Notes under the pieces: model-generated
Told to the model about the DNA's origin: nothing
Database searches by the model: none
The model's input: the letters and a program-made list of their open reading frames with translations, nothing else
Part shown: positions 1-64,000 of the stretch, piece by piece
How the letters are laid out: every line of letters starts with the position of its first letter
Position numbering within the stretch: position 1 is the stretch's first letter
From: Chryseobacterium indoltheticum
GTDB taxonomy: Bacteria > Bacteroidota > Bacteroidia > Flavobacteriales > Weeksellaceae
Assembly: GCF_003815915.1 (NCBI RefSeq)
Contig: NZ_CP033929.1
Span: forward strand, 1,736,001-1,800,000
Reading direction: 5' to 3'
Length of the DNA stretch: 64,000 nucleotides
Translations under genes and position numbers: made by a program

Positions 1-132
1 GAAGTTTATATTGCAAATATATCTGAATGGTTTGACGATGAAGGTAAAATCAAAAAAGAAGAAAACAGAAAGTTTTTACAATCAGCCGTTGAAGCTTTCA
101 CTCAATGGATTGCAAGAATTAATAAAGATTAA
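1..132 (+). CDS. C-terminal end of a probable NADPH-dependent FMN reductase (partial)
   Basis: Frame 1 is open from the window edge to a TAA at 130-132 and gives the last 43 residues of a protein whose start lies outside the window. The tail (FDDEGKIKKEE, then FLQSAVEAFTQWI) resembles the last helix of the flavodoxin-fold NADPH-dependent FMN reductase family, which reduces flavins or quinones in the cytosol. That match rests on a short stretch remembered from the family, so it is tentative. The flavin reductase-like gene 41 bases downstream fits a small flavin-linked group. Confidence 0.5.
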   Translation, partial: EVYIANISEWFDDEGKIKKEENRKFLQSAVEAFTQWIARINKD

Positions 133-173
133 ATTGACTTGTTTGAAATGACCGTAATGGAGCAAACTATATC

Positions 174-716
174 ATGAAAAAATATAAAAAAGTAAATTAT
201 CCTATCGAGGATGTTCGTCATTATCTGGAACCAAGTCCTACGGTTCTTTTAACATCTGCATTCAAAGAGGAAAGAAATGTAATGACTTTAGGATGGTACA
301 CTATTATGGAATTTGTTCCCTCATTAATTGGATGCATGATTTCTGGTGGAAATCATAGTTTCGAATTAATAAGAAAAAGTAATGAATGTGTAATCAACCT
401 ACCAACATTGGAGTTGTCCAAGACAGTGGTTTCAATAGGAAATTGCAGTGGTACGGAAATCGATAAATTTGAAGAGTTTAACTTGAATACAGCCGAAGGA
501 GAAATGGTAAATGCACCATTGTTGGTTAACTGTTATGCCAATTTCGAATGTCGTTTATATGACTGTAAGCTGGTCAATGATTATAATTTTTTTATTTTTG
601 AGATTGTAAAAGCTCATGTGGCAAAAGTTCCAAAATATCCTAAAACAATCCACTACCGAGGAAACAGTCACTTTGTACAATCCGGGAAAAATATTATCAT
701 TCCATCAGCCAAATAA
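174..716 (+). CDS. flavin reductase family protein (FMN-binding split barrel)
   Basis: This 180-residue protein has the length and layout of the flavin reductase-like split-barrel family, which binds FMN and passes electrons from NAD(P)H to a partner or substrate. Family-like stretches are PSPTVLLTSA near residue 21, the early core MTLGWYTIMEF near residue 37, ISGGNHSFELI near residue 57 and the central ECVINLPT near residue 71. No signal peptide or membrane segment is seen, so it should be cytosolic. It follows a probable FMN reductase on the same strand by 41 bases. The physiological substrate cannot be read from sequence. The family call is fairly safe. Confidence 0.8.
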   Translation: MKKYKKVNYPIEDVRHYLEPSPTVLLTSAFKEERNVMTLGWYTIMEFVPSLIGCMISGGNHSFELIRKSNECVINLPTLELSKTVVSIGNCSGTEIDKFEEFNLNTAEGEMVNAPLLVNCYANFECRLYDCKLVNDYNFFIFEIVKAHVAKVPKYPKTIHYRGNSHFVQSGKNIIIPSAK

Positions 717-911
717 TTCATTATATAATTCTGGTTAGGAAATATCTTACTGTGATCTTATCAGATGGTGAGTGGAACTGACGAAAGAATAGTCTTAAGA
801 TTTATCCTTAAAAATAATTGTACCTTTTTATTATTGCCTATTGTTTTTTATCTAATTTTAAAGAAGTTAGGAAATAATATTTAGTTTTAAGATCGATACC
901 AATTCAATACT

Positions 912-2273
912 ATGCAACAACGTCTGAATCCAATAGTTTCTTTCCCATTTATTTTGTGTTTAGGATTATTGATTCTGAATGATTTTTATCTTAAAACAAC
1001 TTATCATAATCACGTTACCGGAAAACTGTCAGATTTGTGCGGGCTTTTTATATTTCCTATTTTTTGGTCTGTTTTGCTTCCGAGATACAGATCTGCAATT
1101 TTCATTGCAACAGCATTATTTTTTGTTTATTGGAAAAGTGCTTATTCCCAGCCGTTTATCGATTTTTTTAGTGAAACATTTTTTGTTATTGAAAGAACGG
1201 TTGATCTGACGGATCTTTTTGTTCTACCCGTTTTATTTGCAGCATGGATTAGTCTGAACAAAAATCAGCAGAGATCTGAACTTTCATTATGGCAGAAGAG
1301 AACTAATCCTTACATCATCGGAGCAATTGCGATTTTCTCATTTTATTCTACAAGCAAACCTAGATATACACAAAGATTTGATCAGCCGCAATATGTACTT
1401 TTGAAGTCTAACAAACTTATTGACATCATTGATTACGAGCATTTGCAGTACTACAGATTTGATTCATTACTGGTCGTCAAAATCGAAGAGCTTGATTTGT
1501 CAAAACAGCCAATAAAATATGATGACTACAATAAGAACGATGCCATTAAAAATTTGGATTATTCCGTCTCGCTGATGCTTGGCAATGGAGTACAATTAGT
1601 TAAGCCTGGAACAATCACTTATTTAAACATAAGAACACCTGAAGGAGTGGATTCTGTACAATTCAATGGTGGGCGTTTGGATGGAAAATTTATTAGGAAA
1701 AAGGATGGGAGAGTAGTTAGTACAGGATTATATAAAAAGGGTATTGAAGATTCTGTCTGGACTTTTCAAAATAACAATGGTAAGTTTTCAAGTAAAGTAA
1801 CGTTTGTTAACGGTGAGCGTACAAAAAAACAGCTGTTTGAAAATGAAATCGTTATAAAAACGGATTATGTTAATACGAGAGAAGATGTTGTTCAATACAA
1901 ATTGATCCAGATTGCAATACTTATTCTGTTATTTATTGTGATTGCATTTCTGCTTATCAAAAATTATCGTCAGGTAGCAGAAAAACTGCATATGAAAAAA
2001 CTTTGGAAGTGGATTTTATGCATCGTACTGCCGTTGGTTGTTTGGTGTATACACTTTGCAATTACACTATTGTTGGGCGATTATTACTATGATATTTTTG
2101 TTGTCTTTGGTACAGCTATTCTAACTTATCTCATAACCTGCCCTCTTTTCTTTGTTGCCGTTTTTGGAATACAGCTGAGGAAACAGATTGATTTGCTATG
2201 GTACACTTTATTGTTTGCATTAGCATTCAGTATCTGGATTGAAATTGATATCTACCTTGAGCTTGCCGTCTGA
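912..2273 (+). CDS. multi-pass membrane protein with a MORN-like central region
   Basis: This 453-residue protein is not a family I can name. Hydrophobic segments lie near residues 8-25, 46-55, 60-75, 97-113 and 132-146. A soluble stretch of about 180 residues follows, then four hydrophobic segments near residues 337-352, 366-388, 393-420 and 425-447. The soluble part contains a short MORN-variant-like run (FNGGRLDGKFIRKKDGR, then GLYKKGIEDSVWTF, then VTFVNGERTKK), typical of Bacteroidota proteins often annotated as toxin-antitoxin YwqK-like. The start at 912 gives a normal leader and the first membrane segment directly after it. It stands alone, with about 195 bases before it and 228 after it and no visible structure in either gap. 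Confidence 0.6.
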   Translation: MQQRLNPIVSFPFILCLGLLILNDFYLKTTYHNHVTGKLSDLCGLFIFPIFWSVLLPRYRSAIFIATALFFVYWKSAYSQPFIDFFSETFFVIERTVDLTDLFVLPVLFAAWISLNKNQQRSELSLWQKRTNPYIIGAIAIFSFYSTSKPRYTQRFDQPQYVLLKSNKLIDIIDYEHLQYYRFDSLLVVKIEELDLSKQPIKYDDYNKNDAIKNLDYSVSLMLGNGVQLVKPGTITYLNIRTPEGVDSVQFNGGRLDGKFIRKKDGRVVSTGLYKKGIEDSVWTFQNNNGKFSSKVTFVNGERTKKQLFENEIVIKTDYVNTREDVVQYKLIQIAILILLFIVIAFLLIKNYRQVAEKLHMKKLWKWILCIVLPLVVWCIHFAITLLLGDYYYDIFVVFGTAILTYLITCPLFFVAVFGIQLRKQIDLLWYTLLFALAFSIWIEIDIYLELAV

Positions 2274-2501
2274 ATTCTAATTGGTAATAACTTTGAGGAG
2301 AAAGTAACGAACGCTCATTAATTAACCGGATGGAGATTTTAATTGAAGAATAAATATTTTTTTATACACTGCTTCAACTCATATTTACTATGTAAAAAAG
2401 ATTGTGCGATTTCTTTATTTAAGAAAACTTTAGCATTTGAGCTGGTACCACATGGTACGGTCATTGTAAATACATCAGTACACTAATCAAAAAATATTAT
2501 T

Positions 2502-2954
2502 ATGGACAACAGTAAAACAGTATCGACACTGAATGATTTATTAAACATTACAAATGACAGAATCCAAGGATTTGCTAAGGTAGAAGAAAAAGTATGGGAC
2601 TCATACAGCGGACTAAAAAATGATTATGACCAGATGGTACGTGAATCTCAAACGATGAAATCGGATCTGATGGGATTAATTACCGAAAGAGGAGGTAATC
2701 CGGATGACAGCTCAACAACTGCAGGAGCATTGCACAGAACATGGATCGATATCAAAAATTCTTTTGGAGGTGATCATGCAGAATCTACTTTAGAGAATGT
2801 TGTTTTTGGTGAAAAAGCTGCAATTGATGCTTATCAGGAAGCTTTGCAAAGTGGAGATTTATGTCCGCAAAGTACAGTAGTTGTAGCAGATCAATTGGTT
2901 AAATTAAGAGCTTCTTACGGTAAATTCGAAACTCTGGAAAGAATTACGGAATAA
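2502..2954 (+). CDS. PA2169 family four-helix-bundle protein (DUF2383)
   Basis: This 150-residue protein matches the DUF2383 / PA2169 family, small ferritin-like four-helix bundles of unknown biochemical role, often stress- or stationary-phase-linked. Recognisable parts are TVSTLNDLLNITNDRIQGF at the N-terminus, an acidic helix with MKSDLMGLITERGG, AGALHRTWIDIKNSF in the middle and ENVVFGEKAAIDAYQEAL in the third helix. There is no signal peptide. The gene is monocistronic and ends in a strong intrinsic terminator. The family assignment is confident, the function is not known. Confidence 0.85.
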   Translation: MDNSKTVSTLNDLLNITNDRIQGFAKVEEKVWDSYSGLKNDYDQMVRESQTMKSDLMGLITERGGNPDDSSTTAGALHRTWIDIKNSFGGDHAESTLENVVFGEKAAIDAYQEALQSGDLCPQSTVVVADQLVKLRASYGKFETLERITE

Positions 2955-2977
2955 TTTACTTTATTGATACATTAAAG

Positions 2978-3012
2978 AACTCCTAAAATTACTTTTTTTA
3001 GGAGTTTTTTTA
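2978..3012 (+). terminator. intrinsic terminator after the PA2169 family gene
   Basis: The arm AACTCCTAAAA (2978-2988) pairs with TTTTAGGAGTT (2996-3006) and is followed by a T run. It lies 24 bases after the stop codon of the upstream gene. Confidence 0.85.
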
Positions 3013-3130
3013 ATTTTAATGATCGTATTTTGAATTGATAGTGACTCAGCTCTATGTACCCTGAAGTGCATAATTTTTGAAAACCTTGCAAATCAATTAT
3101 TTTCTCCTGCCAAATATAATTTGTCGTAGA

Positions 3131-4051
3131 CTAATTAAATGAAGTGCGAAATTCCAAAGGAGTAAGACCGGTTGCTGTTTTGAACATTTTGCTGAAAGAC
3201 TGTGGATGTTCAAAACCCAATTCATACGCTATTTGGGATACAGTAAAATTGGTATTGGTAAGTCTCTCTTTTCCTTTTTCAGTAAGTTTCTCCCGTATGT
3301 ACTGCTGTGTGTTTTTTCCTATGAGTGAACGTAAGACGTCGCTGAGGTATCCGGGTGAAATATTCAGCCTATCCGAAATATATTGGACAGTTGGTAGTCC
3401 TTGATTTAAAGTTTCCTGACTGTTCAAGTAATCATCAAGAATTGTCTCGGTCTTCTGAAGAATGTCATTGTTGGGTATTTTTCTGGTAATAAACTGACGT
3501 TTGTAAAATCTATTAACATAGCTCAGCAACAATTCAATTTGAGCAATTACCACCTCTTCGCTAAATTCATCAATACGTTGGCTGAGTTCCTGTTCCATGA
3601 TTTTGTAAATGGATAGTATAATCTCTTTTTCAGAGTCCGAAAGATGCAATGCTTCGTTGGATGAGTATAAAAAGTAGCTATAATCTTTTATTTTCCTTGC
3701 TATGGGATGACCAAGCAGAAAATCCGGGTGAATAAGCAAAATATAACAGTGAGTTTCACTGTTGTAATCAGTGCTTCCGACCAATTGGTTGGGTGCCAAA
3801 AACAGCATACTACCTTCATCGTAATCGTAGTAATCACGGCCATATTTCAGCCTTCCTCTATTCCTGGTAATGAAGGTGATTTTATAGAAACTCAGAACAT
3901 CATAGATAGGCGCCATTGCCATATTGAAAGGATTGTCTTGATTGAAATGAACAAGACTTATCATTGGATGTTGCGGGGTAGGCAATCCAAAGGCTTGATG
4001 ACTTTCCGATATTGATATGAAGCGTATCAATTTATCTTCTTTGCTTTTCAT
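3131..4051 (-). CDS. AraC family transcriptional regulator
   Basis: This is a 306-residue protein with an N-terminal sensor half (about residues 30-150) and a C-terminal AraC-type double helix-turn-helix (about residues 205-305). The C-terminal signature is clear: ISDRLNISPGYLSDVLR for the first helix-turn-helix, then VSQIAYELGFEHPQSFSKMF for the second, ending in the usual GLTPLEFR. It should bind DNA near its targets. The adjacent upstream SDR gene on the same strand is a plausible target or operon partner, although a terminator separates the two. The effector is unknown. Confidence 0.88.
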   Translation of the reverse strand: MKSKEDKLIRFISISESHQAFGLPTPQHPMISLVHFNQDNPFNMAMAPIYDVLSFYKITFITRNRGRLKYGRDYYDYDEGSMLFLAPNQLVGSTDYNSETHCYILLIHPDFLLGHPIARKIKDYSYFLYSSNEALHLSDSEKEIILSIYKIMEQELSQRIDEFSEEVVIAQIELLLSYVNRFYKRQFITRKIPNNDILQKTETILDDYLNSQETLNQGLPTVQYISDRLNISPGYLSDVLRSLIGKNTQQYIREKLTEKGKERLTNTNFTVSQIAYELGFEHPQSFSKMFKTATGLTPLEFRTSFN

Positions 4052-4061
4052 AATAATAAAT

Positions 4062-4097
4062 GTAAAAAAAACCTACGATATTTGATCATAGGTTTTT
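4062..4097 (-). terminator. intrinsic terminator between the SDR and the AraC gene
   Basis: Read on the minus strand, AAAAACCTA (4097-4089) pairs with TAGGTTTTT (4075-4067) and is followed by further T residues. It sits just past the SDR stop codon and just before the AraC start, so the two minus-strand genes may be transcribed separately. Confidence 0.7.
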
Positions 4098-4107
4098 GTT
4101 TTAAAAA

Positions 4108-4881
4108 TTACCACGCAAGATTATTATCATTTCCGCTGAAATTTTCAGGGCCTGTAAAACTACCTGTCGGAAGATCTTCAGCTAAAGCCACCCTGATTGG
4201 CTCTATGGAGCCTACCTCAACGGAGTCTGTTCCCTGAAAGTTATTGAGTGCCGTCGCGGTAAATCCTGGACTTACCAAGTGAACCTTGATATCGGTTTTT
4301 TCCAGATCGATTGCCAATGAAAGAAAAATACCGTTAAGTGCAGTTTTTGAAGCACCGTAGACTGCGTCAAAACTGGAACGATATGGGTTTTCCGGATTTG
4401 AATTAATTGTCAATGACCCTAAAGCACTTGAGATGGTCACAATCCGGGCTTTTTTTGCTCTATGCAATAATGGAATAAAAGCCTGAGTTAAAGCAAGCGT
4501 TCCAAACACATTCGTCTCCCAGACTGTTTTCAATTCAGTAATAGGTACAATTGAAGCGCGTTGAGAGTCCAGAATCTCTTCCATGGTACGACCTTGTTCA
4601 CCGGCGTGAGAAACCGCAGCATTATTTACGAGCAGTGTCAAATATCCATATTCACGCTTAACTGTTTCTACTGCTGCTTTAATTGATTCAGGGTCGGTAA
4701 TATCAAGCTGGATTGCGCGTGCATATTCCCCAAGTTGAACAGTTGCAGCTTCGCCCTTTTTTTTGTCACGGGAGCCTACATACACAATATATCCATTCTC
4801 AATGAGTGCTTTAGCAATCTGAAATCCTACACCTGTATTTGCCCCTGATATCAGAGCTACCTTGTTTTCATTTGTCTGCAT
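4108..4881 (-). CDS. short-chain dehydrogenase/reductase (SDR)
   Basis: The protein is a classical SDR, an NAD(P)-dependent oxidoreductase with a Rossmann fold. With the start used here (257 residues) the cofactor loop SGANTGVGFQIAKAL lies near residue 11, NNAAVSH near residue 84, and the catalytic YGASK near residue 165. The reading frame stays open to an ATG at 4968, but that version would add 29 residues before the usual SDR start. The ATG at 4881 puts the first beta strand (KVALISGA) at residue 7 as expected. The substrate is unknown. It lies upstream of an AraC regulator on the same strand, which may control it. Confidence 0.88.
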   Translation of the reverse strand: MQTNENKVALISGANTGVGFQIAKALIENGYIVYVGSRDKKKGEAATVQLGEYARAIQLDITDPESIKAAVETVKREYGYLTLLVNNAAVSHAGEQGRTMEEILDSQRASIVPITELKTVWETNVFGTLALTQAFIPLLHRAKKARIVTISSALGSLTINSNPENPYRSSFDAVYGASKTALNGIFLSLAIDLEKTDIKVHLVSPGFTATALNNFQGTDSVEVGSIEPIRVALAEDLPTGSFTGPENFSGNDNNLAW

Positions 4882-5164
4882 AATGTTAATTGTTTTAAAA
4901 TTGATGCAGCAAAGATGACTATTTAAGAATCTATAGTTGTATCCATATTCAGACTGTTTGTATCCCAATTGAGGATAAAATTATTTTACAGATGGTTGAT
5001 TTATTTAAGAAAAAATTGATCAGGGATTATTTATCGCATTTAGATTTTTACCCGAGATTACTCGTAAATCATACGCTTAACCAAGCAGTATCTCACTACT
5101 ATGGGCGATTGATTAGTTGATAATTGATATTTTAAAAATTGTTTTTTGTTCTGCGATATTTTTT

Positions 5165-5180
5165 TTTAACATATGGTAAA
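5165..5180. promoter_or_regulatory. candidate Crp/Fnr operator upstream of the regulator gene
   Basis: The 16-bp sequence TTTAACATATGGTAAA is a 6-4-6 dyad with one mismatch from TTTACC/GGTAAA. It ends 33 bases before the start codon at 5214. The same half-sites form a perfect dyad at 5792-5807 on the other side of the gene. Assignment to this regulator is inferred from position and symmetry. Confidence 0.5.
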
Positions 5181-5213
5181 TTGGTTTTCAATGATAAAGC
5201 TGAAATTTGTAAA

Positions 5214-5786
5214 ATGGAAGAATTTGTGAATTATATATTACAGTTCGGTAATTTAAATAGTCAGCAGATTGAATTGATATTAAGCAAGGCGGAAACAATG
5301 GAACTTCGCAAAGATGAATATTTTTCAGAAGCAGGTAAAATTCCGCGGTACGTTGGATTTCTTCTTAAAGGAGTTACCCGATTCTGTTATTATAATAATA
5401 AGAGCGAAGAGATTACACACTCTTTTGTTGAAGAGAATAATTTTGTTTCTGATCAACAAAGATTTGAGGCACAAATGGTCGCTTCGGAGTATATCCAAGC
5501 TATAACAGATTGTGAATTGCTTGTTTTTTCGAAAAAGAACTGGGACGAAATTGGAAATACTATTGTCGGCTGGAAAGATATGGAGAATCTTATTGTCAAA
5601 AACTGTCTGATGAAAGCTCTCGAACGCAGAAGTCCTTTGGTATCTGAGGATGCAACAACCCGTTATTTGTCGTTCATCAGTCAATTTCCGGGACTTGTGA
5701 ATCGTGTTCCTCTTTCACAGGTGGCTTCTTATTTGGGGATTACCCAGCAATCTCTTAGCAGAATTAGGAAAAATATTGTTAAATGA
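5214..5786 (+). CDS. Crp/Fnr family transcriptional regulator
   Basis: With the ATG at 5214 the protein is 190 residues: an N-terminal cyclic-nucleotide-binding-like beta roll (about residues 15-125, with LRKDEYFSEAGKIPRYVGFL) and a C-terminal region ending in LSQVASYLGITQQSLSRIRK, a typical Crp winged-helix recognition helix. The frame is open back to 5139, but those 25 residues (MFFVLRYFF and onward) are unlike the family and overlap a putative operator. Many Bacteroidota members of this family lack the residues that bind cAMP, so the ligand is unknown. It probably controls itself and the SDR 75 bases downstream, since matching 16-bp dyads precede both. Confidence 0.85.
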   Translation: MEEFVNYILQFGNLNSQQIELILSKAETMELRKDEYFSEAGKIPRYVGFLLKGVTRFCYYNNKSEEITHSFVEENNFVSDQQRFEAQMVASEYIQAITDCELLVFSKKNWDEIGNTIVGWKDMENLIVKNCLMKALERRSPLVSEDATTRYLSFISQFPGLVNRVPLSQVASYLGITQQSLSRIRKNIVK

Positions 5787-5791
5787 TGCTT

Positions 5792-5807
5792 TTTACCAAA
5801 TGGTAAA
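5792..5807. promoter_or_regulatory. perfect 6-4-6 dyad, candidate Crp/Fnr operator of the downstream SDR
   Basis: TTTACC AAAT GGTAAA is a perfect inverted repeat in the 75-bp gap between the Crp/Fnr gene and the SDR. It repeats, with one improvement, the dyad upstream of the Crp/Fnr gene. Confidence 0.55.
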
Positions 5808-5861
5808 TGTTTTCCGACTCAGTTCACCAACCTTTGCATCAGTCATTTAAAAAATAAAAAG

Positions 5862-6724
5862 ATGAGCAAAAAAGTAGTATTGATTACAGGTACAAATAGT
5901 GGTTTTGGTTGGCTTACTGCACACAGTGTTGCAGCATTAGGACATCAAGTTTATGCAACAATGAGAGATACCGTTGGTAAAAATGCAGAAAAAGCACAAG
6001 CGCTCTCAGCAGTTGAAAATGTAACTGTTCTGGATGTTACAATTACGGACGATGATAGCGTGAATCAAGCCATACAAACTATTATCACAAAAGAAGGTGC
6101 TATTGATATATTGGTCAATAACGCAGGGTTTTCAATGAATGGTGTAGCCGAAAGCTTTACAACTGCCGACGTACAAGCCATGTTTGATGTGAATGTATTT
6201 GCACCATGGAGATTTATTAAACAGGTTTTACCGGTAATGCGTAAACAGGAAGACGGGCTGATCATTAATGTGACCAGCGGATTTGGAAGGGTTTCGTTTC
6301 CTTTTGCAACGGTTTATGCCGCTTCGAAGTTTGGATTGGAAGGACTGAGCGAAGGACTCCACTACGAAGTTAAGCGCCTCGGAATAGATGTTGCAATTGT
6401 AGAACCTGGCGCTTTTCCAACTGAAATGTCGCTAAAGACAGGCTATTTTCAGATCAATCCGTATTTGAAGGGTATGGTGCTATTGCAGAAATTCCCGAGA
6501 AGATGATGACAGCTCTTGGCGGGCTTATTCAAGCTCATCAAACCAATCCACAGGATGTTGCAGATGCCATCGTAAAGCTTATTGGTACTGAAAAGGGCAA
6601 AAGACCTCTGAGAACGGTTGTTGATCCTATCACGGGAGAATATATTAATGCTGCGAATAAAGCCGTTGAAGAACAATATGGTAAAGGTTTAGCCTTATTC
6701 GGGATGGGTGAATTACTTCAATAA
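5862..6724 (+). pseudogene. SDR family oxidoreductase, interrupted by a one-base frameshift
   Basis: Two overlapping frames together form one SDR. The first (5862-6506) holds the cofactor loop TGTNSGFG, the NNAGFS motif and the active-site YAASK. After KTGYF at about 6448 its frame goes out of register and ends with unrelated residues. The second frame carries the missing C-terminal part (SVFEGYGAIAEIPEKMM, then DVADAIVKLIGTEKGKRPLRTVVDP) to 6724. Adding one T to the TTTT at 6446-6449 restores a continuous protein of about 287 residues. The break is therefore a one-base loss in a short T run, either real or a sequencing error. A Crp/Fnr gene precedes it with a candidate operator, suggesting regulation as a pair. 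The family is certain, the substrate unknown. Confidence 0.8.
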
Positions 6725-6759
6725 ATAATCGCACAGATTATTATATAATAAATTATTGA

Positions 6760-6790
6760 CGGCGGAGAATTAGCATCTCCGCCGTTTCTT
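6760..6790 (+). terminator. intrinsic terminator after the SDR
   Basis: CGGCGGAGA (6760-6768) pairs perfectly with TCTCCGCCG (6776-6784) around a 7-base loop and is followed by TTTCTT. It marks the end of the chromosome-like left part of the window. Confidence 0.85.
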
Positions 6791-6851
6791 ATTTATCCAC
6801 TGATATGAGTTTTTGTTTGTAAATTAAGAGAAAATCAATCATTTTTTGAGA

Positions 6852-7037
6852 TTATTCTCTTCTATCTTCAATATATTTTACACTCACAATTTTATCTCGA
6901 AGAAATTCAGTTTTATTTTTTCGGTCAATAAACACATCATCTGAAAGTCTATGAAAAAATTCACTTTCAATTTTTTCTCCTGTAATTAAAGTGATTACTC
7001 CGTTAAATGTACTTGTTTCATAGCTAATATTTTCATT
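6852..7037 (-). pseudogene. possible gene remnant in the 6725-7082 gap
   Basis: The gap between the SDR and the Abi-alpha gene contains an open minus-strand stretch of 61 codons (7037 down to a TAA at 6852) with natural-looking composition: FNGVITLITGEKIESEFFHR, then a KTEFLRDKIVSV segment. It has no ATG, and a stop lies just upstream at 7040-7038, so it would have to be a decayed C-terminal fragment or use an ATT start. I do not recognise the family. The rest of the gap holds the terminator at 6760-6790 and a T-rich motif at 7065-7081 discussed under findings. Confidence 0.25.
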
Positions 7038-7082
7038 TTATATAAAATTTGGGCTGTAAGTAATCGTTTTTTTGAGATTATG

Positions 7083-7796
7083 TTATAAATTTTCAAAATT
7101 ATCCGGAACACATGATGCCACAAATAATTCTCCAAAATCAATAATTCTTCTTTCATTGTAACTATTAATTCCAGTCTGTTTATTATTATCAAATATAGGT
7201 TCTTGATTATTTACGAAAGCCCCAGCAATATTTAAACTATTCAAATGGTTCATGTATATTGGCAAATGTTGCGGAAATTGAAGTGTGTCTAATGGGAATT
7301 CTTCAAGAGTTGTCACTTCATTTACAATCATTGTTCCCTCAACATTTAAATCGGATCTTAGGTTAAATTTGTAGGATCTCTTTTTAAGAAGAAATAATAT
7401 AACTGCTTCATCATGTGATAATTGTTTTATGATATTTGGAAATGCAGGATGAGCTAAATCTTGTTTTGTTCTATCAATAGAGTTTGCTAAAAGGTTTATG
7501 AATAATTCTGCTAACAAAGTGTTTTCATAGTTTAGGCTCAGCCCTTCGAGTGTTGGAATAACAATTTGTGGATGTCCTTCAATTAAATCTTCATTTTTTA
7601 CTTTATCAGTAACTTTTTGCAAATATCTTTCCCATCTATCATGTTGATATGCTATATAATCGATTGGTGCTAGTAAAAACCTTGATGATTTAGCTATGTT
7701 TTCTAAAGCTTTTCCAATTTGCTTCATAGCAGGACTTAAAGCATCGTCATAAATTTTATCAACTGGAATAATGCTTTTTATTTGTTCTTGAGACAT
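7083..7796 (-). CDS. Abi-alpha (DUF4393) family protein
   Basis: This 237-residue protein resembles the Abi-alpha/DUF4393 family, a group linked by name to abortive phage infection though without a settled biochemical mechanism. Family-like features are the N-terminal amphipathic stretch DDALSPAMKQIGKALENIAK, the APIDYIAY segment near residue 43, and the mid-protein LLAELFINLLANSID followed by HPAFPNIIKQLSHDEA near residue 117. There is no clear membrane helix. It is the last gene of a minus-strand run of five accessory genes downstream of a serine recombinase. A defence role is inferred from family and context. Confidence 0.65.
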   Translation of the reverse strand: MSQEQIKSIIPVDKIYDDALSPAMKQIGKALENIAKSSRFLLAPIDYIAYQHDRWERYLQKVTDKVKNEDLIEGHPQIVIPTLEGLSLNYENTLLAELFINLLANSIDRTKQDLAHPAFPNIIKQLSHDEAVILFLLKKRSYKFNLRSDLNVEGTMIVNEVTTLEEFPLDTLQFPQHLPIYMNHLNSLNIAGAFVNNQEPIFDNNKQTGINSYNERRIIDFGELFVASCVPDNFENL

Positions 7797-7905
7797 TTTT
7801 ATAAATTTTTAAAATGTGATATTCTAATTAAGTAATCTTGTTTTGAGGTTTGTGGGATTATTTTATTAATTAAATCTTTATAAGCATCTCTATGCATAAT
7901 GGCTA

Positions 7906-8736
7906 TTATAAGCTTCGATAATCATTAGCTCTGTTTTCTGCTACCCAATCAATATATTCTTGTCCAAAATTTGTTAGATGAATTTTTTCATCATTTTTTG
8001 TAATTAAAATGCTACTAAATAAGAAACCCAGATATTTTTTCACATCCCAATTATTAAATGAATTTGGAAAACTTTGTTTAACACTTTCAAAATATTCCTC
8101 AATTTCATTTTTGGTATATCCTTCAGGTTTGATTTCGGCTAATTCCTTTAATAGGTTTAATTGGCTTCCAAATATATATTTGTCAATTCTCAAAAATTCC
8201 ATTAATAATTGTGTTCCTGCAAGATGTCTTATTAAAACTGTTTCGGTTTCTGTTGATATTTCAAGTCCTTGTTGTATAATTTCTTTTTTAATAGAGCTTT
8301 CTAAGTCTGATATAACTATTGACGTTCCAATTCTATCTAATAGTTCTCTTACAACTTTTTCATTATCAATTTTTTTTTGTTTTTTAGGTCTTTCATAATA
8401 GTCTCCAAAAATTTGCTTGCTTGATTGAACTTGATTTTGATTAGTTGTTAAAGAAATTACTTGAGATAATAGTTGACTATTTTTACTTTCAAGTTTTTCA
8501 ACTTCATCATTTTTCTCTTTTAATTTCCTACTGATAGAAATAATTTTACCAATTGAAAAGCTATCAAAAGATTCACTTAATATTAATATTAAAATTAAAA
8601 AAATAATAATAAGATTTCCATCTTTTATAGCTCCAATTGGCTCAACATATAAATAATTATATGCAACCATTAAAGCCAAACAAATTGAAAATATACATAT
8701 TAAAGTTCTAGTAAAGTAGTTTGTTTTGTCTTCCAT
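7906..8736 (-). CDS. two-helix membrane-anchored coiled-coil protein, unknown function
   Basis: I do not recognise the family. The 276-residue protein starts with two transmembrane helices (about residues 10-28 and 40-54), then a coiled-coil-prone segment (LKEKNDEVEKLESKNSQLLSQ, residues about 71-92), then a soluble helical domain of about 150 residues. The end (LGFLFSSILITKNDEKIHLTNFGQEYIDWV) reads like a winged-helix fold. An N-terminal membrane anchor with a cytosolic sensor or effector domain is a common plan in phage-defence proteins, but that is inference. It is 109 bases upstream of the Abi-alpha gene on the same strand and 19 bases downstream of the next gene, so the three may be co-transcribed. 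Confidence 0.5.
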   Translation of the reverse strand: MEDKTNYFTRTLICIFSICLALMVAYNYLYVEPIGAIKDGNLIIIFLILILILSESFDSFSIGKIISISRKLKEKNDEVEKLESKNSQLLSQVISLTTNQNQVQSSKQIFGDYYERPKKQKKIDNEKVVRELLDRIGTSIVISDLESSIKKEIIQQGLEISTETETVLIRHLAGTQLLMEFLRIDKYIFGSQLNLLKELAEIKPEGYTKNEIEEYFESVKQSFPNSFNNWDVKKYLGFLFSSILITKNDEKIHLTNFGQEYIDWVAENRANDYRSL

Positions 8737-8755
8737 CTTTCGTTTTGTGAGATTA

Positions 8756-9415
8756 TTATTTTTTATTTAATGACAAAATATCTTCTAATTTGAAAAGTGA
8801 ACTATACTCCTTTAATGGAGGAAGTTTTAAAGTTATAGGTTCATGTTGATCATTTTCAATAAATAATCTTAATTCATTTTGAAATGAATACTCATTAGGT
8901 TTTGAAAAAAAGTCAAGTATCCCATCATGACTTTTTTTATCATAATATTTTACTAGATCCATTTTAAAACGTAGATTCAAGCTCTTTAGACAATCTTGCA
9001 AAGCAATAACGAACCTCATTGGTTTTTCAATTAAAAGAATTGTATCTCCAAAGTCAGCAAATCTTGCATCAAATTCAATAAAGTCTTTTGTATCTGGATG
9101 AACTGCAGTACAACAAAACAAGTTTCCATTGAAATCATGTATATGATCATATTTAAAAGCCGAATTTAATTTTATTTCTCCTTCTTTTGGCTCTTTAGAA
9201 AATGTAAATTCTTCACCATTATTTCCTTGCAAAATAATTTGAGAAACTTGCGTAATATTTGTTGCTGCTTCAGATTTATCAAATCGAGCATCTTCTTTCT
9301 CACATATCTTAAAAAATTCTATTGGATTACAATAAACAAGACCTTCTTCGTACAATGAATGAATGTGTTCAAATTTTCCAACTTTAAGAATTCGGGTTAT
9401 AGTTTTATCTATCAT
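8756..9415 (-). CDS. hypothetical protein of the minus-strand accessory block
   Basis: This is a 219-residue soluble protein without signal peptide or membrane helix and without a family I can name with confidence. The opening (ILKVGKFEHIHSLYEEGLVYCNPIEFFK) resembles the start of uncharacterised proteins seen in accessory islands, where a short hydrophobic strand is followed by an F/Y-rich motif. Later stretches such as LFCCTAVHP and YSFQNELRLFIE look like buried beta strands. It ends 19 bases before the membrane-anchored coiled-coil gene and is probably expressed with it. Confidence 0.45.
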   Translation of the reverse strand: MIDKTITRILKVGKFEHIHSLYEEGLVYCNPIEFFKICEKEDARFDKSEAATNITQVSQIILQGNNGEEFTFSKEPKEGEIKLNSAFKYDHIHDFNGNLFCCTAVHPDTKDFIEFDARFADFGDTILLIEKPMRFVIALQDCLKSLNLRFKMDLVKYYDKKSHDGILDFFSKPNEYSFQNELRLFIENDQHEPITLKLPPLKEYSSLFKLEDILSLNKK

Positions 9416-9612
9416 AGTTTATTTTGAATTATGTTTCGCAATATGTGCTTCAAGTATTGCATCGTTTTTTGAGATCTAAATTATTGAATTCATAGCTATA
9501 ATCTAATAAATAATATACGGTTGTTATAAAAACTATTTTATCAAAGTCCACATTGTTCTCTGAAATTTTGATTCAACTTGCTTTAATTTTTTTATCGTAA
9601 AAAAACAAAAAT

Positions 9613-10698
9613 TTATTTCCTATCTGAAGATGTTCGTTTTTCATTTATATTACTCAAAACGTAATTAACTAGGCTCATTTTGCTATATTGCATTGCAGCA
9701 ATTAATTCAAGGTTATGTTGTTCACGTGTTTCTGGATTATCCCAATCAAAAAACTCATCACTTGTAAATAATCCTCCAGCGTGTGCAATTTGTGATCTCC
9801 TACTATATAATTTATTTATGATAGTTTTGAATTTTTCAGCACTAGACAAATACTTCTCCAAGTACAATTTAATTTGTTGGCTGATTCCCCATATTGGTCT
9901 ACCACATTTTTTACAACTATACGTTGAAGTCTTTATTGTTTGACAAGAATTACATTCAAAATCAATTGTTACTTTATTAATTTTACCCTCAAGTGTTGTC
10001 ATAGCTTCAATACTTGAAATGAATGCTAGAAATGAAAGACTTTTCATGGTTTTTCTAATTCTACTCCCATTATTAATTAAAGTGAGAGCAGAATCAAAGT
10101 ATTTTTTTTGAAGCTCATCTAACTCCGGGATATATTCGAAAAATTTTTTAGTGAATTCAGAAAATGTTAACTCATTATTTTTTTCGTTATCCAAATCTGG
10201 TGCTGTATAGTATTCAGAATGTTTTTGAGGTTCAATTTCTTCTTCATCAATCTTTGTAAAATCTGCAATGAACATTTTGTCTTTTAAATTTGCATCAATA
10301 TAGATCTTGGCTCCATATCTACACGAAATTTCTTCTTCAGTTTTAGCATTTAAATTTATGAACCAAGCATGTTCATTTACATTGTAAGTGAAAAAATTAA
10401 AATTAGAAACAACTGTTAGTAATTTTAGTATATAATTCATTGTATTTGTTTCATGTGAAAGTTCTGAAAGAAAATCTTTTGTGTCCTTTCCAAACGATTC
10501 AAAAACATCTTCATAAGAATAATAAATAACATTATTCTTATCAATTTTATATTCTAATAAAAAAGGGAAATGATTTGTTGGTATATCTGAATCAATATAA
10601 TTTGTTAGAGGTATGATTTGAAATAAATAACATGAAAATGGTTTTTTAATTTTTTTTTCACAAAAACAAACTGCTCTTTTATAATAAATTTCTGACAT
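9613..10698 (-). CDS. HEPN-like protein with a zinc ribbon (Apea-like)
   Basis: The 361-residue protein has a beta-rich N-terminal half and a helical C-terminal half. The second half carries a zinc-ribbon insert with two Cys pairs (CNSC and CKKC, about residues 249-268) and then YSRRSQIAHAGG near residue 303. The R-x4-H within RSQIAH is the catalytic signature of HEPN ribonucleases, and the arrangement resembles Apea-like HEPN proteins. If active it would cut RNA and could act as an infection-triggered toxin. No obvious antitoxin is adjacent. The HEPN call rests on this motif and the helical context. The upstream half is unrecognised. Confidence 0.55.
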   Translation of the reverse strand: MSEIYYKRAVCFCEKKIKKPFSCYLFQIIPLTNYIDSDIPTNHFPFLLEYKIDKNNVIYYSYEDVFESFGKDTKDFLSELSHETNTMNYILKLLTVVSNFNFFTYNVNEHAWFINLNAKTEEEISCRYGAKIYIDANLKDKMFIADFTKIDEEEIEPQKHSEYYTAPDLDNEKNNELTFSEFTKKFFEYIPELDELQKKYFDSALTLINNGSRIRKTMKSLSFLAFISSIEAMTTLEGKINKVTIDFECNSCQTIKTSTYSCKKCGRPIWGISQQIKLYLEKYLSSAEKFKTIINKLYSRRSQIAHAGGLFTSDEFFDWDNPETREQHNLELIAAMQYSKMSLVNYVLSNINEKRTSSDRK

Positions 10699-10807
10699 AT
10701 ATAGCTAATTAAATTCTGATAGTACCAAATTTACACATTGAATCAATAAGATATCTGCAATTGTGATATCTTTTTTTATTTCACATGCACAGTTGTAAAC
10801 CGATACA

Positions 10808-11683
10808 CTATCCTTCTATTCTTTTTGTTGCAATCCATCCGTATACTCTACTTGATATTAAATTTGAAATCTCGATCATCCCAATCACAGCTTCTATCTT
10901 AGATTGGTAAGAGACATTATTATCTATTTTCCCAATAAATGTTCTAAGTGTTCTTTCTTTTTCAGAAGATAAAGTTGTTGCATTCATTATATGTTTATTA
11001 CTGAAATGAATAAATCCCGATGTCTCATTATATACATTCTCTACCCATGGAAATTCTGCTGCAGCCTTTTCCTTAAGATATACATCGGTCATTTTTTTTC
11101 CATCTCTATCTTTAATATTTCTGACGGAAACGCCTTCCCAAACATCTTTGGCAAAATCATGTGGACTTTCTACTAACCACGAAGCTGAAAGCCTTAAATA
11201 ATTGTCAAGATGTGGTCTGACCAAATGCAGTGCGCCAATAAAGTTTGCAGACTTAAGTAAAGTGTCAAAACCATAAATGAGAGAAAGGCTCCTATTTAAA
11301 ATTCCTGCAACAAAGTAATCTAATGGATATGTGCCTTTACCACTTATCATCATACACTCACTTAGTTTTTGAAATTTCTTTTCAAAATATTGAAGTTTTA
11401 ACATATACTCCTGTAGACAGTTTACAAGTATCTTTTCATCGTCCGTATCTGGAATAAAAAGTGCCTTTTCATTTAAATATGCCCAATATGTTCTAGAAGA
11501 TAATGTAATTACATGACAATCATTTCCTACAAACCATCCTACTTCCCCCGAATCTTCATGTATTATCAATGAACCAACTCTACAATTATTAATTAAATCT
11601 TCAGTAGGTTCTTTAGCAAGTAAAACGGGTTCTTCGACTTCAGGTCGAAGCCCATCATTTATACTGTTCCAATTAATCGACAT
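10808..11683 (-). CDS. hypothetical helical protein, possibly HEPN- or DUF5677-like
   Basis: This 291-residue cytosolic protein has a short beta-rich head (residues 1-85) and a long helical body. The body contains LNRSLSLIYGFDTLLKSAN, then LHLVRPHLDNYLRLSASWL near residue 155 and YNETSGFIHFSNKHI near residue 219. A helical body with an Arg-rich first helix and a later histidine in a G-F-I-H context recalls DUF5677 and HEPN-like proteins, but no canonical R-x4-H is visible, so I leave the family open. It lies 70 bases downstream of the serine recombinase gene, the closest gene to it. Confidence 0.45.
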   Translation of the reverse strand: MSINWNSINDGLRPEVEEPVLLAKEPTEDLINNCRVGSLIIHEDSGEVGWFVGNDCHVITLSSRTYWAYLNEKALFIPDTDDEKILVNCLQEYMLKLQYFEKKFQKLSECMMISGKGTYPLDYFVAGILNRSLSLIYGFDTLLKSANFIGALHLVRPHLDNYLRLSASWLVESPHDFAKDVWEGVSVRNIKDRDGKKMTDVYLKEKAAAEFPWVENVYNETSGFIHFSNKHIMNATTLSSEKERTLRTFIGKIDNNVSYQSKIEAVIGMIEISNLISSRVYGWIATKRIEG

Positions 11684-11753
11684 TTTACAATTTAATTTTA
11701 ATATATAGTTTTCAAAAATATATTCTTACTACGCAATCTATTGACGTATCTTA

Positions 11754-12359
11754 TTATTTTTTAATTGCCATTTTCTTTATTTCTTCATTGGTATGATTAT
11801 CCAGAATTTTAGCATAACGATAAAACGTTGCTCTAGTCAAACCAAGTGGCTTGTAAATCTCCTCTGGAGCTTTGGTTGGATCTTTATACACAGACCGCAT
11901 AATTATTAACTTAGAAATTGTTTCTTTTGCATATCCCTTTGGTCTTCCTCCAGTTCTACCTCTTGCTCTTGCAGACTGTAATCCAGCATTGGTTCTTTCT
12001 CTTATTAATTCTCTTTCATATTCAGCTAATGAAGCCATGAGATTCAAAAATAGTCGTCCGTTAATCGTAGAAGTATCTACACCATCCACAAGACCTTTTA
12101 TAATGATTCCTTTTTCATTTAAGCTTAAGACCATATCGATAATATGTTTTAAACTTCTTCCCAATCTGTCTAATCTCCAAACATAAAGTTCATCACCTTC
12201 TCTAAATTGGTCTATCATTTTATCAAGTTCGGGACGATTTTTTGTTGAACCTGAAATTTTCTCCTGATAAATTTTTTCACATCCTGCTTTTTCTAAGGCT
12301 TCAATTTGTAAATCTAAATTTTGATCTTTGGTTGAAACCCGGGCATATCCTATTTTCAT
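11754..12359 (-). CDS. serine site-specific recombinase (resolvase/invertase family)
   Basis: The 201-residue protein is a small serine recombinase. The catalytic Ser9 sits in YARVSTKDQNLDLQ, the arginine patch RLDRLGRSLKHI is near residue 62, and EYERELIRERTNAGL leads to a C-terminal Hin-type helix-turn-helix (GLTRATFYRYAK near residue 172). It would cut and rejoin two short recombination sites for resolution, inversion or integration. Its upstream 150 bases hold repeated TGAGAT-containing elements that could be its sites. It is at the upstream end of the minus-strand accessory block and may have brought the block in. Confidence 0.88.
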   Translation of the reverse strand: MKIGYARVSTKDQNLDLQIEALEKAGCEKIYQEKISGSTKNRPELDKMIDQFREGDELYVWRLDRLGRSLKHIIDMVLSLNEKGIIIKGLVDGVDTSTINGRLFLNLMASLAEYERELIRERTNAGLQSARARGRTGGRPKGYAKETISKLIIMRSVYKDPTKAPEEIYKPLGLTRATFYRYAKILDNHTNEEIKKMAIKK

Positions 12360-13025
12360 AATTTGTTACATTAAACTCATCTCTTGTAAATTTATGAAAC
12401 TTTGTTTAATGATACGAGATTTTGAGAAATTAATTAAAAAAAATAAAGTGATGCAATCAATCAATTTAAAAATCTCATAAAACCACCGTTTATCTCAAAA
12501 ATTCATATCAACTAATAATACAATTTACGCAGAGCTTTCATATTAAAATTTCAGGATACTTATCACACATTCTTTTTTTACCTGACTCAGCAGTGATAAA
12601 TTTTAATGGTAGCGGTTGTCTTTGAGGTCATCCGATTTTCTATAGCAAATATATTCCGTTGTCTCTGCGGGAAAAAATCTTTTTGGGTATCCGTAATCGG
12701 AGATTACAAACCCTCCGCAAAAATATTTCAAGCTTTATCAATATGCTTTCTTATTGTTTTCAAGGAATTGATTGCAGTTTTCCTTGTGCCTGCCTGAATG
12801 GTAATCTGCATAGAAAAGTCGGAAACCTCACAAGATGCAAATGCAGTTCATTGAAATTTAGATCATCCTTATTCTTTTGGTATAAATCAGTTTAAAATGA
12901 TATGACCCTAAGTAAAAGAATAGAAAAGATCAAAATTTCCTTCAATCTGCAATTTACAGAATCAACAGTGTTTTTAACAGCAGGTGCGGGAAAAACAGGT
13001 CTCCGCCGCACTCGGAGCAAAAAAG
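12360..13025. other. intergenic region between the recombinase and radC
   Basis: No convincing gene is visible in these 666 bases. The first 150 bases are AT-rich and contain a CGAGATTTTGAGAA element (12413-12426) and, in the opposite sense, AATCTCATAAA (12470-12480) and TTTATCTCAAAAAT (12489-12502), candidate recombinase subsites. A 45-codon reading frame starts at 12902 and overlaps the radC start by 14 bases. Its sequence (MTLSKRIEKIKISFNLQF, then FLTAGAGKTGLRR) is not recognised and it may be a leader or nothing. The strong change of base composition near 12.5 kb suggests that the junction with the conjugative element lies here. Confidence 0.4.
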
Positions 13026-13469
13026 ATGAATTATAATATCGTCAACGAAATTAAATTAAGCTATTCACGAAAAGGAAACGCAGATAAAACAGTGATGAGT
13101 TCCTATGATGTTTCGGAAGTATTCAGAGCCCATTTTGATACGGAACAAACCGACTACAAAGAAAGTTTTTACGCATTGTATCTAGACCAGAAAAATAAAG
13201 TATTAGGCATCAAAAAAATATCAGAATGCGGAATCAGTTCCACTTTAGTGGATGTCAGAATTGTGATGCAAGGCGCTTTGTTATGCAATGCCAGCGGAAT
13301 TATTGTTTGTCATAATCATCCTTCGGGAAATCTAAAGCCTTCAACAGAAGACATTAAAATGACGGAAAAAATCAAAGAAGCGGCAAAGTTTTTAGATTTC
13401 TCTGTACTCGATCACATTATTCTGACTTCTGAGCATTATTACTCTTTTCTCGATGAGGGTCATTTATGA
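13026..13469 (+). CDS. radC: RadC-like JAB/MPN domain protein of the conjugative element
   Basis: With the ATG at 13026 this is a 147-residue protein consisting almost only of the RadC-type JAB domain. The metal-binding signature HNHPSGNLKPSTED starts at residue 96 and is preceded by the usual ISECGISSTLVDVRIVMQGAL. The frame is open back to 12984, but that part (REKQVSAALGA) does not match the family and the ATG at 13026 has a better A-rich leader. Stand-alone RadC domains with ArdC are typical at one end of Bacteroidota conjugative elements. Whether they act on DNA or as isopeptidases is unsettled. Confidence 0.85.
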   Translation: MNYNIVNEIKLSYSRKGNADKTVMSSYDVSEVFRAHFDTEQTDYKESFYALYLDQKNKVLGIKKISECGISSTLVDVRIVMQGALLCNASGIIVCHNHPSGNLKPSTEDIKMTEKIKEAAKFLDFSVLDHIILTSEHYYSFLDEGHL

Positions 13470-13529
13470 TAAAGACTATCAAATCACATTATTTCAAAGC
13501 AATTTAATATTAATTTAAAAAGTAACATC

Positions 13530-14486
13530 ATGCAAAATATTACAGAAAACAAAAAAGTTTCAACTGGCAAAAAGGAAGGTAAACCTGATTTATTCATTGA
13601 AAGAATTTTGGAGAACCTTGACAAAGTCAATGCAAAAGATTGGGAAATGTACAGCGACCTGAGCGCTGTATACCCTTCAAATTTATTTACCGGGAAATCT
13701 TACCAGGGCTACAATATTTTAGCGCTTTATTTGGATACGATCCTGAAGAAATTTTCATCGGCAAAGTATGCAACTTTCAACAGTATAGCAAAAGCAGGAG
13801 GACGGTTAAAAAAAGGTTCAAAAGGTTGTGTGATTGAGTTTTTCAGCTATGTTTTTAAAGATAAAGAAAGCGGAAAAATTATCGGCGCCGAAGTTGTGGC
13901 AAAGATGAATGATGATGAAAAAAGGAACGTTATTAAAATTCCATGTGCCAGAAATTATGTTGTTTTTAATTCTGAACAGATCGAAAATTTAGAAGAAATT
14001 AAAACCAGTCTGGTCATTGAAGATCACGAAAAATCGGAATTTTTAGAAATGGAAAATTGCGAAAAGTTCGTTTATCGTATCATTAAAAATGGAAATCTAA
14101 ATTTGCGTTATTCTATTCATGAAATTGCTTTTTATTCTCCTGGATCTGATTTTGTGATGCTTCCGAAAAAGCAATATTTTATTTCGGCTTCAAAATATTA
14201 CAGCACGCTGTTTCATGAGATTTTACATTGGACAGGTCACGAAAAAAGACTCAACAGAAATCTGAAAGGGCATGACGATAAAGCAAGTTATTCTTTTGAG
14301 GAATTAATCGCTGAAATGGGTTCAATGCTTTTATGCCTTCAGTTAGGGATTTCTGAGGAATTTCTCAACAGTGTACGATATCTGAAAAGTTGGTCGGGAT
14401 CAAATCGAGAAGACCGGGCTGCAAAAATACGCAGCGCATTTGTAGAGTCGAAAAGGGGAAAGAAATTCCTGGAAAACCTGCAGTGA
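13530..14486 (+). CDS. ArdC family antirestriction protein (zincin-like metalloprotease)
   Basis: This 318-residue protein has the two ArdC parts: an N-terminal ssDNA-binding domain (about residues 35-150) and a C-terminal zincin-like domain with HEILHWTGH starting at residue 229. A third ligand region follows in YSFEELIAEMGSMLL near residue 252. ArdC proteins enter the recipient with the transferred strand and shield it from type I and II restriction. It lies 61 bases after radC in the same orientation and belongs to the conjugative element. The position next to a large set of restriction and defence genes fits its role during transfer. Confidence 0.88.
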   Translation: MQNITENKKVSTGKKEGKPDLFIERILENLDKVNAKDWEMYSDLSAVYPSNLFTGKSYQGYNILALYLDTILKKFSSAKYATFNSIAKAGGRLKKGSKGCVIEFFSYVFKDKESGKIIGAEVVAKMNDDEKRNVIKIPCARNYVVFNSEQIENLEEIKTSLVIEDHEKSEFLEMENCEKFVYRIIKNGNLNLRYSIHEIAFYSPGSDFVMLPKKQYFISASKYYSTLFHEILHWTGHEKRLNRNLKGHDDKASYSFEELIAEMGSMLLCLQLGISEEFLNSVRYLKSWSGSNREDRAAKIRSAFVESKRGKKFLENLQ

Positions 14487-14663
14487 TTTTTGCGGTTACT
14501 AATAAAATTCAAATCCTGAAAGAAAGAGAAAAGTTAAAGAGGGAAAAGTTTCAGAATACTTTCTCTAATCCTCAAAAGTTAAATAGCATAAAGTTTCCAA
14601 TGTATGGGTATCCTCATCGTGATTAATCTTACAAGATGGGAACTGACTAAAAAAATTAAAGGA

Positions 14664-15128
14664 ATGCGTAAAAATATAAAAACCAAAGTGAAATTTTCAG
14701 TTGAATCTTTGCTGTTTGGGATTGAGAACCCTAAGGGGAATATTGAGCAGGTTTTGTTTGCCATGAAAATGGCGGAGTATGAAGGAATAGAGAATTGTAA
14801 CCGTCTTGCAAAATTGAGTTTTGAAGATGATACCGTAAACAAAGCTTTATTGGGAGCTGTCGCCATGGATGAAACTTTGATTCTGGGTCATGAGGGATGG
14901 AGCGACAGCACTTTGCATCTGTGTATCAGAAGCGGAAGAAGTGCAGTGAGAATAGCTACGGGTCATTTTCCAGGTCGGGAAATAATGATGTATGATGATT
15001 ATAAAAATGCCATCCTCTTAAACAAACTTTCTGAGAAACAAATCAAAGAGATTTTTAGTGAGGTGTGGACTCATATGGATTTGATACAGCCAAAGAGTAG
15101 GTTTTTATGGAGGGAAGATATTGAGTAG
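14664..15128 (+). CDS. conserved hypothetical protein of the conjugative element
   Basis: With the ATG at 14664 the protein has 154 residues. An ATG at 14604 in the same frame would add 20 residues (GILIVINLTRWELTKK) that look like read-through of the gap. I cannot name the family. Features are a helical N-terminal part (VESLLFGIENPKGNIEQVLFAMKMAE) and a core containing GHEGWSDSTLHLCIRSGRSAVRIA. It lies between ArdC and the DUF4099/DUF3945 gene, all on the plus strand with short gaps, so it is likely part of the same accessory operon of the element. Confidence 0.55.
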   Translation: MRKNIKTKVKFSVESLLFGIENPKGNIEQVLFAMKMAEYEGIENCNRLAKLSFEDDTVNKALLGAVAMDETLILGHEGWSDSTLHLCIRSGRSAVRIATGHFPGREIMMYDDYKNAILLNKLSEKQIKEIFSEVWTHMDLIQPKSRFLWREDIE

Positions 15129-15155
15129 AACAATAAACAAAAAAATATAATCATT

Positions 15156-16451
15156 ATGAAAAAAATAGTCAACAATACAGTAATTTCGGAGGTGAGTACT
15201 TTATTGGTACTCCGTCACCGAAGCAATTCCGTTGGAATTGTGCAGGAAGTCAATCAATACGGAAATCTTATTGATGTGCTCCCCGACAGAAATACATCGG
15301 ATACCGTAATCCGTGTCGAATCTTCGGAAGATTCTTTTATGAATTTCTATGCGGACTTTTATCATCAGCTGAAAAATCCTGCCGAGTATTCATTTTTCAA
15401 AGTGCGGGAATATGGGGCGAGAGAAACTGCAATAAGTTTGCAGAACTATGTTGAGTCTTCTTCGGATGAGGAAAGAAAGGATTTGGAAAAGTATGCCGTT
15501 GCAATCGAAACGGTAGAAACTTTCAGAAATAAAAAATATGCCGACAGGGAAGCTTCTGTTGGTAACAATGATTTTAAAGACCATTCTTCCGTACTACGCA
15601 GTAATTTTGAATATCGATATCAAATTGAAGATATTCCTTGGGAGAGATTAGCTGAGATCGGTCTTGATAGGAAAAAGTTGGAAAGCATTGGTGCTTTGGA
15701 ATCTCTGTTGAAAGGATATAAAACTGCAATGTTGATTCCGATACTTTTGAGGGATGGGAATTCTATAAATACGATTGATGCTCGTTTGCAGTTAAGACTT
15801 GATAATAGGGGTGAGGTGTTGGTGTGTATTCATCGGGTACAGGACAAACCTGATTTTGAAAAGATGTTTGGTGGTCACCGATTTTCGAAGGAAGACAAGG
15901 TGAACCTTTTGAAATTTGGAAACATGGGCAGGGTGGTGGAGCTGGTTGATGAATCTACAGGGGAGTTGGTTTCGTCGTTGGTAAGTATGGACAGGCTGAC
16001 CAATGAGTTGATTTCGTTAAGAATGGATTTTGTAAGGATTCCGCATGTGATTTGTGGTGTGACGTTGAGCTTGGAACAACGGAAGATTCTTCGTGAGGGG
16101 AAAAGTCTGTTTGTTGAGAATATGTTGTCGAAAAAAGGGAGATTGTTTTCTGCAAGGTTGCAGTTTAATGCTGAGAAGCAGGGTGTTGAGTTTTTGTTTG
16201 ACAGGATTCTGAAAGGTTTTCGGAAAAAGTCTCAAGAGGATTTGGTTAGGGAAGTTCCCACGATGTTCAGAGGGAAGTATCTTCGGAAATGGCAGATGGA
16301 GAAACTGAAAGCAGGAGAGGCGGCTTATATCAGTGGGCTTGTTAGTGAGTTGGGGAAGCAGTATCAGGGGTATATGCGTTTTGATAAGGAGACATGGAGA
16401 ATTTTGTTTTCGTTTAAGAATCCGAATGCAAAGAAGAAGATAAATGTATGA
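15156..16451 (+). CDS. DUF4099/DUF3945 domain protein of the conjugative element
   Basis: The 431-residue protein contains an N-terminal segment typical of Bacteroidota mobile elements, then the DUF4099 part (IEDIPWERLAEIGLDRKKLESIGALESLLKG, residues about 157-190, and NMGRVVELVDESTGELVSSL near residue 255) and a DUF3945-like C-terminal part (LSLEQRKILREGKSLFVENM, then FSARLQFNAEKQGVEFLFDR, residues about 305-355). These proteins are always found on conjugative elements and have no established biochemical role. A topoisomerase-associated or DNA-processing function has been suggested only by neighbourhood. It closes the left arm of the element, 27 bases after the previous gene. Confidence 0.8.
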   Translation: MKKIVNNTVISEVSTLLVLRHRSNSVGIVQEVNQYGNLIDVLPDRNTSDTVIRVESSEDSFMNFYADFYHQLKNPAEYSFFKVREYGARETAISLQNYVESSSDEERKDLEKYAVAIETVETFRNKKYADREASVGNNDFKDHSSVLRSNFEYRYQIEDIPWERLAEIGLDRKKLESIGALESLLKGYKTAMLIPILLRDGNSINTIDARLQLRLDNRGEVLVCIHRVQDKPDFEKMFGGHRFSKEDKVNLLKFGNMGRVVELVDESTGELVSSLVSMDRLTNELISLRMDFVRIPHVICGVTLSLEQRKILREGKSLFVENMLSKKGRLFSARLQFNAEKQGVEFLFDRILKGFRKKSQEDLVREVPTMFRGKYLRKWQMEKLKAGEAAYISGLVSELGKQYQGYMRFDKETWRILFSFKNPNAKKKINV

Positions 16452-16734
16452 AAGGTTTCGGAAAAATTTTAAAATTTAATAGTCTCGACGTTTGACAATT
16501 TTGAGTTTAAAAGTGCAGGGGCTGGAGACTTTGTACTTTTTTTATGCGTGTTTTAAATAGAAAGTTATATTGATTTTCATTCCTACAAAATCCAAATCGG
16601 ATCAAATCTTTTAATTGTTGTATTAGTAGTTCGCATGAAAAAGCTTTCCAGCGAAATAAATGTTGTTGGTTGATTTTGAAAATTTTGTCGTTATAAATTA
16701 TTAACCAGTGATTTAATGGTTTGTTGTTGTGGAT

Positions 16735-16769
16735 TTTTGTCCGAAATATTGTGGATATTTCGGACAAAA
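16735..16769. repeat. perfect 15-bp inverted repeat with 5-base loop
   Basis: TTTTGTCCGAAATAT (16735-16749) is followed after 5 bases by its exact reverse complement (16755-16769). It is not followed by a T run, so it is not a normal terminator. It is the first of three adjacent hairpins. Confidence 0.85.
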
Positions 16770-16786
16770 GTTGGTAAAATATTGCG

Positions 16787-16831
16787 AGCAAAAATGCAAT
16801 TCCTTCCTTTGGTCGGAAACGCATTTTTGCT
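16787..16831. repeat. 11-bp inverted repeat (second hairpin of the cluster)
   Basis: AGCAAAAATGC (16787-16797) pairs perfectly with GCATTTTTGCT (16821-16831). TTCC and GGAA inside the loop can add four more pairs. Confidence 0.75.
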
Positions 16832-16849
16832 GAAATCGGAAAAACTCCA

Positions 16850-16892
16850 TTTCAAAAACATTGCCCGGCAGAGCATTCAAATGTTTTTGAAA
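16850..16892. repeat. 13-bp inverted repeat (third hairpin of the cluster)
   Basis: TTTCAAAAACATT (16850-16862) pairs perfectly with AATGTTTTTGAAA (16880-16892). An inner TGC/GCA pair lies near the loop. The three hairpins sit back to back over 160 bases. Confidence 0.75.
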
Positions 16893-17250
16893 AAAGGTTA
16901 TGCGAATTTTAGATAATTGATATGTTTTGTATAGCATAAAAGATATACATAAGAAGGCTCTCGAATCCTACTAGCCTGCTTCTGAATCAATCTCAAAGTG
17001 TCTTAAAACCAAACTCCCAAACTAGGAAAAAGCTTATACAGTCAAAATATATTCTCCATAAAAGAAAGCTTTGAATAGATTTTTCCATTTTATTTCCCAC
17101 ATCAATATATCTTCTGTAGTATTTTTAGGTAATTAGTGAGTCTGCGCCATAATTATGTGTTCCCGTAATTGTGAAACAATTATTTTTAATATATTTGAAA
17201 AATAGTGATATGATATATTCCATCACCAAAACTAACAGCCTGAAACATCC

Positions 17251-17367
17251 ATGAATTATCTCGAAATTAGCTCCTTTACTAAAGCTAACAAAGCATCAGC
17301 TCATATAGAAAAGAACTGTGCCATGTTAGTACTCTTATCTATCATTTTAAATTTCACTACCACATAA
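17251..17367 (+). pseudogene. possible truncated gene start (38 codons)
   Basis: ATG at 17251, TAA at 17365-17367. The N-terminal residues (MNYLEISSFTKANKASAHI) read like a helical protein start, and the end is hydrophobic. No homologous continuation is seen downstream before the ATPase gene at 17479. The family is not recognised. Confidence 0.2.
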
Positions 17368-17478
17368 AGTGGGACAATATTTTATAACATTGTTAAAATG
17401 TTAGTGTTATTTGCTTTAGCGATACAGCACAATTTCTACGACTGATAAAAAACTTAAATAAATCACCACTACGATCAT

Positions 17479-19875
17479 ATGAACTTTAAATTGTTAGCAA
17501 TTCGTCCCTTAAAAGATTGCGATTCTTCGTTTCTTAAAAATTTAAAAGAAAACTGTTTTTATAGGTTTTACAATGAATACGATTACAAACATATTATAAC
17601 AGATAATACTGAAATTTCTTTAATTGATCTACAAAACAAAACTCTGCAAAGTAATGTCAATGATTTAAGTCAAAAAAAAATAGATTTTCATGAAGTAACA
17701 AAGATAAAATACATTCAAGAAGTTCCTGATTCATTTTATGAAGAAAATATAAACGTTTCAGCAATCGTTGGGAAAAATGGAAGCGGAAAGAGTAGTATTC
17801 TAGAATTTTTATATGCATTCATATTCAATATTAGCAAAAAGTATAAAATATTAAAGTTTGGAGAATCAACTGTAAATTACAATAAGATTAATTTGGAAAT
17901 TTATTATTTCTATAATAATAGCTATTATAAAATTTCGCATAAAAGTTTAAAATCCACAATCAAGATTGAGGTCTTTAAAGCTTCTGCTGATTCTAAGTTT
18001 TTAAAAGCTACAAACATTGATGAAATTTTATTCAAGTTTTATTCTTTAGTAATTAATTATAGTATTTACAGTTTAAATAGTAAAGTTTCAGGAAAGTGGG
18101 TTAAAACATTATTTCATAAAAATGATGGATATCAGTCACCGATTGTAATCAATCCGTTTAGAACTGACGGTAATGTTGATGTTAATAATGAATATGATTT
18201 AGCACAAGCAAGACTAATACTCAATCATTTCGTCATAAAAAATGATACCTTAATCGAAGGCATTCAACTTAAAGAAGTTAACTACTATTTAAATATTAAA
18301 AAATTACAATATATCGCAGACGATGAAAATGACGGTAAAAGCGATAAATTAATTATTGACGATATAATTAATTTCCTTAATCTTAATAATTTTGGATTAT
18401 CAAATAATTTGTCAAGTTTAGTTGATATTATTTTTGCTAATAAGAAGGCTGTTCATTCAATTAAATCACTGAAGCAGTTCCTGAGAACTGAAAATATAGA
18501 AAAGGACTTTTTAGTGAAAAACTTGTCAAATGATTTCAAAGAAAAAATTAGCTACTTATGTCTCTTGTATATTTTTAAAAAGTTAAAAAGAATTTCATAC
18601 AATTATGGAGAATATGAAAAATACCATTTCTTATTTGGGTCCACAGTAACTGAAGAAATTCTTAAAAAAGATATTAGTCCATTTAAATTAAATTTTAGAA
18701 AATATATAAAACATAATAACCATGAGCAGTATATTAACTTTGGAAAATATGTAGATAAACTCTTAGAGTTTTTTAAATCCTATATCAAGACACATGCTGT
18801 TTTAAACATTTTGAATGAGGATGTATATGGCAGGATTAAGGAAATTCTTTTTTCATCTCAATTTGATGATGACTCTGATGTTAATAATGTGATTGATTTC
18901 ATATTTGATACATTAACAACATTAATAAATGATAATAGAGTTGATCTATTTTCGCAATATATAGTGCAGCTTAATAGAGATAAAAGCCATATTGCCTTCA
19001 AATACAAACAAGCAATAAACTATTTTCTAAAAAATATCTTTGGTTTGATAACAGTAAAACCTGTTGTTGATGAAAATGGTCAGAATATTCCTGATCTATA
19101 TAAAATAGTTATTGAAAAAAAGTTTTCTGGAAATGATATATATAATATTCCAATATCATTTTTTGAACCTGAAATATTAATGTATAAACAAGGTGAACCA
19201 TATACATTTAATAGGCTTAGTTCAGGTGAACAGCAGATGATTCATTCAATGTTGAATATTACTTACCATCTATATAATATTAAATCGGTTCAACAAAAAG
19301 GTCAAAAGAAAAAGTACAATCACATTAATATCATATTTGATGAAGTAGAATTATATTTTCATCCTGAATTTCAAAAGAATTTCATAAGTAATCTACTTCA
19401 AAATTTAAAGAGTGAAGAATTTAAGAATTTTTCATTTAATGTCATCTTTTCTACACATTCACCGTTCATTCTTTCTGACATTCCGACTCAGAATATTTTA
19501 AGATTGAATGAAGGAATTCCGTTGATCGATTCTGATAAAATTAATTCGTTCGGTTCAAATATTCATGATTTATTAGCAGATGAGTTTTTTTTGGGCGGTA
19601 ATACTGTTGGGAAATTTGCTAGTGATAAGATTGACAAGATTATAAATTTTTTGTATTGTCAATATAAAATCAAAGAAATTAATAATGATATAGATAAATC
19701 ATATTTCTCATCCGAGACTAACGATAGTTTAGCTAATTTGAAAAAAGAATTAGAAAAAGAATTAGAAAATTTTCCCAAATATGAAAGCGAAGAAATATCT
19801 AAAATCATTGTTATGATTGGCGAACCTTTAATAAGTGATAAATTGACCGAATTGTTTAATGAAGTTTTCAAATAG
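17479..19875 (+). CDS. large AAA ATPase, Septu-like PtuA
   Basis: This 798-residue protein is an ABC/SMC-type AAA ATPase. The Walker A motif GKNGSGKS is at residues 98-105, the signature-like LSSGEQQMIHSML near residue 577, Walker B INIIFDEVELYFHP near residue 621 and the switch histidine in FSTHSPFIL near residue 658. The middle (residues about 190-560) is a long helical insertion. Paired with an HNH protein 5 bases downstream, it matches the ATPase-nuclease plan of Septu (PtuA/PtuB), where the ATPase controls a DNA-cutting HNH partner during phage infection. It is longer than the PtuA proteins I know, so it may be a separate ATPase-HNH subtype. Confidence 0.7.
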   Translation: MNFKLLAIRPLKDCDSSFLKNLKENCFYRFYNEYDYKHIITDNTEISLIDLQNKTLQSNVNDLSQKKIDFHEVTKIKYIQEVPDSFYEENINVSAIVGKNGSGKSSILEFLYAFIFNISKKYKILKFGESTVNYNKINLEIYYFYNNSYYKISHKSLKSTIKIEVFKASADSKFLKATNIDEILFKFYSLVINYSIYSLNSKVSGKWVKTLFHKNDGYQSPIVINPFRTDGNVDVNNEYDLAQARLILNHFVIKNDTLIEGIQLKEVNYYLNIKKLQYIADDENDGKSDKLIIDDIINFLNLNNFGLSNNLSSLVDIIFANKKAVHSIKSLKQFLRTENIEKDFLVKNLSNDFKEKISYLCLLYIFKKLKRISYNYGEYEKYHFLFGSTVTEEILKKDISPFKLNFRKYIKHNNHEQYINFGKYVDKLLEFFKSYIKTHAVLNILNEDVYGRIKEILFSSQFDDDSDVNNVIDFIFDTLTTLINDNRVDLFSQYIVQLNRDKSHIAFKYKQAINYFLKNIFGLITVKPVVDENGQNIPDLYKIVIEKKFSGNDIYNIPISFFEPEILMYKQGEPYTFNRLSSGEQQMIHSMLNITYHLYNIKSVQQKGQKKKYNHINIIFDEVELYFHPEFQKNFISNLLQNLKSEEFKNFSFNVIFSTHSPFILSDIPTQNILRLNEGIPLIDSDKINSFGSNIHDLLADEFFLGGNTVGKFASDKIDKIINFLYCQYKIKEINNDIDKSYFSSETNDSLANLKKELEKELENFPKYESEEISKIIVMIGEPLISDKLTELFNEVFK

Positions 19876-19880
19876 TCTGT

Positions 19881-20879
19881 ATGCTCTATATAAATGAATA
19901 TTCCAAGGCCTTAGATTTTTACAAAAAAATTGTTCCATGTTGGCTTAAAATAAAGATTCATGGAGTGTCACGAATTAAAGAAGGTGATCAGACCAAATGT
20001 ACATATTGTGATACAACGGAATGTGAAAATCTAAAAACTAAAAATCATAATTACTCTTTTGATGAATCAGTTAAAGATTTATTAAAGGTGGATATCATCG
20101 ACAAGCTATTGCTTAGTGAACCAAGAGATTTAGTGATTTTAACACAGCAGATAGATGCTGTTGTTTTGGAAGAGAAAGAAACTGTTGCCCTGGAAGATCT
20201 TTTTAAAAAATCGGGATATAAAACATTTTTTCAGACGAATAATGGAAGAGAATTTTTGAATCATTTAAACAGATCAACGTGTTCATACTGTAATAGAAAC
20301 TACACCATAAACATCACTTCAAAAAATGCATCAGCCCAATTGGATCATTGGTTTCCTAAAGACAAGTTTCCTTTTTTAGCTTTATCATTTTTTAATCTTA
20401 TTCCATCTTGCTCATCTTGTAATCATATGAAGGGTAATTCTGATAAAGATAAAGGTTGGTGGAGCACTACAGCACTCGATGAATTAATACATCCATATTT
20501 TGAAGAAGCAGATCATAAATTTAAATTTGATTTCAATTTTGAGAAAAGCACGAATAATCTTTTTGTTCTCTTTAGAGATGTAGAAGGAGACAAAACTATG
20601 AAAACTCTAAAATTTAATCTTACAAAAGAAATATATCAAGCTCATTCGGAATTAGAACTTAGAGACCTTTATGATTTGAGAAAAAAATATTCAAAAAATT
20701 ATTTAAAGTATTTATTGAAAATACTCCACAAACATGAACCCTCCGAAGCTGAAAAATATAGAATGCTTTTCAACGTGGAAAAAAATGAGAAAGATTATCA
20801 TAAACGACCATTTAGCAAATTTAAAAATGATATTATTGAACAATTACTAAAAATAGATAATAAGAAATCAAACTTATAA
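19881..20879 (+). CDS. HNH endonuclease, Septu-like PtuB
   Basis: The 332-residue protein carries an HNH nuclease domain at about residues 130-190: CSYCNRNYTIN, then LDHWFPKDKFPFLALSFFNL, then CSSCNHMKGN, giving a zinc-binding Cys set around the catalytic DH. An extra Cys motif (CTYCDTTEC) lies near residue 42. It starts 5 bases after the ATPase gene and is surely co-transcribed. By analogy with PtuB it would be the DNA-degrading effector held in check by the ATPase. The C-terminal 130 residues are helical and unrecognised. Confidence 0.72.
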   Translation: MLYINEYSKALDFYKKIVPCWLKIKIHGVSRIKEGDQTKCTYCDTTECENLKTKNHNYSFDESVKDLLKVDIIDKLLLSEPRDLVILTQQIDAVVLEEKETVALEDLFKKSGYKTFFQTNNGREFLNHLNRSTCSYCNRNYTINITSKNASAQLDHWFPKDKFPFLALSFFNLIPSCSSCNHMKGNSDKDKGWWSTTALDELIHPYFEEADHKFKFDFNFEKSTNNLFVLFRDVEGDKTMKTLKFNLTKEIYQAHSELELRDLYDLRKKYSKNYLKYLLKILHKHEPSEAEKYRMLFNVEKNEKDYHKRPFSKFKNDIIEQLLKIDNKKSNL

Positions 20880-21031
20880 AAGATAATACGTCAAGTTTTG
20901 TCGCATTATGAATATACCTTTGATATTTAATTCTGGCTAAGTATATCATTATATAATATTTTGATGAATTTTAGATTTGGCCAATTGTTTTTTAATAGGT
21001 AATTTTGTAAACAAATTTAGGGAGTATAATT

Positions 21032-22114
21032 ATGAAAGTAGTGTCTTTTTTTGCAGGTGCAGGAGGTTTGGATTTGGGTTTCGAGCAGGCGGGTTTTGAT
21101 GTTGTTTGGGCAAATGAATATGATAAGGATATTTGGGCAACATACGAGAAGAACCATACTCATACAATTTTAGATAAGCGAAGTATTGTCAATATCCCTT
21201 CAGATGAAGTTCCTGATTGCGATGGCATTATTGGAGGACCGCCTTGCCAAAGTTGGTCAGAGGCAGGTTCTAAGAAGGGTATTGCTGATAAGAGGGGACA
21301 GCTTTTTTATGAATTTATGCGAATTTTAGCAGATAAAAAGCCGAAATTTTTTTTAGCGGAAAATGTGTCGGGAATGTTATTACCAGCTCATAAAGAAGCT
21401 CTGGAAAACATTAAACAAATGTTTACAGAAATAGGATATGAATTATCTTTTGAACTTTTGAATGTATCAGATTATGGTGTGCCGCAAGATCGTAAGAGAG
21501 TTTTCTTTATAGGGTACCGTAAAGATTTAAAACGAAAATTTGTTTTTCCTAAAGGGACAACCAACGAAAATAAAGTGACTTTAGAAATGGCGATCGGTGA
21601 TTTGAAAAACTCTGCATTGCCCGCTAAAGAAGGGAATTTTACCAATGGAATAAAATGTAAAGTCCTTAACCATGAATACATGATAGGTGGTTTTTCTTCT
21701 ATTTATATGTCTAGGAATAGGGTGAGATCGTGGGATGAAGTTTCATTCACGATTCAGGCTGGTGGAAGGCATGCACCATTGCATCCGCAAGCACCAAAAA
21801 TGACTCTTGTTGCACAAGATGTACGTGAATTTAAAAAAGGTAAAGAGAAATTATACCGTAGGCTCAGTGTTCGTGAATGTGCACGCATCCAAACATTCCC
21901 GGATAATTTCAGTTTTGAGTATAAAAGTGTAGTTGCCGGGTATAAAATGATTGGGAATGCGGTACCTGTGGAAATGGGTAAAATATTGGCAGAAAAAATT
22001 TATTCAGACTTGAGTAGTCTAAAAACGAAGGAAGGCTTAAATAAGTTATCAAAAGTTAATGGCAATAATGTCATAGAAAAATTACAGGAAATAGTTAATA
22101 AAGTAACCGCATAA
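21032..22114 (+). CDS. DNA (cytosine-5-)-methyltransferase, M.HaeIII-like
   Basis: The 360-residue protein has all C5-methyltransferase motifs in order: FAGAGGLDLGF (motif I, residues 7-17), GGPPCQSWSE with catalytic Cys72 (IV), AENVSGM (VI), QDRKRVFFIG (VIII) and YKMIGNAVPV (X). Its similarity to M.HaeIII runs along the whole chain, including NHEYMIGGFSSIYMSRNRVR in the target-recognition region, so it probably methylates GGCC. It uses S-adenosylmethionine. The start at 2 to 8 bases after an AGGGAG sequence (21019-21024) has an unusually clear Shine-Dalgarno for this phylum. The next gene overlaps it by one base as ATAATGG and is the cognate nuclease. Confidence 0.93.
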   Translation: MKVVSFFAGAGGLDLGFEQAGFDVVWANEYDKDIWATYEKNHTHTILDKRSIVNIPSDEVPDCDGIIGGPPCQSWSEAGSKKGIADKRGQLFYEFMRILADKKPKFFLAENVSGMLLPAHKEALENIKQMFTEIGYELSFELLNVSDYGVPQDRKRVFFIGYRKDLKRKFVFPKGTTNENKVTLEMAIGDLKNSALPAKEGNFTNGIKCKVLNHEYMIGGFSSIYMSRNRVRSWDEVSFTIQAGGRHAPLHPQAPKMTLVAQDVREFKKGKEKLYRRLSVRECARIQTFPDNFSFEYKSVVAGYKMIGNAVPVEMGKILAEKIYSDLSSLKTKEGLNKLSKVNGNNVIEKLQEIVNKVTA

Positions 22115-23085
22115 TGGCAAAAATCGCAACTCAGACTATCAATGGAAAAGCATTTGAATATGCATTATTACTGGAATTTTACGAAAAATTAAAATTAGTA
22201 ACTAAAGTTTCAATAGTTGACAATGCTTCCTATAAAACAGCTTTAAGCTGTTTTGAAAGTTTTGGTGAAAAAGAAAGAAGCCAATATCGTTTAAACGCTA
22301 GTTTCTCAGTCAATTTTTTATTAGATCTAGAACCCAGACTTTCAAACGGTATCAATGAAGAAGATATTTTGGAACTTGAAATTGTAGCTGATAAAGCAGG
22401 ACAGTCAGGGGATGTTCGTGATGTCTTAGCAATAAGATCATTACAAAAATGGGAAATTGGAATTTCTGCTAAAAATAACCATCGTGCGGTTAAACATTCG
22501 AGACTATCAAATGATATTGATTTTGGCGAAAAGTGGTTGGGAACTCCTTGTTCAGAAAATTATTTTACAGTGATTAAGCCCATTTTTAATGGGCTAGCAC
22601 AATTAAGGAAAGAAAGTAAGGCTACTAAAACTTGGGCAAGTCTTGGAGATTATCATTCAACAGTCTACTTACCTATATTAAACGCATTCAGAGATGAATT
22701 GATTGCATTAGACCGGGACAATCCAGGAGTAGTCGCACAGAAGTTAGTCCAGTATTTAATCGGAAATCAGGATTTTTATAAAGTTATTAAAGGAAAAGGA
22801 AAAGTTGAAATTCAAGCGTATAATCTGCAAGGAACTTTAAATTTACCATTTGGTAACGTTAAGCCAAAAGCAAAGGTTCCCAAATTAAAACTTCCGACCA
22901 GGCTTATTGAAGTTGTGTATCAAAATAATTCTACAACAACATTGTTGGTGACGTTGAATGAAGGTTGGCAGATTTCATTTCGAATACATAATGCCAGCTC
23001 TAGGATAGAACCATCTCTAAAATTTGATATTAATTTGGTTTCTTCTCCACATACTTTGTTTGTGAATACATTATTTTTGGGATAA
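22114..23085 (+). CDS. HaeIII family type II restriction endonuclease
   Basis: The 323-residue protein belongs to the HaeIII restriction endonuclease family. The most family-like part is residues 98-145: GDVRDVLAIR, WEIGISAKNNHRAVKHSRLS and IDFGEKWLGTPCSENY, with further agreement at DYHSTVYLPILNAFRDEL. It should cut unmethylated GGCC. Its ATG overlaps the methylase stop codon (TAATG), so the two are translationally coupled, which lets the methylase appear first. No controller (C-protein) gene is seen. The specificity is inferred from the methylase and family, not from this protein alone. Confidence 0.88.
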   Translation: MAKIATQTINGKAFEYALLLEFYEKLKLVTKVSIVDNASYKTALSCFESFGEKERSQYRLNASFSVNFLLDLEPRLSNGINEEDILELEIVADKAGQSGDVRDVLAIRSLQKWEIGISAKNNHRAVKHSRLSNDIDFGEKWLGTPCSENYFTVIKPIFNGLAQLRKESKATKTWASLGDYHSTVYLPILNAFRDELIALDRDNPGVVAQKLVQYLIGNQDFYKVIKGKGKVEIQAYNLQGTLNLPFGNVKPKAKVPKLKLPTRLIEVVYQNNSTTTLLVTLNEGWQISFRIHNASSRIEPSLKFDINLVSSPHTLFVNTLFLG

Positions 23086-23158
23086 TGGCTAAATATATTT
23101 TTTAATATCTACAAAAAATATTTATTACAGTTTACTGTGAACTTCACATTAACTGTTT

Positions 23159-24649
23159 TTAAATAATTTTTCTCAAAGAATTAATGAAATTTTCAACTTC
23201 TACTGGATGATCTTTTTTCCATCTATTTAGTAACTTTGAATAGCCAGTACCAAAGTTTTTTTTATTAATTGGGTCGCTAAACCAATTTTTATGAGTACCT
23301 TTTCCTTCATTAGTATAGTCTTTAAAAGAAGTAATTTTTGTGAAGTTTTTGTCATCATCCCAAAATTCATCGGTATCCGATAGATTTTTTACGAACTCAT
23401 AAAAAATTGTTTCAGGTCTGTCTTCAAAAGGTAAAAATACTGCCTTATTAGGAGCTTTTTTTTGAGTAAACTTTCTTTTTACATCACCATCTAAAATAAA
23501 ACGAACATTCTTAAAGATTGTATGTTTGGACTCAGCCATACCGACAATAGTCATATCTGGAAATGGACCTTTTTCAACTTTAATCATTTTTTTTAAATCA
23601 GATCCATTAATGAGATTTTTAATCCAATATTCGGCTACATCATCTTCACATACAAAATTTATTTTATCGATTGTTTCCTCTTCAGCAACTTCACTTTTGA
23701 TTTTTCTCCTAATGTACTGAGCTGAAGGATTAATCAAATTTACAACCTTATTATTTTGTATGTTAAAATAGTTAATTTTTGTGTCTGAACCTAATTTGCT
23801 CTCCAAATAGTCTAAAATTTCTAACGAGTGTGTTGTAAAAACAATTTGAATATCTAATTTCTTAGCATATCTAAATAAAATGTCAACTAATTTGAATTGT
23901 GCGGCTGCATAAAGTGTGGCGTCTAATTCATCAATTAACAAAATCCCTCCTCTAAATTTTGCACCTAATTTTTTCTTGAGCATATCAAAAGAGATTAATG
24001 CAGAAATTATTTGCGAGATATTATCTTGTCCCGCTGAATTTCCTAAATGGCTAAATTCCGAAGTTTGTAAAGCTAATATCTTTTTATTGTATGATTTTAT
24101 GGGTTCGGGTTTTATATGTTCTCCAACAACAGCGAAAATTTCTTTTATTAAACTAGAATAAAGTTTTGAGTAATCTTCTAAATTTTTTAGATGTAATGTT
24201 GAGATTGAATTTTCTGTTGCTAATGGAATTAATCTTTTTAATCCTAGATAGATGACAGGATGGTCTAATGCTTTTCCTCTTCCATCAAAATCTGTTCTAT
24301 ATCTTTCAGCTGAAATTTCAGTTTTTTTTAGATGTCTTGTCTTAATTCTCTTTTGTTCTTCAAGTAAAGATTCTGATGGATTTTCGTAATGAAAAGTAAT
24401 GTCATACTCCTTATTATAATCATTCATAGGGCAAAATCTGAAAACATTTCTAAAGCTCTCTTTGTAATAACTATCTAATACTGTCTTATCTTTACCTTTA
24501 TAATCGCAGAGCTGTGCAATCCATCCTAGAATGGATGATTTGCCTGACCCATTAAGACCAGTTATAATAGTCATATATTGACCAAATTCTAAATTCTGTT
24601 TTTCTATATGTCTGAAATTTTCGATATAAAGATTTTTGAGTTTTATCAT
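23159..24649 (-). CDS. OLD-like AAA ATPase with a TOPRIM-like C-terminal half
   Basis: With the ATG at 24649 this is a 496-residue protein. The N-terminal ATPase has Walker A GLNGSGKS at residues 31-38 after IENFRHIEKQNLEF, Walker B ILLIDELDATLYAA near residue 235 and FTTHSLEIL near residue 275. The C-terminal half has a conserved glutamate in NFVCEDDVAEYWI (about residue 330) and an acidic pair in FILDGDVKRK (about residue 384), as expected of the TOPRIM nuclease of OLD family proteins. The frame extends 14 residues further upstream to 24691, but the ATG at 24649 gives the family start. It is convergent with the restriction genes and stands alone, like single-gene OLD systems. Confidence 0.65.
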   Translation of the reverse strand: MIKLKNLYIENFRHIEKQNLEFGQYMTIITGLNGSGKSSILGWIAQLCDYKGKDKTVLDSYYKESFRNVFRFCPMNDYNKEYDITFHYENPSESLLEEQKRIKTRHLKKTEISAERYRTDFDGRGKALDHPVIYLGLKRLIPLATENSISTLHLKNLEDYSKLYSSLIKEIFAVVGEHIKPEPIKSYNKKILALQTSEFSHLGNSAGQDNISQIISALISFDMLKKKLGAKFRGGILLIDELDATLYAAAQFKLVDILFRYAKKLDIQIVFTTHSLEILDYLESKLGSDTKINYFNIQNNKVVNLINPSAQYIRRKIKSEVAEEETIDKINFVCEDDVAEYWIKNLINGSDLKKMIKVEKGPFPDMTIVGMAESKHTIFKNVRFILDGDVKRKFTQKKAPNKAVFLPFEDRPETIFYEFVKNLSDTDEFWDDDKNFTKITSFKDYTNEGKGTHKNWFSDPINKKNFGTGYSKLLNRWKKDHPVEVENFINSLRKII

Positions 24650-25062
24650 TTGAATTATTTGTATAAAAGAAAGGGAAACACGAATGTACAAAATTTTGAT
24701 ATTTACTACACATTTTAATGAAAATTATAGTAAAAGATACCATGATGGAGTACAAGGAGGATATTTAAATACGCCATCTAATTTAAAAACAGATATTTCA
24801 TTTTTTAAATAATAGCTTTAGTACTTTAATTTTATAGCACTTCTTCAAAACATTCTAAAATCATCCAGATATGTACTTTTATAATTTAATAAATATTCTT
24901 AAAAGATCCTCAGTCACTTTTCAACTTTGGAATTCAAGGTCATCCAAAAAATCTTTATTTTTTTGGCCATAAAAGCATCAACGTATTAATTATTTGTTCT
25001 AAAAAAGTATTGATATAACAGAGTCATTAAGTTTTACAAAGAACATAATGAAGCTATTATTT
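24650..25062. other. intergenic region, no gene seen
   Basis: About 410 AT-rich bases between the OLD-like gene and the last gene of the DUF6119 operon. I see no open frame of natural composition on either strand, no strong hairpin and no tRNA. It must contain the promoter of the OLD-like gene and the end of the transcript of the upstream operon. Confidence 0.5.
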
Positions 25063-25581
25063 TTATAGCAATCTTTTTGTCAAAGTAACATTTAATTTAT
25101 CCACATTCACATCCTCTCTAATCAAACTGATAACATTTCTTAAGTTTTTCTCAAGTTCTTCATGTGCTTTAGTTGTGAGATCTTCATCTTTATCAAATGC
25201 AGAATTAATAAATTGTGTGGACTCTTGACCAAATTGTATGAGTTCTTTGTAAATATTACTTGGAATTATGGGTAGGGCTTTAAATATTGACTTGTAATAA
25301 TCAGCAATTAAATCATCATAGAAATCAGATTCTTTATTTAAAAATTTCCCCCATTTTTTGTTTGAACCTTCATGATCCAACATTTCATCCATGATATCAA
25401 AAAAGGATTCAAAAATATAATTAACGTGGAAAAGTAATTCTTTATATGTCAGAACTTTTTCCTGAAAAAGAAAATCTTGGTTTGATTTATTACGATCTCT
25501 TTTGTAACTGAGAGTTGCAATAAAAAATGCTCCCAGGGAAATTACTACAGTGGTTATCGAAATTATATCTGAAGATGTCAT
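25063..25581 (-). CDS. single-pass membrane protein, last gene of the DUF6119 operon
   Basis: The 172-residue protein has one N-terminal transmembrane helix (IISITTVVISLGAFFIATL, residues about 5-24) followed by a basic stretch and a helical, acidic soluble part with no motif I recognise. Similar one-helix proteins with a cytosolic helical tail are common as orphan genes in accessory islands. It lies 34 bases downstream of the previous gene and on the same strand as four others, so it probably forms the distal end of one operon. A membrane effector role in a defence module is possible but is only inferred. Confidence 0.45.
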   Translation of the reverse strand: MTSSDIISITTVVISLGAFFIATLSYKRDRNKSNQDFLFQEKVLTYKELLFHVNYIFESFFDIMDEMLDHEGSNKKWGKFLNKESDFYDDLIADYYKSIFKALPIIPSNIYKELIQFGQESTQFINSAFDKDEDLTTKAHEELEKNLRNVISLIREDVNVDKLNVTLTKRLL

Positions 25582-25615
25582 GATTAAAAGAATTTAATAA
25601 AAACATTATATTTGA

Positions 25616-26212
25616 TTAGTTTGCAATAATTGTGAACGATGTAACAACTTCAAAATCTGAAATTTTATAATCATCACTAAAAAATAAACCATTAATATAT
25701 CTTTTAATTGGGTGAAATAAATCTTTTGGGTAAGTTCCAGCTTGTAGTGTTTGATAATCATTGGCAATACTGAATAAGCCTCTATATCTTCCTCTTCCGG
25801 AGTTTAAAAAACCAATATTATATAAATATTTAGTTATTTTATGTTTTGTAATTCCTGCTACTGGTTCATTAGTAATGATATAGTAATCCTTCACATAAAA
25901 TGTTCTTATATTACTAATTAGATTACATGAATTGTCTTTGAAAGTTGTGAGGGTAGGTTTTTTATAGTAGCTAACATCTTGCAGAATGCATTCAGATTTT
26001 ATAACATTTTCAAGATTTACAAAATAATCTCCATCTACTAAAAGGTATTTTTTATCTCGATAAATACCTAAAATCATTTCATTAATCTCTCTTTCAGAAT
26101 AATCATTTATGTTCTGAGATTTCCCATAAGATTTATATGATAAACCACTATTATCTGGGTATTTGTAAACTTTTTCAATTTTTGATTTTTCAATTTTCTT
26201 AATTTTTTCCAT
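25616..26212 (-). CDS. hypothetical protein, fourth gene of the DUF6119 operon
   Basis: This 198-residue cytosolic protein is unrecognised. It opens with a Lys-rich helix (MEKIKKIEKSKIEKVYKYP) and continues as mixed alpha/beta with a Tyr-rich middle (ILGIYRDKKYLLVDGDYFVNLENVI) and a Gly/Arg loop (FLNSGRGRYRGLF) near residue 137. There is no membrane segment. Two features of note are the NEPVAGITKHKITKYL helix and the HPIKRYINGLFF end. It is separated by 118 bases from the HEPN-like gene upstream and 34 bases from the membrane gene downstream. Confidence 0.45.
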   Translation of the reverse strand: MEKIKKIEKSKIEKVYKYPDNSGLSYKSYGKSQNINDYSEREINEMILGIYRDKKYLLVDGDYFVNLENVIKSECILQDVSYYKKPTLTTFKDNSCNLISNIRTFYVKDYYIITNEPVAGITKHKITKYLYNIGFLNSGRGRYRGLFSIANDYQTLQAGTYPKDLFHPIKRYINGLFFSDDYKISDFEVVTSFTIIAN

Positions 26213-26330
26213 AACAAACTATTAAATTTTAAGATCTGATATTTATATTTTTTCCTAGAATAACCTAAATTAGATATGAGTCCGAAAACAATTACGACGA
26301 TTCATTCTAATTACAGTTTTTTGATTATTG

Positions 26331-27770
26331 TCATATCTTTTCAAAGTATTTTTCCTCAGTTTCAATTGCCATATACTTTTCTAAATACTTTGATTGATTA
26401 TATACATATCCACTGTATCCTACACTTTTAAAAATGAGTTTACTTATTAGTGTGAAAAGTTTTGCTGAAACATAACTTAGGTAAAGGTTAGTTGTACTTT
26501 CATCTCTTACTATATTATCTTTTTTAATAAGTATATTACCATGTAATAAGTCATTTCGATGTTCAATAATTGTAATGTCATGCAAACTTAAGTCGATACC
26601 TATTTGCTCAAAAGGTCTTGTGAGTTTTTCATTATTTGTTAAATGTGCTTTGTTGAATGGTTTATTAATTTCATTGAGTCTTCTCTTTAATTTCAGAATA
26701 GTATCAGAAGTCAGAGAGTCAGAATTGTCATCAATAACAATATTAAGTTCTGTAATTATCTTCTCCTGCAACTTTTTATTATTAATTGGTCTTTCTAATC
26801 CTGATTCTTCAATACTAAAATGTTTAGAAAGCTGTTCAATGATTACTGCAAATGAGCTTGGAATTATTAGTAAAGATTTTGTTGATGTTGCTTCTAAAAT
26901 AACAAGAATGGCTATAGAAAATTCTGGTTCCATATGTATTTTATGAACTAATTTTGATAGGTTTTGCAAAGAAACTCTTGTGAGCTCATGTTTCTTATAA
27001 AGAATATTCGCAGTTTTCCTATCTATTTCTAAGCATGAGTATGGGTTTGTAATGATTGGTCTATACATACCTTTTATCATAGGTCTAATATTGTTAGTAT
27101 AATAAAAACCACCACAGCCATCAAATACAAACTTTTCGTCTCCTATCATAAGACAATTAATAAATCCTATGGCTTGTTGTATAGAAAAGCAACCTTTTGA
27201 AAACTCTTCATAATTCTGTTTCTGTAAACTTTCAATAATATAATAGCCTTCATTGTTACTTTTTAATTGCGTAACATCATATTCCGTCTCCTTGATTTTA
27301 ATGCGAAGACAATCGTAGAAATATTCTACTTCATCCCTTACGTGCGTTATTGTCTCAAATTCATTATGGAACGTGTTAATTTCGTTCAAACCAACTTTAA
27401 AAAATGCTTTGAAAATACTGTTGGTTTTAAAACCTTCGGAATGAAATTCTTTCAGCTCAATTGTTGTTTTAAAATCGATATATTTATCTACTTTTATATT
27501 ATTACTGGAAGAAGTATTTCCAAACTTTTTCGAAACTAAAACGATATTGTTTAAGATAAAAGAAATCTTATTTTCATCTTTTTCTCTTTGTTCAAATATT
27601 GCTTCTCTTTCAAAATTAAATGTTTTACTTCCTCTCGAAAAATAAGCAGCATCTTCATCATTATCAATAATCTTAAGCTCATACTTAGAAAGAGAACATA
27701 TTTTTTCAATAAATTGTAATTCAGATTCAAAGTTCTTTTTGTTTTCAATTCTTATAGTAGAAGCACTCAT
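26331..27770 (-). CDS. HEPN-like protein of the DUF6119 operon (ApeA-like layout)
   Basis: The 479-residue protein has a beta-rich first half (KYIDFKTTIELKEFHSEGF near residue 95) and a helical second half. The latter contains TIIEHRNDLLHGNIL near residue 402, where R-N-D-L-L-H matches the R-x4-H catalytic motif of HEPN ribonucleases, with LSYVSAKLFTLISKLIFK as the following helix. A beta-rich sensor head followed by a C-terminal HEPN domain is the layout of ApeA-type defence proteins, so it could be an RNA-cutting effector. It lies 60 bases downstream of the DUF6119 gene in the same orientation. The head domain is not identified. Confidence 0.55.
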   Translation of the reverse strand: MSASTIRIENKKNFESELQFIEKICSLSKYELKIIDNDEDAAYFSRGSKTFNFEREAIFEQREKDENKISFILNNIVLVSKKFGNTSSSNNIKVDKYIDFKTTIELKEFHSEGFKTNSIFKAFFKVGLNEINTFHNEFETITHVRDEVEYFYDCLRIKIKETEYDVTQLKSNNEGYYIIESLQKQNYEEFSKGCFSIQQAIGFINCLMIGDEKFVFDGCGGFYYTNNIRPMIKGMYRPIITNPYSCLEIDRKTANILYKKHELTRVSLQNLSKLVHKIHMEPEFSIAILVILEATSTKSLLIIPSSFAVIIEQLSKHFSIEESGLERPINNKKLQEKIITELNIVIDDNSDSLTSDTILKLKRRLNEINKPFNKAHLTNNEKLTRPFEQIGIDLSLHDITIIEHRNDLLHGNILIKKDNIVRDESTTNLYLSYVSAKLFTLISKLIFKSVGYSGYVYNQSKYLEKYMAIETEEKYFEKI

Positions 27771-27830
27771 TTGTGATTTTATTATTTAAAAGAGTTGGTA
27801 AACTAACTTTTGATGAGATAGATTAAAAGA

Positions 27831-29615
27831 TTATCTAATTTGTGATATGTCAATCACATTAAATTTAAAAGTGTTGTAATTCAACACCTCTCTGGCTGTC
27901 TGAACTAAAGAAAATAGAGCGATATTTGATGCGCTTTTACTAAGTTTTCCTACAGCATCGTCATTAATATAAGAGTAATTGTTATATGCCATCACAAAAT
28001 TTATAGTTAAATCTTTGTCTCTTATTTTCTTCAAAATATCATCTGAATTTAATTTTTGACCATCTGTCTTATCATTGTAAATGGCAATGGTATCCTTAAG
28101 ATATGTACTTCCGTCGATATTATTTATGTCATGCCATAATCTTTGAGAAGCCAGTACAATTTGATTGTATAAGCTTCGCATATTAGTATTAAAACCATCT
28201 TTTACATGTATTAGATACATTGTGCTCTCGGCATAGTACATAATGTCGCATAACTCTATATTATCAGTAAATTTTTTATCAAAAACGTAATAGTTCTCCT
28301 CACTATGATTAAGATTATAAAGATCCTCGTTAGCTTGATTCCACGGTTTTAAAATTCTTTCTTTTAGCTCATAAAGCTCATAGTCATTTATGGCTTCTTC
28401 TCTAATTTGTGACAGATAGTTATTATCGAGTTTAAACCATGTGTTATCAGTTCTAAAATATTTGCCATCATTCAACGTAATCTCAGTAACGAGGTGATTA
28501 TAGAAATAGTCAAATGTCTCTTCTTTCGAGTCTATAATACCAATTAAAGACAGTTGATTGATTTTATCTACAATTTCTTTTCTATCCGAAATATTTTCTA
28601 AGCTATTATATATTTGTTTCGTGATGTTAAAATAAAGATCATTGCGAGATGTCAATTGTAAGTCAGTCTTTTTTTTCTTACGAAAAAAATGTAATCTGAA
28701 TATATTACATTCATAAAATTTTTCAATCTGCTTACTATTTACAATTTCTACAATATCATATTCAGATTTTTTTATATTTTCTGGTTGATCGTGCATTAAA
28801 ATATGTTCAATTATTTTTTCTAATAAGCTATTGCGAAGGTCTTCTAATATATTAGAATCTTTAACCCTGTTAAACAAACTAAGATTTTTATAATTGCTGG
28901 TATCTCCTAAAATTTTCTCAATGGTAATAATCAATTTTTTAAGTTCTTCAAAATTTATTTTTTTTCTCAAACTAAAATATGAACCTAAATCCATTATTGA
29001 ACTTTCATCATCAAGATTAAATTCTCTGAAAATTCCATCTCGCAATTCTTTTCTTACAACCACCTTTATTTTTTTAGGTATTTCAGAATATAAAAGTGAA
29101 TCTTTAATTGATTGGCTGTAATTAAATGTGTTACTTCTTTGCGAAAGGTTTCCTGTGACTCCTCTAGTATTGATAGAGATGGTAATATCATCATTCAAAC
29201 TAGCGAAATGCTGGTATAATTCTATCCCAAAATAATTATCTAAGTATTTTTTAATTACCGTTATTCCGGATCCGCTGGTAACACAATACAATTTGCCTTT
29301 ATAACAGATAAAAAGGACATGAGAAAATTCGATTAAATCAAAATTTTGATCTTTTGCTAGCTCTTCGGGTAAAAAATATTTCCAGTAATTTTGATCCTTA
29401 GTTTGATTATAGCAGTAGCTGTAAAAATAAAAATCCTCGTCCTCTATTTCTTGGATGGGGTATTTAAACTGTTCAAAATCTTTATCCGAAGCGTGTAAAT
29501 GGTTTTTATGATTTTTAGTTATTGTTTTTATCACTTCGTCTAAATCTTTATTCCTGAGCTCGTAATGTTGAAGATCAATAGAGAAAATTTTTAAATTAAA
29601 TTTTAGATCTATCAT
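27831..29615 (-). CDS. DUF6119 / TIGR04141 family sporadically distributed protein
   Basis: The 594-residue protein agrees with the TIGR04141/DUF6119 family, a set of large proteins scattered through bacterial accessory islands with no known activity. The diagnostic part is residues about 95-190: SHVLFICYKGKLYCVTSGSG, then ISINTRGVTGNLSQRSN, then YSQSIKDSLLY. A second conserved region near the C-terminus reads MYLIHVKDGFNTNMRSLYNQIVLA. The chain is soluble. It lies 48 bases downstream of the first gene and 60 bases upstream of the HEPN-like gene. A sensor or regulatory role in a multi-gene defence system is inferred from the neighbourhood. Confidence 0.75.
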   Translation of the reverse strand: MIDLKFNLKIFSIDLQHYELRNKDLDEVIKTITKNHKNHLHASDKDFEQFKYPIQEIEDEDFYFYSYCYNQTKDQNYWKYFLPEELAKDQNFDLIEFSHVLFICYKGKLYCVTSGSGITVIKKYLDNYFGIELYQHFASLNDDITISINTRGVTGNLSQRSNTFNYSQSIKDSLLYSEIPKKIKVVVRKELRDGIFREFNLDDESSIMDLGSYFSLRKKINFEELKKLIITIEKILGDTSNYKNLSLFNRVKDSNILEDLRNSLLEKIIEHILMHDQPENIKKSEYDIVEIVNSKQIEKFYECNIFRLHFFRKKKKTDLQLTSRNDLYFNITKQIYNSLENISDRKEIVDKINQLSLIGIIDSKEETFDYFYNHLVTEITLNDGKYFRTDNTWFKLDNNYLSQIREEAINDYELYELKERILKPWNQANEDLYNLNHSEENYYVFDKKFTDNIELCDIMYYAESTMYLIHVKDGFNTNMRSLYNQIVLASQRLWHDINNIDGSTYLKDTIAIYNDKTDGQKLNSDDILKKIRDKDLTINFVMAYNNYSYINDDAVGKLSKSASNIALFSLVQTAREVLNYNTFKFNVIDISQIR

Positions 29616-29663
29616 GATTAAAATAATTGAATGTTTTGTACATTTAAGAAAGACTAATAAATA

Positions 29664-30863
29664 TTAAGAAGTTGCATTTTCAAAAATCTCTATTCCATTT
29701 AAAATTTCTGTAGACTCTAAAATCTGACTAACAGTGAAATGTCTTATGTGTCCTTTTCGCAGAAGACAATTCGAAACAAGAAAGATCTGATCCGAATTAG
29801 ATTCCTGATCTGTATAAGGTTCTTTATATATTAGTTTAATAATTCGGGTAGTTATTTTGTTGGATTTGTCTCTATACTTTATTAAATAATATTCATTTTC
29901 AGTGAATATATTTGCAGTTATAGGACGGAAAATTGTTTTGTATCGTGGATAGATTTGTCCAAAAATTATTGCTTTTTGAGTAAAGTCATCTAGGCTAACA
30001 TTTTTTCTAATATCACCTAAAGGATATGATGCCGTTCTTTGTTTCATGTAATCGAAGGCACTAAGTTTATAATAATAATGATTAAATATAAGTTCAGTAG
30101 GCTTTATAATTGTATTACCAACTAATCTTGATGAATCTTCTAGTTCAACATCATTTTTTAGATCAATAATGATGTAACCATTTTCATTAATTCCTGAGCT
30201 AATAATCTCAAGATCACTTGTCTGATTTTTGACTATTCCTAAAATTACACTTGGTATCAGCTCTTCAGAATAGGATGAAGTTTTAGGATTATACCATTTA
30301 CACTTAAACATATATTTTGATAAATCCTTTTCAACAAAACTTTCTTTTGTTGACGAGTACTTTTTCTCTTCTTTATTTTTAACAATGTCTATAACGGTCA
30401 TTACAGGCGGTAAAAACTCAAGGTGATTGTTTTCTTTATTCGTACGAATTCCATCTGAGCTATCAATGAAAATCTTTTTTTTATTAAGTTCAAAATCAAC
30501 GCTTTTTATACAGACAAGTTTATTTAGAAGAGACTCCTTAAGAAATTCTAAGTCAAAATTTTCTATATTAATCAATTTCTCAATATCAAGATATGTATAG
30601 TCAGATTCAAGTTTTTTTATTTGCTCAGCTTTGATCCATTTATCAATATATTTTCCATCTTTAGTGGAATAATAATAACATCTAAGTTGAATTTCAGACT
30701 GTCTACCGTTTAACGGATTGTATTCATCTTTATTTAAGATTTCTCCCACAATCATAATTGGTGGTGTCATTTCTGCATTTGCAGCAATTTTAATATTTTG
30801 ATTTTTATTAAAATAGGGATGATTTTGAAGACAGACAAAATCTCCAATGGAAAAAGTGATCAT
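29664..30863 (-). CDS. tandem-repeat beta protein with YodC/DUF2158-like units, first gene of the operon
   Basis: The 399-residue protein contains two copies of a short beta unit. The first (residues about 4-85) reads GDFVCLQNHPYF, then PPIMIVGEI, then QLRCYYYSTKDGKYIDKWI. The second (about 111-208) reads LVCIKSVDFE, then PPVMTVIDI, then MFKCKWYNPKTSSYSEELIP. The pattern of G-D-x-V, P-P-x-M-x-V and C-x-W/Y recalls the small DUF2158/YodC fold. The remaining 190 residues are unrecognised. It is the promoter-proximal gene of the five-gene run and is divergent from the reverse transcriptase RNA, with a TAnnTTTG box 28 bases upstream of its start. Confidence 0.5.
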   Translation of the reverse strand: MITFSIGDFVCLQNHPYFNKNQNIKIAANAEMTPPIMIVGEILNKDEYNPLNGRQSEIQLRCYYYSTKDGKYIDKWIKAEQIKKLESDYTYLDIEKLINIENFDLEFLKESLLNKLVCIKSVDFELNKKKIFIDSSDGIRTNKENNHLEFLPPVMTVIDIVKNKEEKKYSSTKESFVEKDLSKYMFKCKWYNPKTSSYSEELIPSVILGIVKNQTSDLEIISSGINENGYIIIDLKNDVELEDSSRLVGNTIIKPTELIFNHYYYKLSAFDYMKQRTASYPLGDIRKNVSLDDFTQKAIIFGQIYPRYKTIFRPITANIFTENEYYLIKYRDKSNKITTRIIKLIYKEPYTDQESNSDQIFLVSNCLLRKGHIRHFTVSQILESTEILNGIEIFENATS

Positions 30864-30884
30864 TAGTAATTATTTTCGTGGTTA

Positions 30885-30918
30885 TTGTCACAAATATAAG
30901 AATTATTTCATATTTTTG
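30885..30918. promoter_or_regulatory. divergent promoter pair between the DUF6119 operon and the RT non-coding RNA
   Basis: On the plus strand, TTG (30885-30887) and TATTTTTG (30911-30918) are spaced 23 bases apart, as in Bacteroidota -33/-7 promoters, and point to a transcript start at about 30923. On the minus strand, TATATTTG (30898-30891) would start transcription about 22 bases before the operon's first codon. The boxes overlap, so the two units may compete. Confidence 0.5.
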
Positions 30919-30920
30919 AG

Positions 30921-31296
30921 ATGCTTGCAAAAAGAAGTGTAATTACGACTAGAATAAGATAAAAGGTCTTTTAGATTTACTTATAACAAGAGGGTTATAA
31001 GGTTAGAGAATTTCATCGAAGGCTCACCGAAAGGACAGCCCGATAGAAAGGAAATCAGTAGCAATTTACTAAGAATTATTGAAACTACCAAAAGGGTAAC
31101 TTTATTTATTAACTTTATCATCTTTGTCTTCATAATTTATCAGTTTGACTATTAGCTCGGCTATTACAGTCTCAGCTATGCTTAATACTATTTCCACCAA
31201 TTACGGAATTATCAATGACTCAATATTAATAATTTGGGTACTTATCTGAGCGAAAGCTGTATGTAATTATAAAACGTTATTGATTTTTGCAAGCAT
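30921..31296 (+). ncRNA. candidate non-coding RNA associated with the defence reverse transcriptase
   Basis: ATGCTTGCAAAAA (30921-30933) and TTTTTGCAAGCAT (31284-31296) are perfect 13-bp inverted complements that would close a 376-base RNA ending 5 bases before the RT start codon. Inside are CTTATAAC/GTTATAAG (30980-30987/30994-31001), GGCT...CC-GAAA-GG...AGCC (31021-31040), TACC/GGGTA (31087-31098), TAGCT/AGCTA around 31154-31178 and AGC-GAAA-GCT near 31249-31258. The promoter-like boxes place the transcript start at the first arm. Defence RTs of the DRT2 and DRT9 kinds use such an upstream RNA as template or cofactor. A stop-free frame of 65 codons runs through 30958-31152. Confidence 0.6.
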
Positions 31297-31301
31297 TTTT
31301 T

Positions 31302-32912
31302 ATGATTGAAAAACCAACTTGGCTTAAAGAAAAAGGCTATTTACATATTTCACCATCTCTTAAAATAGGAGATGAATGGGAAAATTATTATCGTCTCATT
31401 ACTAATGAAAAATTTGTTGAAAAATATGCATTCTATCCGCTTATCCATACAAATATAATAGACAGAAAATATAAAAAAGCAGATCCTCAAAAGCACAGGA
31501 CCACGGGAAGAAAGCATTGTCATACTTTACATAAAAAAGGTAAGCCGGAAAAATCACATAAGATGAGACCTTTGCATTATGCAAGTCATATGGATGCTTT
31601 AGTATACGGTTACTATAAGGAGATTCTTGATGAGCTTTATGAGAAAAAATTAAACGAAAATTCAAAACTTGACGCAGCCGTAAATGCATATAGAAAAATT
31701 CAAATATCAGAAAAGGATATAAAAGGAAAAAGCACAATACATTTTGCAAAGGAAGCGTTTGATGAAATTAAGAAAAGGGGAGAGTACGATGAAGTCTGTG
31801 TCTTAACTTTTGATTTAAAAAGTTTTTTTCCAAGTTTAAATCATCAATTCCTTAAGCAAAAATGGAAATGGCTTTTAGATGTTGATGAGCTTCCAAAAGA
31901 TCATTATAATGTCTTTAAAGCCTGTACTAAATTTAGATATGTATTGCTTGATGACCTAAGAATCAGAAATGATAGAAATGGGAGAAAATCGGGTTTTGAT
32001 GAATCAAAACTTGCACAGATCAGAAAGGAAAAAGGCTATAAATGTTTTTTCGAAAGTAATGAGGAATTTAGAAGAACAATTAGCGAGGGTAAATTACGTG
32101 TATATAAAAATCCTTTTTATTCAGATGAAAAAATCAGTGTTGGAATTCCCCAAGGATTACCAATAAGCGCTCTATTAGCGAACTTATATCTGTATGATTT
32201 CGACTTAAAAATAATAAATGAACTTGTTGAAGATAGGGATGTATATTATAAAAGGTATTCTGATGATATAGTGGTTGTTTGTAAGCCCAACCAAGCAGAG
32301 TATATTGAGAAGTATATTTATGCTTTGATCAAAGATAGTAAAGTGAAGATTAGCGAAAATAAAACCGAAAAATTTATTTTCAGGAAAGTTACTTTCTCTC
32401 CAAAACATGATGACAAAAGGTTAGCATGCTTTAAGATAGATAAAAAATCTAAGAAAGAGATTGAAACACCATTATTATATTTGGGATTTGAATTTAGAGG
32501 TTACAAAACTGTTATTAAATCCGCTAATTTATCCAGATATTACAGGAAGATTATTTCCATTACCAAACGCAGATGCGCTAGAGCTAAAAGGGTTTTAGAT
32601 AAAAATCCCGAAGCAAAAAGAGCTGTTTTTATAAATCAAATTAAAAAACTGTACAATAGACCATTAAAAATAAATGATTCCGAAAGGTCTGATAAAAAAG
32701 GTCTGAGAAGGAAATTTAGCAAATTGCAAAAGAATGAAAAAGGTTTTTATGACTTTGCTCATTATTCTCCTAAGGATCACAAAAAAGAATCTAATTATTA
32801 TTCTTATGTCAAAAGATGTTGTACAATTTTTAAGGAAGAACATATAATGAATCAAATAAGAAAGCGAAAGCATATAGTATATAAGTGCATTGATAAACAT
32901 CTCAATTCCTAA
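31302..32912 (+). CDS. defence-type (UG/DRT) reverse transcriptase, Drt2-like
   Basis: With the ATG at 31302 the protein has 536 residues. RT motif A is VLTFDLKSFFPSLN (Asp171), motif B is SVGIPQGLPISALLANLYL (residues 279-297) and the catalytic YSDD is at 319-322. No maturase or endonuclease domain is present, which argues against a group II intron. Before the RT core is a stretch GYLHIS, YAFYPLIHT and KMRPLHYASHMDALVYGYY, which I associate with DRT2-type RTs, but the subtype is from memory and uncertain. The frame opens at a TTG at 31287 inside the inverted repeat. The ATG is the better start. It follows the candidate RNA directly and converges on the retron RT. Confidence 0.78.
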   Translation: MIEKPTWLKEKGYLHISPSLKIGDEWENYYRLITNEKFVEKYAFYPLIHTNIIDRKYKKADPQKHRTTGRKHCHTLHKKGKPEKSHKMRPLHYASHMDALVYGYYKEILDELYEKKLNENSKLDAAVNAYRKIQISEKDIKGKSTIHFAKEAFDEIKKRGEYDEVCVLTFDLKSFFPSLNHQFLKQKWKWLLDVDELPKDHYNVFKACTKFRYVLLDDLRIRNDRNGRKSGFDESKLAQIRKEKGYKCFFESNEEFRRTISEGKLRVYKNPFYSDEKISVGIPQGLPISALLANLYLYDFDLKIINELVEDRDVYYKRYSDDIVVVCKPNQAEYIEKYIYALIKDSKVKISENKTEKFIFRKVTFSPKHDDKRLACFKIDKKSKKEIETPLLYLGFEFRGYKTVIKSANLSRYYRKIISITKRRCARAKRVLDKNPEAKRAVFINQIKKLYNRPLKINDSERSDKKGLRRKFSKLQKNEKGFYDFAHYSPKDHKKESNYYSYVKRCCTIFKEEHIMNQIRKRKHIVYKCIDKHLNS

Positions 32913-33027
32913 TAAATTTGCGCTAAAAGTTCTAAAGTCAGTATACTTTAAGAGCAAAGTCATGCAATTTTATATAAGTGTAATATTATAAAATAAATTG
33001 TCTGTTGTTAAAATAATTTAATATTGC

Positions 33028-34125
33028 CTAAGATTCTTTTTGACCGGCACGAATTTGAAGTAGAATCTCTAATGCTTGTGTACTTCTTAAAACAGAATTT
33101 TCACCAACATCGTTTAATTTTTTGTAATATTTTTTGGCGAACTGAGGCTCAATTGATTGAATGAAGTGCAGCCAACCATACAGTCTATTGCGAGTGTTAG
33201 TTACTTCATCCCCTAATTTACTTAAAAAACCTAAATCTTTAGGATCTTCTCCTCTCGCAATTAGTCTATGCTTTGCATGTGCAGTATATCCAAATTTAGT
33301 AATGCAATTAATTTCTAAACGAATATTCTTTTTTCTATTTTTTGAAATTCTCGGAGAATGTGAGTCAAAAATCGTTAGTCCTGTTACGAATTGCTTTTGT
33401 CCCCTTTTCATGAATTTAGTTTTCTTTTCGTTGAGTAAAAAACCGTATTTTTCAACTGCTAATTGTATGTCATCGAGAGGTAATATATCTGTATTTGATG
33501 AAAAGTACAAATCATCAGCATACCTCGAATATCTAATATTACTACCACAAAGACTCTTTAACTCCTCATCTAGCGAATGTGTTACTATGTTTGCTAGAGT
33601 TGGACTTGTGCAAAAACCTTGAACAAGCTGATTCTCGATAGTTGTGATTTTAGCAATCCATAGTGCAACATTATCCTTAAATCCCAGTTTCTTTAGACTA
33701 TTTGTAACCATACTCTCTGTAATTGTTTCAAAATAATCTTTAATATCAACTGATAAGACAATCTTTTTTTCTAAATGACATTCTGCATTTGATCGAATAT
33801 TTTTTCCTTTAACAAAGCCATGAACCATTTCTGAAGGTTGATGAATTTTTACAAGATAATGATTAAGAATTTTTAGTGTATTATTTAATTTTGCTGTCCA
33901 AACTCTATGAACTGTTCGAAATCCTCCGTTCTGTCCCTTTTTTCTTAAATTAAATCTATCTACAAGGATTTTATTGCTGGTTAATGCCGAACGCAATTCT
34001 TCTATATTACGTCTATCTAAATTACGAATGAAATAATCATCTTCTATAATTTTTTCTATAAATTCTAAATCGCATCTTAGATAGTTTGCTAAATCCTGCT
34101 TAGTAATTAATTCGGAATGTTTCAT
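33028..34125 (-). CDS. retron reverse transcriptase
   Basis: The 365-residue protein shows retron-specific features: NAECH at residues 113-117 (the NAxxH motif), motif A VDIKDYFETI with Asp127, QGFCTSPTLANIV (169-181), the catalytic YADD at 202-205, and VTGLTIF at 247-253 (the VTG motif) followed by a basic linker. Length and order agree with retron RTs, which prime reverse transcription of a structured RNA (msr-msd) from an internal guanosine and give RNA-linked DNA. An 81-base structured RNA sits directly upstream and a DUF3800 gene before that, in one orientation, so the three form a cassette. The neighbouring RT is convergent, 115 bases from its 3' end. Confidence 0.85.
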   Translation of the reverse strand: MKHSELITKQDLANYLRCDLEFIEKIIEDDYFIRNLDRRNIEELRSALTSNKILVDRFNLRKKGQNGGFRTVHRVWTAKLNNTLKILNHYLVKIHQPSEMVHGFVKGKNIRSNAECHLEKKIVLSVDIKDYFETITESMVTNSLKKLGFKDNVALWIAKITTIENQLVQGFCTSPTLANIVTHSLDEELKSLCGSNIRYSRYADDLYFSSNTDILPLDDIQLAVEKYGFLLNEKKTKFMKRGQKQFVTGLTIFDSHSPRISKNRKKNIRLEINCITKFGYTAHAKHRLIARGEDPKDLGFLSKLGDEVTNTRNRLYGWLHFIQSIEPQFAKKYYKKLNDVGENSVLRSTQALEILLQIRAGQKES

Positions 34126-34141
34126 CGTTTTAAAATAAAGA

Positions 34142-34222
34142 AGTGGGTGTCAGATAAGATAAGATTGAAATGTTTTGTAACCGAGTACGAAATCGTACTC
34201 AAAGTTTATCTGTACACCCACT
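34142..34222 (-). ncRNA. candidate retron msr-msd RNA (or part of it) between DUF3800 and RT
   Basis: On the plus strand AGTGGGTGTCAGATAA (34142-34157) is complementary to TTATCTG-T-ACACCCACT (34206-34222), giving a 16-bp closing stem with one bulged base. Inside is a perfect 8-bp hairpin, GAGTACGA/TCGTACTC (34183-34200). The structure fills the gap between the DUF3800 stop codon and the RT and overlaps that stop. Retron RNAs are flanked by such complementary a1/a2 segments. It is short for a complete msr-msd, and there is no T run to make it a terminator, so it may be a minimal form or only part of the RNA. Confidence 0.5.
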
Positions 34223-34964
34223 AAAAATTTTTTATAAGATTTTGTAAAGATACTTGAAATTCCTCTTTTTTTTGTCTTGAAAAAAAAATATTATTGTGAG
34301 AATAATTGACTAAAGCAATTTTTGGAGCAACTAAGTTAAAATTAGATTTCATTCTGGGATATGGAGTAGTCTCGGTGAATATATGATAGAAAAGAAAGTT
34401 TAGATAATCTATAATAGCAAGATTTTCTTCTTCTTTGCCAACTATATGAAACTCACATTCAATTCTTCCGACATAATTTGAGAAAAAATTATTTAAAATG
34501 GTTTTCAACGATTTCTTCTTTAGTTCAATCGTTTCGAAGAAAAATATGTTTTTGTCATTTTTATGCGATTCTACTCGGTCTCTTAATAATTTTGTTAGAG
34601 AGTAGGCGAAAAACTCAGATTCATCCATAATCCGCATTTTTTCTATGAAGAAATCATTGCTTTTATTAGTGATAACGAAATATGCTCTATAATCTAACAA
34701 AGGTAGTATCTTGTAGACTTCCGTACGAACATCCATGTTATTTTCCGTTGCGTGAAAGCCTTGTTTCAGAATTTTATTTTTAATTTCCTCGTAGTATAGA
34801 GAACTTTCAATATCGGTTTTTAGGCAAAGTAAAGCATCTGTTATTGTTTGTGGGCTATCTGTCTTGATACACCCGTGTATGAAAATATTGGAGTTATTAT
34901 TAATATTTCCTGACTCATCAATATAAAAGTAATTGATTTTTTTATCTCCATATGAATTTATCAT
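34221..34964 (-). CDS. DUF3800 domain protein, probable retron effector
   Basis: The 247-residue protein starts with the DUF3800 signature INYFYIDESGNINNNSNIFIHGCI (residues about 10-33), where the DESG acidic motif marks an RNase H-like fold, and has a later acidic pair in the FFFETIELKKK stretch near residue 147. DUF3800 proteins recur in defence loci and I recall them as the effector of type VII retrons. The exact type number should be checked. It ends within the structured RNA that precedes the RT, so all three belong to one transcript. A nuclease activity released on infection is inferred. Confidence 0.72.
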   Translation of the reverse strand: MINSYGDKKINYFYIDESGNINNNSNIFIHGCIKTDSPQTITDALLCLKTDIESSLYYEEIKNKILKQGFHATENNMDVRTEVYKILPLLDYRAYFVITNKSNDFFIEKMRIMDESEFFAYSLTKLLRDRVESHKNDKNIFFFETIELKKKSLKTILNNFFSNYVGRIECEFHIVGKEEENLAIIDYLNFLFYHIFTETTPYPRMKSNFNLVAPKIALVNYSHNNIFFSRQKKEEFQVSLQNLIKNF

Positions 34965-35291
34965 AAATAAGTCATGTCTTAAATTTGCACAGTGAAAAAA
35001 TATAAAAATCTGAATTTTGTCAAATATACTGAAATATCACAACCGTTGGAAATTTTAAATACTATAGCGCATTAATACAAATAGAAAATATACAAAAAAT
35101 CTGCAAATTTCTTATTATTTTTAGTTTGCATATGGGTCTTATATTAGGAATTGACCAAAATGAGTATACCATAAAAAAATTCTGATCGGCATTACAAATA
35201 AATAGGTAAATAAAATATGATATTGACTGAAGTCTAGAACTGTGCAGTGAAAAATTTAGTGAGCACTGAAGGGAGAATTATTGAGATAATA
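34965..35291. other. intergenic region upstream of the retron cassette
   Basis: No gene is seen in these 327 bases. TATATTTG on the minus strand (35028-35021) is a fit to the -7 box and would give a 50-base leader to the DUF3800 gene. Weak inverted repeats such as CAGTG/CACTG near 35244-35268 are present. A more complete msr-msd could lie here, but no closing stem comparable to 34142-34222 is visible. Confidence 0.45.
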
Positions 35292-35597
35292 TTATGAATT
35301 TTCATTCAAAAATATTTTCACCTCATCGTCTGAAATATCATCGAATTCTTTACCAAATTCGTTCATAGTAAAACCCATAGCTTCAACGATACTAATTAAA
35401 GTTGTAGCTTTCGGTGAAGTCTTACCGTTTAAAGTGTCATTGATTGTTGCTTTTCGTAACAGTGCATTTGAAGCAACACCATGATAGCTATAAACAATTT
35501 TATTATCCGTAACTTCTTTTTGAAGATTTTTACCTTTCTCCAAAAGCTTTTTTAAGGATATAATTATTTTAAACTTGATAATATTTTCTTCACTCAT
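35292..35597 (-). CDS. small helix-turn-helix protein (XRE-like)
   Basis: The 101-residue protein has a helix-turn-helix core, VASNALLRKATINDTLNGKTSPKATTLISIVEAMGF (residues about 41-77 with the recognition helix around KATINDTLNG), ending in an acidic tail. Its order is that of XRE/Cro-type repressors. It lies alone, upstream of the retron cassette on the same strand but 327 bases away. A near-perfect 14+14 dyad overlapping its presumed promoter (35627-35658) is a natural operator candidate. A role as regulator of the retron or of the adjacent structured RNA is inferred only from position. Confidence 0.65.
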   Translation of the reverse strand: MSEENIIKFKIIISLKKLLEKGKNLQKEVTDNKIVYSYHGVASNALLRKATINDTLNGKTSPKATTLISIVEAMGFTMNEFGKEFDDISDDEVKIFLNENS

Positions 35598-35626
35598 CGC
35601 ATGTGCAATAAACGATTTTAGAAAAA

Positions 35627-35658
35627 AAATATCGTTACGCTATGGCGTACCGATATTT
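35627..35658. promoter_or_regulatory. 32-bp dyad, candidate operator or bidirectional terminator
   Basis: AAATATCG-T-TACGC (35627-35640) is complementary to GCGTA-C-CGATATTT (35645-35658) with one mismatch. T runs follow on both strands. It lies 30 bases upstream of the HTH gene start and just before the plus-strand promoter-like boxes of the hairpin RNA. Confidence 0.5.
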
Positions 35659-35711
35659 TTTGTATATTTGAAATTAATGTTAACAATCCAAAATTTAGTT
35701 AACTTTGCGAT

Positions 35712-35990
35712 ACTTCAAAGAATATTAGAAGCTATTGCTTAGAATCTTGTACTAGAAAACTGGTAATTTTTATACACACAAGAGGATAAGTATTAAGCTC
35801 ACGACCTAGGCGTGGGCTCTCTTATCTGTGTGTAAGGTATACCAGTACCTCTAGTTCTGATATTGTAGAGTCCATGCTGTTTTATTTTCATGCTGTTCGC
35901 TTTTCTACAAAATAATCTAAGCCCGCTTTATCACATAGAGTATCTTGACATGATACAGTAGGGTGTACAACCTATTGCGGCTTTTTTAAG
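35712..35990 (+). ncRNA. candidate structured non-coding RNA with a 144-base hairpin and terminator
   Basis: The main hairpin pairs, from outside in, AATATTAGA/TCTGATATT (35721-35729/35856-35864), ACTAGA/TCTAGT (35751-35756/35850-35855), ACTGGTA/TACCAGT (35759-35765/35840-35846), ACACACA/TGTGTGT (35774-35780/35827-35833), GATAAG/CTTATC (35785-35790/35821-35826) and GCTCACG/CGTGGGC (35797-35803/35811-35817). Two of the pairs are G-U on the plus strand and would be A-C on the minus strand, so the RNA is plus-strand. A TAACTTTG box lies at 35700-35707. A branched 3' part ends in AAGCC/GGCTT with six T (to 35987), a terminator. Possible identities are a 6S-like RNA or a sRNA or attenuator acting on susC. 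Confidence 0.6.
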
Positions 35991-36252
35991 CTTTACGGGA
36001 CAAATTTTCATTCATATTAATTAGTGCTTTCCGGTGTCTTTTGATGACTGGGGGAGAGTTTTGATGTTCTTTTCTGTATTGAAAGGCACTTAGGAAAGTT
36101 TTGTTTTCAAATACATGAATTCGGTAGTGAAATTATAGATGACAATGAAATAGAATCGACAGGTTTCAATAAAATAGCCCCTTCCCATTAGTTTGGAGAC
36201 TGAGGAAGGAGCAGTAATTATTGAATCGTTTAATTAAAAACTTTACAAAACT
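35991..36252. other. susC leader region
   Basis: These 262 bases separate the terminator of the structured RNA from the susC start codon. CCTTCC (36180-36185) and GGAAGG (36203-36208) can form a hairpin. No open frame of natural composition is seen. The susC promoter probably lies here or the gene is reached by read-through of the RNA terminator. Confidence 0.4.
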
Positions 36253-39200
36253 ATGAAAAAATCCTATAATACTATAGGAAGCATGGGCTTTGCCTTGGTG
36301 TTAACCGCTGTTTGCGGTTTCGTTCAGGCTCAGACCAAAACCGTTACGGGAAAGGTTACCGTGCGGAACGGAGATCAGTTGTTGCCTCTTTCGGGAGTCA
36401 GTGTTTCTCAGGTTGGAAGTCATCAGACTTCAGTTACTAATGCTCAAGGTGTTTATCGGTTGGAGATTTCCGGAGATATTGGGAGTGGCAATGAGAATGG
36501 AAATGGAAATCGGAATGGAGGTGGGAGTGCTGTTCTTGTTTTTAGGCATCCTGAATATGCTGAGCAGAGGGTTCCTTTGGGGAATCGGTCTGTTGTTGAT
36601 GTTGGGATGTTTGTTGGAAGTGAAGGTGATGAGGTTGGTTCTGGTTCTGATTCTGGTTCCGGGAAGGTGCAGGGGATTGAGGAGGTGGTGCTGAATGCGG
36701 GATATTATAAGGTTAAGGAAAAAGAGAGGACGGGGAGTATTGCGAAGATTTCTGCTAAGGATATTGAGAACCAGCCTGTAACGAATGTTCTTGCTTCTGC
36801 TCAGGGTCGAATGGCGGGAGTTTCGATTGTTCAAAACTCGGGGACTCCAGGAGGTGGGTTCGATATTCAGATCAGGGGGAAGAACAGTATCCGCAGGGAC
36901 GGGAATGAACCTTTGTATATTATTGACGGGATTCCTGTGATTTCCGAAACTCCGTCTATTTACAGTGCAGCGATTCTTCCGTATGCTTCGGTTAGTCCAC
37001 TCAATGCGATCAATCCGAATGATATCGAGAGTTTTGAGGTGCTGAAGGATGCCGATGCTACTGCGATTTATGGAAGTCGTGGAGCGAACGGGGTGATTAT
37101 CGTGACGACCAAGAAAGGGAAGAAGGGGAGAACTGATCTTAAACTGAATACTTCGTATTCATTTAGTACGGTGACGAACCGTCTTCAGATGATGGGGACT
37201 TCCGATTATCTGAGAATGCGTCGTACTGCTTTTCAGAATGACGGGATTTCTGCAATTCCTGCAAATGCGTATGATCTGAATACCTGGAGTCAGGAGAGGG
37301 AAACGGACTGGCAGAAGGAACTGATCGGTAAGACTGCCGAATCTTCTGTGGTGCAACTTTCGCTGAGTGGCGGATCTGAAACTACTTCTTATCTGATCAG
37401 CTACGGGCATACGGAGCAGTCTACGGTTCTGCCTGCAGGTTTTCAGTATAAGTCGAATAATCTGACAGGGAATTTCAGTTACAGGACACCTGATCGCAGA
37501 CTGGAGGTAAATCTGACGAATACGTTGTCTTTTCAGGACAACAATGTGCTGAACAGTGATGTGACGGGCAGAAGTATCACGCTGAGTCCGAATGCGCCGT
37601 CGCTATATAAGCCTGACGGTTCTCTGAACTGGGAGAACAGCACCTTTACGAATCCTCTCGGGGCTTTTAAAAGTGAGTATCTGAATTCGACAAGTTTTAT
37701 CAATTCGGGAACGCAGGTTTCATACAAACTTTTTCCGTTTCTTTCTTTAAAGTTCAACGGGGGAATTACCCATCAGAATTTTGAAGAATTTTCCTTGCGT
37801 CCGCATACGATGTCGAATCCTGCTGCAAATCTGACGAGCGCCAATTCTACTTCGTCCAAAAACAACAGTTCGATTCTGTCTTATGTCCTTGAACCTCAGA
37901 TAACGGGTGCCTATACTTTTGGGAATCACAGTTTTGATGTGCTGATCGGTGCCACTTTGCAGAAATCCGAAACCAATCAGTCTTCGATGCAGGGACTTGG
38001 TTTTGAAAACAATGCGCTGATTCAGAATATCGGTGCTGCCAAGACGAAGATTATCAGTGATCAGGTTAGGAATCAGTACAATTATACCGCAGTCTTTGCA
38101 AGGCTGAACTACAAGTTCCTGAAAAGGTATATCCTCAATGTGACCGGGAGAAGGGATGGTTCGAGCAGGTTTGGTCCGAATAATCGTTTTGGTAATTTCG
38201 GGGCAGTTGGTGCGGCATGGTTGATTTCTGAGGAAAAGTGGATGAAAAATATCTCATGGCTGAGTTTTGCCAAACTGAGAGGAAGTATCGGTACTTCGGG
38301 GAATGACAGAATAGGTGATTATCAGTATCTGGACACATACAGTGTGTCTTCCAATATTTACAACAATATTACGGCTATGAATCCTTCAAGATTGTACAAT
38401 CCTGATTTCAGTTGGGAGAAGACGTTGAAGAAAGAGGCGGCAGCGGAGGTTTCGTTTTTTAAGAGCCGCTGGAATCTTTCGGCTGCTTATTATGAAAATA
38501 CCTCTTCCAACCAGCTGGTGGGAATACCGCTTCCTGCCACGACGGGTTTTTCATCGATACAGTCGAATCTTCCGGCTAAGGTACAGAATACGGGCTGGGA
38601 GTTTGAAACTTCCGTACAGGTTTTCAAGGGTGGGAAATTCAAATATGATACTTCATTGAATCTTTCGGTACCTGACAGCAAATTGCTGGAGTTTCCGAAT
38701 CTTGAAGGATCTACGTATACCAATCAATATGTGATCGGTTATCCGACAACGTTGGTAAAGGTTTATCAGTATGCAGGTATTAATCCTGACACGGGACTGT
38801 ATCAGTTTACGGATTACAACAACGATGGCAAGATTACGTCTCCTGATGACAATAAGGTGATCGAGAGACTTGGGGTCAGGTTTTTCGGGGGATGGTCGAA
38901 TAATTTCAGGTATGGGCAGTGGTCAGCTTCTTTTCTGTGGCAGTTTGTAAAGCAGAGAAACTGGAACTATAACCGACAGATGCTTATTCCTGGGTCAATG
39001 AACAATCAGCCTGTTGAAGTGCTTGACGTATGGTCGGCATCCAATCCGACAGGAACGTATATGCCTTACAGTTCGGGAACTGTTGCGGCGAAAAGTTCGC
39101 TGCATTCTTTCTTTCAGAACTCGACGGCTGCCGTGGGAGATGCTTCTTTTGTCCGCCTTAAAAATGTTCAGCTGAATTACAGTATTCCCGTGAGCCGTTT

Positions 39201-39345
39201 TGGAATCAAAGAAGCGATGATCTATGTGCAGGGGCAGAATCTGCTGACGATTACCAGGTATTTCGGGCTTGATCCCGAGTTTCTGCTGACGGGCTACCTG
39301 CCTCCGCTTAAAACCTATGCTGTGGGATTTCAGCTGACATTTTAG
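36253..39345 (+). CDS. SusC/RagA family TonB-dependent outer-membrane transporter
   Basis: The 1030-residue protein begins with a signal peptide (GFALVLTAVCGFVQAQ), then a carboxypeptidase-like regulatory fold (TVTGKVTVRNGDQLLPLSGVSVSQ, residues about 31-120), the plug domain with VVLNAGYYKVKEKERTGSI, GVSIVQNSGTPGGG, LYIIDGIPV and YGSRGANGVIIVTTKKG (residues about 143-285), and a 22-strand-type beta barrel ending in TYAVGFQLTF. SusC-type barrels import large nutrients with a SusD lid, driven by TonB. Two low-complexity inserts (GNENGNGNRNGGG near residue 77 and GSGSDSGSGK near residue 128) are unusual. It begins an operon with SusD and an S9 peptidase, so the substrate may be a peptide or protein. 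Confidence 0.92.
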   Translation: MKKSYNTIGSMGFALVLTAVCGFVQAQTKTVTGKVTVRNGDQLLPLSGVSVSQVGSHQTSVTNAQGVYRLEISGDIGSGNENGNGNRNGGGSAVLVFRHPEYAEQRVPLGNRSVVDVGMFVGSEGDEVGSGSDSGSGKVQGIEEVVLNAGYYKVKEKERTGSIAKISAKDIENQPVTNVLASAQGRMAGVSIVQNSGTPGGGFDIQIRGKNSIRRDGNEPLYIIDGIPVISETPSIYSAAILPYASVSPLNAINPNDIESFEVLKDADATAIYGSRGANGVIIVTTKKGKKGRTDLKLNTSYSFSTVTNRLQMMGTSDYLRMRRTAFQNDGISAIPANAYDLNTWSQERETDWQKELIGKTAESSVVQLSLSGGSETTSYLISYGHTEQSTVLPAGFQYKSNNLTGNFSYRTPDRRLEVNLTNTLSFQDNNVLNSDVTGRSITLSPNAPSLYKPDGSLNWENSTFTNPLGAFKSEYLNSTSFINSGTQVSYKLFPFLSLKFNGGITHQNFEEFSLRPHTMSNPAANLTSANSTSSKNNSSILSYVLEPQITGAYTFGNHSFDVLIGATLQKSETNQSSMQGLGFENNALIQNIGAAKTKIISDQVRNQYNYTAVFARLNYKFLKRYILNVTGRRDGSSRFGPNNRFGNFGAVGAAWLISEEKWMKNISWLSFAKLRGSIGTSGNDRIGDYQYLDTYSVSSNIYNNITAMNPSRLYNPDFSWEKTLKKEAAAEVSFFKSRWNLSAAYYENTSSNQLVGIPLPATTGFSSIQSNLPAKVQNTGWEFETSVQVFKGGKFKYDTSLNLSVPDSKLLEFPNLEGSTYTNQYVIGYPTTLVKVYQYAGINPDTGLYQFTDYNNDGKITSPDDNKVIERLGVRFFGGWSNNFRYGQWSASFLWQFVKQRNWNYNRQMLIPGSMNNQPVEVLDVWSASNPTGTYMPYSSGTVAAKSSLHSFFQNSTAAVGDASFVRLKNVQLNYSIPVSRFGIKEAMIYVQGQNLLTITRYFGLDPEFLLTGYLPPLKTYAVGFQLTF
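36481..36529 (+). repeat. hexamer-like repeat encoding a Gly/Asn-rich insert in SusC
   Basis: The DNA repeats units close to AATGGA four to five times and encodes GNENGNGNRNGGG in the regulatory domain of SusC. A second Gly/Ser-rich stretch is encoded near 36637-36666 by repeats of GGTTCTG-like units. Both could expand or contract by strand slippage. Confidence 0.6.
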
Positions 39346-39390
39346 GTTAGGCGTTGTAAAGCTGAAAAAATGAAATTAAAATTAAAGTAA

Positions 39391-40782
39391 ATGATTATGA
39401 ACTTAAAAATAAAATATGGGATCGCCGTATCCATTGTGATGATGGTGTTGTCCATGACGATTTCGTGTGAGAAAATGGTTGAGACCGATTATCCGAACAA
39501 CCAGATTCCGTCCGAACTGGTATTCGAGGATGAGCAGACTGCCGAAGCTGCTCTGGCAGGATTGTATTCCGGCTTGTGGGAAACTTCGATGTATTCGGGA
39601 GGGATCAACGGAATGGGTGCTTTGCTCGGAACTTATACCGATGATCTGACTTGTGTTTACACCAGTGCCTCCAACGGTGTGCTTGATCTTTATATCAATC
39701 AGCAATTACCTACCAATACGGCGGTGACTGCTTTATGGGCAAGTACGTATCAGCAGATTTATTATGCCAACAGTATCATGGAAGGCGTTGCCAACTCCAA
39801 ATCGTTGTCTGTTGCCGTAAAAGGCAGGATAAGAGGTGAGGCGTTGTTGGTAAGGTCGATGTTGTATATGGATCTGTACCAGATTTTCGGGGAGATCCCA
39901 TACACCGCCACAACGGATTATGTGATCAACAGCAAGCTTTCGAGAATGCCCAAAGATGAATTTTTGACAAGAGTGGAAACCGATCTTTCGGAAGCGGTCA
40001 ATCTTCTTCCTTCTGCTTACAGGAACAGTGAAAGGATTTATCCGAACAAATATGCGGGATATGTTGCGTTGGCCAAGATGAAGATGCTTCTCAAAAAATG
40101 GAATGAAGCGGATGTGATCTGTACCACAATTGTTCAGGCTCCGGGTTTGTCTTATCAGAATGATATCAGCAAAGTGTTTCAGAAGACAGGCGGTCACATT
40201 ATCTGGCAGCTTAAACCTAAAAACAGCAATGATGCAACGAAGGAAGCTTCATTGTATAATTTTACGTCGGCACCGACTTCTTTTGCGATGAATCCTGATC
40301 TTGTCAATTCTTTTTCAACAGGAGATCTTCGACGTGTTCATTATTTTACTGCGGTTCCTTTCGGTCAGCAGATCAATTACAAGCCTGCGAAATATAAAAA
40401 TCTTGCGGTGAACAATGCTACTGAGTATTCGATTATTTACCGTCTGGATGAAGTGTATTTTATGCAGGCAGAAAGCTTATTGCAGCAGAACAAAGTGAGT
40501 GAAGCGGTTGTTTTGATCAATCGTTCGAGACAACGGGCGGGTTTGCCTGCATTGAGCACAAATCTGACTGTTTCGGCGGCAATGGTCCAGTTGAAAGAAG
40601 AGAAGAGGAGGGAATTTTTTACGGAACATGGCATGCGATTTTTTGATCTTAAAAGGTGGGGAATGCTTGACGGATTGACTTCCGTGAAGCCAAACTGGAA
40701 AAGCTTTCAATCGCAATGGCCAATTCCGCAGAAGGAACTTTTGGTGAATCCGAATATCAATCCGCAAAATAACGGCTATTAA
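39391..40782 (+). CDS. SusD/RagB family nutrient-binding lipoprotein
   Basis: The 463-residue protein has a lipoprotein signal (AVSIVMMVLSMTISCEKM, lipobox Cys near residue 26) and a SusD fold. Typical features are LVFEDEQTAEAALAGLYSGL, AYVRSMLYMDLYQ-like text at about residue 155 (EALLVRSMLYMDLYQIFGEIPY), RLDEVYFMQAESLLQQ near residue 350 and the C-terminal RREFFTEHGMRFFDLKRWG. SusD lids sit on the SusC barrel at the cell surface. The gene begins 46 bases after susC. An ATG at 39397 is an equally possible start. The peptidase gene follows after 10 bases, so these three form one operon. Confidence 0.9.
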   Translation: MIMNLKIKYGIAVSIVMMVLSMTISCEKMVETDYPNNQIPSELVFEDEQTAEAALAGLYSGLWETSMYSGGINGMGALLGTYTDDLTCVYTSASNGVLDLYINQQLPTNTAVTALWASTYQQIYYANSIMEGVANSKSLSVAVKGRIRGEALLVRSMLYMDLYQIFGEIPYTATTDYVINSKLSRMPKDEFLTRVETDLSEAVNLLPSAYRNSERIYPNKYAGYVALAKMKMLLKKWNEADVICTTIVQAPGLSYQNDISKVFQKTGGHIIWQLKPKNSNDATKEASLYNFTSAPTSFAMNPDLVNSFSTGDLRRVHYFTAVPFGQQINYKPAKYKNLAVNNATEYSIIYRLDEVYFMQAESLLQQNKVSEAVVLINRSRQRAGLPALSTNLTVSAAMVQLKEEKRREFFTEHGMRFFDLKRWGMLDGLTSVKPNWKSFQSQWPIPQKELLVNPNINPQNNGY

Positions 40783-40792
40783 ATTGAGGAAT

Positions 40793-43294
40793 ATGAAAAT
40801 AATACAAAAACTGGTCAGCTTGATAATTTTGATATTGCTGACCATTATTCAGCCAAGACTAAAGGCACAGCATAATATCGGTCATCTTAAGCAACTGTCC
40901 GAATCCGCTGAGGAAGTACTGGCTGTGTATCCTTCTCCTGACGGAAGGTATGCATTTTTTAACACAGATTATGAAAGCAAGCCCAAAACGCTGACGATTA
41001 TTGAAACAAAGGCTCCTTTCAGGAAGATTGTCAGAGAGAAAGTGAGCGGTTATTATTTTATCAATCCGGATAGGGCAGCTGTGCTTACTGCAGGTGTTTT
41101 GCAGATCATTGATTTGAAATCGGGTTCGATAACCGAAAAAGAAGACGTTTCGAGGATAGAATATGTGAAAAAAGACGGTTTACTGCTTGTCCATTCTAAT
41201 TCCGGTCAGAAAAACAAATTGGAGATTTACGATTCAAATTTTAAACCTGTTCAGCAGATTGAATCTGTTATCAGATGGACGATAGGAAATAATTCGGTTT
41301 TGGTTTTTACAAAAGATATTTTGAAAGATGAAAATCATGTATATGAATTGACCGATCAGGGTAAGAGCAAAATAAAACTATGGTCTTCGAAAGAGGAAGT
41401 TGACAAAGCTGTTGAATCCGACTCTGATCTTGGAGGATTTGTAGTGGCTACGAAAGCAAGTACCGGACTTCGTGTTTATTGGGTGAGGAGAGATGCTCAG
41501 GCTATTGAGCTTAAAGATGATGGTTTGCAGGGTATTTCATATGTGAAAATTGATCGGTCGTCTGATGGAGAAGCTGTTTATCTGAGATTTCAGAAGGTCA
41601 AGCCTAAAGAGAATTCTGTTGTAGATATCTGGTACGGAAAGGAACAGAATTTAAGGAATTATACGACGGAGCAAAATACAATCAGGGAAGTTTTATGGTA
41701 TCCTGAGTCGGGAAAAATTTTGGATTTTGATCAGAATTTTACAGGGTATACGGCAATAGGAAAAAACAATCTGTTCCTGAAAATGAGAATTGACAAAAGC
41801 ATGGTCGATGTCCATGACGATCAGTTCGGTTTCCACAAAAAAGAAATTTATCTGTGGAACTCCAAGACCGGCAAGGATGTTCTATTGCCTTTTGATGACG
41901 GTCATATGAATTTCGATCCTTTAGGGAAATCTCTTTTGATCAAAACCGGTGAAGGATGGGTGAAATTTGATACAGGGAATTTGACTTCCACGAATTTGGG
42001 GTGGGGCGACGGTTCGTCGCCTTATTATGCTGCGAATGACAGAATTATCTGGACTTTTAAAAATGAAATCTGGGAACAGAATTTAAAGAGTTTGAAAAAA
42101 AAGAAACTGATGACGGTGAAAGCTGATGAGATTGAATTGTATAAGCCTCAGGTGATACACAGTGGGGTGGGTGTGTACCGATTGTCAGAGTATTTGGAGC
42201 AGGACAAAAAAATGATTTTCGTTGGGAAGAATAGTAATGCTCTTACTTCAAGCTATGTATTTCTGAATAAAAATCAATTAAAAACGGTTATTCCTGAAAC
42301 ATCGGATCGTATTCAGGTTTTTGGTGCTGATACGGATTACAAGTCTTTTTTCTGGATTGAAGACAACTACAACAAGGCTTTTACAATCAGATACAAGAAT
42401 GACTCGAAGAATGCTGTTGCTATATATAAATCCAATAGTGCAGATACGCAATTGGGATTGATTAAAAAAGTTGCCTTGAAGTATCGGGGAGCGAATAATG
42501 AGGAGATTGAAGCGAGTTTGTATCTGCCTCCAAATTTTGATCCTGCGAAAAAGTATCCTGTAGTGTTGTCAGTTTATGAAAAGCAGCAAAGGTTCATGAA
42601 CAAGTTTTTGATGCCCACTTTTAAAAACAACAGAGGCATCAATCCCAGACTTCTTTTGGAATCGGGATATCTGGTGATGTTTCCTGATATTACCTACGGT
42701 GATCGTGGTCCCGGATTGTCAGCTCTTCAATGCATTAATAATGTTTTGGATGAATTGCAGAAGTTTTCTTACGCCGATATGAGCAAAGTGGGAATGATAG
42801 GACAGTCGTTCGGAGGTTATGAAACCAATTTTATCGCAAGTCACAGCAATCGGTTTTCTGCTTTTGTTTCCGGTAATTCCGTATCGGATATTGTTCATAC
42901 TTCTTACGCCCTGAATTATAATTTTAACTCACCTGATTACTGGCGTTACGAAGAGGGACAGTTTAGAATGAAAGGGAGTTTTGTCAATCAGAGGCAAAAG
43001 TATCTGGATAATAATCCGATTTATGCTGCCTCAAATATTAATGTGCCAATGCTTTTGTGGGCGGGTACCGCCGACACAAATGTCGATCCCCAGGAAAGTA
43101 TATCGATTTTTAATGTTATGCGCAAATACAGGAAACCTGTTGTTTTGCTGAACTATAGAAATGAGAATCATTCCTTGGGGAAAGTTCCGGCTCAAAGGGA
43201 TTTATCGATCAGGATTTTGGAGTGGTTTGATTATCATCTTTACGGAAAAAAAGATGTTGACTGGATTAATAAACAAATGAAGGATGCTTTTTAG
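40793..43294 (+). CDS. S9 family peptidase (prolyl oligopeptidase-like)
   Basis: With the ATG at 40793 the protein has 833 residues and a signal peptide (LIILILLTIIQPRLKAQ). The first 560 residues are beta-propeller-like, and the C-terminal alpha/beta hydrolase has the triad Ser672 in GQSFGGYE, Asp761 in GTADTNVDP and His793 in NENHSLGK. The frame opens at a TTG at 40784, but the ATG is better. S9 peptidases cleave short peptides, and a secreted member next to SusC/SusD suggests that the operon takes up and trims peptides, or matures the peptide-like products of the neighbouring DUF6520 operon. That functional link is inferred. Confidence 0.88.
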   Translation: MKIIQKLVSLIILILLTIIQPRLKAQHNIGHLKQLSESAEEVLAVYPSPDGRYAFFNTDYESKPKTLTIIETKAPFRKIVREKVSGYYFINPDRAAVLTAGVLQIIDLKSGSITEKEDVSRIEYVKKDGLLLVHSNSGQKNKLEIYDSNFKPVQQIESVIRWTIGNNSVLVFTKDILKDENHVYELTDQGKSKIKLWSSKEEVDKAVESDSDLGGFVVATKASTGLRVYWVRRDAQAIELKDDGLQGISYVKIDRSSDGEAVYLRFQKVKPKENSVVDIWYGKEQNLRNYTTEQNTIREVLWYPESGKILDFDQNFTGYTAIGKNNLFLKMRIDKSMVDVHDDQFGFHKKEIYLWNSKTGKDVLLPFDDGHMNFDPLGKSLLIKTGEGWVKFDTGNLTSTNLGWGDGSSPYYAANDRIIWTFKNEIWEQNLKSLKKKKLMTVKADEIELYKPQVIHSGVGVYRLSEYLEQDKKMIFVGKNSNALTSSYVFLNKNQLKTVIPETSDRIQVFGADTDYKSFFWIEDNYNKAFTIRYKNDSKNAVAIYKSNSADTQLGLIKKVALKYRGANNEEIEASLYLPPNFDPAKKYPVVLSVYEKQQRFMNKFLMPTFKNNRGINPRLLLESGYLVMFPDITYGDRGPGLSALQCINNVLDELQKFSYADMSKVGMIGQSFGGYETNFIASHSNRFSAFVSGNSVSDIVHTSYALNYNFNSPDYWRYEEGQFRMKGSFVNQRQKYLDNNPIYAASNINVPMLLWAGTADTNVDPQESISIFNVMRKYRKPVVLLNYRNENHSLGKVPAQRDLSIRILEWFDYHLYGKKDVDWINKQMKDAF

Positions 43295-43302
43295 CATCCT
43301 TC
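43279..43302. terminator. hairpin between two convergent operons
   Basis: GAAGGATGC (43279-43287) pairs with GCATCCTTC (43294-43302) across the stop codon of the S9 peptidase gene. The DUF6520 gene on the minus strand ends 22 bases away. A T run is weak on both strands, so this may be a bidirectional terminator of limited strength. Confidence 0.5.
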
Positions 43303-43323
43303 ACCGTTAATAAATGATTTGAT

Positions 43324-43599
43324 TTACTGAATTTCATACAGTTGACTTACACACGATGTTCCATTGTTAATTTGGAATAATTCATGGTTTTCAGAACCGT
43401 CATTCCAGGTACAAATCGCACCGATTACTGGCGAACATCGTTTCTCAGTCAGAATACATTTTTCGGACGGTGCCGATTCGTTGTAAAAGTATCCCTGCAT
43501 TTCTGCAGTCTTAGTTTCAAATGCTGTTCCAGCATACGCACTTCCGGCACCCAATAAAAGGATTGCTACAGGCAATGCGATTTTTCTCATTTTTTTCAT
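43324..43599 (-). CDS. DUF6520 family small secreted protein
   Basis: The 91-residue protein has a signal peptide (KIALPVAILLLGAGSAYAGT) and a mature part of about 67 residues with several cysteines (CILTEKRCSPVIGAICTW, then NGTSCVSQLYE). This is the plan of the DUF6520 family in Flavobacteriia, small exported peptides of unknown role usually found next to MauE-type membrane proteins and TlpA-like redox proteins. It ends a minus-strand operon, 24 bases from the MauE-like gene. Four cysteines would suit disulfide formation by a redox partner. Confidence 0.7.
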   Translation of the reverse strand: MKKMRKIALPVAILLLGAGSAYAGTAFETKTAEMQGYFYNESAPSEKCILTEKRCSPVIGAICTWNDGSENHELFQINNGTSCVSQLYEIQ

Positions 43600-43623
43600 G
43601 ATGTTGAAATTTGATATTGTTGC

Positions 43624-45138
43624 CTACTCTTTTTGAAGGTTTTCGGCATTTCCCTTAATGAAATGTTGAGACAGGTTCTGCGCAAAACGGTATCTCACGA
43701 TTTCATTTCCTATCAATACAATAAAGTACTGATCAGTTACCTGAAACTGAATTTTTTTTATTTCTTTTGGTTTTGGAATATAAAAGCTTCCGATGTATTT
43801 CTGCTCAAGAGTAGAGTACACGTCGATAACTGCTGAAGTATTCCACATTTCCCTGCTTTCATCCCGCCCGATCAAATTTGATTCATTGAACAAAAGACCG
43901 TATTGAACAAAAGATTTTTTGTTGACCGCCAGTGGAGGATGATTCATTTTTCTTCTGCCGTCAGATAGTTTTGAAATATCGATCTTCGGCTGACTGATTG
44001 TATCAATTGTTTTGTACGTTGCTTTCAGGTTCATAGCCTTGCCCATCACAATGACCTCATTTTTGTAATAATGAACGTACACCAGTTGCTGGTTGTTACA
44101 GTCGTAGTGCAACTGTCCGTCGGTTTCAAAAACTGGATCTTTGTGATTTTTTAGAAGATCGGGCTTTATCAACAAACTTTCATGCGACTCAGGAAACAGC
44201 AATCCTAAAGACTGGGTTTTTCTCGGTGCGTAAAAAGTACTGAGAGAAAAGGAATTTTCATCCATATTCACCAACTGGCTGAAATATGCCTGACCGTAAC
44301 TCAGTGTTTGCGCATTTTTTTGACCGATGATTCCCCTGTAAATTACAGGTACTGATCCGTCATACAGATAGTAGTATTTTCCGTTGACCTGAAATTGTGC
44401 ACGTTTGAACTGGTAGCTACGTACATCAGGAATGACTTTTAATTCTTTTACATCTTTAAAATCAATATCCATTGATGTCAATGTAAACGGAGTAGTGTAA
44501 TTTCCCAAATAGATCGAATCTTTGGTCGTCCCTGCAAAATAATAAGAATTAAATCCAAGATTTAACCTTTTTTCCTGCTTCAGAGGATGCTGCAAAAATC
44601 GTCTCGTAAAATTGTTTTCCTTTTTGATAATATACTCAGATCTCTGATACAAAACTATTATTGATGAACCACTTACAACCGTCAGTACCAATAACCAAAG
44701 CGAAGTTTTTTGAACGGATTTCTTACTTTCGGCACTTTGAAGAAATATGGCCACCGCTGCCAATATTACTGTTGCAATATTGAAGATCAAATGGGTTTTC
44801 CAATCCATATCCTCCAAAATACCTCCACACGAGCAGGGAATAAAATCACTGTAGTTCAAGATCAGATATATGTAAACCGTGAACGCTATCATCAAAACAA
44901 AAGAACAGTACAAACCGAGTCTTCTTGTTTTTTCAAAAACCAGCACACTGCTCACCAATAGTTCTATGATCAATACACTGTAAGAAACGATATCTGCAAA
45001 TGCACTGAGCAAAGGGGATTGAGCGATCTGAATTTGGAAATTTTCGAAGTCCAATATTTTACTGATGCTTGCATAGCAGAACAGCAGTATAAAAAAATAA
45101 CTTACGATTTCTACAAATCTTGTTTTGATGGTATTCAT
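43624..45138 (-). CDS. MauE/DoxX-like membrane protein with a large extracytoplasmic domain
   Basis: The 504-residue protein starts with four to five membrane helices (about residues 9-25, 46-66, 77-94, 116-135 and 145-165) with the MauE-like motif SKILDFENFQIQIAQSPLL near residue 26 and PCSCGG near residue 101, a Cys pair usual in redox-active MauE proteins. The rest (about residues 190-500) is soluble, beta-rich and probably periplasmic. MauE-type proteins support disulfide chemistry of exported proteins. The DUF6520 gene downstream encodes a Cys-containing exported peptide and is the likely partner. The C-terminal domain is not identified. Confidence 0.7.
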   Translation of the reverse strand: MNTIKTRFVEIVSYFFILLFCYASISKILDFENFQIQIAQSPLLSAFADIVSYSVLIIELLVSSVLVFEKTRRLGLYCSFVLMIAFTVYIYLILNYSDFIPCSCGGILEDMDWKTHLIFNIATVILAAVAIFLQSAESKKSVQKTSLWLLVLTVVSGSSIIVLYQRSEYIIKKENNFTRRFLQHPLKQEKRLNLGFNSYYFAGTTKDSIYLGNYTTPFTLTSMDIDFKDVKELKVIPDVRSYQFKRAQFQVNGKYYYLYDGSVPVIYRGIIGQKNAQTLSYGQAYFSQLVNMDENSFSLSTFYAPRKTQSLGLLFPESHESLLIKPDLLKNHKDPVFETDGQLHYDCNNQQLVYVHYYKNEVIVMGKAMNLKATYKTIDTISQPKIDISKLSDGRRKMNHPPLAVNKKSFVQYGLLFNESNLIGRDESREMWNTSAVIDVYSTLEQKYIGSFYIPKPKEIKKIQFQVTDQYFIVLIGNEIVRYRFAQNLSQHFIKGNAENLQKE

Positions 45139-45148
45139 GGCTGACTAT

Positions 45149-45322
45149 TTATCCGTTATCAATTAAAATCCACTTGACCTTACTTCCACAGTAATCCGGC
45201 ATTGGCTGTCCTTTTGAAACATACACTATAGTTGAAACAGGACCTTGTAATTCCCATTCTCCACTGACTGTACATTTTTTGCCGGTTTCAAGTATGATTT
45301 GTTTGTCTTTCACTTTTATCAT
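45149..45322 (-). CDS. small hypothetical protein (57 residues) of the MauE operon
   Basis: ATG at 45322 to TAA at 45149 gives 57 residues: MIKVKDKQIILETGKKCTVS, then GEWELQGPVSTIVYVSKGQP and a CGSKVKWILIDNG end. It is a small beta-type cytosolic protein with two cysteines and no signal peptide. It lies 14 bases after the lipoprotein gene and 10 bases before the MauE-like gene, in the same orientation, with natural composition, so it is very likely translated. I do not recognise a family. Confidence 0.65.
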   Translation of the reverse strand: MIKVKDKQIILETGKKCTVSGEWELQGPVSTIVYVSKGQPMPDYCGSKVKWILIDNG

Positions 45323-45336
45323 GTTCTTGATGCTTT

Positions 45337-45600
45337 TTACAATGAATCCCTAATGGTTCTCCAATGCTGCTTATCTTTTCGTGGCTCGTCGTCATCGCCG
45401 GTATCCAAATTGTACTCGTTGGCTTCTCTCGAAAAAACTGTCGAGGCATCGTCGTCTGAAGATTGTTTTTCAGTGGCTCTTAAAAAATCTTTCATAAGCG
45501 GTTTTTCCGGTTTTTCTGTATCTGCACCGGCGCCAATTCTTTCACAAGATTGAAGAGCCAGTATGGTTAATAAACTTAAAATTGAGATATACTTTTTCAT
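45337..45600 (-). CDS. small lipoprotein heading the MauE operon
   Basis: The 87-residue protein has a lipoprotein signal peptide (ILSLLTILALQSC, lipobox LQSC) followed by an acidic, disordered-looking tail with GAGADTEKPEKP and SSDDDAST. It should be anchored to the outer or inner membrane. It is the first gene of the minus-strand operon (lipoprotein, small protein, MauE-like, DUF6520) and is divergent from the TPR regulator gene by 257 bases. No enzymatic motif is seen. Confidence 0.7.
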   Translation of the reverse strand: MKKYISILSLLTILALQSCERIGAGADTEKPEKPLMKDFLRATEKQSSDDDASTVFSREANEYNLDTGDDDEPRKDKQHWRTIRDSL

Positions 45601-45857
45601 AAGATTCTGATTTTTTTAAAGTGTTATCCCGGCCGGTTGATTTAGAATTCTGGTTCGAAATTATAATGATATCGACTCTGAAAAAAGCATCGGATGGATC
45701 AATGGATCATTATAAAGGGAACAATTGGTACATTATTCCTCCAAAATATGAGTTTTAAGTATTGATTTTCAGTAAGTTGCGTAAACTAATCGCTTTTAGA
45801 CTTTATCGTCCTTCTACGACCTTGTATTTTACTTAAATTTGGCTTAACCATACTCAC

Positions 45858-47618
45858 ATGCAAAATCAAAAAAGGCTAATAACGCTTATATTACTTTTGA
45901 CAGTCAATATTTTTTATTGCCAGAAAAAAGAGTATACCTATAAAGAATTATCGACCCTATTCAATTCCTATCCTGAAAATGACGAGAGGGCAATGGTTTT
46001 TGTGAATTTGTATATTGATAAGGCCAGAAAAGAACAAAATTTAAAAAAACTGATTGCAGGATATGAGGAGGCGATTTATTTCACCGGGCAGCCCGAGAAA
46101 AAGTTGCAGTTGGGTGACAGTATAATTATTACTGCGAAGAAATCGGGTAATTCAGATCAGATTTCACGTGCTTACCTTGGAAAGGGAATAATTTATTACT
46201 ACAATATCAGAAATTTTAGGAAGGCTCTCGAAGAATATTTGAAAGCATTTCAGTATTCAAAAAATTCGGATGATGCCTATTTGAAGAATAAAATCGTGTA
46301 TCATCTTGGAATCGTCAAATCATATCTCGGATATTATGAGGAAGCTGAAGCTCATTTTAAACAGACTGCTTTCTATTTCGAAGAAATAATGAATCAAAAG
46401 GATATTCACGAGATTATAAGACAAAACAATGAATCCGGCTATTTGAACAGTATTTATAGGCTGAGCAAATGTTATTATGATTTGGAAATGCATTCTAAAG
46501 AAGATTCCCTGATTAATATAGGACTTCAAAAGATTGGAGAAAATAATCACCAAACAATTGAATATGCTTATTTTCTAAAGGCTAAGGGACGCCAGATGAT
46601 TCGAAATGGGGATATTGAAAATGCCTTCAAAAGTTTAAGATCTGCAGAGGATATTCTAAAGCGCAATCAGGATTACGCCTCGTTGGCAACCGTCAATTAT
46701 TATCTGGGAAAATTATATTGGAATACAGGAAACAAAGGCCGGTCAGTGTTTTATTTTAAGAAAATAGATTCTCTTGTCAGGAAGTTTAATTTCATAACTC
46801 CTGAAACAAGATCGAGCTACGAGTATCTTATAAATTACGCAAAAAATCAAAATAATGATAATATGCTGTTGTATTACTCCCATCAATTGGTGAAAGCAGA
46901 TTCTGTAATGATCAGTGACTTTCCAAAGCTATCCTCTAAAATCAGGAAAGAATATGATTCAGAACATTTTGCGGGAGAAAAGAAGATATTGGTGAAGGAT
47001 AAGAAAATTATCAGTATTGTCTACTTTTTATCCATTGCGGTCGGCGGGCTTCTTTTGATTTATCTTTATTTTGATCATCGTCGGAAAGAGAAGGAACTTA
47101 CTGTGCGGTACAATCTTTTGTTGGAACGGTTTGAATTAGGAAATCAGGATTCGAAATTCAAAGATATAGTAACGTATGATCAAAAGACACCTCAGATCGT
47201 AGTAAGAGAGCCGAACGAAACATATGTTGTGAAGGAACAATATTCTGCCGAAATCATTGAAGAGATCAAAGCTAAACTAAAAATTTTTGTAGAGAAAAAA
47301 CAATTTTTAAATAAAAATCTGAAACTTCCTGATGTTGCAATATTATTGGGCACCAATCGTACGACACTATCTTATATTTTGAATGATCATATGAATGTTT
47401 CATTTCCTGATTATATAAAATTGTTGAGAATTAACTATATCACCAATCTGATGCTTACAGACAAAAAGTATCTTAATTATAAAATTGAAAGTCTTGCAGA
47501 AATGTGCGGTATGTCGAACAGGCAGGTTTTCAGAGTGCATTTTCGACAAATCAACGGAATGAGCCCGACAGATTTTATACGGAAACGCTTTGAGGAGTTG
47601 AATCAGCCAAAGGTTTAA
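45858..47618 (+). CDS. TPR-repeat sensor with C-terminal AraC-type helix-turn-helix
   Basis: The 586-residue protein has a signal peptide (ITLILLLTVNIFYCQ), several TPR repeats between about residues 30 and 360 (for example SRAYLGKGIIYYYNIRNFRKALEEYLKAF), one membrane helix near residues 385-405 (ISIVYFLSIAVGGLLLIYLY), and a cytosolic AraC-type DNA-binding domain (KLPDVAILLGTNRTTLSYIL, then IESLAEMCGMSNRQVFRVHF, ending GMSPTDFIRKRF). It should sense an outside signal and regulate genes directly across the membrane. The obvious targets are the divergent lipoprotein-MauE-DUF6520 operon and the SusC operon. This type is common in Chryseobacterium-like genomes. Confidence 0.82.
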   Translation: MQNQKRLITLILLLTVNIFYCQKKEYTYKELSTLFNSYPENDERAMVFVNLYIDKARKEQNLKKLIAGYEEAIYFTGQPEKKLQLGDSIIITAKKSGNSDQISRAYLGKGIIYYYNIRNFRKALEEYLKAFQYSKNSDDAYLKNKIVYHLGIVKSYLGYYEEAEAHFKQTAFYFEEIMNQKDIHEIIRQNNESGYLNSIYRLSKCYYDLEMHSKEDSLINIGLQKIGENNHQTIEYAYFLKAKGRQMIRNGDIENAFKSLRSAEDILKRNQDYASLATVNYYLGKLYWNTGNKGRSVFYFKKIDSLVRKFNFITPETRSSYEYLINYAKNQNNDNMLLYYSHQLVKADSVMISDFPKLSSKIRKEYDSEHFAGEKKILVKDKKIISIVYFLSIAVGGLLLIYLYFDHRRKEKELTVRYNLLLERFELGNQDSKFKDIVTYDQKTPQIVVREPNETYVVKEQYSAEIIEEIKAKLKIFVEKKQFLNKNLKLPDVAILLGTNRTTLSYILNDHMNVSFPDYIKLLRINYITNLMLTDKKYLNYKIESLAEMCGMSNRQVFRVHFRQINGMSPTDFIRKRFEELNQPKV

Positions 47619-47657
47619 ATTTTTACACGAATTTTATGGTCATAAAAAATCATAATT

Positions 47658-48503
47658 ATGACCGGAATTAATTTTAAGAGAAAGATTGATGAGCTATGGA
47701 AAAACCTCAGCAACGACATTGATACAGTACTCCGAAATAAAAGCGAAGTGCTTTCTTATGCAGAAGAAATTTTGATGCTTACTGACACTGCAATCAGAAA
47801 ATTAAAAATATATGTGCAGGAATATCAGTTCAAAGACTGGAGTGAAGAAATTGAATTTTTTAAGGTTACAAAGCCAAAATTTGTTTCTGTTTATATTTAT
47901 TATTCAAAACTGCTTGCTATCGAAAGCTCGAAACCGTACGCAGATCCTTTGGTTTTAAAGAACTACTATGAAACAGAGAGAGCAAATCTTATCTACTTTT
48001 ATCAGGAGCACAAAGAATTTATCAGCTACTACAAGCGTAAAGCCACCTATCTTGACAAGAAATATTTCGTGAAGTTAAAATTTGATTTTAAATTAAAATT
48101 AAGTCCCGAACTTTACAGCTACGACGAGTCATTTTCAACTTCCCATGATCATACCGTTTCGCAAATACTGGCGAATGACCGTTTGGATTTATATCTTACC
48201 ACCAAAATAAACTCCGATTATGTAGTCGATCATTTGGTATTTCAACACAGCCCGTTGGAGTGGACAGCTCCGAAAGTGGCACTGATTGAATTATTGTACG
48301 CTCTTTATTTGACTAAATGCTTCGATGCGGGAAAAGCAGAGCCTTCGGATATATTTCGGTGGGCTGAGACTGCTTTAAATATCAATTTGGGCAATTACCA
48401 TAAAACATTAAATGAAATCAAGTTGCGAAAAACAGATCGAACCAAATTTCTGAAGCTAATTCAACAGAATTTGGAGCAATATCTTGATTATTCCGATGAA
48501 TAG
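47658..48503 (+). CDS. RteC family regulator of conjugative element excision
   Basis: The 281-residue protein matches the RteC family. Helical N-terminal half (IDELWKNLSNDIDTVL, MLTDTAIRKLKIYVQEYQF), then EIEFFKVTKPKFVSVYIYYSKLL near residue 70, YYETERANLIYFYQEHKEFISYYKRKATYLDKKYF near residue 106, and a C-terminal domain with WTAPKVALIELLYALYLT near residue 205. RteC activates excision genes of Bacteroides conjugative transposons. It lies 40 bases after the TPR-AraC gene. Its usual RteA/RteB partners are not in the window. It confirms that this region is part of a mobile element. Confidence 0.85.
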   Translation: MTGINFKRKIDELWKNLSNDIDTVLRNKSEVLSYAEEILMLTDTAIRKLKIYVQEYQFKDWSEEIEFFKVTKPKFVSVYIYYSKLLAIESSKPYADPLVLKNYYETERANLIYFYQEHKEFISYYKRKATYLDKKYFVKLKFDFKLKLSPELYSYDESFSTSHDHTVSQILANDRLDLYLTTKINSDYVVDHLVFQHSPLEWTAPKVALIELLYALYLTKCFDAGKAEPSDIFRWAETALNINLGNYHKTLNEIKLRKTDRTKFLKLIQQNLEQYLDYSDE

Positions 48504-48646
48504 CCAATTAATTTACTAAGAATTAAACTTTTTGTATAGTAAACTGTTTCATTTGAATGTTTTTTAGACTTTGTTATAACTATTTCATTATCGTTAAATT
48601 TTTAAACTCTATTTACACTGTTTGCATACAGTTGTTTTCCTGAATC

Positions 48647-48674
48647 TTTCGGTAGTTACGAAATACTACCGAAA
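48647..48674. repeat. perfect 10-bp inverted repeat upstream of the DUF3853 gene
   Basis: TTTCGGTAGT (48647-48656) pairs exactly with ACTACCGAAA (48665-48674) around an 8-base loop. There is no T run. It lies 112 bases upstream of the DUF3853 gene, which follows RteC, and may be a regulator or excision-protein site. GGCTTAG is also repeated at 48718-48724 and 48732-48738. Confidence 0.65.
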
Positions 48675-48785
48675 AGGTAATTGAAATTTTTCTGAGCTTT
48701 GATGTGTTCAAAAAGATGGCTTAGTGCAGCTGGCTTAGCAAAAACGTCGAGCATTTTTAAGTGAAGAAAATTTAAACGGGTAGTT

Positions 48786-49040
48786 ATGAAAAAAATAGAT
48801 TTAAAAACTCCGATTTGGCAATTGACTATTGAGGAATTTTTGGAAGTTTCGAAGAACTTCAGCACTGAAAAAAAATATGAATACGGGCTGAAAGGTCTCG
48901 CTAAGATTTTGGGATGCTCGGTCTCTAAAGCGTCGGAAGTAAAATCATCGGGAATTCTGGATGAGGCAATAATTCAAAATGGAAATATTATTATTATTGA
49001 CAAGGAAATGGCATTGCAGCTGTTTGGTAAGAACAAATAA
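48786..49040 (+). CDS. DUF3853 family helix-turn-helix protein
   Basis: The 84-residue protein agrees with DUF3853, small DNA-binding proteins of Bacteroidota conjugative elements. It starts with TPIWQLTIEEFLEV and contains YGLKGLAKILGCSVSKASEVKSSGILDEAI, a MerR-like helix-turn-helix. Such proteins behave as excisionase-like or regulatory factors. It lies downstream of RteC in the same orientation and before a second cargo block. The exact target is unknown. Confidence 0.8.
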   Translation: MKKIDLKTPIWQLTIEEFLEVSKNFSTEKKYEYGLKGLAKILGCSVSKASEVKSSGILDEAIIQNGNIIIIDKEMALQLFGKNK

Positions 49041-49757
49041 TATCGAAGCAAATGAACTCAATTAATCTTTTGAAGATAGCCTTCTTCGTGCACCTGAGTA
49101 ATATGTGCCTACCTAAACTTTCTCAGTGTATAAAATGATACAGGGTAATTTTTAAAACGTTGAGGTTATTTATCCTTAGTTGCATGCAAAGTAGACGAGT
49201 TATTAGTATACTTTAAAAAATGCTTGATATGATTTATATACTGAATTAATATTGCATGATCTTTCGTTATGTTTTTACCAGTATATGTTTTTGTAAGAAA
49301 TTTATAGCAAGATGTGTCTTTGTATATACAAACTTTATAAGTTTGATATCAAAAGACGATCCTGCCTTTTTTGCAAAAGGGGAAAAACTGCGGAACTTGT
49401 TTTCTAATTTCGAATATTGCACTTAATTTTTTTTTCATAATTATTTTGAATTTTAATTGTCAATATCAACTTGTAAAAGTTCTATGAATAAATTAAAAAG
49501 TTAAATTATAAAAGAATTTTTTAGAGTTATTTTTTATTATTACTGTTAATATTTTATTTTTATGGTAAACCATAATATTTGTAATTAGTTAGTAAGTATA
49601 TTTGATATTTATTGGATATTAATAGAACACCAATTATCAATTTAAATGGTTATTAAGAAATTTTATATCCATAGATTATGAAAAAAAAGAATAAATAATA
49701 ATTAGAACTGCATAAATTTGTGCAACTATTAATCATATTTTACTCGGATAAAATTAA
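49041..49757. other. 717-base gap before the DUF262 pair
   Basis: No gene is supported. The sequence is very AT-rich, especially after 49420. It contains two exact palindromes, TTTGATATCAAA (49342-49353) and CCTTTT-TTGC-AAAAGG (49365-49380). Otherwise nothing is visible. It probably marks the insertion junction of the second defence block. Confidence 0.5.
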
Positions 49758-51080
49758 ATGGAAGAAATTACGGTTGAAAGCCTAACCTTACACGAATTAT
49801 TTCAAAAAGAACAATCTCTTGCTATTCCCGAATACCAGAGACCATATGTTTGGACACCAAAGGAAATTAACAAATTTTTGTCACAAATTAAGCAGCATGA
49901 GGAACGAGCGGACGAAAAGCCGCTTTTCTATTTAGGCAGTATAGTTTTGCATAAAAAAGATGGCTTGCTTCAAATAATCGATGGTCAACAGAGACTCACA
50001 ACACTTCAGATTCTGTCACACATTCAATCAAAATCAGATTTTGGAATCAAGTACAGTCACCCAATTTCTCTCAAAAACATTAAATCAAATCACGATTATT
50101 TTTCCAAGAAAGATTTTGATCTGATTTCTTTTAATAATATCAATATAACGATCATCATTGTCGAAGATGAGGATTTGGCATATAACTTTTTTGAAACATT
50201 GAATACCGGCGGCAAACGATTGTCAGGTACTGATATTTTGAAAGCACATCATTTGCGTAGTATCACAAAAATTACAGAAAGGAATAAATATGCTGTTAAT
50301 TGGGAAGATAGGCAACATAATTTAGAAGCAGTAAACAAATTATTGGCAAAAGCACGGAGAATTGATTTTTTAAAGCAAAAGAGTATACCGGACAAATTTG
50401 CGAGTGCAGAAAATTGGAAAAATGTTTTGACAGAGGATTTTGCTGAAAATGTAGGCAAGGAAAATTTTGATATAGGTTATTCCCTGGTTGAAATTGAAGA
50501 AAATACACATCGGATTATATCAGATAAATATTCGATACGACAGCCTTTGAATCAAGGAAAAAATTATATAAATTATTTGATGAGTTTTTCAAATGCTTAT
50601 ATATCTATTTTTGAAACTAAAAAAAGAATTGATTTTTATTCAACATTCAATAATTTCATGATTGATCAGATTGACGGAACCGTTGATCTGCGAAGTTTTT
50701 ATCAATTGGCTTTGCTAAGTTTCGTCGATACTTTCGGAACGGCGAATCTCTTAGAATTCTCTCTATGGCTTTTTAGGCATATCTTTAGTTTGCGACTAAG
50801 TGAGCAAAGTAGGATTTACGAGGCCACAGTAAAAAACTATGTTGATGAAACAAAAATTATCGAGCGTATATTTCAAGCCTTTAATTATATGGAAATCATA
50901 ACTTACTTGAAAGAGTATGAAACGCTCGAAATAAAAATTAGGGATAGTAAAGTTAAACAACGTTTTTTTGATAAGTGTCGTGACTTCTTTACAATGGGGG
51001 AGGTAAGTGATGGGGAGTTTGATGAAAAATTGAAAAATAGGATTGAAGAAATTGTAAAAAAACACAAAGATGAAATTTGA
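49758..51080 (+). CDS. DUF262 domain protein (GmrSD-like), first of an overlapping pair
   Basis: The 440-residue protein has the DUF262 hallmarks: SLAIPEYQRPYVWTPKEI at residues 17-34 and the ParB/Srx-like IDGQQRLTTLQIL near residue 74, which in related proteins binds or hydrolyses nucleotides. It lacks the C-terminal DUF1524 HNH domain found in full GmrSD and SspE proteins. Its last 11 bases overlap the start of the next gene, also DUF262, which does have the HNH part. The two would be co-translated and probably work together as a two-subunit restriction-like system against modified or foreign DNA. Which modification is recognised is unknown. Confidence 0.8.
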   Translation: MEEITVESLTLHELFQKEQSLAIPEYQRPYVWTPKEINKFLSQIKQHEERADEKPLFYLGSIVLHKKDGLLQIIDGQQRLTTLQILSHIQSKSDFGIKYSHPISLKNIKSNHDYFSKKDFDLISFNNINITIIIVEDEDLAYNFFETLNTGGKRLSGTDILKAHHLRSITKITERNKYAVNWEDRQHNLEAVNKLLAKARRIDFLKQKSIPDKFASAENWKNVLTEDFAENVGKENFDIGYSLVEIEENTHRIISDKYSIRQPLNQGKNYINYLMSFSNAYISIFETKKRIDFYSTFNNFMIDQIDGTVDLRSFYQLALLSFVDTFGTANLLEFSLWLFRHIFSLRLSEQSRIYEATVKNYVDETKIIERIFQAFNYMEIITYLKEYETLEIKIRDSKVKQRFFDKCRDFFTMGEVSDGEFDEKLKNRIEEIVKKHKDEI

Positions 51081-53007
51081 AACATCCCTTAAAACAATCG
51101 AAGAAATTGTAAATGAAAACTATGAATTTGTTATTCCAGTTTACCAAAGACCTTATGTTTGGGATGACGAAGAAATTAAAAAGCTTTTAGGTGATATATT
51201 AAACACATTTAACAGTGTATATTCTCTTGGCTCAAGCTATTTCGTCGGAAATACTTATGTCATTAAGTCATTAAATAAAAATCGTGAAAAACAATTTGAA
51301 TTGATTGACGGACAGCAGCGTTTTACAACATTTTGGCTGCTTGCAAATGCTTACAAATTATTAAATATTGAGACTGATTTAACCGATTATCTTGAGGTAA
51401 CTTATCCTACTAAAGTTAAAGATATTCGTTTTGATTTTGATATTCGAATAGAAGTTGCTAATTACTTGAAAGGTTTACTGGACAGCAGCTCATATTTAAA
51501 GTTTTCAGACGCCAGCGAAAAAGAATTTTTAAAATTTATAGCTAAAGGTGTAGAAACAATAAAGCACTTCATATTATCAGAAGTGCAGGAAGAAAAGCGT
51601 TCTGACTTTGGTAATTTTATTTACCAGAATGTATGCTTTGTATTTAATGTAGCTCCACAAAACACAGATTTGAATGCGCTCTTTACAGCATTGGGTACGT
51701 CGGGTATTCAGCTTCAACAGTCTGATATTTTGAAAGCGAGGCTTTTGGAGAAAATTAGTAGAGATTCACGCGAAAAATTCTCTAAAATTTGGGATGTATG
51801 TGAAGACATGAGTAATTATTTCGAGAAAAATATTGCAGATGTTTTTAATATAGACAGATCAAATATAAAACCGGATGATTTCAGAATTTTCAATCCGCTT
51901 TTCTTTTCACTAAATGAAAATGTAAATAAGTTTAACAATTTTCATCATACAAAGACTATCAGCGAAATAATAAATAATGATGATCATAGTGCAGAATTTA
52001 GTGAGAAAAAAATAGAAGATAGCTCAAAATGTCGTTCTATTATTTCTTTCAACACTTTGCTGATTCATACGTACAGAATTTTTAATTTACAAAGGCAGCG
52101 GGATGATTTCGAGCACACCATAGATCCAAAAACTTTGCTCTCAACAATAAAACTCGATACTTTTCATACATCTGAAGATACAGAATGCTTCTTTTTGTTG
52201 CTATGGAAAGTGAGATATGCATTTGACAAGTATGTTGTTAAATGGCGCTTCGAAGAAGATGATGATAACGACGAAAAATTACTGTTGACTGATATTAATA
52301 CAAGCAGGAGTTATGAGAAAAATTATTTTTCAAGAACTAATTCGTCTTATTCACCTTCTCAGATGCTGCAATCTGTCTTGTATTTCACCGGTGGTTTTAC
52401 TCAACAATATTGGTTAACGCCATTTCTGGCTTTTCTACTGGAAAATCAAGACCTTACCAGTAATCAAATTCATGAAGAGCTGGAAAAGATAGATAATTTG
52501 ATGTTGCCCGGAGATAAAAAAGAGATTTCGATACAGTTGGCTTCGCAAGCCAAGCGTAATGAAAAAGTTGATTCAAATACTTTTGATATTCTTGATCAAA
52601 CGCACGGAACAAGTTTTAATCATTATTGGTTTTATAAACTGGAATATATCTTGTGGAAGAATTGGATAGATCGTCAGGACGTTAAGTTTAAAAATTATAG
52701 AATAACTTCAAAAAATTCTGTTGAACATGTTTTTCCTCAAAATCACGAATTTGGTGATAAGTTGGAGTTTAGCGAACATGATTGGTTGAACAGTTTCGGA
52801 AATTTGGGACTGCTATCCGTCGGAGAGAATTCCAAATACAACAATCAAGACGTAGAAAAGAAAAAAGTGGATTTTGATAAAAAGGAAACTTATGACTCGC
52901 TCAAATTGGCAAAAGTTTATTCGCAGAATATCAAGAATTGGGATATTGAAAAGATAAGGAACCATCAGAATAGTATGAAATTACTGATATTTGAGCATTA
53001 TAAATAA
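51070..53007 (+). CDS. DUF262-DUF1524 domain protein (GmrSD/SspE-like nuclease)
   Basis: The 645-residue protein has an N-terminal DUF262 domain (FVIPVYQRPYVWDDEEIKKLL at residues 20-40, ELIDGQQRFTTFWLL near residue 76) and a C-terminal DUF1524 HNH-type domain (KNSVEHVFPQNHEFGDKL near residue 549, FGNLGLLSVGENSKYNNQ near residue 577). DUF262-DUF1524 proteins cut glucosylated or otherwise modified DNA (GmrSD) or act with phosphorothioate systems (SspE). No Dnd or Ssp modification genes are in the window, which favours a GmrSD-like role. It overlaps the upstream DUF262 gene by 11 bases. Confidence 0.85.
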   Translation: MKFETSLKTIEEIVNENYEFVIPVYQRPYVWDDEEIKKLLGDILNTFNSVYSLGSSYFVGNTYVIKSLNKNREKQFELIDGQQRFTTFWLLANAYKLLNIETDLTDYLEVTYPTKVKDIRFDFDIRIEVANYLKGLLDSSSYLKFSDASEKEFLKFIAKGVETIKHFILSEVQEEKRSDFGNFIYQNVCFVFNVAPQNTDLNALFTALGTSGIQLQQSDILKARLLEKISRDSREKFSKIWDVCEDMSNYFEKNIADVFNIDRSNIKPDDFRIFNPLFFSLNENVNKFNNFHHTKTISEIINNDDHSAEFSEKKIEDSSKCRSIISFNTLLIHTYRIFNLQRQRDDFEHTIDPKTLLSTIKLDTFHTSEDTECFFLLLWKVRYAFDKYVVKWRFEEDDDNDEKLLLTDINTSRSYEKNYFSRTNSSYSPSQMLQSVLYFTGGFTQQYWLTPFLAFLLENQDLTSNQIHEELEKIDNLMLPGDKKEISIQLASQAKRNEKVDSNTFDILDQTHGTSFNHYWFYKLEYILWKNWIDRQDVKFKNYRITSKNSVEHVFPQNHEFGDKLEFSEHDWLNSFGNLGLLSVGENSKYNNQDVEKKKVDFDKKETYDSLKLAKVYSQNIKNWDIEKIRNHQNSMKLLIFEHYK

Positions 53008-53133
53008 AGAAGAATTTGTTTGAATGTATCAGGTAAACTTTGTTTTGAGGATGATTTTTAAATAGAAAATTGGTTCAGATTCCCGGCTATAAAAGATCAG
53101 TGGAAGTCTGACTTAAATAAGTAAAGTGATAAT

Positions 53134-53703
53134 ATGAAATTTTCGAGTGACTTGGTAATTTTTGATTTGGAAGGAAGTTGTAAAACTTTTGGACAAAATG
53201 AAATAAATGATACCAACATAATAGAGATTGGAGCTGTAAAATTAGACAAGAAAACCTTTGAAATAAAAGACGAATTCTCAATTTTAATAAAACCTAAACA
53301 TTTTCCAATTCTACCTGAGATTACAGCCATTACAAACATCAGCAATAAAATGGTTGAAAACAAAAAGTATTTTGATATAGCAATTCTAGAGTTTTTAGAT
53401 TGGTATGGAGAAAAGAATAAATCAACTTTAGCCGGGTGGGGATTGTATTACGACCTACCGCTCTTAAGAAAAGAATTTTCACATTTCGGATTTGATTATA
53501 ACAAGTATTTTGTTGGTGGAGGTTTTGACATTAGGGCGCTCGGTGTTTATTGGTTGGCAAAAAATAATATTTCTACATCCGGAATCTCATTGAAGAGAGT
53601 CTTAGAAAAAATGAATTTAACAGAAGACTTTAAATTTCACAGAGCTTTGGATGATGCAAAAGCAACTGCTCTTATTTTACAGCAAATTCTGAATGAAAAG
53701 TAA
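53134..53703 (+). CDS. DEDDh 3'-5' exonuclease (DnaQ/ERI-like)
   Basis: The 189-residue protein has the exonuclease motifs: LVIFDLEGSCKTF (Exo I, Asp11/Glu13), NIIEIGAVKLDKKTFEI, the later AGWGLYYDLPLLRKEF (Exo II) and FHRALDDAKATALI (Exo III with the catalytic histidine, near residue 167). It should degrade single-stranded DNA or RNA from the 3' end. It follows the DUF262-DUF1524 gene by 126 bases in the same orientation and precedes another putative nuclease, so it may be part of the same cargo. The substrate is not known. Confidence 0.82.
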   Translation: MKFSSDLVIFDLEGSCKTFGQNEINDTNIIEIGAVKLDKKTFEIKDEFSILIKPKHFPILPEITAITNISNKMVENKKYFDIAILEFLDWYGEKNKSTLAGWGLYYDLPLLRKEFSHFGFDYNKYFVGGGFDIRALGVYWLAKNNISTSGISLKRVLEKMNLTEDFKFHRALDDAKATALILQQILNEK

Positions 53704-53774
53704 TTGTTCTTCTTGAATGAAAGGTTTTGGAATTGATTGTGTGAAATATAACATCGAAAAATATTAAGTAAATT

Positions 53775-54380
53775 ATGATATCATCTGATACCAAGACAAG
53801 ACTAAATGAGGTCATTGATTTGTCATGGAAACTTTTATTTGAAAGTATTATCTCAGGAAAACTTGTGATTAATAAAGAGTCTTCTTTACAACTTCACCTA
53901 TCGAAACTTATTTTTGATTTGGGAAACTTGTATTGTATTTTTCCTGATGAAACATTTAAAATCGAAATGGAAACGAATTATGGGAATAAAAGTATCGATA
54001 TAGTTTGCGGTATTGGAAAAACAAAAGCTGCAATTGAACTTAAATGTTTTATGAAGGCCAGCAATAGGGCTAAAGATCTTGATTGTTATGACGCCCTATT
54101 GGATATAGAGAGACTGCAACATTTTGAAGGATTTGATCTTAAAAAATTTATATGCTTGACCGACAACAAATATTATCCTCAAACTTTACAGACCGGACAC
54201 GGAAAAACAGTTACATTGAATAACGGAACTATTTATGCAGCAAATTTGGAAATAATTCCGGGCTGGGCAGACAAGTGGAAAGTGAAGCGTGACAAACCGA
54301 TTATTTTCAAAAATGATGTGACATGCAACTGGATTTCAAGAGAGCAATGGCATTTTTTGAAAGTTGATATTGAAGGTTGA
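53775..54380 (+). CDS. hypothetical protein with a possible PD-(D/E)XK nuclease core
   Basis: The 201-residue protein is unrecognised as a whole. The stretch KSIDIVCGIGKTKAAIELKC near residue 75 has the spacing Asp...Glu-x-Lys of PD-(D/E)XK nucleases, followed by a helix (ASNRAKDLDCYDALLDIERL). FICLTDNKYYPQ near residue 128 is a beta strand expected in that fold. It lies 71 bases after the exonuclease gene on the same strand. The nuclease fold call is moderate. The target is unknown. Confidence 0.5.
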   Translation: MISSDTKTRLNEVIDLSWKLLFESIISGKLVINKESSLQLHLSKLIFDLGNLYCIFPDETFKIEMETNYGNKSIDIVCGIGKTKAAIELKCFMKASNRAKDLDCYDALLDIERLQHFEGFDLKKFICLTDNKYYPQTLQTGHGKTVTLNNGTIYAANLEIIPGWADKWKVKRDKPIIFKNDVTCNWISREQWHFLKVDIEG

Positions 54381-54467
54381 CCCAAGATTTTAAAGATGAA
54401 ATAAAATACTTTAATAAATGGGCATGTTTTGATACACAGCTGATTTATGTTTATGTATGGCCTATTG

Positions 54468-55475
54468 TTATTCCGAATTTAGATTATTGAAGAATTTATC
54501 GTTTTGTTCATTGAATTTTTTATGATCTTCAGGGTTAAAATATTTAATGTCCATGGAACTGCCATTTTCAAATTGTGTTGTCCCGAAACCGTACAAACTG
54601 GAAAGTATGTAGGGATTGTAGCTTCCCTTCAACATCGCAATGATGTCAAATGCGAATTCAGAAAAGTGAGTCTCGGAAAAATGAAGCATAATTTTTTTGA
54701 ACTTGTTGTCTCCGAACTGCTTCGGTTTTGAAGTAGCCCAGAAGAGCATCGACTTATTGTCTGGAACAGTATTTTCTTTTTCCTCAATCAGTGTCAGTTT
54801 ACCGCTTTCCAAATTTTCAAGTGTTTCACCCCGTAGGATGTATCCTCCATTGAATCCTCTGAGTTTAGTTGCTTCAACAAGCTCGTCCAATGCCACAAAA
54901 TCCATTTCATCTTGTTTTCTAAGTTCAAAGAAAACTGCTGCACAAAAGAAATTTTTCGGCAGATAAAGTTTGACCGGTTGATTGTCCGGTTCTACTCGAC
55001 TCATGAGGGGCTTGAGTTTAGCCAGTTGATTAACTGCTTTTTTAGATGATTTTCGATTGAATGCAGATTTTACTTCAATAACCCCATACACATACTCTAC
55101 CGGAATTGCAAGCGATCTACCTTGCCTGGAAAGATCAGAACTTCCCTCAACCCAAAGGACGGGTGATTCCAATTGATCGTAAATGATGACATCAAAATGA
55201 ACCGGATATTCGGTATTAGGAATTCCCTGTGAGATAATAAAGCCGGAGGTCACTCCGTATCGTTTCGGTAAAAAGTTGCTGAGCCATTTTCTAAATTCAG
55301 CTTCTGCTACAAGGCCATGTCCGCTTTGAACCTGCCTTTTTCTGCTATGTTCGCGAGCAATGTCATAGGCTTTAAGCATCTCATTTCTTCCGGTCAGAAA
55401 CTGCTGCCATCCCAAATTGGGAATCTGCATTTTTAAGTTGGGATTATGGTCTTCCATTTTAGTTTTTTGAAGCAT
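54468..55475 (-). CDS. DUF6602 family protein (PD-(D/E)XK-like)
   Basis: The 335-residue protein agrees with the DUF6602 family. Key parts are AREHSRKRQVQSGHGLVAEAEFRKWLSNFLPKRYGV (residues about 40-75), HFDVIIYDQLESPVLWVEG near residue 93, and the VEYVYGVIEVKSAFN strand near residue 127, giving an Asp...Glu-x-Lys core of the restriction-endonuclease fold. The biochemical role is not known. It is convergent with the previous gene and closes the second defence-like block before the transfer genes. A start at 55457 is also possible. Confidence 0.72.
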   Translation of the reverse strand: MLQKTKMEDHNPNLKMQIPNLGWQQFLTGRNEMLKAYDIAREHSRKRQVQSGHGLVAEAEFRKWLSNFLPKRYGVTSGFIISQGIPNTEYPVHFDVIIYDQLESPVLWVEGSSDLSRQGRSLAIPVEYVYGVIEVKSAFNRKSSKKAVNQLAKLKPLMSRVEPDNQPVKLYLPKNFFCAAVFFELRKQDEMDFVALDELVEATKLRGFNGGYILRGETLENLESGKLTLIEEKENTVPDNKSMLFWATSKPKQFGDNKFKKIMLHFSETHFSEFAFDIIAMLKGSYNPYILSSLYGFGTTQFENGSSMDIKYFNPEDHKKFNEQNDKFFNNLNSE

Positions 55476-55746
55476 TTAATTTACAATTTTTTCAGGTATA
55501 AACTTTATCAAAAAAAGAGAATGTCTGATGATATGTAAATCATTTAATTAAAGATGGCTCATGAATCTTTGTCCGTTTTATTAGGAATTTTATTTGCTAT
55601 TCCAATGTAATCCGAATTATTCTTTTCTGATGTTTTTTAATTTTGTTTTAATGTAATTTCTTCGTATTTAATGCGTTGTGAGTTTTGGGTGTTGTTTGGT
55701 GAAGCTTTTTCGCTCAATTTTGTCTCAGGATTTAACAATAATAATC

Positions 55747-56541
55747 ATGAAGAAATTGAGCCTAATTATTCTTTCATTTATTTCTCTTATAACTCAGGCG
55801 CAGGTCGGAATAAATACTCAAATTCCTGAAGCAACACTGGATGTTGTGGGGAAGCCTTCGGATCAGAATCATTTTGACGGTATTATTCCACCAAGAATTA
55901 CAGGCAACGAACTGACAGCCAAGACATATACGGCAGCAAAAAAAGGTGCTTTTATTTTTGTGACGACAACTCCGTCGAGTTTGTCAGGACAGGTGATTAA
56001 TATTTCCGAAGCTGGATTGTATTATTTTGACGGTACGGTATGGCAGTCTTTTTCCAAAGAAAAAAATCCTGTCGAATACAGTATTTTACTGATGTTCGAT
56101 CATACGTCAACGGCAGGACTTTCGGTGATGGGAAATTGGTCGGCCGCAGTTAATTTCTGGGGAAATACCAACGCTTATCTGACTGCCAGCAAAAATTATA
56201 CGATCGGGACCAAAAATTTCGGAGGTCTGAAAGGTGCGGTACGTTTCAGAAAGATCAACGGAATTGTCAATGTCTGGTTTCAGATATACAGATCGTATGA
56301 TTCTGACCCGATCACCGGAAGTGCTTTTATAAGCATTCCCGATATTTACAGTGACATAGGGTATATTCCCAATCAGATCGTGCTGCTGCATACGGAAAAT
56401 TCAACACAGTTTTTTCCGGCACTCCTGGAAAACTATTCCATACAGATTCCGCAAAGCTCACTCAATTCAATGTCGACGCAATACTACACCTATGGTGAAG
56501 TGCAGGGATATTCGAACTGGATCAAGCCTTATTTGCCATAA
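55747..56541 (+). CDS. secreted protein of unknown function
   Basis: With the ATG at 55747 the protein has 264 residues and a signal peptide (LIILSFISLITQAQ). The frame opens at 55678, but the extra 23 residues do not fit a signal sequence. The mature start VGINTQIPEATLDVVG and IIPPRITGNELTAKTYTAAKKGAFIFVTT is the conserved N-terminal motif of many Flavobacteriia exported proteins, including tail-fibre-like ones. The second half (residues about 125-264) is beta-rich and unrecognised. A surface structural role is likely. It is isolated between the DUF6602 gene and the mobilisation genes. Confidence 0.65.
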   Translation: MKKLSLIILSFISLITQAQVGINTQIPEATLDVVGKPSDQNHFDGIIPPRITGNELTAKTYTAAKKGAFIFVTTTPSSLSGQVINISEAGLYYFDGTVWQSFSKEKNPVEYSILLMFDHTSTAGLSVMGNWSAAVNFWGNTNAYLTASKNYTIGTKNFGGLKGAVRFRKINGIVNVWFQIYRSYDSDPITGSAFISIPDIYSDIGYIPNQIVLLHTENSTQFFPALLENYSIQIPQSSLNSMSTQYYTYGEVQGYSNWIKPYLP

Positions 56542-56587
56542 TATTTTGGTGATCTCAGGTTAAGGTAGGTCTATTTTTTAGCGGTAA

Positions 56588-56956
56588 ATGATGGAGAGAA
56601 ACGTAAAGGAAAGTCAAATTGTTTTCAGAATCGAAAAGGATAGAAAACAGATTTGGAAAAAGCTCTGTTCCGAACGGAAAATTTCTGTCACGAGTTTGAT
56701 TGTCGATTCTGTGGAAAAAAGAATTTTTGCCGATGAACGCAGAAAGGTTTTGCTTTTCATTGAGAAACAGGACAATGTTTTCAGAAAAGTTGAAACGAAC
56801 ATCAATCAACTGGCCAGGATTGTGAACGGTCAAAAGTTCATAACCCAGGCGCAATTCAGTGTTTTCAGAGAGCAGCTGAAAGTAGTCGCTGATCTGAAAA
56901 AAGAGCAGAATGAAATATTCAAACAAATATATTCCCTGATCGCCGATGATCGTTAA
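56588..56956 (+). CDS. MobC-like relaxosome accessory protein
   Basis: The 122-residue protein has a ribbon-helix-helix-like N-terminus (ESQIVFRIEKDRKQIWKKLC, residues 8-27) and a long helical tail with FRKVETNINQLARIVNGQKF near residue 64, the motif found in MobC-type proteins that nick-assist the relaxase at oriT. Its stop overlaps the relaxase start by 11 bases, so both are translated together. A double ATG at the start gives two possible initiation codons. Confidence 0.78.
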   Translation: MMERNVKESQIVFRIEKDRKQIWKKLCSERKISVTSLIVDSVEKRIFADERRKVLLFIEKQDNVFRKVETNINQLARIVNGQKFITQAQFSVFREQLKVVADLKKEQNEIFKQIYSLIADDR

Positions 56957-58430
56957 GATTTTCAAACCTTCGGGTTCTGATTTCAGCGGCGTGAAATACA
57001 ATGACAAAAAAGTAGAAAAGGGAACGGGAGAACTGATGCTTATGAAAAACTTTCCTTCTTTAATCGGTCAGGATAGCGGTCAGGATGAGGTAAGAAATTA
57101 CTTGAAATCAGTTTCAAAAAGTCATAAAGTGAAGAAGCCACAGTTTCATGCGGTCATTTCAACGAAATTTCAGGAGCACAGCAAAGAAGAGCTTACCGGA
57201 ATTGTCGAAGGTTTCATGTCTGAAATGGGATACGGATCACAGCCGTTCATAGCAGTTTTTCACAATGATACCGATCACAACCATATTCATGTCGTTTCGT
57301 CAAGAGTGGATAAGATTACGGGAAAAAAAATAGATGACAGCTACGAGAGGCTTGCCGCTCAAAAGGCGCTGAGTGCTGTAATGGAAAAACTATACGACAC
57401 TGACGTTGAAAGTGAACTCGACAAACTGCTGCGTTTTAAAACAGGTTCGTTGTCGCAATTGGAAATTTTGCTGAACAGAAACGGTTATAAACTGAGCAAA
57501 GACAGGATCGACGAAAATTCGCTGCAAATTATGAGAAACGGTGTTGTGTTGCGCACTCTTAAAGGTGATCGGATTGTTTTTGACCACGCGAAAAACGATC
57601 AGAGATCGAGGCAGATAAGAGCCATACTGTCAAAGTACAAGGAGATTTGTTCCAACAAGGTCTTTATGGTGGATGACAACAGGAAAGAGGAATCAAAATT
57701 TCCCAAAGGCGCCACTGATGATATTGATCTGTCAAAGGTGCAGATTTCGTTTGAAAGCGAACTTCAGAAAAAATTGAAAGACGTGTTCGGAATCGACGTG
57801 GTTTTTCATCATAAGGACGGTCGTCAGCCTTTTGGTTATACGATGATTGATTACAAAACAGGCAGAATGTACAAGGGCAGCGAAGTTTTAAAAATGAAGG
57901 ATGTTTTTGATTTTACCGAAGACAAACTGGACAAGAAAACCTTTGAAATTCTGAAGGACTATTCGATTCCGAATGCCGAAATCAAAAAAAGTCTGCTTGA
58001 ATTTTTAAAGATCTCAAAGCCGGAACTTGGTCTCAAAGATTTTATGCTGTTTGAAAACCGCAAAAGAAAGGATTTGATGACCTACAGAAAAATGCAGTTT
58101 GAAATAAAAGAGGCGATAAGGACAAAAAAAAAAAATGTTGAAAACATACATTTTTTCACCAATGCTCATAACAGGAAGGTATATGCAATTCATACCAAAT
58201 ATCATTTTGTGGGAGAGCTTGAACTTTTGGTCGGAGAGCGGCTTTTTCAAAGTTTTCTCCGTCCTGAAGAACGACCGGTCCAAATGGGGCAGGAACATCA
58301 CAAAAGTGAAGTAGGAGAAGCGGTTGTCGAAATGGTGAGTGAATTTATGAGAAGTTCGGGAACAGGTAAAGACCCCGGCGAAGATGAACTGAAAAGGAGA
58401 AAAAAAAGGAATAAAAGGGGAGACTTGTAA
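56946..58430 (+). CDS. relaxase / mobilisation nuclease
   Basis: The 494-residue protein has the relaxase fold: KPSGSDFSGVKYNDKKVEKGTG at the N-terminus, KPQFHAVISTKFQEHSKEEL near residue 64, and HNDTDHNHIHVVSSRVDKITG with the metal-binding HNHIH at residues 111-115. The catalytic tyrosine is probably in the N-terminal segment or near residue 132 (DDSYERL). It nicks oriT and leads the strand into the recipient. The C-terminal 250 residues are basic and end in a Lys/Arg-rich tail. Located between MobC-like and ParA-like genes, it starts the transfer region. Confidence 0.88.
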   Translation: MIVKIFKPSGSDFSGVKYNDKKVEKGTGELMLMKNFPSLIGQDSGQDEVRNYLKSVSKSHKVKKPQFHAVISTKFQEHSKEELTGIVEGFMSEMGYGSQPFIAVFHNDTDHNHIHVVSSRVDKITGKKIDDSYERLAAQKALSAVMEKLYDTDVESELDKLLRFKTGSLSQLEILLNRNGYKLSKDRIDENSLQIMRNGVVLRTLKGDRIVFDHAKNDQRSRQIRAILSKYKEICSNKVFMVDDNRKEESKFPKGATDDIDLSKVQISFESELQKKLKDVFGIDVVFHHKDGRQPFGYTMIDYKTGRMYKGSEVLKMKDVFDFTEDKLDKKTFEILKDYSIPNAEIKKSLLEFLKISKPELGLKDFMLFENRKRKDLMTYRKMQFEIKEAIRTKKKNVENIHFFTNAHNRKVYAIHTKYHFVGELELLVGERLFQSFLRPEERPVQMGQEHHKSEVGEAVVEMVSEFMRSSGTGKDPGEDELKRRKKRNKRGDL

Positions 58431-58457
58431 AGCGATTCTGATACTAACAGCAAAGAT

Positions 58458-59111
58458 ATGATCATCACTTTTGCCACACAAAAAGGAGGAACAGGAAAAA
58501 CAACACTGGCAATCGCATTTGCCAATTATGTTTCGGGTCATTCGAAAAGAAGGATCAATGTGTATGATTTTGATGATCAGAAATCATTTTATTATAAATG
58601 GACGGAAGACGAAGTCCTGGAGATTCCAAAATTGTATGAGGTGACCATTGTGAAGAATGGCAATGAAGAGCAGCTTTTCAAAGATTTTGAGGAATTGATT
58701 GATTTGAAAGAGAGTGACGACCTCAATGTCTTCGATCTTGCGGGAGCTCTCGATGCCAATTACAGTGATTTGCTGATCTACAGTGATTTTATTGTGATCC
58801 CGTTTGAATATTCGGATATCTCCGTAAAATCAACTCTGGTTTTTGTCAACTTTCTGGGATTGCTTGAAAGTCAGGCCGACCGGATTTTTATACGATCGAA
58901 GTATGACAAAGGATATAAATATTTGAATCAAGCTGCAATGGACACAGAAATTATGCGGTACGGATTTCTTGTCAACAGTCCTGTTTACAAAAGAAACTGT
59001 CTGCAGACCATTGATACCAGAAGTCTCACTTATGAGCAAAAATACGCGGTGAAGAATACCTTCAACGAATTGATTGAATACATCAACAAAACTATAAATA
59101 TCGAGCTGTAA
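58458..59111 (+). CDS. ParA/MinD-like ATPase of the conjugation module
   Basis: The 217-residue protein has the deviant Walker A KGGTGKTT at residues 9-16, a switch region NVFDLAGALDANY near residue 92 and VIPFEYSDISVKSTL near residue 113. Such ATPases (often called TraA in Bacteroidota elements) partition the element or position the transfer apparatus. It lies 27 bases after the relaxase and 38 bases before the next gene, in one operon. Confidence 0.85.
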   Translation: MIITFATQKGGTGKTTLAIAFANYVSGHSKRRINVYDFDDQKSFYYKWTEDEVLEIPKLYEVTIVKNGNEEQLFKDFEELIDLKESDDLNVFDLAGALDANYSDLLIYSDFIVIPFEYSDISVKSTLVFVNFLGLLESQADRIFIRSKYDKGYKYLNQAAMDTEIMRYGFLVNSPVYKRNCLQTIDTRSLTYEQKYAVKNTFNELIEYINKTINIEL

Positions 59112-59149
59112 GGTTCTGCCGGCAGACTCTCAAAGAACAAAAATACACT

Positions 59150-59680
59150 ATGGGAAAATTTACTTTGATCATTCTGCTCGTTTATGCAGGATACTATCTG
59201 GGAAACATTGCTTACGATCTCTTTGTAAAAAAACAGAACATCGCAAAAAGCGATGATTCGGAAGAGTTCTCACTGGCAGAGTTCTCAGAGCAGTATCGGG
59301 AAGACCTGAAAGTTATTCGGATTGAAGATGTCGAAAACCTCAGGACTCCAAGCTCCTTCAGCAAAAAAGAGCTGTTTGCCGAGCCCGATTCACCCGGGCA
59401 AAGATATGATCTTGAATATTGGAGAGAACGGTTTGAAGCGGAGGAGAACATTGATTCTTTTGAACCTGTGGTTGTTTTGCAGAGCGAATCTGCAGACAAT
59501 TCGGATAAGTGGTCTGCTTCAGTTAAGCGGGATACCGAGATGCCGGAGGCCGAAAAATCATCTGTTTCTTCAGTTCAGGCGAACCGTGAGAAATTTCGAA
59601 ATCTCCTGAATCTTGCCGAAACCAGTGTGCAGCTTATTGCGCATCCCGACGGATACAAAATATATCAGTCGATGATGTAA
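59150..59680 (+). CDS. membrane-anchored hypothetical protein of the transfer operon
   Basis: The 176-residue protein has one N-terminal membrane helix (TLIILLVYAGYYLGNIAYDLF, residues about 4-24), then an acidic, mostly disordered middle (residues about 35-140), and a conserved-looking end (FRNLLNLAETSVQLIAHPDGYKI). Its position between ParA and the DUF4134 gene corresponds to TraD-like small proteins of Bacteroidota conjugative transposons, but the sequence alone does not identify it. Confidence 0.55.
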   Translation: MGKFTLIILLVYAGYYLGNIAYDLFVKKQNIAKSDDSEEFSLAEFSEQYREDLKVIRIEDVENLRTPSSFSKKELFAEPDSPGQRYDLEYWRERFEAEENIDSFEPVVVLQSESADNSDKWSASVKRDTEMPEAEKSSVSSVQANREKFRNLLNLAETSVQLIAHPDGYKIYQSMM

Positions 59681-59797
59681 GCCCGTTTTTCTCAATTCTA
59701 AAAATAGGGAAGTCAACACTTAAAGACAAGTGTTGCAGGGTATTCTGTGTTTAAACACGACGAAATAATTCTAATATCAATTTTAATATTATTCAAC

Positions 59798-60118
59798 ATG
59801 AATCAGAAATTCAACAAAAAAAATGTAATGAAAAGGCTGTTGACCGCGGTTGTCGTTTTATTGGCAGTAGCTCCCGCCTATGCTCAGGCAGGAGGAAGTG
59901 CAGCGTTAGGAAACGCAGCTTCGACAATCAGCGGTTATATGGCCGATCTCAAACTTCTTATTTACGCCATAGGCGGAATTGTCGGTACAGTGGGCGGTGT
60001 CCGAATTTATAACAAGTGGACGAACGGTGATCAGGACATCAACAAAGAAATTGTCGGTTGGGGTGGTGCCTGTATTTTCCTTCTGATCGTTCCAACCTTT
60101 ATCGATGCCATGTTCTAA
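59798..60118 (+). CDS. DUF4134 family conjugation protein (TraE-like)
   Basis: Started at 59798, the protein has 106 residues with a signal-type N-terminus (LLTAVVVLLAVAPAYAQAGG) and two hydrophobic helices (LKLLIYAIGGIVGTVGGVRIY, then WGGACIFLLIVPTFIDAMF). This is the VirB2-like small inner-membrane component DUF4134 of Bacteroidota type IV secretion. The frame opens at 59747, and an ATG at 59828 is also possible. The stop codon overlaps the start of the next gene as TAATG. Confidence 0.85.
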   Translation: MNQKFNKKNVMKRLLTAVVVLLAVAPAYAQAGGSAALGNAASTISGYMADLKLLIYAIGGIVGTVGGVRIYNKWTNGDQDINKEIVGWGGACIFLLIVPTFIDAMF

Positions 60119-60423
60119 TGGGTTATTTTCTTTATAAGGGGTTGAAAAAGCCCCTTGTATTTTTCGGATTGAAGGACAAATATATCTATTACGCAATGGG
60201 TTCTGCTGTCGGAGGTCTTGTGACCGTGGCGGTTCTGTCCTCCCTGATTGGAATTTTCGGAACCATTGCAGGAGCAGCATTGGGTGTAGCGGGAGTCTGG
60301 TTAAGCTTCAGAATGCAGGATAAAAAAGGATTGTACAATAAAACAAAAAATGATACTGAGCTGCATGTGATGCCAAAGAAATTTGACAATTCCAAACTTT
60401 TAAAAAACAAAAACAAACGCTGA
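60118..60423 (+). CDS. DUF4133 family conjugation protein (TraF-like)
   Basis: With the ATG at 60118 the protein has 101 residues: GYFLYKGLKKPLVFFGLKDKYIYY, two membrane helices (AVGGLVTVAVLSSLIGIF and TIAGAALGVAGVWLSF) and a basic C-terminus. It is the VirB3-like component DUF4133. Overlap of its ATG with the upstream TAA (TAATG) and a 1-base gap to TraG show tight translational coupling. The frame opens further upstream at 60058, but that part lies within the DUF4134 gene. Confidence 0.85.
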   Translation: MGYFLYKGLKKPLVFFGLKDKYIYYAMGSAVGGLVTVAVLSSLIGIFGTIAGAALGVAGVWLSFRMQDKKGLYNKTKNDTELHVMPKKFDNSKLLKNKNKR

Positions 60424-60424
60424 A

Positions 60425-63400
60425 ATGAAACTAAAGAAAAAAGTATTTGACATTCCTTTCGTCGGTTACGATTACGGCGACAGGCACAACTGGAATTTCG
60501 ATGTTCTGATCGGTCAGTTCGGAAATCCGATCATCGGCATCAAGATCAAAAACAATGTGGAACAATACTCTGCAGATCCCGATGCGTATCTGCAATTTCA
60601 TACGGTCTTGAATCAGGTCATCGCCATCATCGGTGAAAATCATGTGGTGCAAAAAATCGACATTTTCAGCAAACAGGAATATAAAGCTGAAGACTCAAAG
60701 GAATTTTTACAGCAGAAATATTCTGAGCATTTCGATGGCAGAATGTTTAAAACGATCGACACCGTTCTTTTGTTTTCGGAAGCGGCAGATCATTCGAACA
60801 AAAAAAGCAGGTATGTTTTTTCGGAGAGGGGATACAAAAACTTAAGGGACAAGTGCCGGAAAATTTTTATGCTGCTCTCTCAAAGCAATTCGCAGCCCTG
60901 CTTTTTGAAGGAGAAGGATCTCGAGTATTACATCGGCGGAATTCTGTCCATGAATTTCACAAAAGTACCTTCGCAGGACAACATCAAAGCTACCCGGGAA
61001 CACTTGACCATCGGTAAAAGATTCGTTAAAACGATCAGCTTTGTGGATGTCGAAAAGATCGATCTGCCTTCGGAGATTGAAACTTTTTCTACTTTGGGCG
61101 GAAGCGGTTCGGCATCCGAAACGGCAGTTGACAATTTCACTTTTATCAATGAGCTCGAAGAGTATAGTACAATTGTTTACAATCAGATTGTTTCGATCCC
61201 TCATCAGTCTTCGAAACAGAGGGAACTGGAAAAGAAGAAAAAGAAACACGAAGGGGTTGCGAAGAATTCGCTGTCCAATTCGATTGTTGCGGATGAGATT
61301 GAAGAGTTGCTTCATAATATTGCTCTGGATGGGCAGCTCATTGTGGATGCCCACTTCTCGATTTGCTATTCGGTCGATTCTCAGGAGAAAATGGAAGAAA
61401 CTCAGTCTCTGATCGAAAACAAACTTTTCATGAAAGGCATTATTGTATCACAGAATTCCTACAATCAGCTGGAGCTTTTTCGATGCTGTATTCCCGGCAA
61501 TGCGGTGGAACTTAAAGAATATGATCTTTTCACGACAACAAGCGAAGCGGCCTTGTGTTTTTTTTTTAAAGAGAGTTACCCGCTGAATGAGGATTCCAAT
61601 TTTTATCTGCGATTCACGGACAGGCAGGGCGTGCCTTTAAATATAGATCCGTCGGATCAGCCGATGAAAAGCGGCAGAATTAACAATCGGAACAAGTTTG
61701 TGGTTGGACCTTCGGGAAGCGGAAAATCATTTTTAATGAACAATATCGTTGAGCAGGATCTGACTTACAACTATGATGTGGTGATCGTGGATACGGGCGA
61801 TTCTTATTCGGGTTTGTGTTCTTACTGCAACGGAAGATACATTCAGTATACTGAAGAGAAACCCATCACGATGAATCCTTTCCTGATGAGCAAAGATGAG
61901 TTCAACATAGAAAAGCTCGAGTTTCTTGCCAATCTGATTTTTTTGATCTGGCAGGGTGCCGATGCCACCATGAGTTCAACCCAAAAGTCAATTATCGACA
62001 ATGCATTGATGTCATACTATCATCGGTATTTTAAGAACGGTACACGCTGGTACGATGAGAAAACGTCAGATGAGCTTTTTCAATATTTGAGAAAATACAA
62101 TATTTATGAGGAGGATATTGAAGAAAGTCTTGAGAAAGAATTTTCGGAAAGTCAAACCTACTACGATATTCTGGAACTTCCTTTTGATGCAAGTTCAGAG
62201 GAGATTCGAGAGAAGGGCAGAAAATTGATCGCCATTCATCATCCCGACAAAAACATCAACAATCCTGAGTATGATTCGGAGAAATTTCACAAGGTTTTTG
62301 AGGCGTACGATATTTTGAGTGATGACGTGAAAAGAAGAGCTTACAATGAAACCTTAACGATTCTTGCTACCGATAAGGATGTGATAAAAAAATCTTTGAA
62401 TGAAGATGATTGGAACAATGATATCAGAACGGCATTGATTCGGAAAATTCAGGATCTTGAAGAAAGGTTGAAAGTTCCCGAGCTTTCTTTTAATTCATTT
62501 TATGATTTCTGCGACAGTTTCCTGCCGATATTTTTGAACAACAAAAAACACAGAATTGACGAATCGGAATTTAAACTGAGGACTTTTCTGTTTGTTCTGA
62601 AGGATTTTTACAAAGGGGGAAGATACGGTACGACGCTCAACCAAAATGCCGACAGTACTTTGTTTTACGAACCTTTTATTGTGTTTGAAATAGACAATGT
62701 GAAGGATAATCCCAAGCTGTTTCCTATTGTCACACTGATCATCATGGATACTTTCATCCAGAAAATGCGACTGCGAAAAGACCGCAGAAAAGCTTTGATC
62801 ATTGAGGAGGCCTGGAAGGCTATCGCTTCAAAACTGATGGCAGGATATATACTGTACCTCTATAAAACAGTACGGAAATTTTGGGGCGAGGCCATTGTGG
62901 TAACGCAGGAACTGGACGACATCATCGGCAATCCCGTGGTGAAAGACAGTATCATCAACAACTCCGATACGTTCATCCTTCTGGATCAGACCAAATTCAA
63001 AGACAATTTTGACAAGATCGCTTCATTGCTTTCTCTCAACAAAGTGGAGCAAAACAAAATATTCACGATCAACAATCTCAACAATAAGTTCGGGAGAAGC
63101 CGTTTCAAAGAATTTTATCTGAAAAGAGGTTCCAAAGGGGAGGTATACGGAAACGAAGTATCACTGGAGCAGTACCTGACTTACACAACGGAAAAACCTG
63201 AGAAGACAGCGATAGAATACTATGTGGCAAAATCGGTGAACTATGAGGAAGCATTGAAATGGTTTGTCAGGGATTTGAAAAATTTCGGTGACAAAATGGA
63301 GGATATGGTTGCATTGGTGAATTTGTATAAAGAACCGATGGATGATGAGGTTTTCGGCTACTATCGTAAAATGAAATCAATTTTCAAAGACGTGAATATA

Positions 63401-63490
63401 TTGAAAATGACCGTCAGTGAAATGCAGGAATCAGGTCTGACCTTTAAAGAAATTATTGCAACTAAAAAATACGGATATGAAAAAGTTTAG
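60425..63490 (+). CDS. traG: TraG family conjugation ATPase (VirB4-like) with an internal J domain
   Basis: The 1021-residue protein is the VirB4-like ATPase of the element. The N-terminal part (KVFDIPFVGYDYGDRHNW) is typical, Walker A GPSGSGKS lies at about residues 428-435 and Walker B ALIIEEAWKAI near residue 790, followed by VVTQELDDII and NSDTFILLDQTK. Between them, residues about 577-642 form a DnaJ J domain: YYDILELPFDASSEEIREKG, then IHHPDKN (HPD at 606-608), EAYDILSDDVKRRAYN. Bacteroides TraG proteins are about 830 residues, so this insert explains much of the extra length. It powers assembly of the transfer channel. Confidence 0.88.
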   Translation: MKLKKKVFDIPFVGYDYGDRHNWNFDVLIGQFGNPIIGIKIKNNVEQYSADPDAYLQFHTVLNQVIAIIGENHVVQKIDIFSKQEYKAEDSKEFLQQKYSEHFDGRMFKTIDTVLLFSEAADHSNKKSRYVFSERGYKNLRDKCRKIFMLLSQSNSQPCFLKEKDLEYYIGGILSMNFTKVPSQDNIKATREHLTIGKRFVKTISFVDVEKIDLPSEIETFSTLGGSGSASETAVDNFTFINELEEYSTIVYNQIVSIPHQSSKQRELEKKKKKHEGVAKNSLSNSIVADEIEELLHNIALDGQLIVDAHFSICYSVDSQEKMEETQSLIENKLFMKGIIVSQNSYNQLELFRCCIPGNAVELKEYDLFTTTSEAALCFFFKESYPLNEDSNFYLRFTDRQGVPLNIDPSDQPMKSGRINNRNKFVVGPSGSGKSFLMNNIVEQDLTYNYDVVIVDTGDSYSGLCSYCNGRYIQYTEEKPITMNPFLMSKDEFNIEKLEFLANLIFLIWQGADATMSSTQKSIIDNALMSYYHRYFKNGTRWYDEKTSDELFQYLRKYNIYEEDIEESLEKEFSESQTYYDILELPFDASSEEIREKGRKLIAIHHPDKNINNPEYDSEKFHKVFEAYDILSDDVKRRAYNETLTILATDKDVIKKSLNEDDWNNDIRTALIRKIQDLEERLKVPELSFNSFYDFCDSFLPIFLNNKKHRIDESEFKLRTFLFVLKDFYKGGRYGTTLNQNADSTLFYEPFIVFEIDNVKDNPKLFPIVTLIIMDTFIQKMRLRKDRRKALIIEEAWKAIASKLMAGYILYLYKTVRKFWGEAIVVTQELDDIIGNPVVKDSIINNSDTFILLDQTKFKDNFDKIASLLSLNKVEQNKIFTINNLNNKFGRSRFKEFYLKRGSKGEVYGNEVSLEQYLTYTTEKPEKTAIEYYVAKSVNYEEALKWFVRDLKNFGDKMEDMVALVNLYKEPMDDEVFGYYRKMKSIFKDVNILKMTVSEMQESGLTFKEIIATKKYGYEKV

Positions 63491-64000
63491 TATTTGTCTT
63501 TTTCTGGCGATAGGAGCCTGCTGTTGTGCACAAAATACCTATATCGATCCTACCGTCACGGCAGCAATGATCCTGTATTCGGAAAATCTCAAAAGTAGGC
63601 AGAACAAAACTATTGACGAGCAAAGCAAACTTCAACAGGCTCAAACTCTGGTTGCTTCGCAAATGGCGGTCGCCAATTCGATTCAGAATAAATTGCTGAA
63701 AGGTTTGCAGGAAGTTTCCGGAACCCTCAGGAACGGAATCCAGGTCGTGGATATTTACAACGAGATCAATCGCTGTATCCAATATTCGGGAGATATTGTC
63801 GAACTCACTCAAAACAAACCTCAGTATGCGGTATTCGGAGCGCAGGCTTCACAGAAAACGTATCAGCAGGCGGTTAAACTGACAACCGATGTATCGGATC
63901 TTTTACAGTCTGGTGAGCTGAATCTCGCTACGGCAGGAGACCGGTACAGGCTTTTGTTTTCGGTGTCGCAGAATGTAATCATGCTTAAAATATGGCTTCT
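63477..64000 (+). CDS. conjugation protein after TraG (partial; TraI/VirB5-like position)
   Basis: ATG at 63477 overlaps the TraG stop by 14 bases and the frame stays open to the window edge (174 residues visible). A lipoprotein- or Sec-type signal (ICLFLAIGACCCAQN) precedes a helical secreted domain: TIDEQSKLQQAQTLVASQM, then LLKGLQEVSGTLRNGIQVVDIY, then SDLLQSGELNLATAGD. The position after TraG and this coiled-coil content correspond to the TraI/VirB5-like periplasmic component of Bacteroidota elements. The end lies outside the window. Confidence 0.65.
   Translation, partial: MKKFSICLFLAIGACCCAQNTYIDPTVTAAMILYSENLKSRQNKTIDEQSKLQQAQTLVASQMAVANSIQNKLLKGLQEVSGTLRNGIQVVDIYNEINRCIQYSGDIVELTQNKPQYAVFGAQASQKTYQQAVKLTTDVSDLLQSGELNLATAGDRYRLLFSVSQNVIMLKIWL

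Follow-up and report, generated by a model that had tools for sequence, protein, structure and literature searches.

The RNA encoded upstream of the DRT2-family reverse transcriptase (RT) studied here appears to hide a gene in circularly permuted form. This locus (L003) lies in a 64-kb stretch of DNA, hereafter the window, and together with its five nearest relatives makes up what we call the window clade (L003–L008). The system is ordinary in kind, i.e. a DRT2, and unusual in that five of the six loci have no endless reading frame at any of the boundaries tested and all six have a finite frame of similar length across one junction between template copies. From the sequences we infer that L003–L008 carry a circularly permuted finite gene for a hydrophobic peptide, which copying would multiply into a series of identical genes that overlap one another. 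We lean slightly towards the view that this DRT2 lineage has dropped the endless frame, its cDNA being a row of overlapping finite genes for a membrane peptide of 68–73 residues, and we consider it reasonably probable that the locus is a three-part phage-defence system of the DRT2 family, consisting of the RT, an upstream template RNA with a finite permuted gene and a divergent YodC/WYL-like protein.

As described in passages of PMC11100668 and PMC12039810, Klebsiella DRT2 jumps between short ACA repeats while copying the central template of its RNA and so produces cDNA made of tandem repeats; this cDNA is transcribed antisense into neo, a stop-free frame made by the junctions, from a promoter whose two boxes are split by the junction. 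The same passages report that defence was lost when a stop was placed close to the end of one repeat, and a finite product was therefore unexpected. Units were divisible by three and stop-free in 42 of 42 close Klebsiella-type homologues according to a passage of PMC12039810; for DRT2 clades that are more divergent, a passage of PMC11100668 calls the annotation of Neo challenging, suggesting other mechanisms.

Judged by profile searches and a predicted structure, the RT is a diverged member of the broad DRT2 (UG2) family. PADLOC assigns it to Drt2 (2.1e-123 and 3.6e-74; next family RT_UG17, 1.9e-24), and the Klebsiella DRT2 RT (9c0i) is its best PDB relative by sequence (1.1e-34, RT residues 7–453) as well as its best fold relative (Foldseek 1.5e-22, TM 0.58 by query length, with an RT model pLDDT of only 72). 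The preliminary description had left the subtype unclear and thought of a new RT lineage, which the Drt2 match and the closeness of 9c0i exclude; the protein, for which it noted the absence of maturase and nuclease parts, has 536 residues from the ATG at 31302, and Pfam gives only RVT_1 (E 0.01). The NCBIfam Drt2 model NF041746 scores 299.1 bits (E 6e-89), below its curated cut-off of 390 bits, so the RT falls outside this narrow equivalog and is not classed as KpnDRT2-type. The YSDD active site is invariant in 25 aligned RTs (L003 plus 24 of 120 listed homologues). RT homologues occur in 21 of 173 genomes of the genus Chryseobacterium, in 31 of 320 of the family (the same 21 included), in 14 of 395 of the order, in 21 of 398 of the genus of genome G599 (E 1e-60) and in 9 of 345 of the class (E 1e-40), these genome sets overlapping. 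Named protein relatives come from Chryseobacterium, Flavobacterium, Kaistella and Myroides, and among the protein matches listed at least 22 have at least 68% identity, some of them being loci compared here. No further finite-clade locus was found in viral contigs, and no DNA match among plasmids or phages; a protein search of plasmids with the RT gave 33 matching records, all below 60% identity.

The RT gene is preceded by an RNA (Table 1) whose 5′ part and 3′ scaffold, the latter with ATGACTC, are conserved and flank a variable middle. Its two ends form a perfect 13-bp inverted repeat with 350 nt between the arms and a total span of 376 nt (30921–31296), the 3′ arm ending 5 bases upstream of the RT ATG. 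This repeat, noted in the preliminary description, is confirmed: a perfect 13-bp inverted repeat with a spacing of at least 150 nt arose in none of 500 dinucleotide shuffles of 30880–31301 (longest 12, mean 8.1). The −33/−7 boxes claimed in front of it are likewise present and constitute what we take, by the Bacteroidota promoter consensus, to be a Bacteroidota-type promoter, and the two GAAA-loop hairpins reported there were found again, one at 31249–31258 in the 3′ scaffold and the other within the template.

Table 1. Features of the locus, with positions in the window
Feature	Position	Strand	Basis
Divergent partner, 399 aa, PADLOC RTasWYL-YodC; predicted WYL-like domains 214–298 and 313–396	29664..30863	−	PADLOC, fold search
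ncRNA promoter boxes, TTG 30885–30887 and TATTTTTG 30911–30918, spacer 23	30885..30918	+	sequence; scan score 8/10
5′ arm of terminal panhandle, ATGCTTGCAAAAA	30921..30933	+	sequence, arm comparison
Long-range covarying stem, 5′ strand, pairs with 31242–31247	30957..30962	+	RNAalifold consensus, 19 loci
Hairpin immediately 5′ of template, CTTATAAC/GTTATAAG	30980..31001	+	fold, alignment
Inferred template (repeat unit), 190 nt; AATT repeat, copy 1 opening at 31009 and copy 2 starting at 31199	31009..31198	+	hand-placed from homology
Permuted ORF part 1 (putative), ATG at 31133, 41 codons + 2 nt to junction	31009..31133	−	inferred
Candidate cDNA-sense promoter, TTTG-N20-TAAATTGC, 52 nt before junction	31061..31092	−	score 8/10, chance level here
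Permuted ORF part 2 (putative), junction 31198 to stop TAA 31104–31102, other frame, 32-nt overlap with part 1	31102..31198	−	inferred
Conserved 3′ scaffold of ncRNA, with ATGACTC and GAAA-loop hairpin	31199..31298	+	alignment, consensus fold
3′ arm of terminal panhandle, TTTTTGCAAGCAT	31284..31296	+	sequence, arm comparison
DRT2-family RT, 536 aa, YSDD residues 319–322	31302..32912	+	PADLOC, NCBIfam, PDB, Foldseek

The fold of the single RNA reaches −77.7 kcal/mol against a shuffle mean of −68.2 (n = 100; z −2.2) and one shuffle was equally good, so that folding by itself is only mildly unusual. Across lineages the panhandle arms vary and their complementarity is kept. In an arm-swap test on L003 and 18 other loci, near copies excluded, the end-to-end duplex averaged −24.6 kcal/mol with the locus's own partner versus −13.3 with the arm of another locus, and 7 of 342 swapped pairs reached the own-pair median; the arms having been picked as the best own duplex, these figures are biased towards the own pair. 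The RNAalifold consensus of the non-template parts of the 19 loci is modest in energy (−7.4) and contains a hairpin and a covarying long-range stem (30957–30962/31242–31247) with G-C, A-U and U-A exchanges and 0–2 mismatches per pair. The two tests named in the preliminary description, a conserved inverted repeat in orthologues and covariation in the stems, thus both came out in its favour. Its picture of a DRT-type architecture stands as far as it concerns a defence RT and, upstream of it, an RNA of the template type; it had overlooked the frames hidden in the template and the conserved divergent partner gene. At gathering thresholds Rfam had no match for the upstream RNA, its sole match in the window being a DUF805b RNA motif elsewhere (43621–43656, minus strand, 42.3 bits), which precedes a small ORF (43324–43599).

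The template boundaries were taken over from relatives, for which we used Bacteroidota DRT2 loci L009–L017, L024–L029, L033–L035 and L046–L055. In these loci the variable middle is flanked on both sides by a short repeat, in most cases ATTTA or TTTA. With the jump set at this repeat, 26 of the 26 relatives with a placed site yield units of 102–165 nt that are divisible by three and contain a stop-free frame; none of the 26 belongs to the window clade, near copies are counted among them, and eight joined the set only once the rule existed. Jump sites were placed by hand throughout: a simple automatic rule agreed with the final placement for 5 of 10 newly added clade loci, for 11 of 24 earlier loci and for no locus of the window clade (0 of 6). 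When the boundaries of the 26 endless loci were shifted by a few bases, 27–51 of 153 neighbouring pairs were still endless, and shuffled templates of endless loci yielded at least one endless pair in 4–40% of cases per locus. The least certain of the 26 placements are L034, where one motif choice leaves remainder 1 and a finite frame and the other an endless one, and L035, where the motif sits 7 nt off its usual place. In L049 the shared TTTA starts one base inside the chosen sites and the tabulated motif length is 0. Two further loci, L047 (without ATGACTC) and L048 (without an assigned motif), remained unplaced, and each has one cDNA-strand frame open across the template region. As a separate observation, L034, L035 and L055 form a subgroup whose frame terminates exactly where the 5′ jump motif lies (all three end in LPK), and these loci are endless only with a jump at an inner or shifted motif copy.

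Among eight compared template pairs all four gap runs are 3 nt long; third-position enrichment is absent in eight endless-locus pairs, with 85, 58 and 84 differences by codon position (P 0.14). The RT genes of L009 and L010 are 93% identical and their 3′ scaffolds 99%, their templates 52%, and L012 and L013 have similar flanks (RT and scaffold) around middles of 117 and 141 nt. As the alignments have it, the variable middle is a cassette exchanged between conserved 5′ and 3′ parts, and both pairs look like natural template swaps.

Two Klebsiella-like control loci were searched with the ACA motif. In Psychrobacter (L045) one ACA pair fell within the length range and gave an endless unit of 105 nt; in Photobacterium (L044) none of nine pairs was endless. 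The motif ATACC yielded endless units of 150, 150, 153 and 150 nt in the distant Bacteroidota loci L020, L021, L030 and L032 and no endless unit in L041, which also belongs to the distant Bacteroidota. In eight further distant Bacteroidota loci (L018, L019, L031 and L036–L040) there were 1–17 endless motif pairs each, and no site was picked. L022, L023, L042 and L043 were excluded as fragments or partial, and L056–L069 were left unplaced.

In the studied locus the positions equivalent to the relatives' jump motif carry AATT; ACA pairs were listed in the L044 and L045 controls only. The resulting units of L003–L008 measure 190, 190, 190, 196, 196 and 196 nt, all leaving remainder 1 on division by three. 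None of 153 neighbouring boundary pairs gives an endless frame in any of the six loci, and in five of them, L003 included, none of 10,800 boundary pairs (120 × 90 positions) does. In L007, 227 of the 10,800 are endless, and the first one found has its 3′ boundary inside the template. Instead, an ORF crosses the junction, with 73, 73, 73, 69, 68 and 69 codons in L003–L008; at 190 nt and remainder 1 the frame of L003 closes after 73 codons. By ORF and unit lengths, this ORF ends past the start of the next ATG copy, by 32 nt in L003–L005 and 11–14 nt in L006–L008. Shuffled sequences reached the length of the crossing ORF in 0, 3 and 5 of 2000 cases for L003, L006 and L007, respectively. An alternative junction at TTA with remainder 0 was tried for the window clade and rejected: the ORF stops just past that junction, and it is AATT that aligns with the relatives' motif.

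Of the three frames, only the linked one is free of stops from the junction to the ATG in both subclades. Variable columns in this region fall on codon positions one to three as 1, 1, 5 in L003–L005 and 2, 3, 4 in L006–L008, giving the third position a share of 5/7 and 4/9; in ORF part 1 past the overlap, the counts of 2, 0, 1 and 5, 6, 8 carry little signal (a first count over these frames omitted the 33 nt that follow the ATG). The codon evidence for a permuted ORF is modest. Templates of L003–L005 are 95–97% identical versus 79–90% for their RT genes, and those of L006–L008 85–93% versus 83–85%, i.e. hardly above; neither subclade has template indels. The finite clade comprises six loci with two template types, and since these types are only about 50% identical (L003/L006), their shared frame arithmetic comes close to a replication. 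In the RT tree, which was midpoint-rooted and has some long branches, L003–L008 form one branch (100/99) beside the endless L028 and L033. The finite product is predicted to be hydrophobic (GRAVY 0.22–0.88, best 19-residue window 1.74–2.61), the same measures being 0.51–1.72 and 1.36–2.64 for the endless units. A search of 173 genomes of the genus Chryseobacterium (E 0.001) returned no full-length match to the 73-aa product, and three of them hold both of its pieces in reversed order.

On the cDNA strand, a match resembling TTTG-N20-TAnnTTTG ends 52–57 nt before the junction in all six window-clade loci, scoring 8–10 out of 10, and a similar one lies 41–57 nt before the junction in several other loci. 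Over 32 loci the stretch 20–100 nt before the junction scored 6–10, with 10 in L008, L010 and L046 only and poor values (6–7) in some. In 18 loci the best scores were 7–10 on the cDNA strand and 7–8 on the opposite strand, and P by shuffling ranged from 0.005 (L008, L010) to 0.99 (L012, L024). Among the 18 loci scanned, L003 included, the best match crosses the junction only in L025, at chance level; a cDNA-strand promoter, if real, would by this sequence scan lie whole within each unit, and it would then be useful only because the jump places it upstream of the start codon. The candidate in L003–L005 does not rise above chance level, nor does it outscore the chromosomal match before the ATG, except in L004 (9 vs 8). 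In L006–L008 the best score before the ATG is 7/10 on the chromosome versus 9, 9 and 10 in the array.

A WYL/YodC gene lies upstream in all relatives searched for it (L009–L017, L024–L029, L033–L035). Alignments of the partner protein to the WYL regulators PafBC, DriD, BrxR and CapW cover single WYL domains only. The fold list held no match to an HTH, from which the absence of one does not follow, and our literature search found no WYL or YodC partners of UG2. The WYL-like partner may have a sensing role. Directly downstream of it is a DUF6119/TIGR04141 gene (27831–29615, minus strand). The window also contains a defence island. A second RT system adjoins the locus (33028–34964, minus strand), with a retron type VII-A2 RT (PADLOC 3.3e-145) and a DUF3800_VII gene (2.5e-102); the 98-nt stretch between these two genes has a fold z of −6.6 and long closing arms and is probably the retron RNA. 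Further defence-type genes lie at 19881–24691, namely an HNH protein, a C5 methylase with a HaeIII-type restriction enzyme, and an AAA ATPase.

We propose that the RT binds the RNA scaffold and, upon infection, would copy the 190-nt template. At the template 5′ end the cDNA end could re-anneal to the second copy of the end motif at the 3′ end, where copying would restart, and a long head-to-tail cDNA would arise and turn double stranded. On the chromosome the antisense start codon stands in the wrong order with respect to the rest of its own frame; each array junction would link the ATG frame to the second, stop-ended frame, and would probably also bring a promoter in front of the start codon. 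The array would then amount to a row of identical genes with a 32-nt overlap each, and the membrane-prone peptide made from it may arrest the infected cell.

Other readings of the same frames have to be weighed against this permuted gene. The cDNA itself could be the effector, or the template could have decayed, the open frames being residual. We regard this as unlikely: the 50% identity of L003 and L006 templates and the weak codon-position signal in window-clade and endless loci alike speak for it, but the frame relations are equal in two diverged template types over six species, the templates of L003–L005 are more alike than their RT genes, and shuffling produced the finite ORF in only 0–5 of 2000 cases. 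Rather unlikely, in our estimate, is an ordinary small antisense gene, in which the ATG at 31133 opens a linear hydrophobic ORF of 50 codons (stop 30983–30981) and the ncRNA acts as its antisense partner, similarly to a type I toxin–antitoxin pair, with a secondary template role. This ORF is open in all six clade loci with corresponding start and stop (49–50 codons), its tail runs across the hairpin without a stop, a public set contains a predicted protein that matches the L008 copy exactly (P0121, the sole match among 111 candidates), and in L003–L005 the chromosomal promoter match before the ATG scores 8/10. Its stop, however, sits in a hairpin conserved as RNA, and it explains neither the open frame before the ATG, whose first 12 codons in L006–L008 are without ATG, GTG and TTG, nor the endless frames of the 26 placed relatives; the promoter scores of L006–L008, lower on the chromosome than in the array, also count against it.

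That our boundaries are wrong, the true window-clade junction making a different product, strikes us as improbable. The motif is just 3–4 nt long in this clade, the automatic rule picked other sites there, and Klebsiella jumping is described in passages of PMC11100668 and PMC12039810 as adding one nucleotide. Yet one nucleotide more gives a crossing ORF of 50–64 codons, one nucleotide less shortens it to 44 codons (L003–L005) or abolishes it (L006–L008), and the corresponding jump site works in all 26 placed relatives. Finally, the frame could be endless after all if ribosomes shifted by +1 in the overlap at each turn, yielding one repetitive protein as in Klebsiella. Both frames are indeed open over the overlap, so that ribosomes shifting by +1 ahead of the stop would regain the ATG frame, but the plain reading of the window-clade frames requires no shift and the placed relatives retain units divisible by three; we hold this to be very improbable.

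Under the permuted-gene reading, the system resembles KpnDRT2 (neo) in RT family and fold, with 9c0i as best match, in the layout of the upstream ncRNA, where the template lies in the centre between a 5′ part and a 3′ scaffold, and in a frame that is hidden antisense in the template and predicts a hydrophobic product. It differs in its jump motif (AATT/ATTTA-like versus ACA), in a candidate promoter lying whole inside the unit rather than split by the junction, in a unit of 190/196 nt that is not divisible by three and a finite ORF in place of an endless neo, in the divergent WYL/YodC gene and in RT length (536 versus 425 aa). The Bacteroidota relatives share the scaffold with ATGACTC (except L047) and, in those tested, the panhandle; unlike L003–L008, their 26 placed units are divisible by three and stop-free. 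DRT9 and DRT10 are likewise UG RTs that make ncRNA-templated repetitive cDNA, in their case homopolymers or short tandem repeats, and no encoded gene is described in the relevant passages of PMC12632851. In the literature searched, no published description of finite neo frames was found.

Once another jump motif is assumed, stop-free frames emerge in 26 loci of one diverged clade, and a sister group comes to light in which the frame must end. The natural cassette swaps reveal exchangeable RNA parts. If the permuted gene is real, gene assembly by template jumping would be independent of endless translation, and permutation alone would be enough to hide a harmful gene in RNA. Whether length or assembly is the essential feature thereby becomes directly testable.
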